NCBI GenBank assembly: GCA_027061805.1
Contig: JAMOWA010000064.1
Location: 124,001-188,000, forward strand
Source: Thermoanaerobaculia bacterium
GTDB taxonomy: Bacteria > Acidobacteriota > Thermoanaerobaculia > Thermoanaerobaculales > Sulfomarinibacteraceae
Reading direction: 5' to 3'
Length of the DNA stretch: 64,000 bases
In this document: positions 1 to 64,000 of the stretch, in pieces
Layout: every line of letters begins with the position of its first letter
Numbering within the stretch: position 1 is the first letter of the stretch
The notes under the pieces: model-generated
Seen by the model: the letters and a program-made list of their open reading frames with translations, nothing else
Database searches by the model: none
Told to the model about the DNA's origin: nothing
Program-made: the position numbers and the translations under genes

Positions 1-59
1 CCACCACGGACACGGCATGGCACGGGGGCCCCAGGGGGTGGAGCGATCTCGAGGCGGGA

Positions 60-1511
60 ATGTTCCTCCACGTGATGGCGAGGCTTCTGGAGGACGGCAC
101 CATGGAGGCCATCACCGTGGAACTGGTGGCCATGCCGGACCGGGGTCCGGTCCCTGTGGCCGGCATCGTGGTGGACGTGCTCGGGGAAGGAGAGCTGGTG
201 CTGGACGACGGCACGGGCCTCCTGGTGACACCGAGGACGGTGATCGACGGAGACGCCGACACCGTGGCGGACCTCACCACGGGAATGATGGTCGACGCGA
301 GTTGCATTCTGCTCGAGGACGGGCGTTTCGAGGTGCTGGGCCTCGTGGTGATGGCTCCGGCGACACCCGAGGATTTCAACGATCTCGACGACGATGAGGC
401 ATCGGAGGCCCTGGTGGTCCTGGCGGGCGGCGCCAGGGCCTTCGAGGTGGCCGCCCGTTACGGCGCCACCCTGGAGGGGCGCCTGTCCGATCGCGGGGTC
501 GTCCTCTTCCGGTGGCCCGTCCCGCTGCCTGGAGGCCTGATCGAGATGCTCCTGGAGGACCCGGAGATCCTGGCCCTGGAGGCCAACTACCGGTTCCACG
601 ATCCGGAAAGCATCCGACGCAGGATGCCCGTCGCCGACCGCTCGGCCACGAGCGAACGGTTCGTCCGGCAGGCGGCGGCCTCCACCACGGGTCTGGACCG
701 GGTCCACTCCACTGTGGTGGGGAGTGGAACTCTGGTGGCGGTCATCGACAACGGCGTGGATCCCCTCCACCCGCTGCTGCGCCATCACCTCGCCGCGGGT
801 GGCCGTGACTATGTGGATGGCGACGGCGAACCCTGGGAGACCCGGAACGGTGTCGACGACGACGGGGACGGTGACGTTGACGAGGCCGCCGGCCACGGGA
901 CCTTCGTGGCGGGGCTGGTGCTCCTGGCTGCACCGGGTACGCGGATCGTGCCGTACCGTGTGCTGGACGACGAGGGAAACGGCTCGACCTTCGCCGTGTG
1001 CGAGGCCGTGATCGCCGCCATGGAGCGAGGGGTGGACGTCATCAACCTCTCGCTGACCTACCACAGGCGATCGAAGGTTCTCGACTGGCTGCTGGACGAG
1101 GCCGTGGAGCAGGGCGTGATCCCCGTGGCGGGAACGGGCAACGATGGCGAAGACAGGTTGCCGTTCCCTGCACGCGACCACCGGGTGATCTCGGTGGCTG
1201 CGGCGGATCCCTCCGGCACGGTGGCGGCGTTTTCCAACGCGGCACCCGGTGTCTCCCTGGCCGCTCCGGGTGAAGACCTCTATTCGGCCCTGCCCGGCGG
1301 GGGCTTCGGAACGTGGAGTGGAACCTCCATGGCGGCCCCACTCGTCTCGGGCACGGCGGCGCTGATCCGATCCGCGAACCGGCACCTGACGCCGGGAGAG
1401 ATCCGGGCCGCGCTCGTGCAGTCGGCCGCGCCGCTCCACGGGAACCCCCGCGGCGTGCACGGCCTGCTCGATGCCGAGGCCACGCTGGCCCTCGTTCCTC
1501 GGGAACACTAG
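60..1511 (+). CDS. S8 family (subtilisin-like) serine protease, 5' end possibly outside window
   Basis: Predicted subtilisin-type serine endopeptidase. The catalytic triad is visible counting from the ATG at 60: Asp230 in VIDNGVDP, His279 in GHGTFVAG and Ser423 in GTSMAAP. Residues 30-100 resemble a small OB-like DUF5666 domain (repeated 'G.VV.....L.L.DGT....TVI.GD...L..G' pattern). Residues 120-190 look like an inhibitor-type propeptide. An Asp-rich stretch near residues 255-275 (DGDGE...DDDGDGDVDE) sits just before the His and may bind calcium. No signal peptide is seen at this start, and the frame is open back to base 3, so the true start and a secretion signal may lie upstream of the window. 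The gene ends at its own stop, followed by a 300-base gap. The protease family call is firm; the substrate is unknown. Confidence 0.9.
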   Translation: MFLHVMARLLEDGTMEAITVELVAMPDRGPVPVAGIVVDVLGEGELVLDDGTGLLVTPRTVIDGDADTVADLTTGMMVDASCILLEDGRFEVLGLVVMAPATPEDFNDLDDDEASEALVVLAGGARAFEVAARYGATLEGRLSDRGVVLFRWPVPLPGGLIEMLLEDPEILALEANYRFHDPESIRRRMPVADRSATSERFVRQAAASTTGLDRVHSTVVGSGTLVAVIDNGVDPLHPLLRHHLAAGGRDYVDGDGEPWETRNGVDDDGDGDVDEAAGHGTFVAGLVLLAAPGTRIVPYRVLDDEGNGSTFAVCEAVIAAMERGVDVINLSLTYHRRSKVLDWLLDEAVEQGVIPVAGTGNDGEDRLPFPARDHRVISVAAADPSGTVAAFSNAAPGVSLAAPGEDLYSALPGGGFGTWSGTSMAAPLVSGTAALIRSANRHLTPGEIRAALVQSAAPLHGNPRGVHGLLDAEATLALVPREH

Positions 1512-1812
1512 CCCGGCCGGTTCATGATGCCCCGACCGCACGGCACGACCCACCGTTCCTGACGGCGTCGTCTTGGCCCGATCACTCCCCGATCACTCCA
1601 CGTATCCGGAGCACGATTTCGCCTCCCTCGCCGCGCGAGAACACGGCGCCGGGCGACACCTCTCGCCGCCGGCCGCGAACCCTCGTGAACCGTCCGGGCC
1701 ATGCGGTCCGCGACGACCTGTGACCCTGGTCACGGTGGCCAGCCGGGGGTGTATCACGGCTCCGGCTGCCCCGACTCGTGGCCGAGCACAACGGAAAAGG
1801 GGGACAGAGCTC
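1512..1812. other. Intergenic region with tandem repeat and operator-like palindrome
   Basis: No convincing gene is present. The region holds a perfect tandem duplication of CCGATCACTCC (1578-1588 and 1589-1599). It also holds a perfect inverted repeat GTGACC-CT-GGTCAC at 1720-1733, about 80 bases before the next start codon, which could be a regulator site. A good ribosome binding site (AAAAGGGGGACAG) precedes the ATG at 1813. The reading frame of the downstream gene is open through this region, but the stretch before 1813 does not look protein-like. Confidence 0.4.
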
Positions 1813-4641
1813 ATGAGACGAACGAACACAACGACATACTTCATGGCAGCGATGGCATGGCTTCTGGCCGTCGGCCTGGGGCTTGCGGCCACGACCGGTA
1901 CCGGCCCTCGCCGGAGTCAGGGCCGCCAGTCACGGGCATGGCAGGTGCTCCAGTCGGTGCACGCCACCATACCCGCGCCGGGCGGCGGTGCCGTGAAACT
2001 CCAGCTTCGCAGGCTCGCACCCGCGGGGCATGCGGGAGAGACCGTGACCACCCTGGCCGCCGACGCGCTGGGGCTGACACCCTCGTCACGGCTCCTGCTG
2101 CTCGTGGACGGTCGGCGGGTTGGTGAGCTGTGGGCCGACGGCACGGGACGGGCCGACCTGCGGGTGGCCTCCGGACCGTACGAGGCCGGCTGGCTCTCCG
2201 TGGCACCGGAGACCCTCGGCTTCAGCACCCTCGCGATCGTACAGCTCGTGGAGGCAGGTTCGGGCCGCAGCCAGGGGAACATCCTGTACGCCCGCTCATC
2301 AGAGGGGAGTGACAGCGAGTTCCATGCAGACTGGACACCTCTGTGCGGCCAGGACGACCCCTCCGTGTTTGGCGGGGCCGGAGTGTACCGCGACCCGTCG
2401 ATCCAGATCCTCGACCTCTTTGCAGGGGGTCTCGAGCCCGGCGTGTCGTACACGGTGACCGCCGACGGCGTCAACCTGGGCGAGCACAGTGCGGATGACG
2501 AGGGCCTGATCGTCCTCGAGTTCTCCACCGACCCCGAGTGGACCGGCTCCCTGCCGCTTCCCGATGCGTTGATCCCGGTGGACGACATCGACGTGGTCCA
2601 GGTCCTCGCGGATGATTCCGTGGTTCTCGCTGGCAGCTTCCAGCACCCGTGCGACTTCGAGATCCCGCAGCCCGTCGACTTCGGTGGTTTCGATCTCTGC
2701 TCTCCGGAGGATTCCGACTGCACGAGCCTGGGCTTCTTCGAGTGGACGACATGGGACGACGGCCACCAGGAGGCGATGGTGGGCGCCGAGGGACTCCCTC
2801 CCGGTGCCGAGGCCACGGTCAACTTCGACGGCACGACGGTGGCCACGGTCACGGTCGACGAGTCCGGAGCATTCTGGCTCTGCTTCTCGACCGACCCCTG
2901 CTGCGAGGTCCTGCCGCTTCCCGACGAGGTTCTTCCCGTCTCCGGCATCCAGCAGGTCTCCATCGAGATCGCGGGCGAGGTGACCCTCCAGGGTTCGGAG
3001 GGTGAGGAGTGCCACTGTGACCCGCCCATGCCCGTGGACTCCGCCCAGACCTCCCTGTGCGCCGTGGAGGAAGGCTCCTGTGTGGGCGGCATCGCGGGAT
3101 GGGACACCTGGGACACCGGGGACGAGGACCTGTGGGTCTACGCCTGGAATCTCGAGCCCGGCGTGGAGTACACCGTCACCATCGACGGGACGGCTCTGTC
3201 CGCGACGGCCGGGGACTCGGGTGACTTCGAGCTCTTCCTCTCCACCGATCCGGAAAACCTCGGGGGCGACCCGCTGCCGGAGGCACTCCAGCCGGTCTCC
3301 GACGTGGACGTGGTGATCGTTGCGACCTCGGAAGGTGACGTCGTGCAGGGTTCGTTCTCCGAGCCGTGCGACTCCTCGGACGACGGCTGGGAGCCGCCCA
3401 TTCCCGTGGACGGCGAGATGACCCAGCTGTGCCCCGACGAGGGCGGCAACGGCGGGGGCATGGTCGGCTGGACCACCTTCGACACTCCGGGACTCGAGGC
3501 CTTCGGCCTGACCGCGGGTGGTCTGACACCGGACCTGGCGTACGAGCTCCGGATCGACGGCCGCTCCGTCGGCAGCTACCTCGCCGGGCCCGATGGCTCC
3601 ATCACGCTGGACTTCTGCACCGATCCCGAGGCCCTCGGATGCAGTGCGCCCATGCCGGACGGTGTGGGACCGGTGGCCGAGATCGATGTGGTTGAGCTCG
3701 CAGCCTCCGACGGGACACCAGGTGTCCACGGCAGCTTCTCCAGTCCCTGCGACGGCGGCGGCTGGGAGCCGCCCATTCCCGTGGACACGGCCCAGACTCC
3801 CCTGTGCGCCATGGAGGGTTCCATGGCCACGGGCCAGGCGGGCTGGACGGTCTTCGAGAACCCCGAGGGCGAGGCGTTCGGCGTTCTCGCGGAGGACCTG
3901 CAGCCCGGAGCGACCTACCAGCTCGTGGTCGACGGGAACGTCGTCGGCACATGGGCCGCGGACTCCTGGGGCGGCGTGATGATTGACATGTGCAGCGACC
4001 CGGACGTCCTCGGGTGCGCCGAGCCACTGCCGACGGCCCTGAGCCCGGTCTCCGCCATCGACACCGTCGAACTCGTGGACACGGCAGGCAACGCCGTCCT
4101 GGCCGGCTCCTTCTCCGAGCCATGCGACTCCTCCGGCGACGGTGACGGCGACGGTGACGGCGACGGCGATGGCGATGGCGACGGCGACGGCGACGGTGCC
4201 GCCTGGGGATCGACCCCGATCTGTGACACCACCGGCGGGATGGAGTCCGGTGACCTGAACTGGTACCGGATCGCGGGCTCCGACGGAGCGACGATCGAGG
4301 AAGGCATCATGGTCTCCTTCTTCCCCATGTCCATGGAGGTCGGCACGGTCACGGTGACCATCGATGGCGTCGTCGCAGGAACACTCGATGCCGGGTACGG
4401 GGGTGGCATCCTCGAGCTCTCCTCGACGGGTCATCCGGCGCCCCTGCCCGACGAGCTCTCTCCTGTGGACGGGATCGATTCCGTCCAGATTCTCGACGGG
4501 GCCGGAACCGTCGTTGCCTCGGGCAGCTTCTCCAACCCCTGCTCTGGCGGCGGAACACCCATGGCGCTGCGCCACCGCACTCCTCCCCTCCAGATCGGTG
4601 GCTCGGTCATGGTCCGGGGGTTCTCCGGCGCGAAGCGCTGA
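1813..4641 (+). CDS. Secreted protein with seven degenerate ~130-residue repeats and a Gly-Asp run
   Basis: Function not recognised. The start was set at 1813 because a purine-rich RBS precedes it and it yields a signal peptide (two Arg, then a hydrophobic stretch to about residue 28). The mature protein (942 aa in all) consists of about seven copies of a beta-rich unit. Each unit has recurrent pieces in the same order: 'PxPVD...T.LC', 'GW.T.D', 'GL.PG..Y....DG..VG..', 'FSTDP......PLP..L.PV..ID.V.V', and 'GSF..PCD'. The first and last units are the most diverged. Conserved Cys at unit boundaries suggest disulfides outside the cytoplasm. Between units six and seven lies a pure Gly-Asp dipeptide run. 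The short C-terminal tail is basic and shows no clear sorting signal. It is probably an adhesion or surface-layer-like protein, but this is only inferred from architecture. Confidence 0.8.
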   Translation: MRRTNTTTYFMAAMAWLLAVGLGLAATTGTGPRRSQGRQSRAWQVLQSVHATIPAPGGGAVKLQLRRLAPAGHAGETVTTLAADALGLTPSSRLLLLVDGRRVGELWADGTGRADLRVASGPYEAGWLSVAPETLGFSTLAIVQLVEAGSGRSQGNILYARSSEGSDSEFHADWTPLCGQDDPSVFGGAGVYRDPSIQILDLFAGGLEPGVSYTVTADGVNLGEHSADDEGLIVLEFSTDPEWTGSLPLPDALIPVDDIDVVQVLADDSVVLAGSFQHPCDFEIPQPVDFGGFDLCSPEDSDCTSLGFFEWTTWDDGHQEAMVGAEGLPPGAEATVNFDGTTVATVTVDESGAFWLCFSTDPCCEVLPLPDEVLPVSGIQQVSIEIAGEVTLQGSEGEECHCDPPMPVDSAQTSLCAVEEGSCVGGIAGWDTWDTGDEDLWVYAWNLEPGVEYTVTIDGTALSATAGDSGDFELFLSTDPENLGGDPLPEALQPVSDVDVVIVATSEGDVVQGSFSEPCDSSDDGWEPPIPVDGEMTQLCPDEGGNGGGMVGWTTFDTPGLEAFGLTAGGLTPDLAYELRIDGRSVGSYLAGPDGSITLDFCTDPEALGCSAPMPDGVGPVAEIDVVELAASDGTPGVHGSFSSPCDGGGWEPPIPVDTAQTPLCAMEGSMATGQAGWTVFENPEGEAFGVLAEDLQPGATYQLVVDGNVVGTWAADSWGGVMIDMCSDPDVLGCAEPLPTALSPVSAIDTVELVDTAGNAVLAGSFSEPCDSSGDGDGDGDGDGDGDGDGDGDGAAWGSTPICDTTGGMESGDLNWYRIAGSDGATIEEGIMVSFFPMSMEVGTVTVTIDGVVAGTLDAGYGGGILELSSTGHPAPLPDELSPVDGIDSVQILDGAGTVVASGSFSNPCSGGGTPMALRHRTPPLQIGGSVMVRGFSGAKR
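4135..4197 (+). repeat. In-frame Gly-Asp (GGYGAY) hexanucleotide run
   Basis: About ten tandem GGC/GGT-GAC/GAT codon pairs encode (Gly-Asp)n between repeat units six and seven of the secreted protein. This kind of run acts as a flexible, possibly calcium-binding linker and is prone to length change by slippage in 6-base steps that keep the frame. Confidence 0.9.
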
Positions 4642-4661
4642 AGAGCCTTTCCCCCAACCCT

Positions 4662-4715
4662 GGGCGGCCCCGTCCGGTCATCCGGCGGGGCCGCCCCTCT
4701 TTCTTCCTTCTTCCT
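4662..4715 (+). terminator. Intrinsic terminator after the seven-repeat protein
   Basis: A strong GC hairpin, GGGCGGCCCCG pairing with CGGGGCCGCCC around a 13-base loop (4662-4696), is followed by a pyrimidine tract of repeated CTTCTTC units (4697-4724). It sits 20 bases after the stop codon. Confidence 0.8.
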
Positions 4716-4847
4716 TCTTCCTTCCTGTCAATGGATGACCCCGGGATATCCCCCCGGAATGGGAGCGCCCGGCACGCCACGCCTCTCGTGCCACCCCACG
4801 TGCGGCGGACCGTCACCACATCAGGGGCACCCTGCCGGCTCCATGGA

Positions 4848-5840
4848 TCATTCCCTCTCCGGCCGGACCGGCGAGAGCCTGTCCAGCGCCTCTCTGGCGG
4901 CCTCCGCCACCTCCTGGTCGGGGTCGGCCGCGAGGCGCTCGAGGGCCGGCCGCGCCCCCGGGTGCCCGATGCTGCCCAGCAGGTCGGCGGTGTCACCCCG
5001 CAACGGCGGGTCCGGGGAGTCCAGCAGCCCGATCAGCTCCGGTACCACATCGTCCAGGGCCCGGGGAGATCCCTCCAGGGCGGTCTCTGCCGCAAGGAGC
5101 AGGCCCAGCCGGGTGGAGAAGGTGCTCCGCCCCCAGAGCCTGACGAACGCCTCCAGCGCCTCACCGGCACCGAGCAGGCCGGCGGCGGCCTCCACCCGGC
5201 CCTCCTGGAGGTGGGCCTCCAGGACGCCCTCCATCCAGCGGCGCGCCCCCCACGACTCCAGGTGGCGGGCCAGCCCGGTCCCGGGCCGGACACCGGTGAG
5301 CACCAGGTCGCCCGCCACGGTCACGGGAACCGACGTGACTCCCAGGCGTCTCGCCTCCTCCGGGAACACCGTCGCGTCCACCACGTGGAGCGATGCTGCA
5401 ATGCCATCCGCCACGAGCTCCGCGACGGCCCGGACGGCGCGAGGGCAGTTCGGACACCCCGGTGCGATGAGCACCTCGACCCACGGCCGCCCCGGCCGTC
5501 CGTCACCGGCGGCACCGGGCCGGATCGGTGCGAACGACGCCCCGAGGAACTCCAGGAAGGGCACGGCCTCCGGCCCCACGGGCCGGGCCGACCACACGCC
5601 CACCTCTCCCCGGGTGGGGTGCCGGACCACGACTCCGGGCAGCTCACCCTCCCGGCCATCCCCGGTCCGCATCTCCAGGAGCCCCCCCGTCATGGAGGCC
5701 AGGCTGCGAACGGCCGCCTCCAGACCGGGGACGGCCCCGGGGTTGCCCCTCAGGACAAGTTGCGGAAGGCCGTCCCTCCTCTCCCGGAGACGTTCGAGGA
5801 GTCGCTCCACCTGCCCGACGGACCACTGGGGCTCACTCAT
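4848..5840 (-). CDS. Thioredoxin-fold protein (CPNC motif) with C-terminal HEAT-like repeats
   Basis: The protein (330 aa from the ATG at 5840) has two successive thioredoxin-like folds. The first (about residues 10-110) lacks cysteines. The second has the active-site CPNC motif followed by a SVPVTV cis-proline loop, an arrangement like the N-terminal tandem of AhpF and of archaeal protein disulfide oxidoreductases. After about residue 215 it continues into alpha-helical HEAT-like repeats (LLDSPDPPLRGDTADLLGSIG, then RPALERLAADPDQEVAEAAREAL). No signal peptide is visible, so it probably acts in the cytoplasm. It is transcribed divergently from priA with 67 bases between starts. A role in thiol-disulfide exchange, with the HEAT region as a binding platform, is inferred; the partner is unknown. 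A longer in-frame start at 5891 is less likely. Confidence 0.75.
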   Translation of the reverse strand: MSEPQWSVGQVERLLERLRERRDGLPQLVLRGNPGAVPGLEAAVRSLASMTGGLLEMRTGDGREGELPGVVVRHPTRGEVGVWSARPVGPEAVPFLEFLGASFAPIRPGAAGDGRPGRPWVEVLIAPGCPNCPRAVRAVAELVADGIAASLHVVDATVFPEEARRLGVTSVPVTVAGDLVLTGVRPGTGLARHLESWGARRWMEGVLEAHLQEGRVEAAAGLLGAGEALEAFVRLWGRSTFSTRLGLLLAAETALEGSPRALDDVVPELIGLLDSPDPPLRGDTADLLGSIGHPGARPALERLAADPDQEVAEAAREALDRLSPVRPERE

Positions 5841-5907
5841 GCACCCATGGTATCCCCACCGTGGACCGGCACCATTGCCGTCCACCCGCACCGGCTACAA
5901 TCCCCCC

Positions 5908-8388
5908 ATGGCCGCGCCCACCTCCGACCCCGCGCCCCGCCCCGTGACCAGCCGGATGGAAACGGTGACCGTGTACGCGAGGGTGGCCATTCCGCGCGGC
6001 AGTCCGGAACCGCTCACCTACGCGGTCCCTCCGGAGCTCGTGGAGCTGGCCCGGCCCGGGGTCAGGGCCCGGGTGGTGTTGCGGAACAGGGAGGTCACCG
6101 GGATGGTGGTGGCGGTGGAGACCTCCACGGAGCTCGACCCCGCGGTGGTGAAGCCGCTGCTCGAGATCCTCGACCCCGAACCCCTCCTGCCCCTCCACCT
6201 GCTGGAGCTGGCCGGGTTCATCTCCGGCTACTACCGCTGCCCCCCCGGAGACACCCTGGCCGCCATGCTCCCCGCCGCGCTGCTCAGGTCCGACGCCGAG
6301 GAGGCCGAGATCACCGCGGCCGGGGCGGGCGCCGACCCCTCGGCCCTGCCCACGCTGCGCCGGGCCATCCTGGAACGGCTCCAGGAGGAGGGGCGGGCCC
6401 GCACCACCACGCTGCTGGCCCATGCGGGGGCAGCCTCCCGGGAACCACTGGACGCGCTGGTCGCGGCCGGCCTGGTCCGCATCAGGAGGAAACGCAGGGA
6501 CCGGCCCCCGAAGGTGGAGGTGGCCGCCGTCCGCCTTCCGGACCGCCCCCTGGAGGAGCTCCTCGCCGCCTGCGAGCGGGCTCCCCGCCGGCGCCAGGTC
6601 TTGCAGCACCTGGCGGAGGCCGCCGGGCCCCTCCTGGTCTCCGAGCTGTGCTCCGCGGTGGGATGCGGAACGGGGGTCGTCCGCGAGATGGTGCGGGCCG
6701 GACTGCTGGAACGCTTCACCCAGGCCCCCCCCTCACGCCCCCGCTGGACACTCCGCAGCGGGCCGGACCGGCACGAGCTCAACCCCGAGCAGGCCGCCGC
6801 CGTGGCGGCCGTCTCGGGGGCCCTGGACGCCGGGGAGTACGCCCCCTTCCTGCTCAAGGGCGTCACCGGTTCGGGCAAGACCGAGGTATACCTGCACTGC
6901 CTCGAACGGGTGGTGGCCTCCGGCCGGACGGGCCTCGTGCTGGTGCCCGAGATCGGGCTCACCCCGGCCGCCGTGGGCGCCGTGGAGCGGCGCTTCGGGG
7001 AGCGGGTGGCCGTGCTGCACTCGGCCCTGTCCGAGGGGGAGCGCTGGCGCCAGTGGAAGGCCGTCCGCAATGGCCTGGCGGACGTGGTGGTGGGACCCCG
7101 CTCGGCCCTGTTCGCCCCGCTGGACCGGCTCGGCCTCATCGTGGTGGACGAGGAGCACGACCCCGCCTACAAGCAGGGGGAGGCCCCGCGCCACCAGGCC
7201 CGGGACGTGGCCCTGGTCCTGGGAAAGCGCCTGGGGATCCCGGTGCTGCTGTGCTCCGCCACGCCGTCGGTGGAGGCCCACGCGCTGGTGGAGCGCGGGC
7301 TGGCCCGCCGGCTCGAGCTCAACCGGCGCGTGGCCGGAGGGACGCTGCCGGAGGTGGAGCTGGTGGACCTCCGGGGCGAGCCGCCCGAGCCAGGGGAGCA
7401 CGGCCGCACCCTGTTCTCCCGGCGGCTCAAGGAGGTCATGGAGGAGACCCTGGACCGGGGCGAGCAGGTGATCCTCCTGATGCAGCGGCGGGGGTGGGCC
7501 CCCATCCTGCTCTGCCGGAACTGCGGGCACAAGCTGGAGTGCCCGGATTGCTCCGTCCCCCTGGTGCTCCACCGGAGGTGGGGGGGGCTGCACTGCCACT
7601 ACTGCGGCTTCCGCCAGCCCGTCCCGGAGGCCTGCCCCGCCTGCGGCGGCACCCTGCTGGACGCCGTGGGCGCCGGCACCGAGAAGGTGGCCCATGCCCT
7701 GGAGCGGCACTTCCCCGGCGTGAGCTCCGCAATCCTGGACCGGGACACCGTCCGGCGGCGCCACGGCCTGGAGGAGGTTCTGGGAGCCTTCTCCACGGGC
7801 AGGATCCAGGTGCTGGTGGGCACCCAGATGGTGGCCAAGGGCCACCACTTCCCCAACGTCACCCTGACCGGCGTGATCTCCGCCGACGCCCTCCTGGGCC
7901 TGCCCGACTTCCGGGCGGGAGAGCGGACCTTCCAGCTGCTGACCCAGATCGCCGGCCGGTCGGGGCGCGGGGACCGGCCGGGCCGGGTGATCATCCAGAC
8001 CTACTACCCGGACCATCCCGCCGTCCGCTGCGCCTGCAAGCACGATGTGGACACCTTCAACCGGGAGGAGCTGGCCTACCGCCAGGCCTTCCGCTACCCG
8101 CCCGCCGTCCGCATGGCCCTGGTCAGGTTCGAGTCCGCCTCGGAGCACGCCGCCCGCTCGGCGGCCGGGTCCGCGGCGGAGGCGGCCCGCCCGCTGCCCG
8201 GGGAGGTCCGCCTGCGAGGGCCCTCACCTGCCCCCCTGGAGCGCATCCGGGGCCGGTGGCGCTGGCAGCTCCTGGTGGGAGCCCCCTCCCGGGAGCTGCT
8301 GCGGCAGGTGCTGGAGCGCATCGACTCCCTGCGGACCGCCCGGAACGTCCAGCGCGTCATCGACGTGGACCCGCTGTCCACCCTGTGA
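5908..8388 (+). CDS. priA: Primosomal protein N' (replication restart helicase PriA)
   Basis: PriA is the 3'-to-5' superfamily 2 helicase that recognises abandoned replication forks and reloads the replisome. The 826-residue product shows the N-terminal 3' DNA-binding domain (AIPRGSPEPLTYAVP), Walker A GVTGSGKT (Lys324), the DEEH box at 414-417, and the PriA zinc-binding block from about residue 536 to 585 with paired CxxC motifs. It also has helicase motifs V-VI (LVGTQMVAKGHHFPNV, QIAGRSGRGDRPG). Length is slightly above the usual 730 residues. The ATG at 5956 is an alternative start, nearer the conserved N-terminus. Confidence 0.96.
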   Translation: MAAPTSDPAPRPVTSRMETVTVYARVAIPRGSPEPLTYAVPPELVELARPGVRARVVLRNREVTGMVVAVETSTELDPAVVKPLLEILDPEPLLPLHLLELAGFISGYYRCPPGDTLAAMLPAALLRSDAEEAEITAAGAGADPSALPTLRRAILERLQEEGRARTTTLLAHAGAASREPLDALVAAGLVRIRRKRRDRPPKVEVAAVRLPDRPLEELLAACERAPRRRQVLQHLAEAAGPLLVSELCSAVGCGTGVVREMVRAGLLERFTQAPPSRPRWTLRSGPDRHELNPEQAAAVAAVSGALDAGEYAPFLLKGVTGSGKTEVYLHCLERVVASGRTGLVLVPEIGLTPAAVGAVERRFGERVAVLHSALSEGERWRQWKAVRNGLADVVVGPRSALFAPLDRLGLIVVDEEHDPAYKQGEAPRHQARDVALVLGKRLGIPVLLCSATPSVEAHALVERGLARRLELNRRVAGGTLPEVELVDLRGEPPEPGEHGRTLFSRRLKEVMEETLDRGEQVILLMQRRGWAPILLCRNCGHKLECPDCSVPLVLHRRWGGLHCHYCGFRQPVPEACPACGGTLLDAVGAGTEKVAHALERHFPGVSSAILDRDTVRRRHGLEEVLGAFSTGRIQVLVGTQMVAKGHHFPNVTLTGVISADALLGLPDFRAGERTFQLLTQIAGRSGRGDRPGRVIIQTYYPDHPAVRCACKHDVDTFNREELAYRQAFRYPPAVRMALVRFESASEHAARSAAGSAAEAARPLPGEVRLRGPSPAPLERIRGRWRWQLLVGAPSRELLRQVLERIDSLRTARNVQRVIDVDPLSTL

Positions 8389-8590
8389 TCGTGCGGTGGT
8401 GGCGGCTCGGCTCCCGACACGAAGAATCGCCGCGTTCGCGGATCCGATCTGCACGGCGCAGGAAATTCCGGAATGGAACACCGGACGTCACCTCTCCGGA
8501 CCCACCCGCATGACTCGGGGCCAGAGCGGGTCGCCACTCCCTCCCTGTATCGGACTCTCACCAGACCACTCCTTGCCGGCATGTCCGGCG

Positions 8591-8650
8591 CACCGGCGCG
8601 ACGACCTCCGGCATGTCAGGTATTGACAGCGAGACATCTTCGTGTAGGAT
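8591..8650 (+). promoter_or_regulatory. leu operon promoter with upstream conserved block
   Basis: A sigma70-type promoter: TTGACA at 8623-8628, 16-base spacer, TAGGAT at 8645-8650. Predicted transcription start is about 8657-8660, at or next to the leader ATG. Immediately upstream, 8591-8622 contains ACGACCTCCG at 8601-8610, followed by a GGTATTGACA context. The same block with the same spacing precedes the tRNA-Gly promoter at 37 kb. Confidence 0.75.
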
Positions 8651-8659
8651 CGTGCGGTC

Positions 8660-8794
8660 ATGGTCGGACGACGCAGTCACCACACCCTTCTTCGGAACCG
8701 CATCGCGGCGGCGCCCGGTGCCGCTGCTTCTCCCGTGGTCCGGAATCTCCTTGGCCTGGCCCTTACGGGCGACATATCGGGGGTTCCGACGTAG
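8660..8794 (+). CDS. leuL: leu operon leader peptide
   Basis: A 44-codon ORF starts at ATG 8660, 10 bases after the -10 box, so the transcript is probably leaderless; no Shine-Dalgarno sequence can fit. Six leucines occur, four of them packed into codons 30-35 (CTC CTT GGC CTG GCC CTT, 8747-8764), with Val-Val at 26-27 and Leu-Leu at 10-11. The stop (TAG 8792-8794) lies 26 bases before a terminator hairpin. Codons 39-42 contain the segment that can pair with the terminator's 5' arm. This is the classical layout of a branched-chain amino acid leader peptide: ribosome stalling at Leu codons would signal leucine shortage. The peptide itself is expected to have no other function. Confidence 0.8.
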
Positions 8795-8829
8795 GCAGAG
8801 CCATGGTTGTTCACGTCGCAAGCCCCCGA
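8777..8829 (+). promoter_or_regulatory. Antiterminator pairing of the leu attenuator
   Basis: TCGGGGG at 8777-8783 is perfectly complementary to CCCCCGA at 8823-8829, the 5' arm of the terminator. The same TCGGGGG recurs as the terminator's 3' arm (8834-8840), so the two pairings are mutually exclusive. A ribosome stalled on the Leu cluster should leave 8777-8783 free to form the antiterminator. A ribosome that reaches the stop codon at 8792 would cover it. Confidence 0.75.
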
Positions 8830-8846
8830 GGAATCGGGGGCTTTTT
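8821..8846 (+). terminator. leu operon attenuator (intrinsic terminator)
   Basis: A perfect 9-bp stem, AGCCCCCGA (8821-8829) with TCGGGGGCT (8834-8842), has a GGAA tetraloop and a run of five T (8842-8846). It lies between the leader peptide stop and leuA, 22 bases before the leuA start. Confidence 0.88.
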
Positions 8847-8868
8847 CATTCCAGGAGGTACCGTACAC

Positions 8869-10503
<1,635 letters not shown>

Positions 10504-10520
10504 ACGACAAAGGAACGAGC

Positions 10521-11954
10521 ATGCCTGCCAGCCCGAGAACCCTGTTCGACTCGATCTGGGACGATCACCTGGTCATTCCCGGATCCTCGCACGACGACAG
10601 CTCCGACGTGCTGTACATCGACCTTCACCTCGTGCACGAGGTCACCTCACCCCAGGCCTTTTCCATCCTGCGGGAGCGGGGCCTCTGCCTCCGGAGACCC
10701 GGCCAGACGATCGCGACAATGGATCACTCGACACCGACAGTTCCGCCGGATGCGGACGGCCGCCATGCCTTCAGCGACACGGAGACGGCGGCCCAGGTGG
10801 CACAGCTCGAGGCCAACTGCACCGAGTTCGGCGTGCCACTGTACCCGCTCGGCCACGAGGATCGTGGCATCGTCCACGTCATGGCGCCCGAGCTCGGTCT
10901 CGTCCAGCCCGGGATGACCATCGTCTGCGGCGACAGCCACACGAGCACCCACGGGGCCTTCGGCGCACTCGCCTTCGGCATCGGATCGAGCCAGGTCGCG
11001 CACGTGTTTGCCAGCCAGTGTCTCCTCGTCCGGAGGCCCCGGACCTTCGAGATCCGCATCGAGGGCACCCTCGCTCCGGGAGTCACGGCCAAGGACGTCA
11101 TACTCGCCGTGATTGCAAGAATCGGCACGGAGGGTGGCGTCGGCCATGTCTTCCACTACACGGGAAGCACCGTGCGGGCGATGTCGATGGAGGAGCGGAT
11201 GACCCTCTGCAACATGTCCATCGAGGGCGGTGCGAGAGCGGGCCTGATCACACCTGATGACACGACCTTCTCCTACCTCGCCGGGCGGGATTTCGCTCCC
11301 CGCGGCCACGCCTTCGATGAGGCCGTCTCCGGCTGGCGCCGACTCGCCAGCCGCGAAGGTGCAGCCTGGGACCGCTCGGTCACCATCGACGCCACGGCGG
11401 TGGAACCGATGGTCACCTTCGGCACGAATCCGGCCACGGGAATTGCGGTCGGAGATCCCGTCCCGGACCCGGGCGGCCTGCCCACCGAGGAAGAACGGGC
11501 GGCGCTCCGGCGAGCCCTCGAGTACATGGCCCTCGAGTCCGGCAGACCGCTGGCCGGCCATCGCGTGGATGTCGTCTTCATCGGCAGCTGTACCAACTCC
11601 CGCCTGAGCGATCTCCGCGCGGCGGCACGAATCCTCGACGGGCGGAAGGTGCACGACAGGGTCCGGATGCTCGTCGTGCCCGGCTCCCATCGGGTCAAGC
11701 GAGCCGCGGAGGACGAGGGGCTTGACCTGGTCTTCAGGAACGCCGGGGCCGAGTGGCGGGAACCGGGGTGTTCCATGTGCCTCGCCATGAACGGCGATCG
11801 TGCACGACCCGGCGAGCTCGTGATCAGCACCTCGAACCGGAACTTCGAGGGCCGGCAGGGACCGGAGGCACGTACGGTGCTCGCCAGCCCCATGACCGCC
11901 GCCGCCTGTGCCATCACCGGCACCATCACCGATGTGCGGGAGCTGCTGCAATGA
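10521..11954 (+). CDS. leuC: 3-isopropylmalate dehydratase large subunit
   Basis: Aconitase-family large subunit. With LeuD it isomerises 2-isopropylmalate to 3-isopropylmalate via a [4Fe-4S] cluster. Seen in the 477-residue product: TMDHSTPT and [15 protein letters not shown] substrate-binding segments, [12 protein letters not shown], the cluster Cys in IGSCTNSR, and the pair in [14 protein letters not shown] 10521 is preceded by AAGGA at a suitable distance; a GTG at 10500 overlapping the leuA stop would add seven residues. The stop overlaps the leuD start by four bases, so the two subunits are translationally coupled. Confidence 0.96.
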
Positions 11955-12520
11955 AGATCACCGATCCCCACCCGACCTTCCTCCCCGTCGACAACATCGA
12001 CACCGACCGGATCATCCCGGCCCGGTTTCTTACAACCACCAGACGTGACGGTCTCGGATGCCACCTCTTCGAGGACTGGCCCGAGGGAAAGGCAGCTCTG
12101 TCGGATGCGTCCATCCTGATCGCCGGCAACAACTTCGGCTGTGGCTCCTCGCGCGAGCACGCGGTCTGGGCCCTCGTCGACCGCGGCTTCCGGGCGATCG
12201 TCTCCACCGGATTTGCCGACATCTTCCATGCCAACGCCATCAGGAATGGCCTGGCACCGGTCGTGATCGCTGGTGAGGACCACGCCCGGCTCGTCTCCCT
12301 GCTCGACGACGGTCCGGATCATGAAACGGTCCTTGACTTCACGTCGCGACGGCTGATCTGCGGACCGCTCGACATCACGTTTTCCGCCCGGGCGGTACCG
12401 ACCGGCCAGGCCATCCCTGGTGACGCCGAGCTCGACCTCCTGCTGGCACGAATCGATGACATCGAACGCTGGGAGGCCCACCACCCCCCCCGTATCGATA
12501 CGAGAAAGGACAGGCGATGA
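11951..12520 (+). CDS. leuD: 3-isopropylmalate dehydratase small subunit
   Basis: Small (swivel-domain) subunit of isopropylmalate isomerase, 189 aa. It shows the family landmarks [33 protein letters not shown] and [21 protein letters not shown] overlaps join it to leuC upstream and leuB downstream, supporting coupled, stoichiometric expression. Length is close to the bacterial norm of about 200 residues. Confidence 0.96.
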
Positions 12521-13581
12521 CTGCTCGAATCCTGTTGCTGCCCGGTGATGGAGTTGGCCCCGAGGTCGTCGATGCCGCACGGCGGGTGCTCGAACGGGCA
12601 TCGGAACTCTGGCGGCTCGGTCTCGAGCTGGAAAGTGGCCTGATCGGCGGCGCGGCCATGGACATGGAGGGTGACCCGCTACCTCCTTCAACGGTCGCCG
12701 CGTGCAAGGCGGCCGATGCGGTCCTGCTCGGTGCAGTTGGCGGTCCGAGATGGTCCGATCCGAGCTCACCTGTCCGTCCGGAGCAGGGCCTGCTCCGGCT
12801 TCGCCGGGACTTCGATCTCTTTGCAAACCTCCGGCCGGTGCGGGTCTTCCCCTCCATGGTGGACCGTGCTCCCCTGCGGGCGGACCTTCTCTCCGACGTT
12901 GACATCCTCTTTGTCCGTGAGCTGACAGGCGGGATCTACTTCGGTGCCCGCCAGGAGGACGACGGAAGTGGCGAGGCACACGACACCATGACCTACCGCA
13001 CATCAGAGGTCGAACGGATCGCCCGCGTCGCCTTCGAGGCCGCACGCCGGCGCCGCCACAGGGTGACCTCCGTGGACAAGGCCAATGTCCTCGCGTCCAT
13101 GCGCCTGTGGCGCCGCACGATCGACCGGGTGGCGGCAGACTACCCCGAGATCGGACTCGAGCACGTCCTGGTGGACGCCTGTGCCATGTACCTCATGCAG
13201 CGTCCGTCCGGCTTCGACGTCGTGCTGGCGCCGAACTGCTTCGGCGATATCCTGTCCGACGAGGCCGCAACCCTCGCCGGCTCCCTCGGAATGCTCCCCT
13301 CCGCATCCATCGGCCACGGCAACTTCGGCGTCTACGAACCGATTCACGGCTCGGCCCCGGACATCGCGGGACGGGGAGTCGCCAATCCGACCGCCGCGAT
13401 CCTGTCGGCCGCCCTCCTGCTCCGCCACAGTCTCGGCCGTGACGACGTTGCCCGTGGCATCGAGGAGGCGGTGAAGGCCAGCTTCGCCAGCGGTCTGAGA
13501 ACGGCCGACGTCGCGGGACCCAACGGACGGATCTGCTCCACGGACGAGTTCACGGGGTCTGTGCTCGATCTCCTGGAGTGA
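12517..13581 (+). CDS. leuB: 3-isopropylmalate dehydrogenase
   Basis: NAD-dependent oxidative decarboxylation of 3-isopropylmalate to 2-oxoisocaproate, the last leucine-specific step before transamination. The 354-residue protein carries LPGDGVGPEV, LLGAVGGPRW, the VRELTGGIYFG motif, the catalytic Lys in VDKANVL, the DACAMYLM and NCFGDILSDEAA metal-binding segments, and HGSAPDIAGRGVANPTAAIL for NAD. It closes the operon; no convincing intrinsic terminator follows. Confidence 0.96.
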   Translation: MTARILLLPGDGVGPEVVDAARRVLERASELWRLGLELESGLIGGAAMDMEGDPLPPSTVAACKAADAVLLGAVGGPRWSDPSSPVRPEQGLLRLRRDFDLFANLRPVRVFPSMVDRAPLRADLLSDVDILFVRELTGGIYFGARQEDDGSGEAHDTMTYRTSEVERIARVAFEAARRRRHRVTSVDKANVLASMRLWRRTIDRVAADYPEIGLEHVLVDACAMYLMQRPSGFDVVLAPNCFGDILSDEAATLAGSLGMLPSASIGHGNFGVYEPIHGSAPDIAGRGVANPTAAILSAALLLRHSLGRDDVARGIEEAVKASFASGLRTADVAGPNGRICSTDEFTGSVLDLLE

Positions 13582-13892
13582 CGGTCCCCCTTCCTGACGT
13601 CGTGCGCCCGGTGGGCCGAGTGAGGTCCGGCCCTCGGCGTCCGGACACGCTCGTCCCACCGGATGGTATTCCCCTCTCACCCCCGCTTTCGTCGGGTATC
13701 CGGAGCAGTCCCCGACCACCCCACCCCGATCGCGATCCGTGACCTTCCGACAGACCGGGCTGTTCTCAGGAGCTGTGGAAAATGCGATACTCGGTCAACA
13801 CTCAGGAAGGCGCCCCGAAGAGTGGCTCGCCGTCCGCGACGTCCCCCAACCAGGGCAGCACCGGCCAGTCTTCCCGGCCCGGAGGAGCCTGG
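13582..13892. other. Intergenic region after leuB
   Basis: No gene is seen. A weak inverted repeat (GCCGAG...CTCGGC, 13616-13639) without a T run lies after leuB. A possible weak promoter (TTCTCA 13763, 17 bases, GATACT 13786) could serve the next gene. GGAGGAG at 13881 is a good ribosome binding site for the ATG at 13893. Confidence 0.3.
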
Positions 13893-16800
13893 ATGAAGCA
13901 CCGCCTCGGGACATCGTTCGCCCTTGCAATCGCAATCCTGATCCCCGCCGCTTCCGGCGGCTGGGAGGAGATCGAGTGCACCCACATGGCCAGCACCTGG
14001 GTCCAGGAGATTCCCACCACCTGTGAGGACCGCTGCGACTGGGCCGCCTGGGTCCGGGAGAACGGGGAGACGGTCCGCTCCACATGGGGCGCCAACCGGG
14101 CGACCGAGCCGGAAGAGCTCGTGCCCCTCAGCCTGATCCTCTGTTCCATCCAGGAGTGGGCCTGCGACAACGGCTTCACCGCCACCTACGAATGCATGGA
14201 CCGGATCTCCCTTGTCAACAGGGACAGGGGGGCCGCCTTCAGCATCAGCTACGCGTACCGCGACCCCGATACGGGAGAGGTCCCGCACCTGTCCTCACCG
14301 AAGAAGTCCTACACCGAGAACCGGCCGGGGCAGACGGAGATCCACGTGGAGCGGGCCCTCCAGATCCCGGGAGGCGAGGGCCTCCTGGTGAGCCACGTGG
14401 TGGACAACCCCGGCCTCGGGCAACCCGGCGAGTGCGTCTGGGAACGCCGGCGGTTGGGGCTCGAGGCCCGGATCGGGAGCATCTCCATTTCCGGAGGCTC
14501 CGGGGGACAGATCTACAAGGCGGGCAACTGTGCGAAGGAGGTCGGACCCGAGGAGCGGGCCTTCCGGGGCTCACCGGAGGACGTCGAGTCCCTCTTCATG
14601 AGCCTGGTGAACCACCTCGTCGCCACCTCGAAGGCCATCGGCAACTGGCTCGACACCGGCGAGCTCCCCGGGGGTGCCGGAGCCACCACTCCCGCCCCCA
14701 CCGGCGAGGTGGAGATCGTGGCGAGGGTCACGGCTGACGGCTTCCAGCCCTCGGAGACCTCCTGGATCGCGAAGGATTTCGATCCCTCCACCATCACCGT
14801 CACCGGCACCGTCCGCGACGCGGCGGGCAGGCCGGTGGCGGGGGCCACCGTGACCCTCCCGGACCTGGGCGCCACGGCCACGAGCGATGCCACGGGCGCG
14901 TTCAGGCTCGTGGGTCGGGCGGCCGGCGACCGGCCCATGGACCTCCTGTGGAACGTCACGCTCAGGGAAGCGGTGGGGGCTCCCACCATCCGCCTGGACG
15001 TGGCCCACCAGCCGCTGGAGGTGCCCGTACTCGCCGGCCGCGAGAAAACCGCCACCCTGAGCATCCACCTCATGGACTGCCCGGACGGCCCGGAGGCCCC
15101 CACCTGCACGCCGCTGAAGGCCGAGGCCGCCTGGGTGGAGGTACTCGACCCCGGCCTGCTTCCCTTCGTGACCCTCGATGAGCCCCATCCCGTGGGTGAT
15201 GGCTTTGCTGCAACGATCCATGTGGCCACGCCATCCTCCGCTCCGCCGGACCTCGAGGCACTGTGGAAGGCCGGGCAGCGGGACGGCCCCCAGGCCCTCT
15301 CGCTCCGGCTCCACGTGCGGGCCCGGGCGACCGGGAACGGCCCCGAGGCCGCCGGCCTCGCCACGATCCCGCTCGCCCTCGCCATGCTCCGGGGCACCAC
15401 GGTGGACGCGGCCCTGGATCCCCGGACCGAGAAGGATCCGCCGGTCTACAAGACGAGCCCCCGCAGCCAGCTGCTCTCCTCGCTGTCCCCCACCGAGACC
15501 GGCGTGTTCTACGTGCTCGCGATCCCCGTGCACGACAAACGCCCTCCCCAGCTCGTCTGGAGGAGCACCTGCCACACCCCCCTCGCACTGCCGCTGGCGG
15601 TGATCGCGGAGCGCAGGAACCTCGACGTGAGCCTCTCGACAGGGAAATTCCTGGACGTGGGGACCGTGGAGCTGCTCTCTCCCGACGAGCACGAACGCCG
15701 CATCAAGGGCTGGGTCCGGGAGTTCCTGGCCAGCATGGGCTTCGAGAACGGCCGGGTGGCAGAGGCCGGCAGGGACCTGGTGCTCGTACGCGTCCGGTAC
15801 CGGATCCCGGATATCAGCCAGCCGCAGTACGGAACGGGACCCATGGAGTCCACCTTGGGCCTGGCGGGGTCCATCCAGGTGGGTAAGCCCGCCGAGGATT
15901 ACTGGGGCACCAATGCCTTCCTGGGAGAGGACCTCCCCTACGTGATCTTCTTCCACGAGCTCGGGCACTACGTCCACAAGATGACGGTGGACCGCTGGCT
16001 GGAGGCCTGCCTGTGGGACAAGAAATGGGCGGGTTCCGTGCATTCCACCTGGGTCACTCCGACGGTCGAGAGGGTGGCCTTCTCCGAGAAGGGCGTCATG
16101 ATGACCTCCTTCTTCGAGGCCACCGCCGACTTCTTCGCCTACGCCATGTTCCGCTTCGTTGAGCAGACCCACCCGGAGCTGAAGGACTCGATCTTCATGG
16201 GGCGCGGTTACCTGGAGGACTTCGACACGGACGACCGGGCCATGGAGGCCCTCCATCTCGGGGGTTGCCGCGTGGAGGGCATCCAGACCTCGTTCTGGAG
16301 GGAGCTCTACGCCTCCCTGCTCGGGAGCGCGCCGGCCAGGGCCTTCGGCGACTTCCTGCGCACCACCGAGGCCTTCAAGGCCGAGTCGTGGATCATGCGC
16401 TGGGTCCCGGCCCGCACCATCCCGCAGTGGGTCGCCATGAAACGCAAGCACGGCGGGGCCGGCTCCGGGCGGCTGGAGGGACTGGCCCGGAAGTACGGTG
16501 TGGAGAGCTGCAGCGCGGGCTTCCTGCTGGTTCCCGCCGCGGCGGGGCAACCGGCGGTCGTGACCATCGACGGGACGCGGCACGCCCTGGCGGGCCGGCA
16601 CCTCACCCGGGGCCTTGCTCCCGGCGCCCTGGTCACCGTGGAGCAGGGAACGGTGGCCGTGATCGTCCAGCGGTGGGCACCGGAGAGCCCGGGAGCCACC
16701 CTCGGGGCCTCCACGGGGACCTCCTTCCGCTTCCGCTCCGCCACCGAGGTGGAGGTCCTCCGCGGCTCCCTCGCCGTGGACGGACCCATCACCGTGGTCA

Positions 16801-18419
16801 ATGGCGACCGGAAGGTCACCCCCACGGGCACCTCCTCCGTGGTGAAGGTCCTTCCCGACGGAAGGCTGGAGGTCACCGTGCTCGAGGGCTCGGTGCAGGT
16901 GGTCTCGCCCGGCAGGGTCACCACCATCGCCGAGGGGAAGGGGGTCACCGTGGACCCCTCGGGCGGCGTGACGGCACACCCCGTCCGCTCCACGGAGGAG
17001 CTCCGGGCCGCCTTCGTGGGCACCGAGGCCCCGCCCACCCCCCCGGCGACGGAGCCCCCGCCCCCGCCGATCCCCGCCCGGGCTCCAGCCCGCCCGTCCG
17101 CCGCGACCGCTTCGGCGCCCCCCCCGACGGGGGGGACCTCCCCCACCCCGGCATCCGCGCTCCGCTACTTCGTGGTGCTCGAGGCCGCCACCTCCAGGCC
17201 GGCGGTGATCGCCGGCGAGGCCGGCCTCCGGAGCGGGGACCGCATCCTGGAGGTGCACGACTCGCTGGACGCGGCCGTGGGTGCTCTCCGGAGGCTCGGC
17301 GGAAAAGCCCCACCCGGGGCCGGGCCTCCCACCTCCCCCGCCTCCACTGGCCCCGGTACCGTGACCACACCTGCGCCCGCTCCCCCGGCGGCGACGGGAG
17401 CGGCACCCGGCACCGCCACCGTACCCGCGGGGATCGAGCAGCTCTCCATGCCCTCCGCCGTGGTCTCTCTCGGCCCCTCGCGGGCCCTCGTGCTCGACCC
17501 TCCGAACGCCTGGATTCTCGAGGCCGGCCGTGGGACACCCGATCGTGCCTCCCTCGAGCCCGTGCCGGGCCCGCTGGCCGAGGCGCTCACCCGGCAGCCC
17601 CTGACGCCCATCCCGGTCCACAGGGGAGGACGCATCGTGGACGCCCTCCTCGCCTACAGGAACGGCCCCGGCGACGCCCTCCTCTTCGCGCGGGCGGACC
17701 GCCACCCGGATGCATGGAACCGGAGAAGGCTCCTCTTCGCGTCCCAGATCCGGACGCGGACCGGCAGCATCCTGCTCATGACCCGCGAGGACGACGGCGG
17801 CACCACCTCGGGCGTCTACGTCTACCACTTCCCCAGCGCCACCACCCTCTACTGCAGGGACCTCCGTCATTCGATGCGGAAGGTCCCGGCCTCCAGCGTG
17901 GAGGGCTTCCCGAAGCTCAGGACGGCCCCGGTGGCGGTCCCGGCTCTCCGCCGCGGAGGCGCCACACGCTCCTACCTCCTGCTGGACGGTGCCGGGGGCG
18001 GGGTCTGGTCGGTTCTCAATGTCCGTCCCCACCCACTGACGCCCAGGATCCGCAAGGTGCCCCTGGACCTCCGGACCGGGCTGGGCTCACCGGAACGGCC
18101 CCTCGAGCTGGCGGCCGCACCCCTCCTGGAGGCGGACCGGTCCTCGGACAGGGCCCTGGTCTGCGACGGCGCGACGGGGCACCTGGCGCTCCTGGGGTCC
18201 ACGGGCAGCCCGGAACGGCTGGTCCTGCGGCTCCTCTCGGGCGCGCTCGATGCGGGTCTCGCCACCGGGGGGACAGCATGGAGACCGGTGATCCTCCCCC
18301 TCCACGACCGCTCCGCGTTCTGGATCCTGGACCGGATCGGCGGACGTCTCGTGGTGGTGCGTGTGGATGCGGCTCGCGCCACGGCCACCATGGGTCCCGT
18401 GGAGGTGGAGGTCCGCTAG
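13893..18419 (+). CDS. Large secreted multidomain protein with gluzincin-type metalloprotease motif and FecR-like domain
   Basis: 1508 residues starting at ATG 13893 behind GGAGGAG, with a signal peptide (hydrophobic 7-21, then Cys-rich mature start). Visible in order: a carboxypeptidase-regulatory-like beta domain near 303-341 (GTVRDAAGRPVAGATVTLPD); HELGH at 688-692 followed about 50 residues later by E742-A-T-A-D746, the HExxH...ExxxD pattern of gluzincin zinc proteases. Next come a FecR-like beta domain near 936-1030 (LEVTVLEGSVQVVSPG...AEGKGVTV) and a Pro-rich linker. A short PDZ-like piece follows near 1089-1136 (AGLRSGDRILEVHDSLDAAVGALRRL), then a second Pro/Ala linker and a C-terminal region of about 320 residues that may be beta-propeller-like. 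The combination is not one I recognise. Extracytoplasmic proteolysis is inferred from the motif; the substrate is unknown. Confidence 0.75.
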   Translation: MKHRLGTSFALAIAILIPAASGGWEEIECTHMASTWVQEIPTTCEDRCDWAAWVRENGETVRSTWGANRATEPEELVPLSLILCSIQEWACDNGFTATYECMDRISLVNRDRGAAFSISYAYRDPDTGEVPHLSSPKKSYTENRPGQTEIHVERALQIPGGEGLLVSHVVDNPGLGQPGECVWERRRLGLEARIGSISISGGSGGQIYKAGNCAKEVGPEERAFRGSPEDVESLFMSLVNHLVATSKAIGNWLDTGELPGGAGATTPAPTGEVEIVARVTADGFQPSETSWIAKDFDPSTITVTGTVRDAAGRPVAGATVTLPDLGATATSDATGAFRLVGRAAGDRPMDLLWNVTLREAVGAPTIRLDVAHQPLEVPVLAGREKTATLSIHLMDCPDGPEAPTCTPLKAEAAWVEVLDPGLLPFVTLDEPHPVGDGFAATIHVATPSSAPPDLEALWKAGQRDGPQALSLRLHVRARATGNGPEAAGLATIPLALAMLRGTTVDAALDPRTEKDPPVYKTSPRSQLLSSLSPTETGVFYVLAIPVHDKRPPQLVWRSTCHTPLALPLAVIAERRNLDVSLSTGKFLDVGTVELLSPDEHERRIKGWVREFLASMGFENGRVAEAGRDLVLVRVRYRIPDISQPQYGTGPMESTLGLAGSIQVGKPAEDYWGTNAFLGEDLPYVIFFHELGHYVHKMTVDRWLEACLWDKKWAGSVHSTWVTPTVERVAFSEKGVMMTSFFEATADFFAYAMFRFVEQTHPELKDSIFMGRGYLEDFDTDDRAMEALHLGGCRVEGIQTSFWRELYASLLGSAPARAFGDFLRTTEAFKAESWIMRWVPARTIPQWVAMKRKHGGAGSGRLEGLARKYGVESCSAGFLLVPAAAGQPAVVTIDGTRHALAGRHLTRGLAPGALVTVEQGTVAVIVQRWAPESPGATLGASTGTSFRFRSATEVEVLRGSLAVDGPITVVNGDRKVTPTGTSSVVKVLPDGRLEVTVLEGSVQVVSPGRVTTIAEGKGVTVDPSGGVTAHPVRSTEELRAAFVGTEAPPTPPATEPPPPPIPARAPARPSAATASAPPPTGGTSPTPASALRYFVVLEAATSRPAVIAGEAGLRSGDRILEVHDSLDAAVGALRRLGGKAPPGAGPPTSPASTGPGTVTTPAPAPPAATGAAPGTATVPAGIEQLSMPSAVVSLGPSRALVLDPPNAWILEAGRGTPDRASLEPVPGPLAEALTRQPLTPIPVHRGGRIVDALLAYRNGPGDALLFARADRHPDAWNRRRLLFASQIRTRTGSILLMTREDDGGTTSGVYVYHFPSATTLYCRDLRHSMRKVPASSVEGFPKLRTAPVAVPALRRGGATRSYLLLDGAGGGVWSVLNVRPHPLTPRIRKVPLDLRTGLGSPERPLELAAAPLLEADRSSDRALVCDGATGHLALLGSTGSPERLVLRLLSGALDAGLATGGTAWRPVILPLHDRSAFWILDRIGGRLVVVRVDAARATATMGPVEVEVR

Positions 18420-18491
18420 CACCGGTGTCCCGGTCCGGTCTCCGCCACACTCTCCAGCACCGGGGCGACTCAGCACACCCCGGCGCGGAAC

Positions 18492-18962
18492 TCAGTGCGC
18501 GTGGCCGTGCTCCAGCTCCTCCTCGGTGGCGGGCCGGATCTCGACGATCTCCACGTCGAAATTGAGCGCCTTGCCGGCGAGGGGATGGTTGCCGTCGAGG
18601 ACCACCTTGTCCTCCTCCACCGAAACCACGAGGAAGGGGATCACGCTCCCGTCCTGGTGCTGGGCCTGGACGTAGTCCCCGGGGCTCACGTCGAAGTCGA
18701 AGTTCTCCCGGGAGACCTCCACCATCCGCTCCGGATCGTGCTCGCCGTAGGCGTCCTCGGCGGCGATCCGGACCTTCAGCGTGTCGCCCACGGCCTTGCC
18801 GTCGAGCTCCTTCTCCAGGCCCGGGATGATCTGGTCATGGCCGTGGAGGTAGGTCAGCGGGCCCTCGCCCTTGCTGGTGTCCAGGACCTCGCCGTCGTCG
18901 TCCGTCAGGGTGTAGTCGATGGACACCACCGTGTCCTTGCCCACCTTCGTCGTGTCACTCAT
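18492..18962 (-). CDS. slyD: FKBP-type peptidyl-prolyl isomerase, SlyD class
   Basis: Cytoplasmic chaperone and prolyl cis-trans isomerase. The 156-residue product has the split FKBP domain (VSIDYTLTDDDGEVLDTS, LHGHDQIIPGLEKELDGK) interrupted by the insert-in-flap chaperone domain (AYGEHDPERMVEVSRENFDF...), then the return strand KALNFDVEIVEIRPA. The short His-bearing tail (EHGHAH) is a reduced version of the metal-binding tail of other SlyD proteins. Start 18962 is preceded by AAGGAGA; the longer frame upstream to 19058 is not protein-like. Convergent with the metalloprotease gene, 72 bases between stops. Confidence 0.93.
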   Translation of the reverse strand: MSDTTKVGKDTVVSIDYTLTDDDGEVLDTSKGEGPLTYLHGHDQIIPGLEKELDGKAVGDTLKVRIAAEDAYGEHDPERMVEVSRENFDFDVSPGDYVQAQHQDGSVIPFLVVSVEEDKVVLDGNHPLAGKALNFDVEIVEIRPATEEELEHGHAH

Positions 18963-19068
18963 CTGCAGTCTCTCCTTTTCGTCCACCGTCCAGCCCGTGC
19001 TGCGGTGCCGCACACTGTACAGGAACTCGGCCCGGTTGTCTCCTGCGTCGAGCGGCATCCCGGTTCCC

Positions 19069-19344
19069 TCAGGACATGGGCTCCGCCCCCACGTAGCCCT
19101 CGCGCTCCAGGTGGAGCAGGATGATCTGGGCGGCCTCGTCGGGCGTCATGTCCGAGGTGTCGATGACCGACTCGGCATCCTCCGGCGCCTCGTAGGGATC
19201 CGAGATCCCGGTGAACCCCTTGATGACTCCGGCCCTGGCCTTGGCGTAGAGGCCCTCGCGGTCCCTCTGCTTGCAGACCTCCAGCGGTGTGCTCAGGTGC
19301 ACCAGCACGAAGCCCCCGCGGGACGGATTGAGATGGTTCGGCAT
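19069..19344 (-). pseudogene. cysC: Truncated adenylylsulfate (APS) kinase, C-terminal remnant
   Basis: The last ~80 codons encode a well conserved APS kinase C-terminus (LSTPLEVCKQRDREGLYAKARAG, then IKGFTGISDPYEAPE, and a final amphipathic helix). APS kinase phosphorylates adenylylsulfate to PAPS. The N-terminal half with the P-loop and substrate-binding segments is absent: upstream of about 19340 the frame runs into GC-rich filler and then the ACCACGGATT dispersed repeat at 19447-19570. ATG 19344 would start a peptide without the ATP-binding site. The retained part has no stops or frameshifts, so the truncation is probably recent. Rearrangement at the repeat is the likely cause, but that is inference. 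Confidence 0.75.
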
Positions 19345-19446
19345 GCCTCCTCCTGCCCGCGAATCGACGGACGGCCCCCCCAGGCGATCCACCCCCCCCG
19401 ATGGACGGGAAGGGTACCACAGGACCCCCGGCCGGCCGGGAAAAGA

Positions 19447-19570
19447 ACCACGGATTCCACGGATTATCAGATCAAGAAGAAGATGGTGGGAATCCGGATA
19501 TACCTTCGATTTCACGCCTCGCCGATGGGTCTGACCTTCAGAGAGTCTTGCAAGCGGCTCACGTTTCACG
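19447..19570 (+). repeat. Dispersed ~124-bp ACCACGGATT repeat, copy A
   Basis: Clearly related over its full length to 31012-31136. It begins ACCACGGATT-N-CACGGATT, passes through AAGAAGAAGAT and TTCGATTTCACGCC, and ends with a TTCAGAGAGT...CAAGCG block. It is less GC-rich than its surroundings. Its right end runs directly into a TTTCACG module of the mosaic repeat family. It lies between the cysC remnant and lhgO. Confidence 0.85.
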
Positions 19571-19790
19571 ATCCAACCGACGGGCGGGTGGGGTCATCCC
19601 TTCCCCTCCCCTTCGAATCCCAGCAATCCTCAGAATCCGTGGTTGCCTCTCCCGGACGGGCGGGCAGCGCACGGGTGGGAGGGCGCCGTCGCAGCTCGCA
19701 CGGAGGGGCGGGTGGGCGGCGCACACCAGGGCAGGCGGGGGACGTCCCTGCTTCCTGACGTCCTGACGTCCTCACCGGGCGGGCGGGGGG
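19561..19790 (-). repeat. Mosaic intergenic repeat, locus 1
   Basis: Contains TTTCACG followed by a GGGCGGGTGGGG block, GCACGGGTGGGAGGGCG units, and, on the minus strand, CCGCCCGGTGAGGACGTCAGG with repeated GACGTCAGG units. These are the same modules found near 28.6, 29.5, 44.6 and 54.7 kb. The GCCCGGTGA of this copy supplies the last codons and the stop of lhgO (19772-19774). Confidence 0.7.
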
Positions 19791-21010
19791 GAGGGCCGCG
19801 CCTCCAGACCGAAGTCCTCCCCGGCCATGGCCGCGATGGTGCGGCCGATGGCGATGGAGGCCGTGGCCGCCGGCGAGGGGGCGTTGAGCACGTGGACCAT
19901 GCCGGCGCCGCGGACGATGTGGAAGTCGTCCAGGAGCTTCCCGTCGGGGGCCAGGGCCTGGGCCCGCACCCCGGCGCCGCCACGCCGCATGTGCTCCCCG
20001 CGCACCTCCGGGACCAGCCGGCGGACCGAGCGCACGAAGGCCGCCTTGCTGAGCGACCGCCACTGTTCGGCCAGCCCCATGCGCCAGTACCGCATGGCCA
20101 GCCGGCGGAACCCCGGCCAGGCCAGCGTCTCCAGCGTGTCGCGGGCCGAGATGCTGGTCCGCCGGTAGCCCTCGCGCTTCAACGCCAGCACGGCGTTGGG
20201 GCCGGCCTCCACCCCGCCGCCGATCATGCGGGTGAGGTGCACCCCGAGGAAGGGGAATCCGGGGTCCGGCACGGGATAGATCAGGTTCCGGACCAGGCGG
20301 GCCGCCGGTTCCTCCAGCTCCCAGTACTCGCCACGGAAGGGCACGATCCTGACGCCGGGGTCCACCCCGCACCGCCGCGCCACCCTGTCCGACTGGAGGC
20401 CCGCACAGTTCACCAGGCTCCGTGCCCGGACCGCGCCCGACGCCGTCTCCAGCACCAGCCGTCCCCCGTCCCGCCGAACGCTCAGGAAGCGCGATCCGAG
20501 CCGGATCTCCCCGCCCAGCTCCTCCACCCTGCGCCCCATGGCCAGCGTCACCCCGGTGAAGTCCACGATTCCGGTCTGGGGAACCCACAGGCCCCGGATC
20601 CCCGCCACGTGGGGCTCGTGCTCCCGCATGCCCGACAGGTCCAGCTCCCGGACTCCCTCGAGCCCGTTGGCCGCCCCCCGCCGGGCGAGCTCCTCCAGCG
20701 CCGGAATCTCCTCCGGATCGAGGGCCACCACCAGCTTGCCACAGACCTCGAAGGGCACACCCTCCCGCTCACAGAACTCCTGCAGGAGCCGCCGTCCCTC
20801 CACGCAGTTCCTCGCCTTCAGCGATCCCGGCCGGTAGTAGAGCCCCGAGTGGATCACACCCGAGTTGTGGCCGGTCTGGTGCGGCGCGAGCCGGTCCTCT
20901 GCCTCCAGCACGCACACCGACGCCCGGAACCGTTCGAGCAGGGTCATGGCCGTGGCCACGCCCACGATGCCGCCACCCACGACCACCACGTCCCAGCACC
21001 GCTGCTCCAT
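19772..21010 (-). CDS. lhgO: L-2-hydroxyglutarate oxidase/dehydrogenase (FAD-dependent)
   Basis: Membrane-associated flavoprotein that oxidises L-2-hydroxyglutarate to 2-oxoglutarate and passes electrons to quinone or oxygen. The 412-residue product starts with the Rossmann FAD motif VVVVGGGIVGVATAM, then HNSGVIHSGLYY, which is characteristic of LhgO/L2HGDH, and later PFRGEYWEL, FPFLGVHLTRMIGG and GPNAVLALKREGY. ATG 21010 has GGAGGTGGG upstream; ATG 21028 is a minor alternative. The final residues (SPPPAR) and stop are encoded by the mosaic repeat at this 3' end. Confidence 0.9.
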   Translation of the reverse strand: MEQRCWDVVVVGGGIVGVATAMTLLERFRASVCVLEAEDRLAPHQTGHNSGVIHSGLYYRPGSLKARNCVEGRRLLQEFCEREGVPFEVCGKLVVALDPEEIPALEELARRGAANGLEGVRELDLSGMREHEPHVAGIRGLWVPQTGIVDFTGVTLAMGRRVEELGGEIRLGSRFLSVRRDGGRLVLETASGAVRARSLVNCAGLQSDRVARRCGVDPGVRIVPFRGEYWELEEPAARLVRNLIYPVPDPGFPFLGVHLTRMIGGGVEAGPNAVLALKREGYRRTSISARDTLETLAWPGFRRLAMRYWRMGLAEQWRSLSKAAFVRSVRRLVPEVRGEHMRRGGAGVRAQALAPDGKLLDDFHIVRGAGMVHVLNAPSPAATASIAIGRTIAAMAGEDFGLEARPSPPPAR

Positions 21011-21131
21011 GCCCACCTCCGCGAACATGGTAGCCGGGAACGACGGGGACCGCCATGACCTCCCGGAGGAACGCACACCGCAGGACAACAGGGAGACTTC
21101 CGGATCCACAGCTGCCGGCCTGTGAGCCAGG

Positions 21132-21614
21132 CTATCCGGCGAACCTGTCGTCCGACCTGCGCCCCCTCGCGGCGTGCTGCAGTTCCTCGAGCCATCCGGC
21201 CCGGACGTCCCGTGGAACGTCGAACTCCGGCACGAAGGGCTTGATGTCCAGGAGCGGAGTCCCGTCGAGCATGTCCACATCCCGGATGTACAACGTGCCC
21301 CCCTCGACACGGAGCAGTCTCACGACCGAGAGCCCGATGGGGTTGGGCCGTCTGGGTGCCCGTGTGGCAAAGACACCGTGTGGCCTCGTGTCCAGGTAGG
21401 GAATCACGCGCAACTCGAAGCTCCGGCTCCGGTGGAAGTGGTACAGCAGGATGATGTGGGAGAAACCTTCGATGTCCTGGAGACCTTCACGGTACTCCTC
21501 GAAGAGCCTCACCGTGCCCTCCACACCGGCTGCTCCGGCAGGCTGGATCGGCATGTTCTCCGGACCGTCCCAGGGTGTGTCAATCACGCCGATCGGTCGG
21601 TAGTCGAAGCGCAT
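21132..21614 (-). CDS. trmO: tRNA (t6A37) N6-methyltransferase TrmO
   Basis: SAM-dependent enzyme of the UPF0066/YaeB family that methylates N6 of t6A37 in threonine tRNA to m6t6A. The 160-residue beta-barrel protein shows YRPIGVIDTPW, the GLQDIEGFSHIILLYHFHRS segment, and the family signature GVFATRAPRRPNPIGLSVV. Starts at one of two consecutive ATGs (21617/21614) behind GAGG; 21614 gives the better spacing. It is transcribed divergently from the TetR gene. Confidence 0.92.
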   Translation of the reverse strand: MRFDYRPIGVIDTPWDGPENMPIQPAGAAGVEGTVRLFEEYREGLQDIEGFSHIILLYHFHRSRSFELRVIPYLDTRPHGVFATRAPRRPNPIGLSVVRLLRVEGGTLYIRDVDMLDGTPLLDIKPFVPEFDVPRDVRAGWLEELQHAARGRRSDDRFAG

Positions 21615-21835
21615 CATCAACCTCGCATGTCACGAATTCTGCACACCACACTTCCAGGCGGTCCGCGTCCGAGCGCCCCTGCATCCCGGGAGTCCACCGC
21701 AGTGCGGCCGTACGACAGTGTTCAAGGCGCTCCTGTCGGCCTCCTCCAACCCTTCCAGGACATCATGGTGCACCGTTCCATCATACCGGTCACCTGCCTC
21801 CGCTGGCCTCTTCACTCTTCACTGCCCACGGCCCC

Positions 21836-21864
21836 TTGACAGATTCAAACGAATGTTTCATATT
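21836..21864 (+). promoter_or_regulatory. TetR-operon promoter with palindromic operator in the spacer
   Basis: TTGACA (21836-21841), 17-base spacer, CATATT (21859-21864). The spacer contains AAAC-GAAT-GTTT (21847-21858), a perfect 4+4 inverted repeat flanked by TTC and CA. A repressor bound here would block RNA polymerase, so autorepression by the TetR protein encoded 32 bases downstream is the natural reading. This AT-rich patch stands out from the local GC content. Confidence 0.65.
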
Positions 21865-21895
21865 CTTGATTGAAATGACAATTGGAGATCCTTCC

Positions 21896-22567
21896 ATGAC
21901 AACGGACCACCCTGCGGGCCACGGCGAGGCCGAGGCCACGCGCGAGCGGCTCCTGGAGGCGGCAGAACGGCTCTTTGCCAAGAAGGGCTATGACGGCACG
22001 TCCCTCCGGGAGATCACCTCGGCGGCCGGTTGCAACATCGCTGCCGTGAACTACCACTTCGGCGGCAAGGAGAACCTCTACCTCCAGGTCTTCCACCGCC
22101 GCCTGGGGCATCTCAGGGACCTCCGCATCTCCCGGCTGGAGCAGGTCCTGGCCGAGGCCGGCGGCAACGCCACCCCCGAGCTGGTGCTCTCAACCTTCAC
22201 CACGGCCTTCCTGGAGCCGCTGGCTGACGAGAGCGCGGGCCGCCAGCTCATGGAGCTCATGGCCCGAGAGATGCTGGACCCCCACCTCCCCCGATCGGTC
22301 TTCGTGGAGGACATGATCGGGCCGGTCCGCAGGAGCCTGGCCGGCGCGCTGGAACAGGTCACCCCGGGCCTGGACCACGAGACGGCGCTCCTGTGCGTCC
22401 ACTCGGTGGTGGGCCAGCTGGTCCACGTGATCCACCACGAGCGCTTCCTGCACGGCACGGCCACGGGCTCCTGGCCCACCGAGGAGCTCCAGAGGCTGGC
22501 GGACCACATTGCCCGGTTCTCGGCGGGAGGCGTCCGGGCTCTGGCCGGTGCGGGAGAACCGTCATGA
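21896..22567 (+). CDS. TetR/AcrR family transcriptional regulator (CecR-like)
   Basis: One-component repressor of 223 residues. N-terminal TetR helix-turn-helix: RERLLEAAERLFAKKGYDG, TSLREITSAAGCNIAAVNYHFGGKENLY. C-terminal ligand/dimer domain of the DUF1956 type (LMELMAREMLDPHLPRSVFVEDMI), as in CecR/YbiH regulators placed next to efflux genes. ATG 21896 has GGAG nine bases upstream; ATG 21875 would add seven residues. Its TGA overlaps the ATG of the outer-membrane channel gene, so it leads the efflux operon and probably represses its own transcription. Confidence 0.92.
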   Translation: MTTDHPAGHGEAEATRERLLEAAERLFAKKGYDGTSLREITSAAGCNIAAVNYHFGGKENLYLQVFHRRLGHLRDLRISRLEQVLAEAGGNATPELVLSTFTTAFLEPLADESAGRQLMELMAREMLDPHLPRSVFVEDMIGPVRRSLAGALEQVTPGLDHETALLCVHSVVGQLVHVIHHERFLHGTATGSWPTEELQRLADHIARFSAGGVRALAGAGEPS

Positions 22568-24066
22568 CCCGGCCGGCAACGGCCCTGCTCCTCGCGCTTG
22601 CCGCACCGGTGTTGCTGGCGGCCGGCTGCACCCTGGGGCCCGATCCCGGGCAGGCCCCGGCCACCGCGGCCGATGCCGCACGGTGGGCCGAGGCCCCGGC
22701 CACCGGCGAGGAGGCCCGCGCGCTGCCGCCCGACGACTGGTGGCGTTCCTTCGCCGACCCGGTGACGGTGGATCTCGTGGAGACCGCACTGGCCAGCAAC
22801 ACCGACGTCCGGGTCGCCGCGGCCCGCGTCCTGGAGGCGGAGGCGGCGCTCAGGTCGGCCAGGGGGACCCTCTACCCCTCCGTGGACCACGGCCTCACGG
22901 GGCAGCGGAACAAGTTCTCCTTCGTGCTGCCCCAGGTGGGCAGGGTGGGCATCTACTCCACCACCTTCCAGCAGAACCTCTCGGTGAGCTACCAGGTGGA
23001 CCTCTTCGGCAGGCTCAGGCGCACCCGGCAGGCCGCCTGGGCCAACCTCGTGGGCGCCGAGGCCGATCGCAAGACCGTGGTGAACTCCCTGATCGCCCAG
23101 GTCATCCGGACCCGGGCGGCCATCGCGGCCATGGAGCGGCAGCTGGCCATCGACCGGCAGACCCTGGAGAGCTGGTCCACCACCGAGGACATCGTGGAGG
23201 CACGGTACGGGGCGGGGGTGGTGGACGCGGGCGAGCTCTACTTCGTGCGGGAGAGCCGGGCCCGCGCCGCCGCGGCCATCCCCCAGCTCGAGCGCTCCCT
23301 GGCCGCCGCCTACCACGCGCTGGACGTCATGCTGGGCCGGCAGCCCGGCACCGGTCCCAGGCTACCGGACACCCTGCCGGACGTGCCTGCCCTGGACCCC
23401 GTTCCCGTGGGGCTCCCGGCCTCCCTCCTGGACCGCAGGCCCGACCTGGTGGCGTCACGGATGCAGTTCTCGGCCGCCACGGCCCTGGTGGGCGTGGCCC
23501 TGGCCAACCTCTACCCGAACCTGACGCTCACCGGGAGCGCGGGCATCGTCTCCGACGACGTGGCAAACCTGATCAGCACCGACGGCCTCATCTACAACGT
23601 CCTGGCCGGCCTCGTGGCCCCCATCTTCCACGGCGGCCAGCTCCGCGCCGAGGTGGACGCGGCCCGGGCCCGGGCGGAGGCCGCCGCCTCCCGCTACGCC
23701 GGGGCCGTCCTCGATGCCCTGCGCGAGGTGGAGGACGCCCTGGCGGCGGAGAGGGCCCTCGGGGATCAGCTGGAATGGACGCGCCGGCAGCTGGAGGCCG
23801 CCCGTGGCGGAGAGAGCCTGGCACGCTGGAGGTACGACATCGGAACGGGCGCCATCCTGGACCTGCTCGCCGCGGACCGGGCGCTCCGGAACTCCGAGCT
23901 GGCCCTCACCATCACCCAGGCCAACCTGTGGGACGTCCGGGTCGGCCTCTACCTGGCGCTGGGTGGCGACTGGGAGAGCGCCGCAGCGCTCCCCCCGGCC
24001 GGAGACGGCACCACCGAAGCCCCATCCTCCGGCACAACACCGGCCCCTGCCGGTCCACGAGGTTGA
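22564..24066 (+). CDS. Efflux outer-membrane lipoprotein (NodT/OprM type)
   Basis: TolC-like trimeric channel subunit (500 aa) that carries drugs across the outer membrane together with the adaptor and RND pump encoded next. A type II signal peptide ends in the lipobox LLAAGC (Cys22). Two OEP repeats follow: DDWWRSFADPVTVDLVETALASN and the alpha-hairpin regions, with RRPDLVASRMQFSAATA (around residue 290), a hallmark of the RND OMF family. Overlaps tetR by ATGA; the adaptor gene starts four bases after the stop. Confidence 0.92.
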   Translation: MTRPATALLLALAAPVLLAAGCTLGPDPGQAPATAADAARWAEAPATGEEARALPPDDWWRSFADPVTVDLVETALASNTDVRVAAARVLEAEAALRSARGTLYPSVDHGLTGQRNKFSFVLPQVGRVGIYSTTFQQNLSVSYQVDLFGRLRRTRQAAWANLVGAEADRKTVVNSLIAQVIRTRAAIAAMERQLAIDRQTLESWSTTEDIVEARYGAGVVDAGELYFVRESRARAAAAIPQLERSLAAAYHALDVMLGRQPGTGPRLPDTLPDVPALDPVPVGLPASLLDRRPDLVASRMQFSAATALVGVALANLYPNLTLTGSAGIVSDDVANLISTDGLIYNVLAGLVAPIFHGGQLRAEVDAARARAEAAASRYAGAVLDALREVEDALAAERALGDQLEWTRRQLEAARGGESLARWRYDIGTGAILDLLAADRALRNSELALTITQANLWDVRVGLYLALGGDWESAAALPPAGDGTTEAPSSGTTPAPAGPRG

Positions 24067-24070
24067 CATC

Positions 24071-25270
24071 ATGAGTGGACTCCCCAGGCGAATCGCCGTT
24101 CCCGTGCTCATCGTCGCCGCCGGCATCGTGCTCGCGGTGCTCCTGGTGGCCAGCCGGAAGACCCCACCGAGGCAGAAGCGCGAGTGGAAGGGGCCGCTGG
24201 TGGAGGCCGTGACGGTCCACCCCGAGGACGTGGCCGTGATGGTCCACGGGACGGGGACCGTCCGGGCCCGGATCTCGGTCCAGCTCATCCCCCAGGTCGC
24301 GGGGCGCATCGTGGAGGTCCACCCCGCCATGACGGCGGGGGGGTTCTTCCGTGCGGGCGAGCCGCTGGCGGTGATCGAGGCCACCGACCACGAGCTCGCT
24401 GTCCGCCGGGCCGAGGCCGCGGTGGAGCGGGCCCGCGTCCAGCTCCAGCAGGCGGAGGCAGAGAGCACCGTGGCCCGGCGCGAGTGGGACCGCATCCACC
24501 CCGGCGAGGAGCCCGTGTCACCCCTGGTGCTCCGCATCCCCCAGCTGGAGCAGGCCCGCGCCGAGCTCCACGCCGCCGAGGCCGACCTCGAGACGGCCCG
24601 GCTCAACCTGGAACGGACCCGCCTGAGCCTGCCCTTCGACGGCAGGGTGGTCACCAAGAACGCCGACGTGGGCCAGTACGTCACGCCGGGGCAGCCGGTG
24701 GCCACGGTCTACGGGTCCCACTCCATGGAGATCCCCGTTCCGCTCCGCGACTCCGAGCTCGCCTGGATCGACGTCCCCGGCCCCGGCCAGGCGGCAACAC
24801 CGGGCTCCGCCGTCACCGTCACGGCCGAGTTCGCGGGCCGCGAGCATACCTGGGACGGCCGGGTCACCCGCAGCGAGGGCGAGGTGGACCTGGCCACGCG
24901 CATGGTCCACGTGGTGGTGGAGGTGGACGAGCCCTTCGCCGGGGGACGTCCGGCGCTCATGCCGGGCATGTTCGTCCACGTGGCCATCCACGGCCACCCC
25001 CTGGAAGGTGCCTTCGTGATCCCGCGGCACGCGGTCCACGAGGGGAGCGTCGCCTGGGTGGCCCGCGAGGGCCGGCTCCGGCTCACTCCGGTGGAGGTGG
25101 CCCGCTTCGACCGGGACCTGGCCCTGGTCACCGGTGGCCTCTCCGACGGTGACCGCGTGGTCACCTCCCAACTCGAGGTGGTCACCGATGGCATGAAGAT
25201 CCGGATCACCACACCGGCGGAGGAGGCCGCCGCGGCGGGCGACACGGCCCCGGCGGGAGCGGGCGCATGA
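24071..25270 (+). CDS. RND efflux periplasmic adaptor (membrane fusion protein)
   Basis: Links the inner-membrane pump to the outer-membrane channel. 399 residues: an N-terminal membrane anchor (about 8-27), lipoyl-like half-motifs (GTGTVRARISVQLIPQVAGRIVEVHP and LPFDGRVVTKNADVGQYVTPGQPVATV), an alpha-hairpin rich in Glu/Ala/Arg between them, then beta-barrel and membrane-proximal domains (PRHAVHEGSVAWV). The stop overlaps the pump start by four bases. Confidence 0.92.
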   Translation: MSGLPRRIAVPVLIVAAGIVLAVLLVASRKTPPRQKREWKGPLVEAVTVHPEDVAVMVHGTGTVRARISVQLIPQVAGRIVEVHPAMTAGGFFRAGEPLAVIEATDHELAVRRAEAAVERARVQLQQAEAESTVARREWDRIHPGEEPVSPLVLRIPQLEQARAELHAAEADLETARLNLERTRLSLPFDGRVVTKNADVGQYVTPGQPVATVYGSHSMEIPVPLRDSELAWIDVPGPGQAATPGSAVTVTAEFAGREHTWDGRVTRSEGEVDLATRMVHVVVEVDEPFAGGRPALMPGMFVHVAIHGHPLEGAFVIPRHAVHEGSVAWVAREGRLRLTPVEVARFDRDLALVTGGLSDGDRVVTSQLEVVTDGMKIRITTPAEEAAAAGDTAPAGAGA

Positions 25271-28200
25271 AGGGCGACGGTGACGGCATCCTGGGGTTCA
25301 TGGCCTCCAACCATGTGGCGGCCAACATCCTCATGCTCTTCCTCCTGGTGGGGGGGGCCTTCGCGCTGGTGCGCCTCCCCGTGGAGGTCTTCCCCGACCT
25401 GCCCACCCAGACCATCACGGTCAACGTGCCCTACCTGGGCGCGGCGCCCGCGGAGGTGGAGGAGGGGGTCTGCATGCGGGTGGAGGAGGCCATCGCCGGT
25501 ATCGACGGCATCGACCGGATCCGTTCCATCGCCCAGGAGGGCATGGGAATTGTCATCGCCGAGCTGAAGGATGACGCGGACAGCCGCCGGGTCCTCGACG
25601 ACATCAAGGCCGCCGTGGACCGCATCGAGACCTTCCCGGCCCAGACGGAGAAGCCGGTGGTGGCGGAGGTGCTGAGCCGCACCCAGACCATCACCCTCGT
25701 GCTGCACGGAGACGTTCCGGAGGCCACGCTCAAGCACCTGGCGGAGCAGGTCCGCGACGATCTCACCGCCATGCCCGAGATCTCCCAGGCGGACATCAAG
25801 GGATCCCGCCGCTTCGAGATCGGCGTCGAGATCTCCGAGGACGACCTCCGGCGCTACGGTCTCTCCTTCGCGAAGGTGGCCGAGGCGGTGAAGCGCAACT
25901 CGGTGGATATCCCCGGTGGGACCATCCGGAGCCGCGGCGGAGAGATCCTCATCCGGGGCAAGGGCCAGCGGTACTGGGGCCGGGATTTCGCGGACATCGT
26001 GGTGCTGGCCCGTCCCGACGGCACGCGAATCCGCCTGGGTGACGTGGCCACGGTGCGCGACGCCTTCGAGGACGTGGACCTGGATTCCCGGTTCGACGGC
26101 TCCCCCGCCGTCTCCGTCCAGGTCTTCCGGGTGGGCGACCAGAAGGCCCTGGACATCACCGATGCCGTCCACACCTACGTCCGGAAGCTCCGGAACCGGC
26201 TGCCGGAGGGCGTCCACCTGGACACCTGGGAGGACCGTTCGGAGATCCTCAGGTCCCGCATCGAGCTCCTCCTGCGCAATGGACGGCTGGGTCTGATCCT
26301 GGTCTTCCTGTCGCTGGCGGCCTTCCTGGACCTGCGGCTCGCCTTCTGGACCACCATGGGCATCCCCGTGTCCTTCCTGGGCGCCATGCTGGTCCTCACC
26401 CACATGGGTATCACCATCAACATGGTCTCGCTGTTCGCGTTCATCATCGCCCTGGGCCTCGTGGTGGACGATGCCATCGTGGTGGGCGAGAACATCTTCA
26501 ACTACAGGGAGCAGGGCATGGCACCGCTCCCCGCGGCCATCCGGGGCGTGCGGGAGATGTCGGTACCCGTGATCTTCTCCGTCCTCACCACCGTGGCCGC
26601 CTTCGTTCCCCTGGCCTACACCTCGGGCCGCATGGGGCAGATCATGAAGACCATCCCCAAGGTGGTGGTCTCGGTGCTGCTCATCTCGCTGGTGGAGGCC
26701 CTGTTCATCCTGCCGGCCCACCTCTCCGGATCCCGAGACCGGCGGATTCCCGGCCCCATCGCACGCCTCCAGGGCCGGATCCGGAGCGGCCTTGACGCCT
26801 TCGTCCGGGGACCCTACGCCCGGCTCCTGGAGTTCTCCCTCCACCACCGCTACGGAACCCTCGCCTCCGCCATCGCCCTGCTCATCGTCACGGTGGGGTT
26901 CATCGCGGGTGGACACGTGAAGTTCACCTTCATGCCCACCGTGGATGCCGACAACATGATCGCCGAGCTCACCATGCCCAGGGGAACCCCCATGGAGGTC
27001 ACCGAGGCCGTGGCGGCCCGGATCGAGGAGGCGGCGCGGCAGGTGGCCCGGGAGTACGACGGCGAACGCCCCGAGGGCGCCCCTTCCGTCATCCGGCACA
27101 TCTCCACCATCATCGGCCAGCAGCCGCGCGCCGCGCGGGTGGCCGCCGGGGGTCACAGCGAGGGCGTTGGCGGAGATGCTGGCGGCCACCTGGCCGAGAT
27201 CAACGTGGAGCTCCTGGACAGCGAGCAGCGTGGCATCCCCTCCCCCGAGCTGGCCTCCCGGTGGCGGGACCTGGTGGGCGAGATCCCGGGCGCCTCTTCC
27301 CTGACCTTCTCCTCGAACCTGTTCTCCGTGGGCGATGACATCAACATCGAGCTCTCCCACCGGAACTTCGCCACGCTGGTCCGGGCCGCCAACGCCCTCA
27401 AGTCCGCCGTGATGGAGTACCCCGGCGTGGGCGACGTGGCCGACTCCTTCGAACCCGGCAAGGTGGAGCTCCAGCTGCGGCTCAAGCCCGAGGGGCACAA
27501 CCTGGGACTCACCCTGGCCGACCTGGCCAACCAGACCCGCCACGCCTTCTGGGGCGACGAGGCCCAGCGCGTCCAGCGCGGCCGCGACGACATCCGGGTC
27601 AAGGTGCGCTATCCCGAGGCCGCCCGCCGCACCCTCGCGACCCTGGACGAGCTGCGCATCCGGCTTCCCGACGGCAGCCAGGTCCCCTTCCCCACCGTGG
27701 CCGAGGTCCACGAGGGCCGCGGCTACTCCGTGATCAACCGGACCGACCGCAGGCGGGTGGTGACGGTGACGGGCACCGTGGACGAGCTCACCGCCAACGC
27801 CAACGAGATCAACACCAGGATCCGGAGCGAGGTGCTGCCCCGCCTGGTCCAGGACTTCCCGGGGCTCACCCACCGCTTCGGCGGGGCACAGCGGGAACAG
27901 CGCAAGTCCATGAAGAGCATGGGCGTCAACTTCCTCATGGCCCAGCTCGCCATCTTCGCCCTGCTGGCCATCCCGCTCCGGAGCTACGCCCAGCCGCTGA
28001 TCATCATGACCGCCATCCCCTTCGGCATCGTGGGGGCCGTGGCCGGCCACCTGATCATGGGCCTCGACCTGAGCCTGCTCTCCGGCATGGGCCTGGTGGC
28101 CCTCACCGGCGTGGTGGTCAACGACTCCCTCATCATGGTGGACCTCATCAACAGGGAGCGGGCCGAGCACATCCCGCTGCCCCGGGTTCTCCGCGACTCG

Positions 28201-28461
28201 GGCATCCGCCGTTTCCGGCCGATCCTGCTGACCACGCTCACCACCTTCTTCGGGCTGACACCCATGATCCTCGAGCGGAGCATGCAGGCCCGGTTCCTGA
28301 TCCCCATGGCCGTGAGCCTCGGCTTCGGCGTGGTCTTCGCCACCGCCATCACCCTGATCCTGGTGCCGACGCTCTACCGCATCCTCGAGGACTTCAAGGG
28401 GCTGGTCGCTCCGGCGAGGGGCGGTGACGCAGGGAGCAACGGGGCGGAGGAGGCCGTGTAG
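25267..28461 (+). CDS. RND family efflux permease
   Basis: Inner-membrane proton-driven pump of the AcrB/MMPL superfamily, 1064 residues, near the usual length. It shows the first TM helix (HVAANILMLFLLVGGAFAL), two large periplasmic loops, TM clusters around residues 340-470 and 870-1040, and the TM4 proton-relay segment ALGLVVDDAIVVGENI with its Asp pair. A second cluster has GLVALTGVVVNDSLIMVDLIN. The divergent porter sequence suggests a hydrophobe/amphiphile subgroup outside the well-studied AcrB clade; the substrate is unknown. It is the last gene of the tetR-OMF-MFP-RND operon. Confidence 0.94.
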   Translation: MKGDGDGILGFMASNHVAANILMLFLLVGGAFALVRLPVEVFPDLPTQTITVNVPYLGAAPAEVEEGVCMRVEEAIAGIDGIDRIRSIAQEGMGIVIAELKDDADSRRVLDDIKAAVDRIETFPAQTEKPVVAEVLSRTQTITLVLHGDVPEATLKHLAEQVRDDLTAMPEISQADIKGSRRFEIGVEISEDDLRRYGLSFAKVAEAVKRNSVDIPGGTIRSRGGEILIRGKGQRYWGRDFADIVVLARPDGTRIRLGDVATVRDAFEDVDLDSRFDGSPAVSVQVFRVGDQKALDITDAVHTYVRKLRNRLPEGVHLDTWEDRSEILRSRIELLLRNGRLGLILVFLSLAAFLDLRLAFWTTMGIPVSFLGAMLVLTHMGITINMVSLFAFIIALGLVVDDAIVVGENIFNYREQGMAPLPAAIRGVREMSVPVIFSVLTTVAAFVPLAYTSGRMGQIMKTIPKVVVSVLLISLVEALFILPAHLSGSRDRRIPGPIARLQGRIRSGLDAFVRGPYARLLEFSLHHRYGTLASAIALLIVTVGFIAGGHVKFTFMPTVDADNMIAELTMPRGTPMEVTEAVAARIEEAARQVAREYDGERPEGAPSVIRHISTIIGQQPRAARVAAGGHSEGVGGDAGGHLAEINVELLDSEQRGIPSPELASRWRDLVGEIPGASSLTFSSNLFSVGDDINIELSHRNFATLVRAANALKSAVMEYPGVGDVADSFEPGKVELQLRLKPEGHNLGLTLADLANQTRHAFWGDEAQRVQRGRDDIRVKVRYPEAARRTLATLDELRIRLPDGSQVPFPTVAEVHEGRGYSVINRTDRRRVVTVTGTVDELTANANEINTRIRSEVLPRLVQDFPGLTHRFGGAQREQRKSMKSMGVNFLMAQLAIFALLAIPLRSYAQPLIIMTAIPFGIVGAVAGHLIMGLDLSLLSGMGLVALTGVVVNDSLIMVDLINRERAEHIPLPRVLRDSGIRRFRPILLTTLTTFFGLTPMILERSMQARFLIPMAVSLGFGVVFATAITLILVPTLYRILEDFKGLVAPARGGDAGSNGAEEAV

Positions 28462-28549
28462 AACCGCGGGTGTCGGCGGTAGAGGCCGGCGGTCACCTCC
28501 GGGTCGTTCTGTCGAGGGAGGCGTAGCTTCCGGGTGCCCCGGCATTAGG

Positions 28550-28985
28550 GACCCCCCGCCCGCCCGGTGAGGAGGTGAAGACGTGAGGGCGGGAAGACGT
28601 CCCCCGCCCTCCAGGGGAAGGGTCGGTGTCGGCATCCGTGACGGTGTCCGTGTCCGTGTCCGTGACCATGTCCGTGACCGTGTCGGTGCCACCCCCCACC
28701 CCCCGCTGAAGAAGTGAAGACGTGAGGGAGTGAAGACGTCCCCCGCCCACCCGGAGACGGACCCATGTCCGTGCCAGGGTCCGTGTCCGTGACCGTGTCC
28801 GTGTCGGGGTCAGGGTCGGGGCCACGCTCAGCGCCGGAGACGGCGGCGACGTCTGTGTCGGCGACCGCGTCCGGGTCTGGGACAGGGCCAGGGTCAGGGA
28901 CAGTGCCGGGGGCGAGGCCACAGTCAGGGACCGTGTCCCTGTCCGCGCCGGTGTCCGTGACGGTGACCGTGCCTGTGCCCGTGTC
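28550..28985 (+). repeat. Mosaic intergenic repeat, locus 2
   Basis: Two successive units. Each starts with a CCGCCC block and GAAGACGTGAGGGMGKGAAGA followed by ACGTCCCCCGCC, then passes into degenerate hexamer runs (GTGTCC/GTGACC/GTGTCG). Unit borders are about 28550-28705 and 28690-28985. A third copy lies beyond the next gene at 29510. Long ORFs in the hexamer runs encode only Val-Ser/Asp-Thr type repeats and are not genes. The locus fills the convergent gap between the RND pump and the four-helix-bundle gene. Confidence 0.8.
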
Positions 28986-28989
28986 CCCC

Positions 28990-29340
28990 TCACCCCCTCC
29001 CGATCATCCGCCAGAGCATGGCGCGGACCTCGTCGAGGAGCACCAGGGCACGCCGGGTGCGGGCCGCGTCCACCGAGCCGGATGCCAGGAAGAGCCGAAG
29101 ATGGACGTCCAGCTCCTTCGCGGAGCCGTACGCCACCCGCCAGTGGTAGACCCGATCCTTCCCAGAGCGGCCCTCCCCCTCGGCGATGTTGGCGGGAACC
29201 GATGCGGCGGCCCGCACCACCTGGTCGGCCAGGGACCGGAGGGGGGACTTCACCGATCCGGCCAGTGCCATGGCGATCCCGGCGGCCTCGAGGGCCTTCG
29301 CCAGGGCAGGGGGCTTCGATCCGTGGAGCGCGTGGGGCAT
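28990..29340 (-). CDS. Four helix bundle protein (23S rRNA intervening-sequence family)
   Basis: A 116-residue all-helical protein of the family first noted as ORFs inside 23S rRNA intervening sequences. It shows family features: SPLRSLADQVVRAAASVPANIAEGEGR, then VYHWRVAYGSAKELDVHLRL and a C-terminal helix. ATG 29340 follows GGGAGGAAACC; ATG 29361 is an alternative. It is not in an rRNA gene here. It is an isolated gene flanked on both sides by direct copies of the mosaic repeat. Function is unknown for the family; association with DNA or RNA rearrangement loci is only suspected. Confidence 0.85.
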   Translation of the reverse strand: MPHALHGSKPPALAKALEAAGIAMALAGSVKSPLRSLADQVVRAAASVPANIAEGEGRSGKDRVYHWRVAYGSAKELDVHLRLFLASGSVDAARTRRALVLLDEVRAMLWRMIGRG

Positions 29341-29509
29341 GGTTTCCTCCCGTTCGTTCATGGCGCTCCCCAGGCCCCCGGGCCGCCCGGAGTCAGGGGT
29401 CGCACAGCGACCGGCCGCAGGCCGGCGTGCCCTTGACGCCGGGTGGATCCGGGGGCCATCTCCCCCATCCCAGGAACGAACGGGAGGAAACCAGACGAGC
29501 GCGGGAAAG

Positions 29510-29770
29510 GCCACCCCCACCCGCCCGGTGGGGAGGTGAAGACGTGAGGGCGTGAAGACGTGAAGACGTCCCCCCACCCTCCATGAGAAGGGTCGGTGTC
29601 GGTGTCCGTGACCGTGACCGTGACCGTGTCCGTGTCTGTGTCCGTGCCGGTGGCCGTGTCCGTGTCGGGGTCAGGGTCCGTGGCCGGGTCCGTGGCCGTC
29701 TCCGGATCACGGTCACGCTCACGGTCAGGGACACGGGCATGGGCAGGCCTGGGCCACGCACACGGTCGGC
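29510..29770 (+). repeat. Mosaic intergenic repeat, locus 3
   Basis: Direct copy of the locus 2 unit: CACCCGCCCGGTGGGGAGG, GAAGACGTGAGGGCGTGAAG, CCTCCATGAGAAGGGTCGG, then hexamer runs GTGACC/GTGTCC for about 170 bases. It occupies the divergent gap between the four-helix-bundle gene and the mechanosensitive channel gene, ending about 50 bases before the latter's start. Confidence 0.8.
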
Positions 29771-29821
29771 GTCGGGAACATCGACCCGGTATGATGGATG
29801 GCATCAGCACAGGGAGACACC

Positions 29822-30886
29822 ATGGACCCCGCAGCACTGACCGGCATCCTGAAGGCCCTCATTCCCGTGGTCCTGGTGGTGATCGCCACCGTCGTGGCGG
29901 AGTGGGTGGGCATCCGGCTCTCGACACGCCGGCGCGCGCTGGGACGCGGGCTCGCGTTCCGCCACCAGACCATCATGATCCTCATCGCCGCTGCCGGGCT
30001 CCTGGGAGTGCTGCTCACACTGCCCATCTCCGACGTCAAGCGGGGGCATCTCTTCACGCTCACCGGCATCGCGATCACCGCCATCATCACGCTCTCTTCC
30101 ACCACCCTCGCCGGCAACGCCATGGCCGGCCTCATGCTCCGCGCGGTCCGGAACTTCGGGACCGGGGACTACATCTCCGTGGGCGAGGTCCACGGGCGCG
30201 TCACCGAGTTCGGCCTCATCCACACCGAGATCCAGACCCAGAGCAGCGACCTGGTGACGCTTCCGAACCTCCTCCTGGTCCGGAACCCGGTGACCGTGAT
30301 CCGGGAGTCGGGCACCTTCATCCACGCCACCGTGTCCCTGGGCTACGACGTGCACCACGACCTGGTGGAGGCCCTGCTGGTCCAGGCCGCCACATCCATC
30401 GGCCTCGAGGACGTCTTCGTCCGGATCCTGGAGCTCGGGGACCACTCCGTCACCTACCGCGTCATGGGCCGGCTCACCGACCTCACGAGCTACCTCGGGG
30501 CCAGGACGGCCCTCCACCGTGCCGTTCTGGACGCCCTCCACGGTGCGGGCGTGGAGATCGTCTCCCCGGCCTTCCAGAACCAGCGCAGGATCGCCGCCAA
30601 TCGGACCTTCATCCCGACCATCGAGGCGATCCCCGCCCAGGAGGAGGGTGCCATGGCCTCCCCGGATCAGGTGCTCTTCGAGAAGGCCCGGGCCGCCGGG
30701 GAGATCGAGGCCCTGACCAACCGGTTGACGGCGCTCTCCCAGGGAGCGGAGCGCCTCAAGGAGGAGATCAAGAAGGCGCCCCCCGAGGACCACGAAAGGC
30801 TGGAGAGCAAGCTCCAGGCCCGGCTCGACGCCATCGACAAGCTCCAGGCCGTGATCACGAGCCGCCGGAAGCGCATGGAGGAGTGA
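29822..30886 (+). CDS. MscS-family mechanosensitive ion channel
   Basis: Small-conductance mechanosensitive channel homologue of 354 residues that relieves hypo-osmotic pressure. Three N-terminal membrane helices are visible (about 10-28, 46-64, 72-95), with the pore helix and beta domain in LSSTTLAGNAMAGLMLRAVRNFGTGDYI, then VHGRVTEFGLIHTEIQTQSSDLVTLPNLLL, which is diagnostic of MscS. The C-terminal 80 residues form a charged coiled coil (EIEALTNRLTALSQGAERLKEEI). AGGGAG lies shortly before ATG 29822. Confidence 0.9.
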   Translation: MDPAALTGILKALIPVVLVVIATVVAEWVGIRLSTRRRALGRGLAFRHQTIMILIAAAGLLGVLLTLPISDVKRGHLFTLTGIAITAIITLSSTTLAGNAMAGLMLRAVRNFGTGDYISVGEVHGRVTEFGLIHTEIQTQSSDLVTLPNLLLVRNPVTVIRESGTFIHATVSLGYDVHHDLVEALLVQAATSIGLEDVFVRILELGDHSVTYRVMGRLTDLTSYLGARTALHRAVLDALHGAGVEIVSPAFQNQRRIAANRTFIPTIEAIPAQEEGAMASPDQVLFEKARAAGEIEALTNRLTALSQGAERLKEEIKKAPPEDHERLESKLQARLDAIDKLQAVITSRRKRMEE

Positions 30887-30930
30887 CGGAGCGGCCGTGG
30901 AGATGGAGGGCATCCCCCGTCCTCCCGGTC

Positions 30931-30957
30931 GGGAAACGTGAGCCACTTGCAAGAGCC
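30931..30957 (-). repeat. Inverted fragment of the dispersed repeat right end
   Basis: Read on the minus strand, this matches 19542-19567 (CTTGCAAG-T/C-GGCTCACGTTTC), the right end of copy A. It sits 55 bases left of copy B but in opposite orientation, showing that these repeat pieces have been shuffled. Confidence 0.65.
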
Positions 30958-31011
30958 CTTGGCCAGGGTCGATTCTCGTGACGTCGAGCCCCCACCCACC
31001 CGGGAGAATGC

Positions 31012-31136
31012 ACCACGGATTACACGGATTTATTGGATTAAGAAGAAGATAGAATACATCTGGATATACGTTCGATTTCACGCCAGACCGATGGGTATGA
31101 CATTCAGAGAGTTTTTCAAGCGTCTGACGAGAAACG
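31012..31136 (+). repeat. Dispersed ~124-bp ACCACGGATT repeat, copy B
   Basis: Second copy of the element at 19447-19570, same strand, alignable end to end with one small indel. Its translation (RITRIYWIKKKIEYIWIY...) extends the downstream ORF upstream of its true start and should not be taken as protein. It lies 48 bases before the next gene's ATG. Confidence 0.85.
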
Positions 31137-31183
31137 AAGGAAACCCCGCCATCCAACAACCGGCATCCGATATCATCAGTTCG

Positions 31184-31981
31184 ATGAATGTCGGACGCCC
31201 GAGCATCGTTGTGGCCCTCAGCCTGGCCATGGTCCTCCCGGTCATGCCCTCCGGAGCCCACTCCAGCCCCGGCCAGGAAGACAGCCGGACAAAGGCGGCG
31301 AGGCAACTCCTTCAACGGTACAACGAGGAGCTGGCCTCCATCTACGAAGATCTCCAGGAGAACACCCGCCGCTCCAACCGCCGCGCTCTCAGGGGATGCG
31401 AGGATCTGAGGATGGCCTTTACCGAGCGCCTCCTCGGCAACGATATCTCTGCGAAGTTCTTCGGCTACACACTGTTCTTCGAGTCCATCGCCGAGTTTCG
31501 GCTCGGCAGGCTCGACAATGCCGTCTGGGACTGGCAGGTGGCACAATCCATCCTGCCCGAGCTCACGGCCAAGAGCTATCGCAACTTCTCGGACGCGGAA
31601 GACTTTCTCGTGGACAACCGCCTGCCCGCGACCATCGGAGATTCCCTCACTCCGGGCGGGGAGAACAACCACGCCCCCTGCACCGGCCGAAGTAGCCTCA
31701 AGCCCCTGAAGCCCATCAGGCGCATCATGCCCGAGTTCCCTCCCGGTGCAGCCTTGACCGGCTTCAAAGGTACCGTGGTCGTCGAGGTCGTTGTCGGCAC
31801 CGACGGTGTCCCCAGAACCCCCCGCCTCATCGAGTCCTCCGGGGTCACCACCGCCGACGCTGTGGCCCTGCTCGCTCTCCGGGACTGGCGCTTCAGGCCC
31901 GCCCGCTGCGGTGACGAACCCATCGAATCGACCTATAGGCTCGCCGTGGAGTATTCGCAGCGTCCCGGCCGCGTTCACTGA
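31184..31981 (+). CDS. Secreted/periplasmic protein with TonB-like C-terminal domain
   Basis: 265 residues from ATG 31184. A signal peptide (VVALSLAMVLPVMPSGAHS) is followed by a helical, TPR-like region (LLQRYNEELASIYEDLQENTRRS; SIAEFRLGRLDNAVWDWQVAQSI). A C-terminal TonB_C-type fold follows (residues about 175-260: KPIRRIMPEFPPGAALTGFKGTV..., VGTDGVPRTPRLIES, ALLALRDWRFRPA). Unlike true TonB it has no N-terminal membrane anchor with Pro-rich spacer, so it is probably a TonB-domain lipid- or envelope-associated protein of unknown role. The open frame continues upstream only through the dispersed repeat. Confidence 0.7.
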   Translation: MNVGRPSIVVALSLAMVLPVMPSGAHSSPGQEDSRTKAARQLLQRYNEELASIYEDLQENTRRSNRRALRGCEDLRMAFTERLLGNDISAKFFGYTLFFESIAEFRLGRLDNAVWDWQVAQSILPELTAKSYRNFSDAEDFLVDNRLPATIGDSLTPGGENNHAPCTGRSSLKPLKPIRRIMPEFPPGAALTGFKGTVVVEVVVGTDGVPRTPRLIESSGVTTADAVALLALRDWRFRPARCGDEPIESTYRLAVEYSQRPGRVH

Positions 31982-32253
31982 CGCTACCCGTCGCCCGGGT
32001 TGCCGGGTGCACTTTCAATACGGTCGTGGATCGTGAAACCAGGGTTCCTTCGCCGGCCCGGGAGGGGGGCAGAGGGGCACGAGGGAGAATCTCCGAAGTA
32101 CACGACGGCGTCACCGCACTCCGCCACCGCAATCCGATCACCGTCGCGGTTCGCCGCCACCGAACCCCGCAGCTGCAACCCGCCACCGATCCCAGCCACC
32201 GTTCGCGGCGCCCCTCCTGGACTCCCGCACCACCTCCCCTGTAGAGTTGCGGC

Positions 32254-33834
32254 ATGACCTTCGAGCTGGCCATCATCGCCGCCCTCCTCCTGGCAAGCAT
32301 CGTGGGCATGCTGGCCCAGCGCTTCCGCCTGCCCTACACGGTCTCGCTGGTGATCGTCGGCCTCTTCTTCGCCGTGCTCCGGGACCGCTTCTTCCATGGC
32401 TTCGACCCGGGACTCCACCTGACGCCCCAGCTCCTGTTCACCATCCTGCTGCCGGCCCTGGTCTACGAGGCGGCCTTCCACCTGGAGCTGCGGCACTTCC
32501 TCCAGACGTGGCGCACAGTGCTCATCCTGGCGGTCCCCGGGGTGCTCGTGGGCACGGCGCTCACCTTCGGCGCCACCTGGCTGGCCCTCGGCGCGCTCGG
32601 CCTGGAGCTGCCGTGGCAGGTGCTCATCCTGGCGGCCACCATCCTGGCCGCCACGGACCCCGTGGGTGTCCTGGCGCTGCTCCGCGAGGTGGGCGCACCA
32701 CGGCGGCTGGCGGTCATCATGGAGGGCGAGAGCCTGCTCAACGACGGCATCGCCATCGTGGCCTTCGGCGTGGTGATCACGGCGCTGGGCCTGGACCCGC
32801 ACCACGCCTCCCTGTCCTTCCTCTGGGTGATGAAGTTCCTCACCTGGGAGGTCCTCGGGGCGATCCTCATCGGCGGGGCCATCGGACTGGGCCTCTCGTG
32901 GCTCACCTCCACCATCGACGACCACCTCATCGAGATCACGCTCACCACCATCTCGGCCTTCGGCAGCTTCCTGCTGGCCGACCAGGCCCACGCCTCGGGG
33001 ATCATCGCCTGCCTCGTGGCCGGCGTGCTCTCGGGCAACGTGGGCGCCACCTACGGCATGTCGGCCTCCACACGGGTGGCCGTCACCTCCTTCTGGGAGT
33101 ACGCAGCCTTCGCCGCCAACTCCATCATCTTCCTGCTGGTGGGCCTGGAGACCTCGCCCGTGCGCCTGCTCCGCTTCGCGCCGGTGATCCTGGTGGTGTG
33201 GCTGGCCATGCAGCTGGCCCGGGCCCTCTTCATCGCGGGCTCCCTCCCCATCATGGAACCCACCCGCTTCACCAACCGGCGGGGGCTCGTGGCGATCCTC
33301 ACCTGGGGGGGCCTCCGGGGCGGCGTGGCCATGGTGCTCGCCATGTCCGTACCCAGGACCTGGGCCTGGCGTCAGGAGCTCATCGACGTGGTCTTCGGTG
33401 CGGTGCTCATGACCATCCTGGTGCAGGCGCCCACCATGCCCCTGGTGCTGCGGCTCTTCGGCGTGGGCCGCGACCCCCGCCGGCGCGAGGCCGCCGTGCT
33501 GCTGCGCACCCGGATCCGCGCCCTCAACGAGGCCGAGCGCTACCTGGAGCGCCAGCACGAGGCCGGCGCCGTGCTGCCGGAGATCTACGAGGCGATCCGC
33601 AGGGACCTCATGGCCCGGCGGGAGGCCCTGGAGGCCGAGGGCCAGCGGCTCCACGTGGACGCCTCGGACATCCTGGACGAGGAGCGCCGGGAGCTCGAGC
33701 GCCAGCTGGCCCTGGTGGAGAAGGAGACCGTCCGGCAGGCCTTCGCCCAGGGTGTCCTGGACGAGCACCTCATGCGCCGCCTGGTGCAGGAGCTGGACGA
33801 TCGCATCCTTTCCCTGGAGGGAACCGGTCACTGA
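32254..33834 (+). CDS. CPA1-family Na+(K+)/H+ antiporter
   Basis: Inner-membrane monovalent cation/proton antiporter, 526 residues, NhaP/NHE type. About 12 membrane helices occupy the first 410 residues. Ion-binding motifs are visible: AATDPVGVLALL (Asp in the TM5 'DPV' motif) and MEGESLLNDGIAIV (Asn-Asp of TM6), plus WGGLRGGVAMVLAM. The last ~115 residues are a hydrophilic helical tail (RRDLMARREALEAEGQRLHV) typical of cytoplasmic regulatory domains. It stands alone, with a 272-base featureless gap upstream and 177 bases downstream. Confidence 0.92.
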   Translation: MTFELAIIAALLLASIVGMLAQRFRLPYTVSLVIVGLFFAVLRDRFFHGFDPGLHLTPQLLFTILLPALVYEAAFHLELRHFLQTWRTVLILAVPGVLVGTALTFGATWLALGALGLELPWQVLILAATILAATDPVGVLALLREVGAPRRLAVIMEGESLLNDGIAIVAFGVVITALGLDPHHASLSFLWVMKFLTWEVLGAILIGGAIGLGLSWLTSTIDDHLIEITLTTISAFGSFLLADQAHASGIIACLVAGVLSGNVGATYGMSASTRVAVTSFWEYAAFAANSIIFLLVGLETSPVRLLRFAPVILVVWLAMQLARALFIAGSLPIMEPTRFTNRRGLVAILTWGGLRGGVAMVLAMSVPRTWAWRQELIDVVFGAVLMTILVQAPTMPLVLRLFGVGRDPRRREAAVLLRTRIRALNEAERYLERQHEAGAVLPEIYEAIRRDLMARREALEAEGQRLHVDASDILDEERRELERQLALVEKETVRQAFAQGVLDEHLMRRLVQELDDRILSLEGTGH

Positions 33835-34011
33835 GATCCGTCCCGGAATCCAACCCCGGTCCATCTCCACGGCCACGATGACAGCCGGGACCTCCAGACC
33901 CGGACAGCCTCAGGGACCACCCTGGCGCCAGCCACACCGCCGTCTCCCCACCATCGCCCCTTCAGGGAACCTTTCCGGCCCCGCCGGGTCACACTCCACA
34001 GGAGGTGCCCC

Positions 34012-34713
34012 ATGCGAGACCACCAACCGATCCATGAGAAGGCGTTGGATGCACCGGCCTGGCCCTGGATGGAGGGGGACCGGTCCCGGCGGCGGATCGT
34101 CCGGGCCGCGCTGGCCACGGCGGCCGTGCTCCACGTGGCCGCCTTCGCCGTGCACTGGCCCGCGCTCCGGACCCCCCTGGAACGCGCCATGGAGGACCAC
34201 GGTCCCATCTTCGTCCTCCGGCAGGTTCGTTTCCTGCCGCCACCCCCTCCGTCCGTGGACCTCCCGAAACCTCCCGCCCGGACCGTCCCGCTCCCCGATC
34301 CCACGCCTGAGGAGCCCGAGGTGATCCGGGAGCACACCGTGGGCTCCGAGGTGCCCCTCGACGATGTCTGGGTGCCCGCGTCTCCCTCCGACATCCCCGC
34401 CCCGCCACGGCCGGCGCAACCCCGGGTCTACCAGGTGGGCGTGGACATCGCCCCGCCGCGGGTGATCCACAGGGTCCAGCCCGTCTACACCAGGGCGGCC
34501 CTGGCCGCGCGGCTCCAGGGCGTGGTGATCCTGGAGGCCGTCATCGACACGGAGGGAAGGGTGACCTCGCTCGAGGTCCTGCGCGGCCTCGGGCTCGGGC
34601 TCACCGAGAGCGCCGTGGCCGCCGTTCGGCAGTGGCGCTTCGAGCCCTCCACCGCCAACGGGCGCCCCGTGCGGGTGCTCTACCGCCTCACCGTGGTCTT
34701 CCGCATCGAGTAG
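34012..34713 (+). CDS. Energy transducer TonB-like protein
   Basis: 233 residues with CAGGAGGTG upstream of ATG 34012. Cytoplasmic N-terminus, one membrane helix (about 28-46), a Pro-rich periplasmic spacer (PPPPPSVDLPKPPARTVPLP) and a TonB C-terminal domain (IHRVQPVYTRAALAARLQG, VVILEAVIDTEGRVTSLEVL, AVAAVRQWRFEPSTANGRPV). TonB couples proton motive force to outer-membrane transporters via ExbBD. No exbB/exbD or TonB-dependent receptor lies in the window, so its partner is not known. Confidence 0.88.
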   Translation: MRDHQPIHEKALDAPAWPWMEGDRSRRRIVRAALATAAVLHVAAFAVHWPALRTPLERAMEDHGPIFVLRQVRFLPPPPPSVDLPKPPARTVPLPDPTPEEPEVIREHTVGSEVPLDDVWVPASPSDIPAPPRPAQPRVYQVGVDIAPPRVIHRVQPVYTRAALAARLQGVVILEAVIDTEGRVTSLEVLRGLGLGLTESAVAAVRQWRFEPSTANGRPVRVLYRLTVVFRIE

Positions 34714-34788
34714 GCGGCCCACCCCAGGGTCCCCGGGAGCCCGGGGAAGGAGTAGAATGCCGGGCATCACGCTGTCCGGAGGGTCCCC

Positions 34789-36828
34789 ATGACCGACACC
34801 AGGCTCGAGCTGCCCGAAAATGCCTACCGCGAGCTGAAGCCCGGCGAGAGCTACACGCCCGTGATCCCCGACGAGAAGGGGATCCTCGAGATCACCGTAC
34901 GCTCGGTGGGCCTCGGGATCTTCTTCGGGATCCTGTTCTCCGCCGCCGCGGCCTACATCGCCCTGAAGCTGGGCCAGGGCATCGAGTCGGCCATCCCCAT
35001 CTCCATCCTGGCCATCGGGGCCTCGGCCCTCTTCGCGCGGCGCTCCACCCTGCTCGAGAACATCAACATCCTGGCCATCGGGGCCACCTCGGGCATCCTG
35101 GTGGGCGGCTCGGTCTTCACCATGCCGGCCATCTACGTGCTGGGGCTCCAGGACCGGTCCTCCTTCTTCCAGATCTTCATCGTGCCCTTCCTGGGGGCGG
35201 CCCTGGGCGTGGTCTTCCTGATCCCCTTCCGGCGGTACTTCGTGGCGGACATGCACGGCAGGCTCCCCTTCCCCGAGGGGACGGCCATCACCGAGATCCT
35301 GATGACCGGGGAGCGGGGCGGCCAGCAGGCGAAGGTGCTGGTCTCCGCCATGGGCCTGGGATTCCTCTTCGACCTGGTGCCCCTGACCTTCGGGGCCTGG
35401 CGGGACGTCTTCACCACCGAGCTGGTGCGGCCCCTCCACGTGCTCACCGACAGGGTGAAGGCCGTCTTCGCCCTCAACACCTCGGCGGCCGTGCTGGGCC
35501 TGGGCTACATCATCGGTGTCCGCTACGCCTCCATCATCTGCGCGGGCTCCTTCCTGGCCTACTTCGTGCTGATCCCCCTGGTGGCCTGGTTCGGGGCCCA
35601 CATCCCGGGTCCCATCACCGAGGGCCTGCCACCCATCGCCGCCATGGACGTGGACGCCATCTTTACCAACTACGTGCGCTACATCGGCATCGGCGGCATC
35701 TTCATGGCCGGCCTGATCTCCATCGTCAAGATGCTGCCCGTCATGGGCCAGGCGCTCACCAAGGCCTTCGCCGAGCTCCGGAAGATCGCCGCGGGCGGCC
35801 TGAAGCAGGAGAGCACCAGCCGCGTGGAGTCCGACATCCCCATGGGCGTGGTGCTCCTGCTGACCGCGGCCATCACCGTGGCCATCTGGGTCTACTTCCG
35901 CTTCTCCGTGCTCGCCGACATGCCCGGGGCCACACGGCTGGCCACCCTGAGCCTGATCCTGACCCTGGTGATCTCCTTCCTCTTCGCCGCGGTCTCGGCC
36001 TGGGCCGTGGCCATGATCTCGGTGACCCCCATCTCGGGCATGACGCTGACCACGCTCATCGTGGCCGCGGTCCTCCTGGCGAAGATGGGCCTCACGGGCC
36101 CCGCCGGCATGCTCGCCACCCTGCTCATCGGCGGCGTGGTCTGCACGGCGCTCTCCATGACCGGCTCGCTGGTGACCCAGTTCAAGATCGCCTACTGGCT
36201 GGGAGGCACGCCCCGGCGCGTCGAGTGGTCCAACATCCTGGGATCCGCCGTGGCCTCCATCACCGTGACCGCCATGATCATGCTCTTCGCCTCGGTCTAC
36301 GGCTACACCCACTCGCCGGCCCACCCCAACCCCATGCCGGCGCCCCAGGCCAACGCCATGGCCGCCGTGATCCAGAGCGTCATGAGCTCCGCCCAGGCTC
36401 CCTGGCTCCTCTACGGCGTGGGTGCCGTCATCGCCCTCATCGTGGAGATGCTGGGGATCTCAGCCCTGGCCTTCGCCCTGGGGATGTACCTGCCCATCGA
36501 GCTGAACACCCCCATCCTCTTCGGGGCCCTGGTGGCCGAGTACGTGCGCCGCCGCTCCCCCGACGAGATCACGCTGAAGGCCCGCAACAACCGCGGCACC
36601 CTCATCGCCTCGGGGCTCATCGCCGGAGGGGCCCTGGCCGGCGTGGCCGACGGCGTGGTCCGCATGGTGGCCGACTGGCGGAAGTTCACCATCCCGGGCC
36701 TCGACAACACCGGGCCCTGGGGCAACTGGCTCGGCCTCGGCATGTTCTTCCTGCTGGCAGCCTTCGTGATCTGGGACGCGGCCCGCGCGAAGCCCGAGGA
36801 GGGCGCCGGGCCGGAGATCTCTCTGTAG
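34789..36828 (+). CDS. OPT family oligopeptide/metal transporter
   Basis: Proton-coupled symporter of the oligopeptide transporter superfamily, 679 residues with about 14-16 membrane helices. It shows OPT features: ELTVRS-type N-terminus (LEITVRSVGLGIFFGILFSAAAAYIALK), the early LGQGIESAIPISILAIG segment, PFRRYFVADMHGRLPFPEGTA and a C-terminal ALGMYLPIELNTPILFGALVAEYVRR. Bacterial OPT members import small peptides or metal chelates; which one is not evident. GGAGGG precedes ATG 34789. Confidence 0.92.
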   Translation: MTDTRLELPENAYRELKPGESYTPVIPDEKGILEITVRSVGLGIFFGILFSAAAAYIALKLGQGIESAIPISILAIGASALFARRSTLLENINILAIGATSGILVGGSVFTMPAIYVLGLQDRSSFFQIFIVPFLGAALGVVFLIPFRRYFVADMHGRLPFPEGTAITEILMTGERGGQQAKVLVSAMGLGFLFDLVPLTFGAWRDVFTTELVRPLHVLTDRVKAVFALNTSAAVLGLGYIIGVRYASIICAGSFLAYFVLIPLVAWFGAHIPGPITEGLPPIAAMDVDAIFTNYVRYIGIGGIFMAGLISIVKMLPVMGQALTKAFAELRKIAAGGLKQESTSRVESDIPMGVVLLLTAAITVAIWVYFRFSVLADMPGATRLATLSLILTLVISFLFAAVSAWAVAMISVTPISGMTLTTLIVAAVLLAKMGLTGPAGMLATLLIGGVVCTALSMTGSLVTQFKIAYWLGGTPRRVEWSNILGSAVASITVTAMIMLFASVYGYTHSPAHPNPMPAPQANAMAAVIQSVMSSAQAPWLLYGVGAVIALIVEMLGISALAFALGMYLPIELNTPILFGALVAEYVRRRSPDEITLKARNNRGTLIASGLIAGGALAGVADGVVRMVADWRKFTIPGLDNTGPWGNWLGLGMFFLLAAFVIWDAARAKPEEGAGPEISL

Positions 36829-36938
36829 GAGGCTGTTGCGTCATCTCCAACATGCCTGGGCAGATCGAGATGCGATGGTATCGGGTCTGCCTTGCCCCGA
36901 GGTGGGGGGTCTGTCCACGCCGTGGAGGCCGATATCCT

Positions 36939-37029
36939 GGAGCGCGGATTTCCGTCCGCAGGGACCACCATCCGTATCCGCCCCCATCCTCCTGCAACCC
37001 GGGGGAATGCGGGCTGAAGCCCGCGCTCC
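36939..37029. repeat. Paired REP-like palindromes
   Basis: The ends are a perfect 9-bp inverted repeat, GGAGCGCGG (36939-36947) and CCGCGCTCC (37021-37029). Each side carries its own hairpin: GCGGA-TTTCCG-TCCGC (36944-36959) and GCGGGCT-GA-AGCCCGC (37009-37024). This inside-out pair resembles bacterial interspersed mosaic elements. It lies between the OPT gene and the tRNA promoter. Confidence 0.75.
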
Positions 37030-37053
37030 GCGGATCCCGGCCCGAAGGCGTCA

Positions 37054-37114
37054 CACCAGCGCAACGACCTCCGTAGCGCCCGGTATTGACAGTCCGGTGA
37101 TCCCTTGTTAGATT
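37054..37114 (+). promoter_or_regulatory. tRNA-Gly promoter with conserved upstream block
   Basis: TTGACA (37086-37091), 17-base spacer, TAGATT (37109-37114). The 38 bases from 37054 to 37091 match 8591-8628 upstream of the leu operon at about 30 positions, including ACGACCTCCG at the same 22-base offset from TTGACA. Confidence 0.75.
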
Positions 37115-37117
37115 GAC

Positions 37118-37139
37118 GCTCCCCGGCGCACCGGGGAGC
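37118..37139 (+). promoter_or_regulatory. Perfect hairpin in the tRNA-Gly 5' leader
   Basis: GCTCCCCGG-CGCA-CCGGGGAGC, a 9-bp perfect stem with a tetraloop, lies between the -10 box and the tRNA, three bases from the mature 5' end. It would form in the precursor, next to the RNase P cleavage site, or may act at the DNA level near the transcription start. Confidence 0.6.
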
Positions 37140-37142
37140 TGA

Positions 37143-37217
<75 letters not shown>

Positions 37218-37223
37218 TTTTTT

Positions 37224-37690
37224 GTGCCCGTCCCCCGCCCGCCCTCGTGAAACGTGAAACGTGAAACGAAAGAGCGTCAGGGCGTGAGAGCGTCAGGGAG
37301 CCCGCACACCGTGCGAGGTCCGACAACCACCACACGCAGGGGTGCAGGGGAGAGGGGGAGAACCCGTCACGGCCACGGACACGGTCTCGGACAGGGTCAC
37401 GGTCAGGGACATGGACACGGTCAGGGTCGGGAGCGGGTACCGGGGCGGAGGTGGAAGGACGACACTGCCCTGCCCTCCCCTGGCATTCACTCCGGAAATG
37501 CCTCATTCGTTTCACGTTTCACGTTTCACGTTTCACGTTTCACGAACGGCCGGGCGGGTGGGCGGCTGTCGCACCTCGCACGGGCGGGAGGGTGGGCGTC
37601 GCACGGAGGGCCGGGCGGGTGTCGCACCGCCACCCCTGTGCCCTCTTTCGTTTCACGTTTCACCTTTCACGTTTCACGAACAGCCGGCCG
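37224..37690. repeat. Mosaic intergenic repeat, locus 4
   Basis: Longest locus. In order: inverted heptamer run (CGTGAAA)n with CGAAAGAG; GCGTCAGGGCGTGAG units; GCAGGGGTGCAGGGG and a CCGTCACGG block; hexamer run of GGACAC/GGTCAC type (about 37370-37430); CTCATTCG then five TTTCACG (37505-37545); AACGGCCGGGCGGGTGGGCG; TGCCCTCTTTCG then a second TTTCACG run (37645-37680). It fills the gap between the tRNA and the convergent acyl-CoA dehydrogenase gene. No gene is seen. Confidence 0.85.
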
Positions 37691-37705
37691 GCCGGGCTCC
37701 ACCCT

Positions 37706-38905
37706 TCACCACCTCTTCCCCCTCCCCGGCGGCGGGTCGTAGGCGGGGATCCCCGTCAGGTACTGGCCCAGGATCAGCGTGTGGATGTCGTGGGTCCCCT
37801 CGTAGGTGTAGACCGTCTCGAGGTTCATGAGGTGGCGCATGATGGGGTACTCGGCCACGATGCCGTTGGCGCCGTGGATCTCCCGGGCCAGCCTCGCGCA
37901 CTCCCGCGCCACGTGGACGTTGTTGCGCTTGGCCATGGACACCGCCTGGGGGCTCGCGCGGCCCTCGTCCTTGAGCCTCCCGAGCCGGACGACCAGCAGC
38001 TGGCCCCTGACGATCTCCGAGTACATCCAGGCGAGCTTCTCCTGGACCAGCTGGTGGGCCGCGATGGGGCGGCCGCCGAACTGCACCCGGGCGCCCGCGT
38101 AGTCCAGGGCGGCCCCGAAGGTGGCCATGGCCGACCCCAGGGCGCCCCAGGCGATGCCGTAGCGGGCCTGGGTCAGGCAGGCCAGCGCGTTCTTGAGCCC
38201 CGTGGTCCCCGGGAGGACGACCTCCTCCGGCAGGCGGCAGTCCTCGAAGACGAGCTGCGAGGTGACGGAGGCGCGGAGGGAGTACTTCCCGTGGTGGTCC
38301 ACCGTGGAGAAGCCGGGCGTGCCCCGCTCCACCAGGAAGCCCCGGATCCCCTCCTCCGTGCGGGCCCACACCACCGCCACGTCGGCGATGGAGCCGTTGG
38401 TGATCCAGGCCTTCTCGCCGTCGAGCACCCACTCCGCACCGTCCCGGACGGCCCGGGTCCGCATGCCGGCCGGGTTGGAGCCGAAGTCGGGCTCGGTGAG
38501 CCCGAAGCACCCGATGGCCTCGCCCCGGCCCAGCGCCGGGATCCAGCGCTCCTTCTGGGCCTCCGAGCCCCACTGCAGGATGGGGTACATCACCAGGGCC
38601 GACTGCACCGAGGCGAAGGACCGGAGGCCCGAGTCGCCCCGCTCCAGCTCCTGGTTGATGAGCCCGTAGGCCACGGAGTTCAGGCCGGGGAGGCCGTACT
38701 CGGTGTAGCTCGCACCCAGGAAGCCCAGCTCCCCCATCTCCGGCACCAGGTGCGCCGGGAAGGTCCCCTCCAGGGCCCAGTCCTCGATGTGGGGCATCAC
38801 CCGTCCGGCCACCCAGCGCCGCACCGTGTCCCGGACCATCCGCTCCTCGTCGGTGAGCAGCTCGTCCAGGAGGTAGAGGTCCTTCTCGTCCAGGATCGTC
38901 GTCAT
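37706..38905 (-). CDS. gcdH: Acyl-CoA dehydrogenase, glutaryl-CoA dehydrogenase type
   Basis: FAD-dependent enzyme of 399 residues. Glutaryl-CoA dehydrogenase converts glutaryl-CoA to crotonyl-CoA and CO2 in lysine/tryptophan breakdown. It has GCFGLTEPDFGSNPAGMRTRA and KAWITNGSIADVAVVWAR (FAD and substrate loops), GGRPIAAHQLVQEKLA, and the catalytic Glu in ETVYTYEGTHDIHTLILGQ, whose THDIH context is typical of this subfamily. ATG 38905 was chosen over a longer frame. It is the last gene of the minus-strand run, 81 bases after rarA. Family firm; exact substrate likely. Confidence 0.85.
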   Translation of the reverse strand: MTTILDEKDLYLLDELLTDEERMVRDTVRRWVAGRVMPHIEDWALEGTFPAHLVPEMGELGFLGASYTEYGLPGLNSVAYGLINQELERGDSGLRSFASVQSALVMYPILQWGSEAQKERWIPALGRGEAIGCFGLTEPDFGSNPAGMRTRAVRDGAEWVLDGEKAWITNGSIADVAVVWARTEEGIRGFLVERGTPGFSTVDHHGKYSLRASVTSQLVFEDCRLPEEVVLPGTTGLKNALACLTQARYGIAWGALGSAMATFGAALDYAGARVQFGGRPIAAHQLVQEKLAWMYSEIVRGQLLVVRLGRLKDEGRASPQAVSMAKRNNVHVARECARLAREIHGANGIVAEYPIMRHLMNLETVYTYEGTHDIHTLILGQYLTGIPAYDPPPGRGKRW

Positions 38906-38986
38906 GGCAGCCCCCAGTCCCGGCACCGGTCCGCCGGGAGGCACATTCTGGCACAGCGTGGGACCACCGGGGTCCGCTGCGGACCC

Positions 38987-40291
38987 TCAGGTCTTCTTCC
39001 GCCGCCTCGCGATGTCCTGCAGCCTCTCGCGGATGCGGGCCTCCCAGCCCTCGGCCGTGGGGCGGAAGAAGCGGACGCCCCGCAGCTCCGTGGGGAGGCA
39101 CTCCATGTCGGCCACCCTGCCCGGCTCGTCGTGGGCGTAGCGGTAGCCCTCGCCGTAACCGTGGTCGCGCATGAGCTTCGTGGGCGCGTTGCGGAGCTGG
39201 AGTGGAACGGGCAGCGCGGGGTGCTCCGCCACGGCGCGCCTCGCGGACTTCCACGCGGTGTAGAGGGCGTTGGAACGGGGTGCCAGGCAGAGGTAGACCG
39301 TGGCCTGGGCCAGGGCCAGCTCGCACTCGGGGATCCCCACGTGTTCCACGGCGTGGGCCGCGGCCGCCGCCTGCTCCAGGGCGCGGGGATCGGCCATGCC
39401 CACGTCCTCCGAGGCGACGCGAAGCAGGCGCCGGGCCACGTAGCGCGGGTCGGCGCCGCCTTCGAGCAGGCGGGCCAGCCAGTAGAGGGAGGCGTCCACG
39501 TCGGAGTTCCGGATGGACTTGTGCAGGGCGGAGATGAGGTTGAAGTGCTCCTCACCACCCCTGTCGTAGGCGGCCAGGGCCTTCTGGACCACGCGCTCCA
39601 CCAGCGCCCGGTCCAGGGGGACCTCCTCGTCCACGGCAGCGCCCACGGCCATCTCCAGGTGGTTCAGGGCCTGGCGGGCGTCCCCTCCCGAGAGGGCGGC
39701 CAGGGCCTCCAGGGCCTCCTCCTCCACCCGGAGGTCCAGCGCGCCCAGCCCCCGCTCGCTGTCGGCCAGGGCCCGCTCCAGGAGCGTGCGGATCTCCTCG
39801 CGGCCGAGCGGCTCCAGGATGTAGACCTCCAGCCGGGAGAGCAGAGCCCGGTTCAGCTCGAACGAGGGGTTCTCGGTGGTGGCCCCCACGAGCACGATGT
39901 CCCCCGACTCCACGTAGGGCAGGAAGGCGTCCTGCTGGGCCTTGTTGAAGCGGTGGATCTCGTCCACGAAGAGCACCGTGCGGCGCCCGGTGGCCTGCCG
40001 GAGGGCCTGGGCCTCGGCCATGACGGCCCGGGCCTCCCTGACGCCCGAGAGCACGGCCGAGAACGAGATCACCTGCGCGTCCACGGCAGCGGCGGCCAGC
40101 CGGGCCAGGGTGGTCTTGCCGCTGCCCGGCGGGCCCCACAGCACCATGGAGACCAGCTCGCCCCGGCCCACCATCCGCCGGATGACGCCGTCCTCCCCCA
40201 CCAGGGCCTCCTGGCCCACCATCTCCTCGAGGGAGCGGGGCCGCATCCGGTCCGCCAGGGGGGTCCCCGCCGCGTCTCCCGGGCCGCTCAC
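38987..40291 (-). CDS. rarA: Replication-associated recombination protein RarA (MgsA)
   Basis: AAA+ clamp-loader-like ATPase that acts at stalled forks and binds SSB. The 434-residue product starts at GTG 40291, overlapping the aldolase stop by four bases. Walker A GPPGSGKT (53-60), Walker B VLFVDEIHRF (DE at 110-111), sensor 1 GATTENPSFELN, arginine-bearing SRLEVYILEPL, sensor 2 GGDARQALNHLE, and the C-terminal tetramerisation region (HKSIRNSDVDASLYWLARLLEGGADP; LRNAPTKLM) are all present. Length matches the family. Confidence 0.95.
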   Translation of the reverse strand: MSGPGDAAGTPLADRMRPRSLEEMVGQEALVGEDGVIRRMVGRGELVSMVLWGPPGSGKTTLARLAAAAVDAQVISFSAVLSGVREARAVMAEAQALRQATGRRTVLFVDEIHRFNKAQQDAFLPYVESGDIVLVGATTENPSFELNRALLSRLEVYILEPLGREEIRTLLERALADSERGLGALDLRVEEEALEALAALSGGDARQALNHLEMAVGAAVDEEVPLDRALVERVVQKALAAYDRGGEEHFNLISALHKSIRNSDVDASLYWLARLLEGGADPRYVARRLLRVASEDVGMADPRALEQAAAAAHAVEHVGIPECELALAQATVYLCLAPRSNALYTAWKSARRAVAEHPALPVPLQLRNAPTKLMRDHGYGEGYRYAHDEPGRVADMECLPTELRGVRFFRPTAEGWEARIRERLQDIARRRKKT

Positions 40292-40854
40292 CGCTTCAGC
40301 TCCAGCGTGAGATCCGCAAGCCGCTCCAGGAGCAGCATCCTGAACAGGGCCTCCGCGAGGTCCCGGCCCGTGGTGACCGCGCCGTGGGCCTCCAGCACGC
40401 AGGCCGGCATGACCCCCAGCACCCCGGCCGCACCTTCGGCCAGCTCGTGGGAACCGGGGGGCAGGACGCCCACCCACCCCACCCCCCCCAGGACCTCCCG
40501 GCCCTCGGCGAGGAGGTCCCAGCGGGGCATCCGGCCCCGCGCGGCGAGGGCAAGCACCCGGGGCGGGTGGGCGTGGACGACCGCCCGCACCTCCGGGAGC
40601 CTCCGGTAGACCTCCAGGTGGAGCTCCGCCTCGGTGGAGGCCTCCGGAGGCAGCACACCCCCGGGCCAGGCCACGGCCACAAGGTCCACCGGCCGGAGCC
40701 GCCCCTTGTCGGCGCCCCTTGGTGTCAGCAGCAGCTCATCGTCCAGCCGGACCGAGAGGTTCCCCTCCCCGGGAAGGATCAGGCCCGCACCCGCCAGCCG
40801 CGCCCCCGCGGCCACCAGGTCGAGGCGTGCCCTCCGGGCCACCGGGACCGTCAT
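40288..40854 (-). CDS. Class II aldolase/adducin-family protein
   Basis: 188 residues of the FucA/AraD fold, a zinc-dependent aldolase, epimerase or dehydratase family. Zinc ligands are visible in VVHAHPPRVLALA (His pair) and VLEAHGAVTTGRDLAEAL (third His), with GEGNLSVRLDDELLLTPRGADKG for phosphate or substrate binding and the TEAELHLEVYRRLPEVRA catalytic Glu region. The substrate (fuculose-, ribulose- or methylthioribulose-phosphate types) cannot be decided from sequence. Overlaps neighbours by four bases on both sides. Confidence 0.85.
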   Translation of the reverse strand: MTVPVARRARLDLVAAGARLAGAGLILPGEGNLSVRLDDELLLTPRGADKGRLRPVDLVAVAWPGGVLPPEASTEAELHLEVYRRLPEVRAVVHAHPPRVLALAARGRMPRWDLLAEGREVLGGVGWVGVLPPGSHELAEGAAGVLGVMPACVLEAHGAVTTGRDLAEALFRMLLLERLADLTLELKR

Positions 40855-41144
40855 GACGCTCCGGAACCGTCGCCCTTCCCCGCCCCGTCCCGGCACTCCG
40901 GGCTGCAGTAGGAGGCGTCACCGGAGGTGAGGGCCCGGCTCGCGGGGACCAGGGTGCCGCACCGCGCGCAGGGCAGGAGGCGCTCCTGCTCCCCGCCGCC
41001 CGTCGCGGCCCGCCGGCGGGAGCCCCGTCCCGCGAGCCCCTCCTCCGTGATCTCCCGGGACCGCTGCTCCAGGCGCCTGCCCACGATGTTCAGCACCCTC
41101 CACACCAGGTAGAGGACGAGGACGAGGACCAGGAGACGGCGCAC
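40851..41144 (-). CDS. Small membrane protein with C-terminal zinc-ribbon-like motif
   Basis: 97 residues. One N-terminal membrane helix (LLVLVLVLYLVWRVLNIV), a basic linker, and a four-cysteine motif CARCGTLVPAS...YCSPEC that should bind zinc, like short PP0621-type proteins. Function unknown. It sits between the TPR gene (five bases apart) and the aldolase gene (ATGA overlap) in the minus-strand run. Confidence 0.75.
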   Translation of the reverse strand: MRRLLVLVLVLYLVWRVLNIVGRRLEQRSREITEEGLAGRGSRRRAATGGGEQERLLPCARCGTLVPASRALTSGDASYCSPECRDGAGKGDGSGAS

Positions 41145-41148
41145 GCCC

Positions 41149-41781
41149 TCAGCCCCTGATCTCGCGCTCCAGGGCGGTGAGGTCCGGGATCTGCGGATTG
41201 TCCTTCCTCATGGCCTTGAGCTGCTCCAGCGCCGTCAGGGCCTCGTCGTGACGGTGCAGGTCGAAATTGAGCACGACGATGCGGTTGTAGAGCGCCTGCC
41301 AGTGCCCGGGATCCATCTTCAGGACCCGGTCCAGCATGGCCAGCGCCTCCTCGCCCCTTCCCTGGTTCCTCAGCGTCACCGCAAGGTCCGTCAGGACGTT
41401 CACGTCGTCCGGACGGACCTCCAGCGCCTTGCGGTACCAGGTCTCCGCCTCGGGCCACCTGGAGTGGTCGAAGTACACGTTGCCGAGGCCCGCGAGGACG
41501 TCGAAGTTCTTCGGGTCGTCCACCAGCATGGACTGGAGCGCCCTGACCTGGTCCAGGAACTCCTGGTCGGCCGCGGGTGCCGCCCCCTCGCCGATGGGCG
41601 GGTGCCCGGGAGGCATGGCCTCCTGTCCCGCCATCGCGGCCATGGCCCGGGCCGGAGGCACCGTCTGGAAGCGCTCGGCCAGGACGTAGCCCACCGCCAG
41701 CCCCACGATGGCGCCGACGAAGATGTAGAAGAATCGCTCCACGTGCTGCACGAAACCCCCCGGGGGATCCCTCCCCCTCAT
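41149..41781 (-). CDS. Membrane-anchored TPR protein
   Basis: 210 residues. A membrane helix near residues 18-36 (FFYIFVGAIVGLAVGYVLA) is followed by a loop and then about three tetratricopeptide repeats (NFDVLAGLGNVYFDHSRWPEAETWYRKAL; VNVLTDLAVTLRNQGRGEEALAMLDRVL; WQALYNRIVVLNFDLHRHDEALTALEQL). It resembles the periplasmic TPR half of CcmH/NrfG-type assembly proteins, but no cytochrome maturation genes are nearby, so only protein-protein interaction is inferred. Start uncertain: GTG codons shortly after 41781 would also retain the helix. Confidence 0.78.
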   Translation of the reverse strand: MRGRDPPGGFVQHVERFFYIFVGAIVGLAVGYVLAERFQTVPPARAMAAMAGQEAMPPGHPPIGEGAAPAADQEFLDQVRALQSMLVDDPKNFDVLAGLGNVYFDHSRWPEAETWYRKALEVRPDDVNVLTDLAVTLRNQGRGEEALAMLDRVLKMDPGHWQALYNRIVVLNFDLHRHDEALTALEQLKAMRKDNPQIPDLTALEREIRG

Positions 41782-41814
41782 CTGCGTGGTGTGACCCGGG
41801 GGCGGCCCCGGAAC

Positions 41815-42615
41815 TCAGCGCTCAGGATACCCCGTTTCCTCCCCGGTGTCCCCGGTGTCCTCGATCCGCTCCGCCACCCAGGTACCCCCGCTGGGGATCC
41901 CGGCCGAGAGGTGGGTGCCCTCCCAGGTCCCCTCCAGACGGGAGGGGCGGCCCCGCTTGAGCTCGCCGTAGTACACGGCCATGAACCCCAGCTGGGAGTC
42001 CACCCGCTCCAGCCGGACCTTGCCGGCCACGAATGTGCCCCGAAGGGAGCCGAACCAGCCGCCCTCCAGGACGTACGTCCCCTGGAGCAGCGTCCCGTCG
42101 AGCTCCAGCGCCATCTCGCCCTTCTGGCCGCCGGGCTCCATGACCAGCGTCCAGCGGCCCGACAGCGGGTCCTCCTCCGTCTTCCCCCCGCCCTCGAGCC
42201 GGGCGAGCTCCACCTGGAGGGTACCCAGCCGTTCGCGCGCCGCCGCGATGGTCCCCCGCAGCTGCTGGCAGGCGAAGAGGCGCATGAGGAGGTCGCCCTC
42301 GGCCTGCCGCAGGTCATCGTCGCGCAGCCTCAGGCTCTCCGCCGACTCGCCGTCCTTCTGGGCTCGCAGCAGGTCCGCCGCCAGCCGGTCGACCCTGCTC
42401 CAGGCCTCCCTCAGGTCCGCCTGCTGCTGCTCGAGGTCGGTGATGGCCCGGTCGAGGAGCTGCTGCTGCACCGCCACCTGGCCCCTGAGGACCTGGACCA
42501 GCGAACCGGAGGCCCATGCGGCGGACGCGAAGGCCAGCACCAGCGCACACACCGTGACGATCACCGCTGCCGCAGCAGTCCCCCGGTGACCCGGGACTCC
42601 GGGCCGGAACGGCAT
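41815..42615 (-). CDS. Exported coiled-coil protein of unknown function
   Basis: 266 residues. N-terminal hydrophobic segment (AAAAVIVTVCALVLAFASAAWA) acts as signal or anchor. Residues 40-135 form a long coiled coil rich in Gln/Leu/Arg (QVAVQQQLLDRAITDLEQQQ). The C-terminal 120 residues are a beta-rich module (SGRWTLVMEPGGQKGEMALELDG ... LQGTYVLEGGWFGSLRGTFVAGKVRLERVDSQLGF) that looks like a lipocalin-like or 'avidin-like' repeat. No family recognised. Starts 16 bases after the carD stop, so likely co-transcribed. Confidence 0.7.
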   Translation of the reverse strand: MPFRPGVPGHRGTAAAAVIVTVCALVLAFASAAWASGSLVQVLRGQVAVQQQLLDRAITDLEQQQADLREAWSRVDRLAADLLRAQKDGESAESLRLRDDDLRQAEGDLLMRLFACQQLRGTIAAARERLGTLQVELARLEGGGKTEEDPLSGRWTLVMEPGGQKGEMALELDGTLLQGTYVLEGGWFGSLRGTFVAGKVRLERVDSQLGFMAVYYGELKRGRPSRLEGTWEGTHLSAGIPSGGTWVAERIEDTGDTGEETGYPER

Positions 42616-42631
42616 CACCAGGCCCCCGGTC

Positions 42632-43159
42632 CTACTCGTCCTCGTCGTCGAGGATGTTGCCGGCCCGCTCCCGGATGATCCCGTCCACCTCCTGGCTGAC
42701 CTCGTCCACATCCCGTCCCTCCACCTCGGCGACCTCGTAGACCAGGAGCTGCCGGGCGTGATCGAACATCTTGCGTTCCCGGAACGACAGCGTCTTGCGC
42801 GAGGCCACCTCGGCCAGGCACAGGAGGACATCCACGATCTCGTTGAGGTCGCCCGTCTTGATGCGATCCAGGTTGGCCCTGTACCGGTCCTTCCAGTCGT
42901 GCTCGTCCTGGCCCCCGGAGTCCCGGAGGCGGGCCATCACGGCGGCCACCTCCCCCGCGTCGGACAGCCGGCGGAGCCCCACCCTGTCGGAGTTCTTCAC
43001 GGGCACCATCACCTTGGAGTTGGTGCTGAGCAGCCGGAGGTGGTAGCAGCGGAACATCTGCCCGGCCAGCTCCTCCTCCCCCACCTCCTCCACCACCGTC
43101 ACCCCCTGGCTGGGGTAGACCAACTTGTCGCCAACCTGGAACTCCACATTGCCTCCCAC
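42632..43159 (-). CDS. carD: CarD-family transcriptional regulator
   Basis: CarD binds the RNA polymerase beta subunit through an N-terminal Tudor-like domain and stabilises open promoter complexes. The 175-residue product has the CarD/TRCF RID opening FQVGDKLVYPSQGVTVVEEV, the NSKVMVPVKNSDRVGLRRLSD segment and the helical C-terminal domain (LSFRERKMFDHARQLLVYEVAEVEG). Starts at GTG 43159 with GGGGAG upstream; GTG 43147 is an alternative. Its presence fits phyla such as Acidobacteriota, Deltaproteobacteria, Actinobacteria and Thermus. Confidence 0.92.
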   Translation of the reverse strand: MGGNVEFQVGDKLVYPSQGVTVVEEVGEEELAGQMFRCYHLRLLSTNSKVMVPVKNSDRVGLRRLSDAGEVAAVMARLRDSGGQDEHDWKDRYRANLDRIKTGDLNEIVDVLLCLAEVASRKTLSFRERKMFDHARQLLVYEVAEVEGRDVDEVSQEVDGIIRERAGNILDDEDE

Positions 43160-43196
43160 GTGTGACTCCCCATTCTAGCACTGCCGGGGGGCTGGA

Positions 43197-44594
43197 TCAG
43201 GGAAGCACCTTGGAGGGATTGAGGATGCCGAGCGGGTCCAGCGCCACCTTGAGGCTCCGGAGGACCTCCAGCTCCCGCGGCCCCACCCCGATGGGAAGGT
43301 AGCGGCGCTGGGTGTAGCCCACCCCGTGCTCGCCGGTGATGGTCCCGCCGAGCGACACGGTCAGGCGGAAGATCTCCTCGATGACCCCGGGAAGCTCCTC
43401 GTGCCACACCCGGTCGGAGGCGCCCATCCGCAGGATGTTCACGTGGATGTTGCCGTCGCCGGCGTGCCCGTAGCAGAGGGTGGTGATCCCGTGCCGGCCC
43501 GCGATCTCCTTGACCCCCTCCACCAGCTCGACGATGCGGGAGCGCGGCACCACGCAGTCCTCCTCCTTGTAGGTGGAAAGGCCCTTGACGGCCTCCCCGG
43601 TGGCGCGCCGCAGTGCCCAGAGCTCCTCGGTCTGCCTCGGGTTCTGCGCCACCAGGACCTCCGAGGCCCGCCCCGCCTCCAGCACACCGCCCACCCTCAG
43701 CAGCCGGGTCTCCACCTCGGCCTCCTCCATCCCGTCCACCTCCAGGAACACGTAGGCCTCCGCCCCGGGTGCGGGCAGCGGCCGCGAGAGGTGCTCCGCC
43801 GCCGCGGCCAGAGCCGCCCCTTCCAGGAACTCGCACACCGAGGGGGTCACCTCGCGGAACACGCCCAGCACGGCCTCCAGCCCGTCCCGCATGGTGGCAA
43901 AGGCCGCCAGCAGAAGCGCCCGGGCCGGCGGGTACGGCACGAGGCGCAGCGTGGCCTCCGTGATCACGCCGAGGGTCCCCTCCGAGCCCACGAAGAGGCG
44001 CGTCAGGTCGTAGCCCGTCACGTCCTTGCGGCAGGCGCCGCCCGTCCGGATCACGGAGCCGTCGGCCAGGACCACCTCCAGCCCCAGCACCCAGTCCGCG
44101 GTCACGCCGTACTTCACCGCCCGGGGACCCCCGGCGTTCTCGGCCAGGTTCCCGCCGAGGGTGCAGGACCCCCTGGAGGCCGGGTCCGGCGGGTAGAAGA
44201 GCCCCCTCGCCTCCACGGCCTCCTGCAGCACCTGGGTGATCACGCCGGGCTCCACCACCGCCACCATGTCCGCCTCGTCGATCTCCACGATGCGGTCCAG
44301 GCGGTCCAGCGCGAGCACCACCCCGCCCTCCACCGGGAGGGCGCCGCCCGAGAGCCCCGTCCCCCCGCCCCGCGGCGTCACGGGCACGCGGTGGCGGGAC
44401 GCCAGGCCCAGGAGCGTGGAGACCCCCTCCCTCGTTCGCGGCCGCACCACCACCTCCGGCGGGAAGAACAGGTCCTCCGTCTCGTCCCGGCCGAAGGGCT
44501 CCATGGCCTCGGGATCCACGATCAGCTCGCCGGGCGCGAAGGCCGCCTCCAGCTCCTCCAGGAAACCCGCGGGGATCGTCATGGGAGAGATCAT
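43197..44594 (-). CDS. FAD-binding oxidoreductase, GlcD/D-lactate dehydrogenase type
   Basis: 465-residue flavoprotein of the vanillyl-alcohol oxidase fold. PP-loop FAD-binding segment VTPRGGGTGLSGGALPVEGGVVL, the FYPPDPASRGSCTLGGNLAENAGG and KYGVTADWVLGLEVVLADG motifs of glycolate oxidase GlcD and D-2-hydroxyacid dehydrogenases, and the C-terminal FAD-oxidase domain with CYGHAGDGNIHVNIL and GEHGVGYTQRRYLPI. It probably oxidises a D-2-hydroxyacid such as glycolate or D-lactate. Partner glcE/glcF genes are absent. It begins the minus-strand run to gcdH, 37 bases before carD. A second in-frame ATG lies at 44582. Confidence 0.88.
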   Translation of the reverse strand: MISPMTIPAGFLEELEAAFAPGELIVDPEAMEPFGRDETEDLFFPPEVVVRPRTREGVSTLLGLASRHRVPVTPRGGGTGLSGGALPVEGGVVLALDRLDRIVEIDEADMVAVVEPGVITQVLQEAVEARGLFYPPDPASRGSCTLGGNLAENAGGPRAVKYGVTADWVLGLEVVLADGSVIRTGGACRKDVTGYDLTRLFVGSEGTLGVITEATLRLVPYPPARALLLAAFATMRDGLEAVLGVFREVTPSVCEFLEGAALAAAAEHLSRPLPAPGAEAYVFLEVDGMEEAEVETRLLRVGGVLEAGRASEVLVAQNPRQTEELWALRRATGEAVKGLSTYKEEDCVVPRSRIVELVEGVKEIAGRHGITTLCYGHAGDGNIHVNILRMGASDRVWHEELPGVIEEIFRLTVSLGGTITGEHGVGYTQRRYLPIGVGPRELEVLRSLKVALDPLGILNPSKVLP

Positions 44595-44601
44595 ACCGTT
44601 C

Positions 44602-46281
<1,680 letters not shown>

Positions 46282-46330
46282 CGGCCCGCCCGCGGCGCCC
46301 GGCGGAGCTCCACCCGGGGAACCTTTTCAC

Positions 46331-46353
46331 GCTCCGTTCGTAGAACGGAGCGA
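46331..46353 (+). promoter_or_regulatory. Perfect hairpin between ahcY and tolC operon
   Basis: CGCTCCGTTC-GTA-GAACGGAGCG: a 10-bp perfect inverted repeat with a 3-base loop, 49 bases after the ahcY stop and 28 before the next start. There is no T run after it (an AACCTTTTCA precedes it), so it is either a Rho-assisted/bidirectional terminator stem or an operator. Confidence 0.55.
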
Positions 46354-46380
46354 CTGCGAGACCTTCGGGAGGTATGAGCC

Positions 46381-48126
46381 GTGAAACGGTACCTGACCGC
46401 ATGCCTGATGCCCGCGCTGCTCCTGGCCGGAACCTCCCCGGTGGCGGCCCAGAGCCTGGAGACCTCGGCCCTGCCCATCGAGATCACGACCCCGGGCCAC
46501 GAGGACACGGACCAGCTGCGCCTCTCGCTGCGCGAGGCCTACCGGATCGCCCTCGAACGGAACCTGGACCTCCAGGTCGGGCGGTACGACCTCGCCGCAG
46601 CGGAGGCCTCCATCTTCGAGCAGACCGGGATCTTCGACCCCAACCTCCGGGCCAGCACCGGCGGCGACTGGGCCCGGTCCCCGGCCGCCACGCAGCTTGC
46701 CGGCGCCAAGGTGACCGAGGCCCGGAACACCCGCTTCGGGCTCGGCCTCGACTGGTTCCTGCCCTCCGGAACGAAGCTGGACGTGAGCGTGGACGCCACC
46801 CGGAGCGAGACCAACTCCCAGTTCTTCTACGTGAACCCCCGCTGGCAGACCGGCTTCAACCTGTCCCTCCAGCAGTCCCTGCTCCGGGGCTTCGGCACGC
46901 TGGTCAACCGCGCCCCCATCGTGATCGCCCGGAACCGCCGGGACCAGACCTCGGCCCAGTTCGCGGTCACCGTGATCGCCACGCTCCGCCGGGTCGAGGA
47001 GGCCTACTGGGACCTGGTGGCGGCCCGATGGGCCGTCAGGGTCCGCGAGCACTCCCTGACCCTCGCCGAGCGGCTTCTGGACGAGACCCGTGAACGCGTC
47101 AAGGTTGGCACCTCGGCTCCCATCGACCTCGTCCAGTCCGAGGCCACGGTGGCCGCCCGCCGCCAGGAGGTGATCGCCGCCCGGAACGCCGCGGACAACG
47201 CCGAGGATGCCCTCAAGGCCGTGCTGGGGTTCGACGAGCCCGACGAGTGGAACGTGAAGCTGGACACCTCCGAGGACCTGAAGGCCACCCCGCTGACCAC
47301 GAACCTCGAGGACGCCATCGCCACCGCCCTGAAGCAGCGCCCCGAGATCCACCAGGAGCTCCTGGCGCTGGCCACCCTCAGGCTGAACATCCAGGTGGCC
47401 CGCAACGACACCCTCCCCCGCCTGGACCTGCAGGCCAGGTACGGCTGGGGTGGCCTGGGCGGCAACGTCACGCTCAGGGATCCCGACACCGGGGAGATCA
47501 TCACCGTCATCCCCGGCGGCATCGACGACGCATTCCGCCAGATCCGGGACCGCGACTTCCCCACCTGGTCGGTGGGCCTGAATTTCATCATGCCCCTGGG
47601 GAACAACCAGGCCAGGGCACGCCTGGCCCAGCAGCGGTACGCCTTCCAGAAGGAGGAGACCCGCCTCCGGGCCCTCCAGCAGCAGATCATCCGCGAGGTC
47701 CGCGTGGCGGTCCGCGCCCTGGAGGACGGTGCCGCGAACATGGAGGCCGCCCACGCCGCCCGCATCGCCGCCGAGCGCAACGTGGAGGCCGAGGAGACCA
47801 AGTTCAAGAACGGCCTGACCACCAACTACCAGGTCACCAGGATCCAGGACGACCTGGCCCGGGCCCAGCTCACGGAGATCCAGGCCAATGTCCTGTATCG
47901 CAAGGCGGTGGTCGGCTACCTCGCTGCCACCGGAACCCTCCTGGACAGGGAGAAGGTGGCCATCGTGGACCCGGGTCAGCCGGACGTGCCCCACGACTTC
48001 TGGCGGGATGTGAGGTGGCTCCAGATGAGCGGTCCGGCCCACGGGAATCAACGACCCGAGGAGAACGTACCTGAGGTCATGACGGGCAGCGACCCGCAAC
48101 TGCAGGAAACGGAGGAGTCGTCATGA
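46381..48126 (+). CDS. TolC-family outer-membrane channel
   Basis: 581 residues with a cleavable signal peptide (LTACLMPALLLAGTSPVAAQ). Two OEP repeats: LSLREAYRIALERNLDLQVGRYD near 55-80 and the second after about residue 310 (QRPEIHQELLALATLRLNIQVARNDTLPRLDL), with long helical hairpins. No lipobox, unlike the NodT-type channel at 22.6 kb. Begins at GTG 46381 after GGGAGG. It is the first gene of a five-gene set that ends in a MacB-type ABC exporter, so it probably provides the outer-membrane exit. Confidence 0.9.
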   Translation: MKRYLTACLMPALLLAGTSPVAAQSLETSALPIEITTPGHEDTDQLRLSLREAYRIALERNLDLQVGRYDLAAAEASIFEQTGIFDPNLRASTGGDWARSPAATQLAGAKVTEARNTRFGLGLDWFLPSGTKLDVSVDATRSETNSQFFYVNPRWQTGFNLSLQQSLLRGFGTLVNRAPIVIARNRRDQTSAQFAVTVIATLRRVEEAYWDLVAARWAVRVREHSLTLAERLLDETRERVKVGTSAPIDLVQSEATVAARRQEVIAARNAADNAEDALKAVLGFDEPDEWNVKLDTSEDLKATPLTTNLEDAIATALKQRPEIHQELLALATLRLNIQVARNDTLPRLDLQARYGWGGLGGNVTLRDPDTGEIITVIPGGIDDAFRQIRDRDFPTWSVGLNFIMPLGNNQARARLAQQRYAFQKEETRLRALQQQIIREVRVAVRALEDGAANMEAAHAARIAAERNVEAEETKFKNGLTTNYQVTRIQDDLARAQLTEIQANVLYRKAVVGYLAATGTLLDREKVAIVDPGQPDVPHDFWRDVRWLQMSGPAHGNQRPEENVPEVMTGSDPQLQETEESS

Positions 48127-48896
48127 TGAGCGAGACGCCAGGCTGGGAACCCGATATCGCCGAGGAGCTCACGGAGGGCCCGGAAGCACCGGAGCGGCCA
48201 CGCATGGGAGCCCTGGCACGGATCGTCCAGGTCTTCGTCAGCCCGGTGGAGGTGTTCCGGGACATCGCCCGGAAGCCCACGTGGGTGGCCATCCTCCTGC
48301 TGACCATGGTGGTGTCGGCGGGCACGCAGTTCGTGGTGATGCCCCACCTGGACATGGAGACCACCATCCGCCAGAGCCTGGAGAAGAGGGGCAGCGAGGT
48401 CACCGAGGAGCAGCTGGACACGATGTTGGCCAACGCCGACAGGATGGCATGGCTCGGACCGGTCTCGTCCCTGGTCATCGTGCCGGTCGCCATGGTCGTG
48501 CTGGCGGCCATCTACCTGCTGGGGCTCAAGCTTGCGGGATCCGACATCGACTTCCTCCATTCCTTCTCGGCCACCCTCCACGCCTACTGGCCGGCCAGCG
48601 TCGCCAAGGCGGCGATCCTGGTGGCGCTGGTGAGTCGGGTGGGCAAGGTCCCGGCCCAGGAGATGGAGCGCCTGATCCGGTCGAACCTGGCGGCCTTCCT
48701 CGGACCGGACAGCCCGGCCTGGCAGGTGAAGCTGGCCACGAGCTTCGATGTCTTCAACCTCTGGACCTTCGCCCTCCTGGTGGTGGGCCTCGCGATCGTG
48801 GGCCGGATTCCCAGGGCGAGGGCCGCGGTGGTGACCGGGCTGCTCTGGGGCACCTGGATCGCCGGCAAGGTGGCCTTCGCCGCCCTCCTGGGCTGA
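48123..48896 (+). CDS. YIP1-family integral membrane protein
   Basis: 257 residues. Cytoplasmic N-terminus with GALARIVQVFVSPVEVFRDIARKP, a segment usual for bacterial Yip1-domain proteins, then about five membrane helices (WVAILLLTMVVSAGTQFVV; VIVPVAMVVLAAIYLLGLKLAG; SVAKAAILVALVS; TFALLVVGLAIVGRI; final helix). Bacterial members have no settled function. Its ATGA overlap with tolC and the 10-base gap to the adaptor gene make it part of the export operon. Confidence 0.82.
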   Translation: MMSETPGWEPDIAEELTEGPEAPERPRMGALARIVQVFVSPVEVFRDIARKPTWVAILLLTMVVSAGTQFVVMPHLDMETTIRQSLEKRGSEVTEEQLDTMLANADRMAWLGPVSSLVIVPVAMVVLAAIYLLGLKLAGSDIDFLHSFSATLHAYWPASVAKAAILVALVSRVGKVPAQEMERLIRSNLAAFLGPDSPAWQVKLATSFDVFNLWTFALLVVGLAIVGRIPRARAAVVTGLLWGTWIAGKVAFAALLG

Positions 48897-48906
48897 GGAG
48901 GCTCCC

Positions 48907-50163
48907 ATGAAGAAGGTTCTCGTCGGAGCCGGTCTCGTCCTGGTGCTGGCCGCGGTCTTCTTCCTGAGCACCCGCGAGACCGGCGGGAAGGGCACGCCGG
49001 TCCAGGTGGACACGGTGTCCCGGCGGACCATCTCCGCCAGGGTCAAGGCCACCGGAGAGATCACGCCGGAGAAGAAGGTCCAGATCTCGGCCAAGGTGGT
49101 GGGCGAGGTGATCCGCCTCACCGTTCGCGAGGGCGACCGGGTCACCGAGGGGCAGGTGCTCCTCCAGATCGAGCCCGACGTCTACCAGGCCGTGCGCGAC
49201 CAGGCCCGTGCGGCGCTCCAGCAGGCCCAGGCACAGATCCGCAGCATCGAGGTCAGGCTGGAGGACGCGAGGCGCACCCTCAGGCGGCAGCAGGAGCTGT
49301 TCTCCCGGGGGCTCACGAGCCAGGAGCAGGTGGACGCCGCCCGCGTGGCCGTGGACACCACCACGGTGCAGCTGGCCGTCCAGCGTCACGCCGTGGAGCA
49401 GGCCCGCTCCTCGCTCAAGCGCGCCGAGGACGACCTCAAGCGGACCATCATCCGCTCCCCCATGGACGGCGTGGTCATCCAGCTGAACACGGAAAAGGGC
49501 GAGACGGTGGTTCCCGGCTCCACGAACCTCCCGGGCTCGGTCCTCATGGTCATCGCCGACATGTCCCGCATCCAGGCCGAGGTGGACGTGGGCGAGGTGG
49601 ACGTGGTGGGCGTCAGGATCGGCCAGGAGGCCGACGTCCGCGTGGACGCCCTGGAGGGCACGGTGCAACGGGGGCGCGTCACGGAGATCGCCACCTCCGG
49701 CGTGAAGGACCCCGCCCAGGGTGTCATCCACTTCAAGGTGAAGATCGACATCGAGGACCCGGACCCCGCCCTGCGCCCCAGCATGACCGCCAAGGTGGAC
49801 ATCATCACCGCCGTCCACGAGGACGTGCTGGCCGTCCCGATCCAGGCCGTGGTCAGGCGGGCCGTGGACGAGAACGGATCGGAGCTGGAGAGGTCGAGGG
49901 CCGGACACGTGGAGGATTCCGACACGAAGGACGTGGTCTACGCCTTCGAGGACGGAAAGGCCGCCATCAGGCCCGTGACCACCGGGATCTCCGACGAGCT
50001 CTGGGTGGAGATCACCTCGGGCCTCGAGGAGGGGACCGAGGTCATCGTGGGGCCCTACCGCACCCTCAAGTCGATGCACGACGGCGACGCGGTCCGCCGG
50101 GAGGAGGCCCGCGAGAAGAAGGACGAGGACACCTCCGGCTCCGTCGAGGTGCGGGTGGAGTGA
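48907..50163 (+). CDS. MacA-like efflux periplasmic adaptor
   Basis: 418 residues. N-terminal anchor ([17 protein letters not shown]), lipoyl half-motifs [24 protein letters not shown] and [24 protein letters not shown], a long coiled-coil hairpin between them, and HlyD-like beta-barrel ending with [12 protein letters not shown]. It links the ABC exporter encoded by the next two genes to the TolC channel. Stop overlaps the ATPase start by ATGA. Confidence 0.92.
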
Positions 50164-50858
50164 TGCTCATCGAGATCCAGGGGTTGACCAAGGTGTACCG
50201 CATGGGCGAGGACGTGGTGCGGGCCCTGGACGGCGTGGACCTGACTGTGGACCACGGTGAGTACCTGGCGGTCATGGGTCCCTCCGGCTCCGGGAAGTCC
50301 ACCCTCATGAACCTCCTGGGCTGCCTGGACACGCCCTCCGCGGGCCGGTACCTGCTCAACGGCCGCCGCATCTCGGGCCTGGCCGACGAGGAGCTGGCGC
50401 GCATCCGCAACGAGGAGGTGGGCTTCGTCTTCCAGACCTTCAACCTCCTGCCGAGGACCACCGCCCTGGAGAACGTGGAGCTCCCGCTCGTCTACGGCGG
50501 CGTCCCCCGCCGCGAGCGCAGGCGCCGGGCCCGCGAGGCCCTGGAGCGGGTGGGCCTGGGCGACCGGATGCACCACCGGCCCAACGAGCTCTCCGGGGGC
50601 CAGCGCCAGCGGGTGGCCATCGCCAGGGCGCTGGTGAACGACCCCTCGCTGCTGCTCGCCGACGAGCCCACCGGGAACCTGGACTCGCGGGTCTCCGAGG
50701 AGATCATGGAGCTCTTCGACGAGCTCAACGCCGCGGGCAACACCATCGTGGTGGTGACCCACGAGGAGGACATCGCCGCACGTACCCGCCGCGTGGTCCG
50801 CCTGCTGGACGGGCGGGTCGTGGCTGACGAGCGGAGCCGAAGGGGGGGCCGGCCGTGA
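50160..50858 (+). CDS. ABC transporter ATP-binding protein, MacB/LolD type
   Basis: 232-residue nucleotide-binding subunit. Walker [18 protein letters not shown]-loop [20 protein letters not shown], signature [15 protein letters not shown], Walker [13 protein letters not shown], and H-loop [10 protein letters not shown]. The MacB/LolD-type group powers mechanotransmission rather than classical translocation. Here NBD and permease are separate genes with an ATGA overlap, not fused as in E. coli MacB. Confidence 0.95.
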
Positions 50859-52069
50859 TCTGGGAGAACCTCCGCATCGCGCTCAAGGCCATCCGCTCCA
50901 ACAAGATGCGCTCGGCGCTCACCACCCTGGGCATCATCATCGGCGTGGCCGCCGTGATCGCCGTGGTCTCCATCGTCCAGGGCCTCAACTACATGATCGC
51001 CAGCGAGCTGGAGGGGGTCGGCGCCACCTACATCCGCGTGGCCCCCAGGGACGACCGGAACGACCCCGAGATGATCGGCAGGGAGGTCACGCTCACCTAC
51101 GAGGACGGCCAGGCGGTCATGGCCGGCGCCACCGCCCTCGCCCATTTCAACCCCGTGTTCTTCCGCACCGACCGGCTCCGCTACCGGGACGAGAAGCACA
51201 GCTGCATCCTCCTGGCTGTGGGCGCCCACTACCAGGAGGTGGACAACCACTGGGTGGACGAGGGGCGGTTCTTCTCCCAGCTCGACCTGGACCGTCGGGC
51301 CCACGTCTGCCTGGTGGGCCGGAAGATCATCGACGAGCTCGAGCTCCCCGCCGACCCCATCGGCACCGAGATCATCATCGGTACGGCCTCCTTCACCGTC
51401 GTGGGCATCATGGAGAAGAAGGGCGAGATGTTCGGCCAGGACCGGGACGACCTGGTCATCATCCCCATCACCACGGCCCGGAACGTCTACGGCAACGACG
51501 CCATGAAGCGGCTCATCCTCGACTTCCAGGCCAGGAGCCCGGAGGTGGTGGACCTGGCCAAGGACCAGATCACCTCCATCCTCACCAAGCGCCACCACAT
51601 TCCCAGGGGCTCCGAGCCCGACTTCCGCGTGGTGCTCCAGGAGGAGATCCTCAAGACCACGGGCTCCATCCTGGGCGGCGTCACCAGGGTGGTGGGTGCC
51701 GTGGTGGGGATCGCCCTCCTGGTGGGCGGGATCGGCATCATGAACATCATGCTGGTCTCGGTCACCGAGCGGACCCGCGAGATCGGCATCCGCAAGGCCG
51801 TGGGGGCCCGCCGTTCCGACATCCTGGTCCAGTTCCTCATCGAGGCCGTGACCCTCTCCCTCTTCGGGGGCCTGGTGGGCATCCTCGCGGGATGGGGCTT
51901 CGGCGTGCTGGGGGCCAGGGCCATCCCGGGCTTCCCGGCCGCCCACGTGCCCCTGTGGGCGGTGCTCCTGGGCTTCGGCTTCGCGGCCCTCACCGGCATC
52001 CTCTTCGGCACCTACCCCGCCGCCAAGGCCTCCTCGCTGGACCCCATCGAGGCCCTCCGCTACGAGTAG
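50855..52069 (+). CDS. ABC transporter permease, FtsX/MacB type
   Basis: 404 residues: one N-terminal membrane helix after [26 protein letters not shown], a large periplasmic MacB_PCD domain (about 45-270), then three membrane helices ([37 protein letters not shown]..., [40 protein letters not shown]) ending in [11 protein letters not shown]. These are exact hallmarks of the family. With the upstream genes it forms a MacAB-TolC-like tripartite exporter; the substrate could be lipids, peptides or toxins. Confidence 0.94.
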
Positions 52070-52132
52070 CGGCCGGGCGGCCGGCCTTGCGCGGCACGGG
52101 CGCTGCGGGCACACTGTCACCCGGAGGTGCCC

Positions 52133-53296
52133 ATGACCGAGGAGAGACTCACCGGAGAGGAGCTGGCGCGCCTGGTGGACCGGGTCTTCGCGCCGCGGCC
52201 GGAGGACACGGCGGTGGCCGTTCTGGTGGACCTTCCCGACGGCGAGCTGGCCGACACCCCGGAGTGGGCCGCGCGGCGCGAGATGGCGGCGGGCTGGGTG
52301 CGGGAGCTACGCAGGGTGACCGCGGCGGGCCTGCCCTGCGATCTGGTGCTCTACCGCAACGCCCGGCGCAACAACGCCGACCTGCCCCGAGAGGCCTGGC
52401 TCCACGATCCCGGGATGCCCCTCCCCGCCACCGCCGACGATCCCGATCCGGGCGCCGCCGTCCCCTTCGCGAAGGTCTTCGACACCCACTCCATCCTGCT
52501 GGCGCCCACGGAGCTCTCGGCCACGGCGCCCCTGAAGCTCGCCGCACCCCGCCACGGCTTCCGCGCGGCCACCATGCCCGGATTCTCGGCGGACATGATC
52601 CCGGCGCTCCGGCTCGACTACGTGGAGATCAACCGGCGGGTCCGGCACCTCGCGGATCTCCTGGACCGGGCCGCGGGCGCGGAGCTCGAGTTCCGCGTGG
52701 ACGACGGCTCCCGCCACCGCCTCCACCTGGACCTGCGGCACCGCACGGCCCACGCCTCGGGCGGCGTGCTCCACGAGCCCGGCACCGCCGGCAACCTCCC
52801 CTCGGGGGAGGCCTACATCGTGCCCTACGAGGGCGAGCTCCCCTCCACCCCCTCGCTCACGGAGGGCCGCCTCCCCGTGGAGCTGGACGGCGAGGTGGTG
52901 CTCTACCGCATCCGCGCCAACCGGGCCGTGGCCGTGCAGAGCGAGGGCCCCGTCTCCCGCCGCGAGGCCGGGCTGCTCGCCGCCGAGCCCGCCTACGGCA
53001 ACCTGGCCGAGCTGGGCCTGGGCGTGCTGGGCGACTTCGGCATCGAGCCCACGGGGCGCGTGCTCCTGGACGAGAAGCTGGGCCTCCACATCGCCTTCGG
53101 CCGCTCCGACCACTTCGGCGGCCGGGTGGGCGCCGACGACTTCTCCACACCCGAGGCGGTCACCCACCAGGACCGGGTCTACATCCCGGCCCTCCAGCCC
53201 CGGGTCACCGTGGCGCGGGCGGAGCTGCTCCTCGCGGACGGCACCACCGCCCCCCTCATGCGGGACGGCGCCTGGGTGGTGGACTTCGGGCCATGA
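52133..53296 (+). CDS. M29 (aminopeptidase T)-like protein
   Basis: 387 residues. The C-terminal half resembles the thermophilic metallo-aminopeptidase M29 family: GTAGNLPSGEAYIVPYEGELPS (the 'NLP.GE....P' element), GNLAELGLGVLGDFGIEPTGRVLLDEKLGLHIAFGRSDHFGG. The N-terminal part (ELADTPEWAARREMAAGWVRELRR...) matches less well. M29 enzymes use two metals bound by Glu, His and Asp; Glu in SGEAY and DEK and His in LHIAFG/SDHFGG are kept. Peptidase activity is likely but not proven. ATG 52133 follows GGAGG. Overlaps rlmI by ATGA. Confidence 0.7.
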   Translation: MTEERLTGEELARLVDRVFAPRPEDTAVAVLVDLPDGELADTPEWAARREMAAGWVRELRRVTAAGLPCDLVLYRNARRNNADLPREAWLHDPGMPLPATADDPDPGAAVPFAKVFDTHSILLAPTELSATAPLKLAAPRHGFRAATMPGFSADMIPALRLDYVEINRRVRHLADLLDRAAGAELEFRVDDGSRHRLHLDLRHRTAHASGGVLHEPGTAGNLPSGEAYIVPYEGELPSTPSLTEGRLPVELDGEVVLYRIRANRAVAVQSEGPVSRREAGLLAAEPAYGNLAELGLGVLGDFGIEPTGRVLLDEKLGLHIAFGRSDHFGGRVGADDFSTPEAVTHQDRVYIPALQPRVTVARAELLLADGTTAPLMRDGAWVVDFGP

Positions 53297-54486
53297 CGGC
53301 AGCACCGGATCCCTGGCGGCCCGCGGGCCGCGCCACCCTGAGGCCCGGCCGGACCCGCTCGCTGGAGCGGCGCCACCCCTGGGTCTTCAGCGGGGCCCTG
53401 GCCCACCCCGTGGAGGGCGGTCCCGTGGTGGAGCTGGTGGACGCCCGCGGGAACCGGGTCGGGGACGCCCTGGTGAGCGGCCGCGGGGGCATCGTGCTCA
53501 AGGTGCTGGCCTGGGGCGCGGACCGGTGGTCGCCGGGGCTCCTGCGCCGCCGGATCGGGGAGGCCCTGGAGCTGCGCCGGCGCCTCTCCATCCCCTCGAA
53601 TGCCCTCCGGCTGGTCAACGCCGAGGGCGACGGCCTGCCGGGCCTCGTGGTGGACCGCTACGCCGGCGTGGTGGTGATCGAACTCTCCGAGGCGGCCTGG
53701 GAGCCCTTCCTGCCGGAGGTGGCCATCGCACTCCGCGAGGCGCTGGGCGGGGACCCGGCCTTCGTGCTCCGCCGGCAGGGGCGCGACGCCGACACCGTGG
53801 AGGCCCTGGAGGGGAGCACCGTCCCGGACCGGGTCGTGGTCGACGAGGCGGGAGCGAAGCTGCCGGTGGACCTGGCGGGGGGCCAGAAGACGGGCCTCTT
53901 CCTGGACCAGCGGGACAGCCGCCTCCGCATGGCCGCCCTGGCACCCGGGGGCGGCCTCGGCCTCAACCTCTTCGCCTACACGGGGGCCTTCTCCGTGCAC
54001 GCGCGGCGGGCGGGCCTGGCCTCGGTGCTCAACGTGGACAGCGACGCGGGCGCCCTCGACCTGCTCCGCGAGGCCCACGGGCTCAACGATCTGGACCTGG
54101 ACGAGGGGGAGGTCCTCCGGGCCGACGCCTTCGCCGCCGTGCGCGAGCTGGCCGCCTCGGGACGCCGCTTCGACTGGATCGTGGTGGACCCGCCCGCGCT
54201 GGCCCGCCGGAAGGCCGACGTGGACCGCGCCGCCCGTGCCTACAAGGACGTCTTCCTCCACGCCCTCCGGGTGGCGGAGCCCGGCGCCGTGGCCCTCTTC
54301 TGCTCCTGCTCCGGCGCCGTGGACGAGAAGCTCTTCGGGCAGATCGTCTTCGCCGCCGCCCTGGACGCCGGCCGCGAGCTCCGCATCCTGGAGCGCCGCG
54401 GCGCGGCCCCCGACCACCCCGTGTCGGTGCACTGCCCGCAGGGCGCGTACCTGAAGGCGTGGGTCGTGGTGGTGGGTGGGAGGTGA
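53293..54486 (+). CDS. rlmI: Class I SAM-dependent rRNA methyltransferase, RlmI-like
   Basis: 397 residues. N-terminal PUA domain (LRPGRTRSLERRHPWVFSGAL), an RlmI-like EEHD/linker region, and a Rossmann methyltransferase domain: GLFLDQRDSRLRMAALAPG, LNLFAYTGAFSVHARRAG (SAM motif I), DADAFA-type motif, and DWIVVDPPALARRKADVD (DPPA catalytic motif), then FCSCSG with Cys. RlmI makes 5-methylcytosine at 23S rRNA C1962; the exact target here is inferred. The stop lies at the border of mosaic repeat locus 6. Confidence 0.88.
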   Translation: MTAAPDPWRPAGRATLRPGRTRSLERRHPWVFSGALAHPVEGGPVVELVDARGNRVGDALVSGRGGIVLKVLAWGADRWSPGLLRRRIGEALELRRRLSIPSNALRLVNAEGDGLPGLVVDRYAGVVVIELSEAAWEPFLPEVAIALREALGGDPAFVLRRQGRDADTVEALEGSTVPDRVVVDEAGAKLPVDLAGGQKTGLFLDQRDSRLRMAALAPGGGLGLNLFAYTGAFSVHARRAGLASVLNVDSDAGALDLLREAHGLNDLDLDEGEVLRADAFAAVRELAASGRRFDWIVVDPPALARRKADVDRAARAYKDVFLHALRVAEPGAVALFCSCSGAVDEKLFGQIVFAAALDAGRELRILERRGAAPDHPVSVHCPQGAYLKAWVVVVGGR

Positions 54487-54785
54487 GGGAGTCAGACGTC
54501 AGGGCGGGAGGACGTGCGACGCCCGCCCACCCGCCCGTTCGTGAAACGTGAAAGGTGAAACGTGAAACGAATGAGGGCACCGGATCGTGTGGCGCCTTCA
54601 CCCGACCGTGATAACGCCCCCGACCCTGACCCTGCCCGTGCCCGTGCCCGTGCCCGTGCCCGTGACGGATTCTCCCCTGCACCCCTGCTCCCCAGCTCCC
54701 CAGCGCCCCTGCTTCCCGCGCCCGCCACAGATCAGCCGGACGCCCTCCCGCCCTGACGTCCCGCCATCCCGACGTCCTGACTCAC
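54487..54785 (-). repeat. Mosaic intergenic repeat, locus 6 (inverted relative to locus 5)
   Basis: Read on the minus strand, it repeats locus 5 module for module: GACGTCAGGG units; GGGCGTCCGGCTGATCTGTG with GGCGGGCGC; CAGGGG units; GAATCCGTCACGG; (CACGGG)n; ATCACGGTCGGGTGAAGG; CCACACGATCCGGTGCCCTC; ATTCG plus TTTCACG run (54540-54572); AACGGGCGGGTGGGCGG. It lies between convergent rlmI and the serine hydrolase gene. The latter's reading frame continues into it, so it partly overlaps that gene. Confidence 0.85.
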
Positions 54786-55917
54786 CACTCACTCCCCTCA
54801 CCCTCCCGGAGGACCGTGCAGGCACCACCGGCGTCCGCCCGGCGGGCCGCCGCGCCGGGAGCCTGCCCACCGCGGGGAGCAGCCGGTCGAGGATCACATC
54901 GAGGAGGATCCCCCTCTCCTGCCGGGTGGCCGTTCCCGGGCCCACGTTCCAGGCCGCGCTGGTGGCCACCACGAGATCCAGCTCCGGGACGCAGAAGACG
55001 AACTGGCCCCCCCAGCCCCAGGCCACGAAGGCCCGGGGCTCCAGGCTCTCGAAGAGCCACCAGAGCCAGCCGTAGTCGATGCCCGTCAGGGACTCGAAGT
55101 ACGCTCCGAGCTTCACCTGCTCCGAGGTGGCCTCCACCGTCCAGCTTCCGGAGACCACGCGATCGCCGTCCCAGACCCCGTGGCCCAGGAAGAGCAGGCC
55201 CAGCCGGGCCATGTCCTCCGTGCGCAGGGCAAGGCCGTGACCGCCGAAGTTGAAGCCCTGCGGGTCCGCGGGCCACCTCCGTTCGGTGATGCCCAGGGGA
55301 CCGAAGAGCACCGCGTCGGCGAAGTCCAGCGTGGGGACGCCCACGGCCGTGGCCAGCACGATGGAGAGCAGGTGGGGGTCCGCCGAGCTGTAGTCGAAGC
55401 GGGTTCCCGGCGGGGCCGCCAGGGGGCGGTCCAGCACGTAGCGCGCGGGGTTCCTGGAGCGCGACCACAGCAGGAACTCCGCGTCCTCGTCGTAGCGCAG
55501 CCCCGAGGTCATGGTCAGCAGGTGCCGGATCGTGATGGCATCCTTGGCCGGATCGTCCGGGACCAGCTCCGGCGGGAGGTAGTCCACCATCCGGGCGTCC
55601 AGACCGGAGATGAGACCGCGCTCGATGGCGATCCCCACCAGGGTGGACGTGACGCTCTTGGTCACCGAGGCCACGTTGTTGAGGCCCCCTGGCTCCCCGG
55701 TCCAGTAGCGCTCCCCCACCACCGCGCCGCGCCGGACCACCACCATGGACCGCGCCCCGACCACGGCCTCGAAGGCGTCCAGCGCCGCCTCGAGCCTCCC
55801 GGCGTCGATCCCCACGGCCCCGGGCCGGACCCTCGGCAGCGGCTCCGAGGCGGAGGCGGACGCCGCCACCGCAAGCCCGAGCGCCAGGAGCACCGCTCCG
55901 GGTCGCCGGCGCCTCAC
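54598..55917 (-). CDS. Serine hydrolase, beta-lactamase/class C penicillin-binding fold
   Basis: 439 residues from GTG 55917, which overlaps the stop of the small membrane protein gene (GTGA). Signal-like N-terminus (AVLLALGLAVAASASAS), nucleophile motif SVTK (Ser84, Lys87), second motif YSS (Tyr176) and a GWGGQ (302-305) in place of KTG. This is the pattern of class C-like serine hydrolases (esterases, D-aminopeptidases, carboxypeptidases). Homology to the family ends near residue 353. The last ~85 residues are Arg/Gly-rich and then encode part of the mosaic repeat (GTGTGTGTGTG), so the native C-terminus was probably replaced. Activity of the core is plausible; substrate unknown. Confidence 0.82.
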   Translation of the reverse strand: MRRRRPGAVLLALGLAVAASASASEPLPRVRPGAVGIDAGRLEAALDAFEAVVGARSMVVVRRGAVVGERYWTGEPGGLNNVASVTKSVTSTLVGIAIERGLISGLDARMVDYLPPELVPDDPAKDAITIRHLLTMTSGLRYDEDAEFLLWSRSRNPARYVLDRPLAAPPGTRFDYSSADPHLLSIVLATAVGVPTLDFADAVLFGPLGITERRWPADPQGFNFGGHGLALRTEDMARLGLLFLGHGVWDGDRVVSGSWTVEATSEQVKLGAYFESLTGIDYGWLWWLFESLEPRAFVAWGWGGQFVFCVPELDLVVATSAAWNVGPGTATRQERGILLDVILDRLLPAVGRLPARRPAGRTPVVPARSSGRVRGVSGESGRRDGGTSGREGVRLICGGRGKQGRWGAGEQGCRGESVTGTGTGTGTGRVRVGGVITVG

Positions 55918-56258
55918 CCGGCGGCCTCCCCCCCGGCGGCCGCTTTCCGCCGCCGGAGCGCACCCCACGCCGCGCTTCCCACCACCCAGGCCACGAAGAG
56001 GCGGAGCCCCAGGCCCGTCACCACCGCCCACGTGGCCCCCTTCAGGAGCGGCAGGCCGTCCAGCGTGGGCGGGCGCCCCAGCAGGCGGTGCGAGGCGTAG
56101 GCCGCCGCGAGCCCCAGCGTCATCAGGCCGAAGAGCACCGCCGCCACCACCAGCGCCAGCAGCAGCCGCCCCGCCACCGCGCCGAGCGCGCGCCGGCCCC
56201 ACCGGGCCGCGTGGCGGGCGAGGGAGAGCATCGTGGCGGAGTCCATGGAACCCATCAT
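55914..56258 (-). CDS. Small membrane protein of unknown function
   Basis: About 114 residues with two membrane helices (LLLALVVAAVLFGLMTLGLAAAYA; AVVTGLGLRLFVAWVVGSAAWG) and a basic C-terminus. No family recognised. Candidate ATGs at 56258, 56255 and 56246 lack strong RBSs, so the start is uncertain. It shares a GTGA overlap with the serine hydrolase gene and is divergent from mtaB. Confidence 0.6.
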   Translation of the reverse strand: MMGSMDSATMLSLARHAARWGRRALGAVAGRLLLALVVAAVLFGLMTLGLAAAYASHRLLGRPPTLDGLPLLKGATWAVVTGLGLRLFVAWVVGSAAWGALRRRKAAAGGEAAG

Positions 56259-56319
56259 AAGGCACCCGGCCGTGCTGGCTCCCGGCGGCCCCGGAGGGTA
56301 GACTCCCCCCGGGAGGCAC

Positions 56320-57630
56320 ATGCGCGTACGGCTGGAGACACTGGGGTGCCGGCTCAACATCGGCGAGGTGGAGAGCATGGCCCGCGAGCTCGCCGCGGCC
56401 GGCCACCGCGTGGTGGGCCCCGGCGAGGCGGCCGACCTGTGCATCCTCAACACCTGCACCGTCACCGCCGTGGCCGCGAAGAAGTCCCGCCACCTGCTGC
56501 GCCAGCTGAAGCGCGACAACCCGGGAGCCCGCCTGGTGGTCACCGGCTGCTGGTCCGAGCTCGAGCCCGGCCGCGCCGAGGCCACGGGAGCGGACCTGGT
56601 GATCGGGAACGAGGCCAAGGACCGCCTGGTGGAGATCCTGGCCGCACGGGGCCTCCTCGAGCCCGGCGACCCCGTGGAGTCCCCGGAGGCCTCCCCCATC
56701 GCCCCCTCCCGCCACACCCGCGCCTTCGTCAAGGTGCAGGACGGCTGCGACAACCGCTGCGCCTACTGCATCGTCACCGTGGCCCGCGGCGCCGGCCGCA
56801 GCGTCCCGGCCGACACCGTGGTGGCCGAGATCCAGCGGCTGGTGGCGGCGGGCTTCCGCGAGGCCGTGCTCTCCGGGGTGCACCTGGGCTCCTGGGGCCA
56901 CGACCTCGAGCCCCGCCGGGCCCTCCCCCACCTGGTGCGGCGCATCCTGGAGGAGACCCCGCTGGAGCGTCTGCGCCTCTCCTCCCTGGAGCCCTGGGAC
57001 CTGGACGAGGGCTTCTTCGAGCTGCTGGCCGAGCCCCGCCTCCAGCCCCACCTCCACCTGCCCCTCCAGTCCGGCTGCGACGCCACCCTGCGCCGCATGG
57101 CCCGCAAGACCACCACTCGCGAGTTCGCGGCCCTGGTGGAGGCCGCCCGCGCGGCCCACCCGGAGGTCTCCATCACCACCGACGTCATGGCCGGCTTCCC
57201 CGGCGAGACCGACGCCCACTTCGAGGAATCCCTCGCCTTCGTGGAGCAGATGGCCTTCGCCCGCCTCCACGTCTTCCGCTTCTCCCCGCGCCCCGGCACC
57301 CCCGCCGCCACCATGCCCGGCCAGGTCCCCGGCGCCGTGGCCGCCGAGCGCTCCCGCCGCCTCCACGAGCTGGGCGCCCGCCTGGAGCGCGCCTACCAGT
57401 CCCGCTTCCTGGGCCGGACCCTCCAGGTCCTCTGGGAGGAGGCCGAGCCCCACGGCCACGCCCTCCAGCACACCGGCCTCACGCCCAACTACCTCCGCGT
57501 CCTCACCCACACCGCCCCGGAGGTCCAGCTCGCCAACACCGTCACCCCCGCCCGGCTGATCGAGACCGTCCCCGGCGGGATCGTGGCGGAGGTGGTGGCG
57601 GCCCCCGCCCGCCCGGATCGTGAAACGTGA
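56320..57630 (+). CDS. mtaB: tRNA t6A37 methylthiotransferase MtaB
   Basis: Radical-SAM enzyme converting t6A37 to ms2t6A37 in ANN-decoding tRNAs. 436 residues: N-terminal UPF0004 domain with the first cluster Cys (LGCRLNIGEVES, ILNTCTVTAVAAKKSRH, VTGCW), the radical SAM motif CDNRCAYC (CxxxCxxC), SITTDVMAGFPGETDAHF, and a C-terminal TRAM domain (FLGRTLQVLWEEAE...GLTPNYLRV). The 'LGCRLN' and length match MtaB rather than MiaB. Its final codons (PARPDRET, stop) are spelled by the CCCGCCCG and (CGTGAAA)n modules of locus 7. Confidence 0.93.
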   Translation: MRVRLETLGCRLNIGEVESMARELAAAGHRVVGPGEAADLCILNTCTVTAVAAKKSRHLLRQLKRDNPGARLVVTGCWSELEPGRAEATGADLVIGNEAKDRLVEILAARGLLEPGDPVESPEASPIAPSRHTRAFVKVQDGCDNRCAYCIVTVARGAGRSVPADTVVAEIQRLVAAGFREAVLSGVHLGSWGHDLEPRRALPHLVRRILEETPLERLRLSSLEPWDLDEGFFELLAEPRLQPHLHLPLQSGCDATLRRMARKTTTREFAALVEAARAAHPEVSITTDVMAGFPGETDAHFEESLAFVEQMAFARLHVFRFSPRPGTPAATMPGQVPGAVAAERSRRLHELGARLERAYQSRFLGRTLQVLWEEAEPHGHALQHTGLTPNYLRVLTHTAPEVQLANTVTPARLIETVPGGIVAEVVAAPARPDRET

Positions 57631-57805
57631 AACGAAGGAGGGGAGGGGAGAAGGGTGTGCCGCCCACCCACCCGACCGTTCGTGAAACGTGAAACGTGAA
57701 AGGTGAAACGAAAGAGGGATCCGGGGTGGCGGTGCGACTCCCGCCCGGCCGCCCGTGCGACCCCCACCCGCCCGGGGTTGAACCACGGATCTTGAGGATT
57801 CCTTG
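57618..57805 (-). repeat. Mosaic intergenic repeat, locus 7, plus ACCACGGATT fragment
   Basis: Two (CGTGAAA)n runs (57618-57637 and 57680-57708), each followed by CGAAAGAG or CGAAGGAG, with CCGCCCACCCACCCGACCG between, then GCGACTCCCGCCCGGCCG and CCACCCGCCCGGGG. It reads as locus 5 type modules on the minus strand. At 57782-57790 an ACCACGGAT start of the 124-bp dispersed repeat follows but soon loses similarity. The first heptamer run contains the mtaB stop codon. Confidence 0.8.
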
Positions 57806-57871
57806 GACTGGAGGCCAGGAGGAATCTTGAGCACGGCACCCATCACAGGTGGAAAGGGAGCATGATCGAGA

Positions 57872-57898
57872 AACTCCTCCATCATGGAGTTGTTTTTT
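57872..57898 (+). terminator. Probable intrinsic terminator upstream of winged-helix gene
   Basis: AACTCC (57872-57877) pairs with GGAGTT (57886-57891), followed by GTTTTTT. The short 6-bp stem is modest. It may end read-through from mtaB and the repeat. The T-rich tail also forms the AT-rich upstream part of the next promoter. Confidence 0.45.
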
Positions 57899-57942
57899 CT
57901 GTTGTTTTTGCTGTTGACATTTATACTCGGCCGTGCTAGATT
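57893..57942 (+). promoter_or_regulatory. Strong promoter with AT-rich upstream element, leaderless transcript
   Basis: TTGACA (57914-57919), 17-base spacer, TAGATT (57937-57942), preceded by a T-rich block (57893-57913, TTTTTTCTGTTGTTTTTG) that would act as an UP element. The predicted start of transcription falls at the ATG at 57950, leaving no 5' leader. Confidence 0.75.
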
Positions 57943-57949
57943 CAACATC

Positions 57950-58360
57950 ATGAACACGACAGAGCCACACGACGTTCATGGAAGGAAGACCAACGCCGAA
58001 CGTGTCCTGGAGCTCCTCCGCAGGGAAGGCCGCCCGCTCGATGACGATGAGATCGCGGATCTTCTCGGAATCCGGTCCAGGCAGCAGGTTCACCAGATCT
58101 GCAGCCGACTGGCGGCCGAGGGTATCATCCGTCGGGTCTCCATGTGCCAGCCGGGAAAGCGGCGGAAGATCCACAACGTCATCGAGCGGCGAAGCAGGCC
58201 GAGAGAAGGGGACGATGGAACCCCCATTTCCCCGTGGGAACGGCGCCTCCAGCTTCTCGAGGCAGCAACCGGCCGACCCGCCGACGATCTCCTCGACGAG
58301 GCGTTGCGTCTCCTCGCGAGGAAGCTCGTTGGCTCGGACCTGGAACAGACCGGGGAATGA
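57950..58360 (+). CDS. Winged helix-turn-helix protein
   Basis: 136 residues. N-terminal winged-helix: NAERVLELLRREGRPLDDDEIADLLGIRSRQQVHQICSRLAAEGIIRRV, with the recognition helix around residues 45-60 and a basic wing (CQPGKRRKIHNVIERR). The C-terminal part (SPWERRLQLLEAATGRPADDLLDEALRLLARKL) is helical and could dimerise; it resembles a ribbon-helix-helix-like motif. Start fixed by the promoter geometry. It lies upstream of two small unknown genes and the cas operon on the same strand, so a role in regulating this accessory cluster is possible but unproven. Confidence 0.75.
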   Translation: MNTTEPHDVHGRKTNAERVLELLRREGRPLDDDEIADLLGIRSRQQVHQICSRLAAEGIIRRVSMCQPGKRRKIHNVIERRSRPREGDDGTPISPWERRLQLLEAATGRPADDLLDEALRLLARKLVGSDLEQTGE

Positions 58361-58685
58361 GCTGTGGGACAGCACGACGCCCACGGAAAGCAGTTGCTCA
58401 GGATGGTCGCCGGTACTGCATGCAACCTGGTCCCTCCCCCACATCATATTGCTCCTCCCCGCCCACCACCACTCCACCGGGACCATCGGAATCCATTGCA
58501 GCACGATCATGGCCCGGTTCCTGGCCGATGACACCTTCGAGGTCATCGAGCTCTCGGGAACGGGTGACCTCCCGGATCCTTCGGAGGGATGTCCCGAGGA
58601 TCCGGGAAGCACTTCGGCGGCTGGGCTCATTGCGGTGTGAAGCGACTCCCACATGATCGTCCAGCTCCGGCAAAGGAGGTTCCAC
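58361..58685. other. Non-coding or decayed stretch with a long inverted repeat
   Basis: A perfect 11-bp inverted repeat TCCCGGATCCT (58570-58580) / AGGATCCGGGA (58597-58607) encloses a 16-base loop that itself contains GGGA-TG-TCCC. A short frame from ATG 58509 begins plausibly (MARFLADDTFEVIELSGTG), and a +1 shift near 58560 would continue it as VTSRILRRDVPRIREALRRL. This may be a frameshifted small gene, but the evidence is thin. AAAGGAGGT at 58672-58680 is the ribosome binding site of the next gene. Confidence 0.35.
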
Positions 58686-58985
58686 ATGACAGCCAGAGCT
58701 TGTTTTTCCACGATCTGGAACAGAATCAAGGCAAACCAGGGTGAGGAGTTCTTCACCAAGAGAGACATACCGTTCACCTACAGGATCCAAGACGGGGATT
58801 CGCTCAGACCCTACCCGAAAGGAAAGCCGACCAACCGGACCCTCTCCCGGTCCATGGTCGAAGAGGCGTGGGAATCCTGGCCGGTCGATGGTCCTGGAGG
58901 ATTTCCCCGACACATCCTCGGCCCTTCCTACCTGTGGGGTCTCTTCTCGGACTCCAGGATCTCTGGCGAGACCGATGGTTCGTGA
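58686..58985 (+). CDS. Small conserved-looking protein of unknown function, cas-adjacent
   Basis: 99 residues, ATG 58686 behind a near-perfect AAAGGAGGT. The sequence looks like a compact real domain: FSTIWNRIKANQGEEFFTKR, IPFTYRIQDGDSLRPYPKGK, TNRTLSRSMVEEAWESWPVDGPG, ILGPSYLWGLFSD. It has no membrane segment. I do not recognise a named family. The 'FTKR.IPFTY' and 'GPSYLW' pieces suggest a small nucleic-acid-associated fold, but this is only an impression. Its last 11 bases overlap the next ORF, so both are probably translated together. Confidence 0.7.
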   Translation: MTARACFSTIWNRIKANQGEEFFTKRDIPFTYRIQDGDSLRPYPKGKPTNRTLSRSMVEEAWESWPVDGPGGFPRHILGPSYLWGLFSDSRISGETDGS

Positions 58986-59292
58986 CTGGCTCCTCCGGCG
59001 CCTGTGCCACCACCGGCTCAGGTTGGCGTGGTACGTCGGTTTCAGGGAGGGATTGGCCGCGCAGGCGGAACGTAGAAAAGCCGACCCGGCACTGGTGGAG
59101 TTTCGGGAGTGGCTCGGGCACCGCCTGGATTGCCACGACAAGAACTTCGAGCGAAGTGAATTGGCAACCACCACCCGGGACCTCATCAAGACCGAGCGCG
59201 CCGAGGCCCGGATGATCTACTACCACCTGATCGACGTCATCCGGCGTCACCACGGGAAGGCCGCCATCTACAACCGGGCGGATTCCCGGTAG
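58975..59292 (+). CDS. Small basic helical protein of unknown function, cas-adjacent
   Basis: 105 residues, starting 11 bases inside the preceding gene. Strongly basic and helical (LLRRLCHHRLRLAWYVGF; ERRKADPALVEFREWLGHRL; TTTRDLIKTERAEARMIYYHLIDVIRRHH). One motif-like stretch pairs HRLDCHDKNF. No family recognised. The frame and codon use match neighbouring genes. It ends 148 bases before cas3, with a TAGGAT box at 59411 between. Confidence 0.6.
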   Translation: MVRDWLLRRLCHHRLRLAWYVGFREGLAAQAERRKADPALVEFREWLGHRLDCHDKNFERSELATTTRDLIKTERAEARMIYYHLIDVIRRHHGKAAIYNRADSR

Positions 59293-59440
59293 ACGCCACA
59301 GACCAGCCGTCACCTCCGGACCCGCGGCCCGTGGTGGGCCGATGCTGGACCCATTATTTCGTCATGAGCGTCGGCTACCTGATGAGCACGGTGTTTCAGA
59401 GAACCGCTGGTAGGATGAGTCGAGAGGAGTGCTCAAACCG

Positions 59441-61726
59441 ATGACAGGTACCCGGTACTGTGCCCATACTCGAGACGAGACTCCACCTGAAGAGTGGCAG
59501 CTGCTTGAAGAACATCTCGAGAACGTGGCTCGGCTCGCGGCGGACTTCGCGGCACGGTTCGGTGCCCGGGAGTGGGGCCGGCTCGCCGGGCTCTGGCACG
59601 ATCTCGGGAAGTATTCGGATGCGTTCCAGGCCTACCTCCGCGCCGGGGGCGACGGCGACTACCATCGGCTCGAGCTCGAAGAGCCGACGGGGGGTATGGC
59701 CAGCAGGATAGACCACACCAGCGCTGGAGCCCAGCACGCCGCGGAATCGGTCGCCGTCATCGGGCACCTCCTGGCCTATCCGATCGCCGGACATCACGCA
59801 GGCCTGCTCGATGCGATCGCGCCGGGCGCCTGTCTCGACGCACGGCTGAAGAAACGGGTGGAGCCGTGGGAACGCGGCCTGGAGGAACTGCCTCATGTGG
59901 CGCCGCCCGATCTGCCGGTCTTCTTGCAGGAGGCGCTGACACGCCGGGCCGCGGATCCGAAGGCGACTGCGTTTGCGTTTGCCTTCTTCGTCCGGATGCT
60001 GTTCTCCTGCCTGGTAGATGCGGACTACCTCGACACCGAGGCGTTCATGGATCCCGAGAGGTCGCGGAGACGTCCCGTCTGGCCAGCGGACATCCTGGCG
60101 CGGATGGAGGTTGCCCTGGATGGCTTCGTGGCACAGCTGCCGGACGACGGCTCTCCCGTGGCTTCCCGGAGACGGCAGGTCCGCGAGGCGTGTCTCTTTG
60201 CCGCTCCCTCACCACCAGGACTCTTCTCACTGACGGTCCCGACGGGTGGCGGCAAGACGCTCTCATCGCTCGCCTTCGCTCTCCGGCATGCGCGGACCCA
60301 CGGCCTCGACGGGATCGTCTACGTCATTCCGTTCACCAGCATCATCGAGCAGAATGCGGAGGTCTTCCGGAAGGTCTTCGAACCGCTCGTCGCAAGCGGC
60401 GTCCCTGATCCGGTGCTGGAACACCACAGTGCTCTCGGCGTGGGAAAAGAAACGCTGGCGAACCGTCTGGCTGCGGAGAACTGGGACGCGCCGCTGATCG
60501 TGACGACCTCGGTCCAGTTCTACGAGTCGCTCTTCGCCAACAGGACGAGCCGGTGCCGGAAACTTCACAACCTGGCCCGGTCGGTCATCATCCTCGACGA
60601 GGCGCAGAAGCTCCCTGTGGACTTTCTTGAGCCGTGTCTGCTCGCATTGCGTGAGCTGGCCGCGAATTATGGCTCGACGGTCGTGCTCTGCACGGCGACC
60701 CAGCCGGCCGTCACACGGCGTGACGACTTCCTCATCGGGTTGGAGGGTGTCCGGGAGATCGTCCCGGATCCGCCGGCGCTGTACACCGCCCTCAAGCGGG
60801 TCGAGGTGGTCGATCTGGGGGTGCAGGCCGATGAGGAGCTGGCCGGTCGCCTCAAGGGCCACGAACAGGTTCTCTGCATCGTCAACACGCGCCGTCACGC
60901 GCGGGAGCTGTTCGAACGGCTCGGGAACCGGACCGGGACGTTCCACCTCAGCGCGGCAATGTGTCCCGAGCACCGGAGCGCGGTCCTCGACCGAATCCGT
61001 GGCGCCCTTGAGGGCGGCAAGCCGTGCCGCGTGATCTCCACCCAGCTCGTGGAGGCCGGGGTGGATGTGGATTTCCCTGTTGTCTACCGCTCCCTGGCCG
61101 GTCTCGACTCCATCGCGCAGGCGGCCGGACGTTGCAACCGGAACGGCCGGCTGGAACGTGGGACGACCTTCGTCTTCCGGTCCGAGCACGAGCGTTCCGA
61201 GGCGTTCCTCCGGGACACGACCAACGCCACCGTCGAGATCCTTGGCGGGGAGGGCAGTGAGCCGTTGTACGAGGACCTGCTCTCGCTTGAGGCCGTCGAG
61301 CACTACTTCCGCCTCTACTATTGGGATCAGCAGAACCGGTGGGACAGCAAGAAGATCCTGTCCGATCTCAAGCTCGTCGACAGCCGGGAGTTGCCGTTCC
61401 AGTTCGCGTACCGCTCCATCGCGAGTCGCTTCCGCCTGATCGAGACCCACGGCGAGACGGTGATCGTCCCGTGGGGGGAGCGCGGCGAAACCCTCGTCGC
61501 AGAGCTTCGTGACGCATGGGGGGTGCCGGACCGGAGCGTGCTCCGGGCGTTGCAACGCTATTCGGTCCAGGTGCCTGCCAGGATATACCGGAATCACCTG
61601 GGGTCGTCCATCGAGCTGGTCCACGACCGGTACCCGGTCCTGAGCGGGCTCAAGTTCTTCTATGACGAACGCCTCGGGCTCGTCCTCGATCGCGAGGATT
61701 TCGGGAGCGAGGCGTTCATGACCTGA
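59441..61726 (+). CDS. cas3: CRISPR-associated helicase/nuclease Cas3 (type I-C)
   Basis: Effector nuclease-helicase recruited by Cascade to degrade invader DNA. 761 residues from ATG 59441; GTG 59429 is an alternative closer to GAGAGGAG. HD nuclease domain first: EEHLENV (His25), [12 protein letters not shown] (His53-Asp54), [12 protein letters not shown] and [10 protein letters not shown]. Then an SF2 helicase: Walker A TGGGKT (Lys272), DEAQ box (386-389), SQL-type motif [13 protein letters not shown] and [10 protein letters not shown] (motif VI), and a C-terminal domain. HD-helicase order and the cas5c-cas8c genes that follow define subtype I-C. A possible -10 TAGGAT (59411) and two ATGAGC direct repeats 18 bases apart (59364, 59382) lie upstream. 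Confidence 0.95.
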
Positions 61727-61737
61727 GAGGAGGTGAC

Positions 61738-62463
61738 ATGGGCTACGGCATTCGACTGGAGGTCTGGGGCGACTACGCCTCGTTCAACAGACCGGAGATG
61801 AAGGTCGAGCGGGTGTCATACGACGTGATGACGCCGAGCGCCGCCCGCGGGCTCCTGGAGGCGATCTACTGGAAGCCGCAGTTTCGGTGGGTGATCGACC
61901 GGATCCGGGTGCTCGCGCCGGTCCGTTTCACCCACGTGCGGCGGAACGAGATCGACGCGAAGGTACCGGAGGGCAAGGTCAAGAGCGCCATGAAGAAGGG
62001 GCGGGGTGATCTCGGGATCGCCGTCGAGGCGCACCGGCAGCAGCGGGCAGCCATGATCCTGCGCGACGTCCGCTACGGCATCGAGGCCCATCTCGAGGTG
62101 CTCGACCCCACCGACCGCGACGGCACGGTGCTCGCCCACCCGGAGGCCAAGCACCTGGAGACGTTCAAGCGGCGCGCCTCGCGGGGCCAGTACTTCCACC
62201 ACCCGTACCTGGGATGCCGGGAGTTTCCGGCGAGCTTCAGGCTGCTGGGCGATGACGAGGCGTTCCCGGGATGCCCGGACGAGCTCCGCGGCGACCGCGA
62301 CCTCGGCTTCATGCTGTGGGACGTGGTCTTTCACGAAGATCCCAAGGGCAAGGTCGTCGAGAGCCACCGCGGCCGTCGGCTGCGGGCCGAGCCGCGATTC
62401 TTCCGTGCCCGCATGGTGGACGGCGTCATCGACGTGCCGCCACCGGCCGAGACGAGGGGGTGA
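61738..62463 (+). CDS. cas5c: CRISPR-associated Cas5c (Cas5d) protein
   Basis: 241-residue RAMP protein. In type I-C, which lacks Cas6, this subunit cuts the pre-crRNA repeat and stays on the 5' handle in Cascade. It opens with [41 protein letters not shown], a signature of the Cas5d group; the Tyr of AIYWKP matches the position of a catalytic Tyr reported for the family. [23 protein letters not shown] follows in the glycine-loop region. GAGAGGAGGTGAC precedes the ATG, 11 bases after cas3. Confidence 0.94.
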
Positions 62464-62466
62464 GTG

Positions 62467-64000
62467 ATGATCCTTCAGGCACTTCACGAGCTCTATGATC
62501 GTCTCGAGCGCGAGAAGGAGTACGGTATCGCGCCGCCGGGGCGTACCTACCAGAAGATCAGCTTCGTGGTCGTCATCGAACGGGACGGAACGCTGGTGGA
62601 CATCCAGGATGCGCGCCTGGAACAGGGTGGCCGAAAGGTACCGAGAAAGGTCCTCGTCCTCGGGAAGACCAAGCCATCCGGATCCGGCCTCAATCCATGC
62701 TTCCTCTGGGATTCGACGGGGTACATCCTCGGGTGGGATGCGCGGCCTGAGAGAGCCGAGCGGGCGAAAGAGACGTTTGGCGCCTTTCGGGACCGGCATC
62801 TTGGAGTCGAGGCCGAGATCGCCTCGGACGCCTACTCGGCCGTTTGCCGCTTTCTCGAACAGTGGGATCCCTCCCGTGCGGAAGAGTTCCCCGTGCTCGA
62901 GGAGCTTGCCACGGGCTTCGGGATCTTCTCGATCCGTGGCGAGACGCGGTACGTCCACGAGGAGCCGGCGATCCAGGACTGGTGGGATCGCCGGACCCAG
63001 GCGGATCCCGAGAGGATGAAGCTCTGGTGGGAAGCGCCGACGATAAGCGGCACGAGCAACGATCCCCGTGCCCAGTGTCTCGTCACAGGCGAGACCGCGC
63101 CGATCGCCAGGATCCACGACAAGATCCTGAGGGTAGTCGGCTCCCAGTCGAGCGGTGCGACGATTGCTGGCTTCAATGAACCGGCGTACTGGTCCTACGG
63201 CCTCGAACAGAGCTTCAACGCCCCGGTTTCCGTGGAGGCCGCCCGCCGGTACGTCACCGCCCTCAACGCACTCCTCGACGGTCCCATGCGGGACAGACAC
63301 CGTGTGGTGGTCGGAGGAACCACGATCGTCTTCTGGACGGATCGTCCGACGGTGGTGGAAGACATCTTTGCAACATTCGCCTTCGACGGTTCGGCGGCGA
63401 TAGAGCAAACTCAGGACGAGATACTTCGCAAGAAGCTCGAGACGTTCTTCCGTGCCCTGCGTTCGGGTCGGGAAGCCTACGGTGATCTCGCCGACGATCC
63501 GGAGGGCACACGCTTCTTCGTCCTGGGCCTCGCCGCACCGACACCGGCCAGGATTGCTGTCCGGTTCTTCCACCGTTCCACGGTGGCGGATGTTCTCGAA
63601 AACCTTCGCCGCCATTTCGAGGACATCGCCATCGAACGCCGGTACGGGGAGGGCTCCAGGAGACCGGAGCCCGAGATGCCGTCGGCGTGGTTTCTTCTCT
63701 CCGAGACCCGTCATCCGGGTGGGGACGTCCCACCCATCCTGCCAGGAACGTTCCTGGAGGCGATCCTCTCGGGAACTCGTTATCCAACGGCCTTGTACAC
63801 GACCATCATGCGTCGGGTGGCGGCCGACCGGACCGTCAACTACCCCAGGGCCTGCATCATCAAGGGCTACCTGGTTCGAAACCTTGGAAGGGAGGTCCCC
63901 GTGAGTCTCGACACGTCACGTCCGGAACCCGCGTACCGTCTGGGCCGGCTCTTCGCCGCCCTGGAGAAGACCCAGCAGGATGCCCTCGGCGGCAACCTCA
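62467..64000 (+). CDS. cas8c: CRISPR-associated Cas8c (Csd1), 3' part beyond window
   Basis: Large subunit of the type I-C Cascade, which recognises the PAM and helps unwind target DNA. It starts at ATG 62467, three bases after the cas5c stop. The frame is open for 511 codons to the window end with no stop. Csd1 features: ALHELYDRLEREKEYGIAPPGRTYQKISFVVVI at the N-terminus, NPCFLWDSTGYILGWD, CLVTGETAPIARIHDKI, SFNAPVSVEAARRYVTALNALL, HRVVVGGTTIVFWTD and FFVLGLAAPTPARIAVRFFH. The missing C-terminus and cas7c, cas4, cas1, cas2 and the array are expected downstream. Confidence 0.93.
   Translation, partial: MILQALHELYDRLEREKEYGIAPPGRTYQKISFVVVIERDGTLVDIQDARLEQGGRKVPRKVLVLGKTKPSGSGLNPCFLWDSTGYILGWDARPERAERAKETFGAFRDRHLGVEAEIASDAYSAVCRFLEQWDPSRAEEFPVLEELATGFGIFSIRGETRYVHEEPAIQDWWDRRTQADPERMKLWWEAPTISGTSNDPRAQCLVTGETAPIARIHDKILRVVGSQSSGATIAGFNEPAYWSYGLEQSFNAPVSVEAARRYVTALNALLDGPMRDRHRVVVGGTTIVFWTDRPTVVEDIFATFAFDGSAAIEQTQDEILRKKLETFFRALRSGREAYGDLADDPEGTRFFVLGLAAPTPARIAVRFFHRSTVADVLENLRRHFEDIAIERRYGEGSRRPEPEMPSAWFLLSETRHPGGDVPPILPGTFLEAILSGTRYPTALYTTIMRRVAADRTVNYPRACIIKGYLVRNLGREVPVSLDTSRPEPAYRLGRLFAALEKTQQDALGGNL

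Follow-up and report, generated by a model that had tools for sequence, protein, structure and literature searches.

In the enterobacterial leuL system (Rfam RF00512, Leu_leader), a leader ORF with leucine codons, an antiterminator and a terminator precede leuA, and the control codons are rare leucine codons; in the leu leader of Salmonella, the rare codon CUA occupies the control position (PMC1183508). Leaderless leader peptides are already known for Sinorhizobium meliloti trpL, C. glutamicum ilvBNC and Streptomyces leuA. In C. glutamicum ilvBNC, the start codon of a 15-codon leader lies 1 nt from the transcription start, no ribosome-binding site is present, and a three-hairpin model, with terminator and antiterminator, has experimental support (PMC11857589). 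Streptomyces leuL and the actinobacterial LEU element combine a leaderless leader and a run of leucine codons before leuA (PMC8079986); the Streptomyces leader lacks a typical terminator and has been modelled as a pseudoknot with a stem between the leucine codons and the Shine–Dalgarno (SD) sequence (PMC1262725). In the Gram-negative attenuator trpL of S. meliloti, which concerns tryptophan and has a 14-codon leader, the leader ATG marks the start of the transcript (PMC7298713). When attenuators predicted in Acidobacteriota were surveyed, almost none had an assigned function (PMC2965389), and our literature search found no description of an attenuator of the present kind in this phylum.

Here, we analysed the leader of a leuACDB operon located in a window of 64 kb (the whole stretch of DNA that was studied) from genome G000 (3.1-Mb assembly, 96.9% complete, GC content of 70% in the 459 kb read). 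By the features that can be tested on the sequence, this leader belongs among the ribosome-mediated transcription attenuators, and the best reading, to which we give a probability of about 0.85, is that it adjusts leuACDB expression to the availability of leucyl-tRNA. A preliminary description of the locus had proposed this logic. The arrangement it described was confirmed and far exceeds chance expectation. Support for the logic comes from the anatomy, from conservation of the leader in relatives, from the fit between the pairing arms and from codon bias, and codon cluster and operon also match.

The leader shares its general plan with enterobacterial leuL but differs from it in several respects: the G000 leader has no match to RF00512 at the gathering score, its control codons are CUU and CUC, a 1:2 protector hairpin is unsupported, arm 2 of the antiterminator falls within the final ORF codons and the start is probably leaderless. 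This start is shared with C. glutamicum ilvBNC, Streptomyces leuL and S. meliloti trpL, although the sequence of the last is unrelated; unlike the actinobacterial LEU element, the present leader has a strong terminator and no preferential pairing of the leucine run with the SD. Thus, a leaderless attenuator is less unusual for a Gram-negative organism than the preliminary description held, given the precedents in S. meliloti (PMC7298713) and Actinobacteria (PMC8079986, PMC11857589). What is new is a class-wide family without Rfam match, a whole RNA family rather than one locus. One class of Acidobacteriota would thereby gain a coherent branched-chain amino acid (BCAA) regulon and an RNA model fit for Rfam, in a Gram-negative setting that links leaderless initiation to a sensor.

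Promoter, leader ORF and probable leaderless start

The features of the locus are listed in Table 1. As previously described, a promoter is followed closely by an ORF of 44 codons, in the arrangement TTGACA-16 nt-TAGGAT-9 nt-ATG. A scan of the kilobase containing the leader gave one promoter-like and one terminator-like site, versus 0.1 of each in shuffled sequences, and the promoter is the sole sigma-70-like site there. The distance of 9 nt agrees with that of leaderless mRNAs (−10 box ∼6–12 nt before the start codon), and the leader ORF has no SD, in contrast to leuA at the same locus. Translation of the leader is therefore probably leaderless. The ATG had been placed at the transcription start itself; the −10 spacing fits this position, but the start is deduced from that spacing, with which a 5′ UTR of 0–4 nt would be equally compatible.

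Table 1. Features of the leuACDB leader and operon (positions in the window)
Feature	Position	Strand	Remarks
−35 box TTGACA	8623..8628	+	Promoter scan; identical hexamer in nearly all homologous leaders
−10 box TAGGAT	8645..8650	+	Followed by 9 nt (CGTGCGGTC), then leader ATG at 8660
Leader peptide ORF, 44 codons, probably leaderless	8660..8794	+	Stop TAG at 8792–8794; without SD
Control codons CTC CTT GGC CTG GCC CTT	8747..8764	+	Leu cluster near ORF end; CUU enriched across leaders
Arm 2 of antiterminator (TCGGGGGTT)	8777..8785	+	Within last codons of ORF; pairs with 8821–8829, 9 bp
Antiterminator inner stem, 6 bp	8788..8818	+	8788–8793 paired with 8813–8818; enclosed by 9-bp arm 2:arm 3 pairing
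Arm 3, terminator 5′ strand	8820..8829	+	8821–8829 alternatively pairs with arm 2
Arm 4, terminator 3′ strand (8834–8843), and T run (8842–8846)	8834..8846	+	Terminator scan
leuA (2-isopropylmalate synthase)	8869..10503	+	ATG at 8869 behind SD AGGAGGT; NCBIfam LeuA above cut-off
leuC	10500..11954	+	NCBIfam LeuC above cut-off
leuD	11952..12520	+	NCBIfam LeuD score just below cut-off
leuB	12517..13581	+	NCBIfam LeuB above cut-off

In the whole G000 genome, the pattern TTGACA-16..18-TANNNT-7..11-ATG occurs 10 times, versus none in a reversed control, and several of the other occurrences precede full-length genes, such as genes that by appearance encode Rrf2-type regulators. In the 459 kb of G000 used for the codon and leaderless-start statistics, promoters located 5–9 nt before gene starts show a weak excess (5 versus ∼1 per bin). 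Leaderless genes have been found in all three Acidobacteria examined, with an average of 13.3% (PMC3160421).

A very stable hairpin (GCGGCGGCGCCCGGUGCCGCUGC, 8704–8727, −19.3 kcal/mol) occupies the central part of the leader ORF. It beats shuffled sequences in G000, whereas most relatives show no such advantage, and a conserved pause hairpin in the ORF body was rejected as a general feature.

Leaders of the same plan before leuA and related leaders before ilv genes

We searched for LeuA in 149 genomes of the class to which G000 belongs (most likely Thermoanaerobaculia) and in 297 of the phylum Acidobacteriota. In 11 other class members (G002, G014, G040, G107, G109, G078, G073, G074, G075, G110 and G136), as well as in a Longimicrobiales genome (L141), leuA is preceded by a leader built on the same plan, and leucine clusters were recorded in 14 leuA leaders of the alignment set. 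Inspection of the regions upstream of leuA in 38 genomes from other families and classes of the phylum gave a single candidate, G244 from another class, which is less similar and has a weak arm 2. The preliminary description had named the loss of the leader ORF or of the competing arms in close relatives keeping leuACDB as evidence against its reading. However, the nearest leuA-bearing relatives, G002 and G014, retain all of them, and the objection fails because leader ORF, leucine codons, competing arms and a predicted near-zero 5′ UTR recur in other genomes. The leaders of G002 and G014 differ by 12 amino acid changes and 7 synonymous changes, which by themselves are no proof of translation. 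The codon following the last leucine codon of the cluster (8762–8767 in G000, and homologous leaders) almost always begins with A (CTTATG, CTTATT, CTTACG, CTTAGC).

At E < 0.001, a covariance model (R1) built from 12 leaders has matches in 38 of 148 class genomes; model sequences had been taken from 9 of these 38. In other classes of the phylum it finds only weak places, mostly of terminator size. The related leaders that it detects, rich in Leu, Val and Ile, stand before ilvB, ilvD and ilvE. The new matches that were read lie before ilvE-like (families f8, f6, f12 and f17) and ilvD-like (f12 and f5) genes, named from their sequence and not by profile. In family f8, leuA is inside a longer operon and a related leader is found further upstream, before ilvE. 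The leaders of ilv genes carry clusters mixing Leu, Val and Ile codons (e.g. LLLLVLVLVLVTQGAN), whereas those of leuA are dominated by Leu. The type of cluster thus matches the product of the operon, which argues for tRNA sensing. Covariation in the terminator was uninformative because most pairs of the alignment do not vary.

Two genomes (G077 and G078, loci L334 and L335) have two tandem BCAA leader-terminator units before ilvD, ∼450–580 nt apart. In the ilvE leaders of family f8 (L311, L320 and L328), the stretch from the −10 box to the leader ATG contains an inverted repeat, CTACCGCCCGGTAG, that is conserved and may serve as an operator or form a 5′ hairpin.

The same attenuator could operate without a leaderless start, if transcription began further upstream or translation began internally, for instance at GTG 8735. 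We regard this as unlikely for leuACDB. All 11 leuA leaders for which an adjacent promoter could be identified (G000 and L141 included; none was found for G074 and G075) have 8–11 nt between −10 box and ATG, across families and another phylum, and none of these leaders has an SD; two ilvB leaders (G002 and G014) have a distance of 8 nt, and the kilobase of the G000 leader offers no second sigma-70-like site. Longer distances do exist in the family, of ∼45 nt in f8 ilvE leaders, 17 nt in f5 ilvD leaders and ∼33 nt in the G244 leuA leader, and the f8 and f5 leaders indicate that the mechanism does not require a leaderless start.

Pairing arms, control codons and the proposed switch

An intrinsic terminator, strong in all 16 leaders compared, lies between the leader ORF and the first gene, and an antiterminator shares its 5′ strand, as in an attenuator. 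The terminator and T run reported earlier are present, but the stem consists of 10 bp rather than 9 (8820–8829 with 8834–8843, loop GGAA). Similarly, the 7-bp pairing TCGGGGG (8777–8783) with CCCCCGA (8823–8829) exists as proposed, within a larger antiterminator of 9 bp plus an inner stem of 6 bp. By folding, the antiterminator (8777–8829) has −27.8 kcal/mol and the terminator hairpin alone −19.5 kcal/mol. The pairing of arms 2 and 3 beats the shuffle mean in every one of the 16 leaders and is within the best 2% in 9; in the worst case, 59 of 500 shuffles are as good. Native arm partners pair better than cross-species ones (−18.7 versus −16.5 kcal/mol, p 0.0006, one leader per genus), a preference to which relatedness alone may contribute; the flanks of the C run have also changed together. 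A conserved 1:2 protector hairpin, as in classical trp-type attenuators, was rejected, since across the 16 leaders this pairing is no better than in shuffles, although the minimum-energy fold of the G000 leader without a ribosome includes it. Such a hairpin is dispensable in two-structure attenuators, e.g. M. tuberculosis ilvB1 (PMC13236596).

The leucine-rich cluster is as first described: four of the six Leu codons of the G000 leader ORF lie in it, so that codons for the end product of leuACDB are grouped there, and four of the six are CUU. In the last 20 codons of the 16 leaders, 36 of the 93 Leu codons are CUU, compared with 8.4% in 259 G000 genes (p 1e-15), and 11 are CUG, compared with 38% in those genes; the p values are optimistic because the leaders are related and only the G000 background was used. 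A single isoacceptor normally reads both CUU and CUC, and the CUU enrichment could be explained naturally by selective charging (PMC1183508). The family offers a direct test, outside enterobacteria, of which Leu codons report starvation, CUU here and CUA in Salmonella.

The CTCCTT of the leucine run, which occurs in 9 of the 16 leaders, resembles an anti-SD and complements the AGGAGG before leuA, so that the run might instead control translation by sequestering the leuA SD, as proposed for the actinobacterial LEU element. However, pairing between leucine zone and SD is no better than that of synonymous recodings (mean rank 0.73, 16 leaders), which gives no support to sequestration by Leu codons or to a CTCCTT kept for SD pairing, and a strong intrinsic terminator is found in all leaders; we rejected this very improbable explanation. 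A plain intrinsic terminator (or one read by an unknown protein) behind a chance ORF, with G/C pairing as a by-product of 70% GC, is just as improbable. Pairings of CCCCC with GGGGG are indeed easy in G000 and the 1:2 pairing is at chance level, but the succession Leu cluster–G arm–stop–terminator is found again across many families and upstream of other BCAA genes, and CUU enrichment runs against the GC bias. Leucine T-boxes exist elsewhere, yet a T-box or riboswitch in place of a translated leader has a negligible probability and was rejected, as no Rfam family besides a tRNA reaches threshold in the window and the leader gave only chance-level matches at a relaxed threshold.

For the ribosome-mediated attenuator, we infer the 5′ end, translation, stalling and regulatory outcome as follows. 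Transcription would start 0–4 nt before the leader ATG, and ribosomes would load onto the bare 5′ end. With ample Leu-tRNA, the ribosome reaching the stop codon (8792) would cover arm 2, leaving arm 3 free to form the terminator, and transcription would end near 8846. When Leu-tRNA is scarce, the ribosome would stall on the control codons; arm 2, left free, would capture arm 3 immediately after its transcription, with RNA polymerase continuing into leuACDB.

We modelled this switch with a ribosome footprint of 30 nt on a transcript ending before arm 4. In G000, a ribosome on Leu codons is predicted to permit antiterminator formation at 0.8–1.0, and a ribosome at the stop to prevent it altogether. 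The contrast holds in 12 of the 16 leaders (in one of them partly) and fails in G040, G073, G136 and G244. Once arm 4 is transcribed, the terminator state is favoured by 0.6–8 kcal/mol even when the ribosome is stalled, so antitermination must be kinetic; the two states come nearest to balance when the ribosome occupies the final Leu codon (8762).

In the untranslated G000 leader, the antiterminator is predicted to form first (0.99). As the protector hairpin is unsupported, this raises the tentative and rather doubtful idea of a class-wide regulon of attenuators whose default is reversed, in which failed initiation on the bare 5′ end would turn the operon on instead of off. In C. glutamicum ilvBNC, expression falls when the start codon is mutated; for the present structure, the opposite is predicted unless there is a protector. 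If the idea is true, the switch would read both Leu-tRNA charging and the capacity of the cell for leaderless (5′-end) initiation.

Source of leucine and relatives of LeuA

The G000 genome gave no acceptable match to ilvB (TIGR00118), ilvD (TIGR00110) or ilvC (PF01450), which were found in all 14 control genomes. Leucine would then have to be built from 2-ketoisovalerate obtained elsewhere or from valine, a situation in which a leucine-only attenuator on leuACDB makes sense.

The upstream regions of Chloroflexota leuA genes, whose products are up to 76% identical to LeuA of G000, carry no such leader. G000 LeuA is 69–76% identical to Chloroflexota LeuA (L068–L076), which exceeds its identity to most LeuA proteins of its own class except those of G002 and G014. 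This suggests that leuA was transferred laterally.
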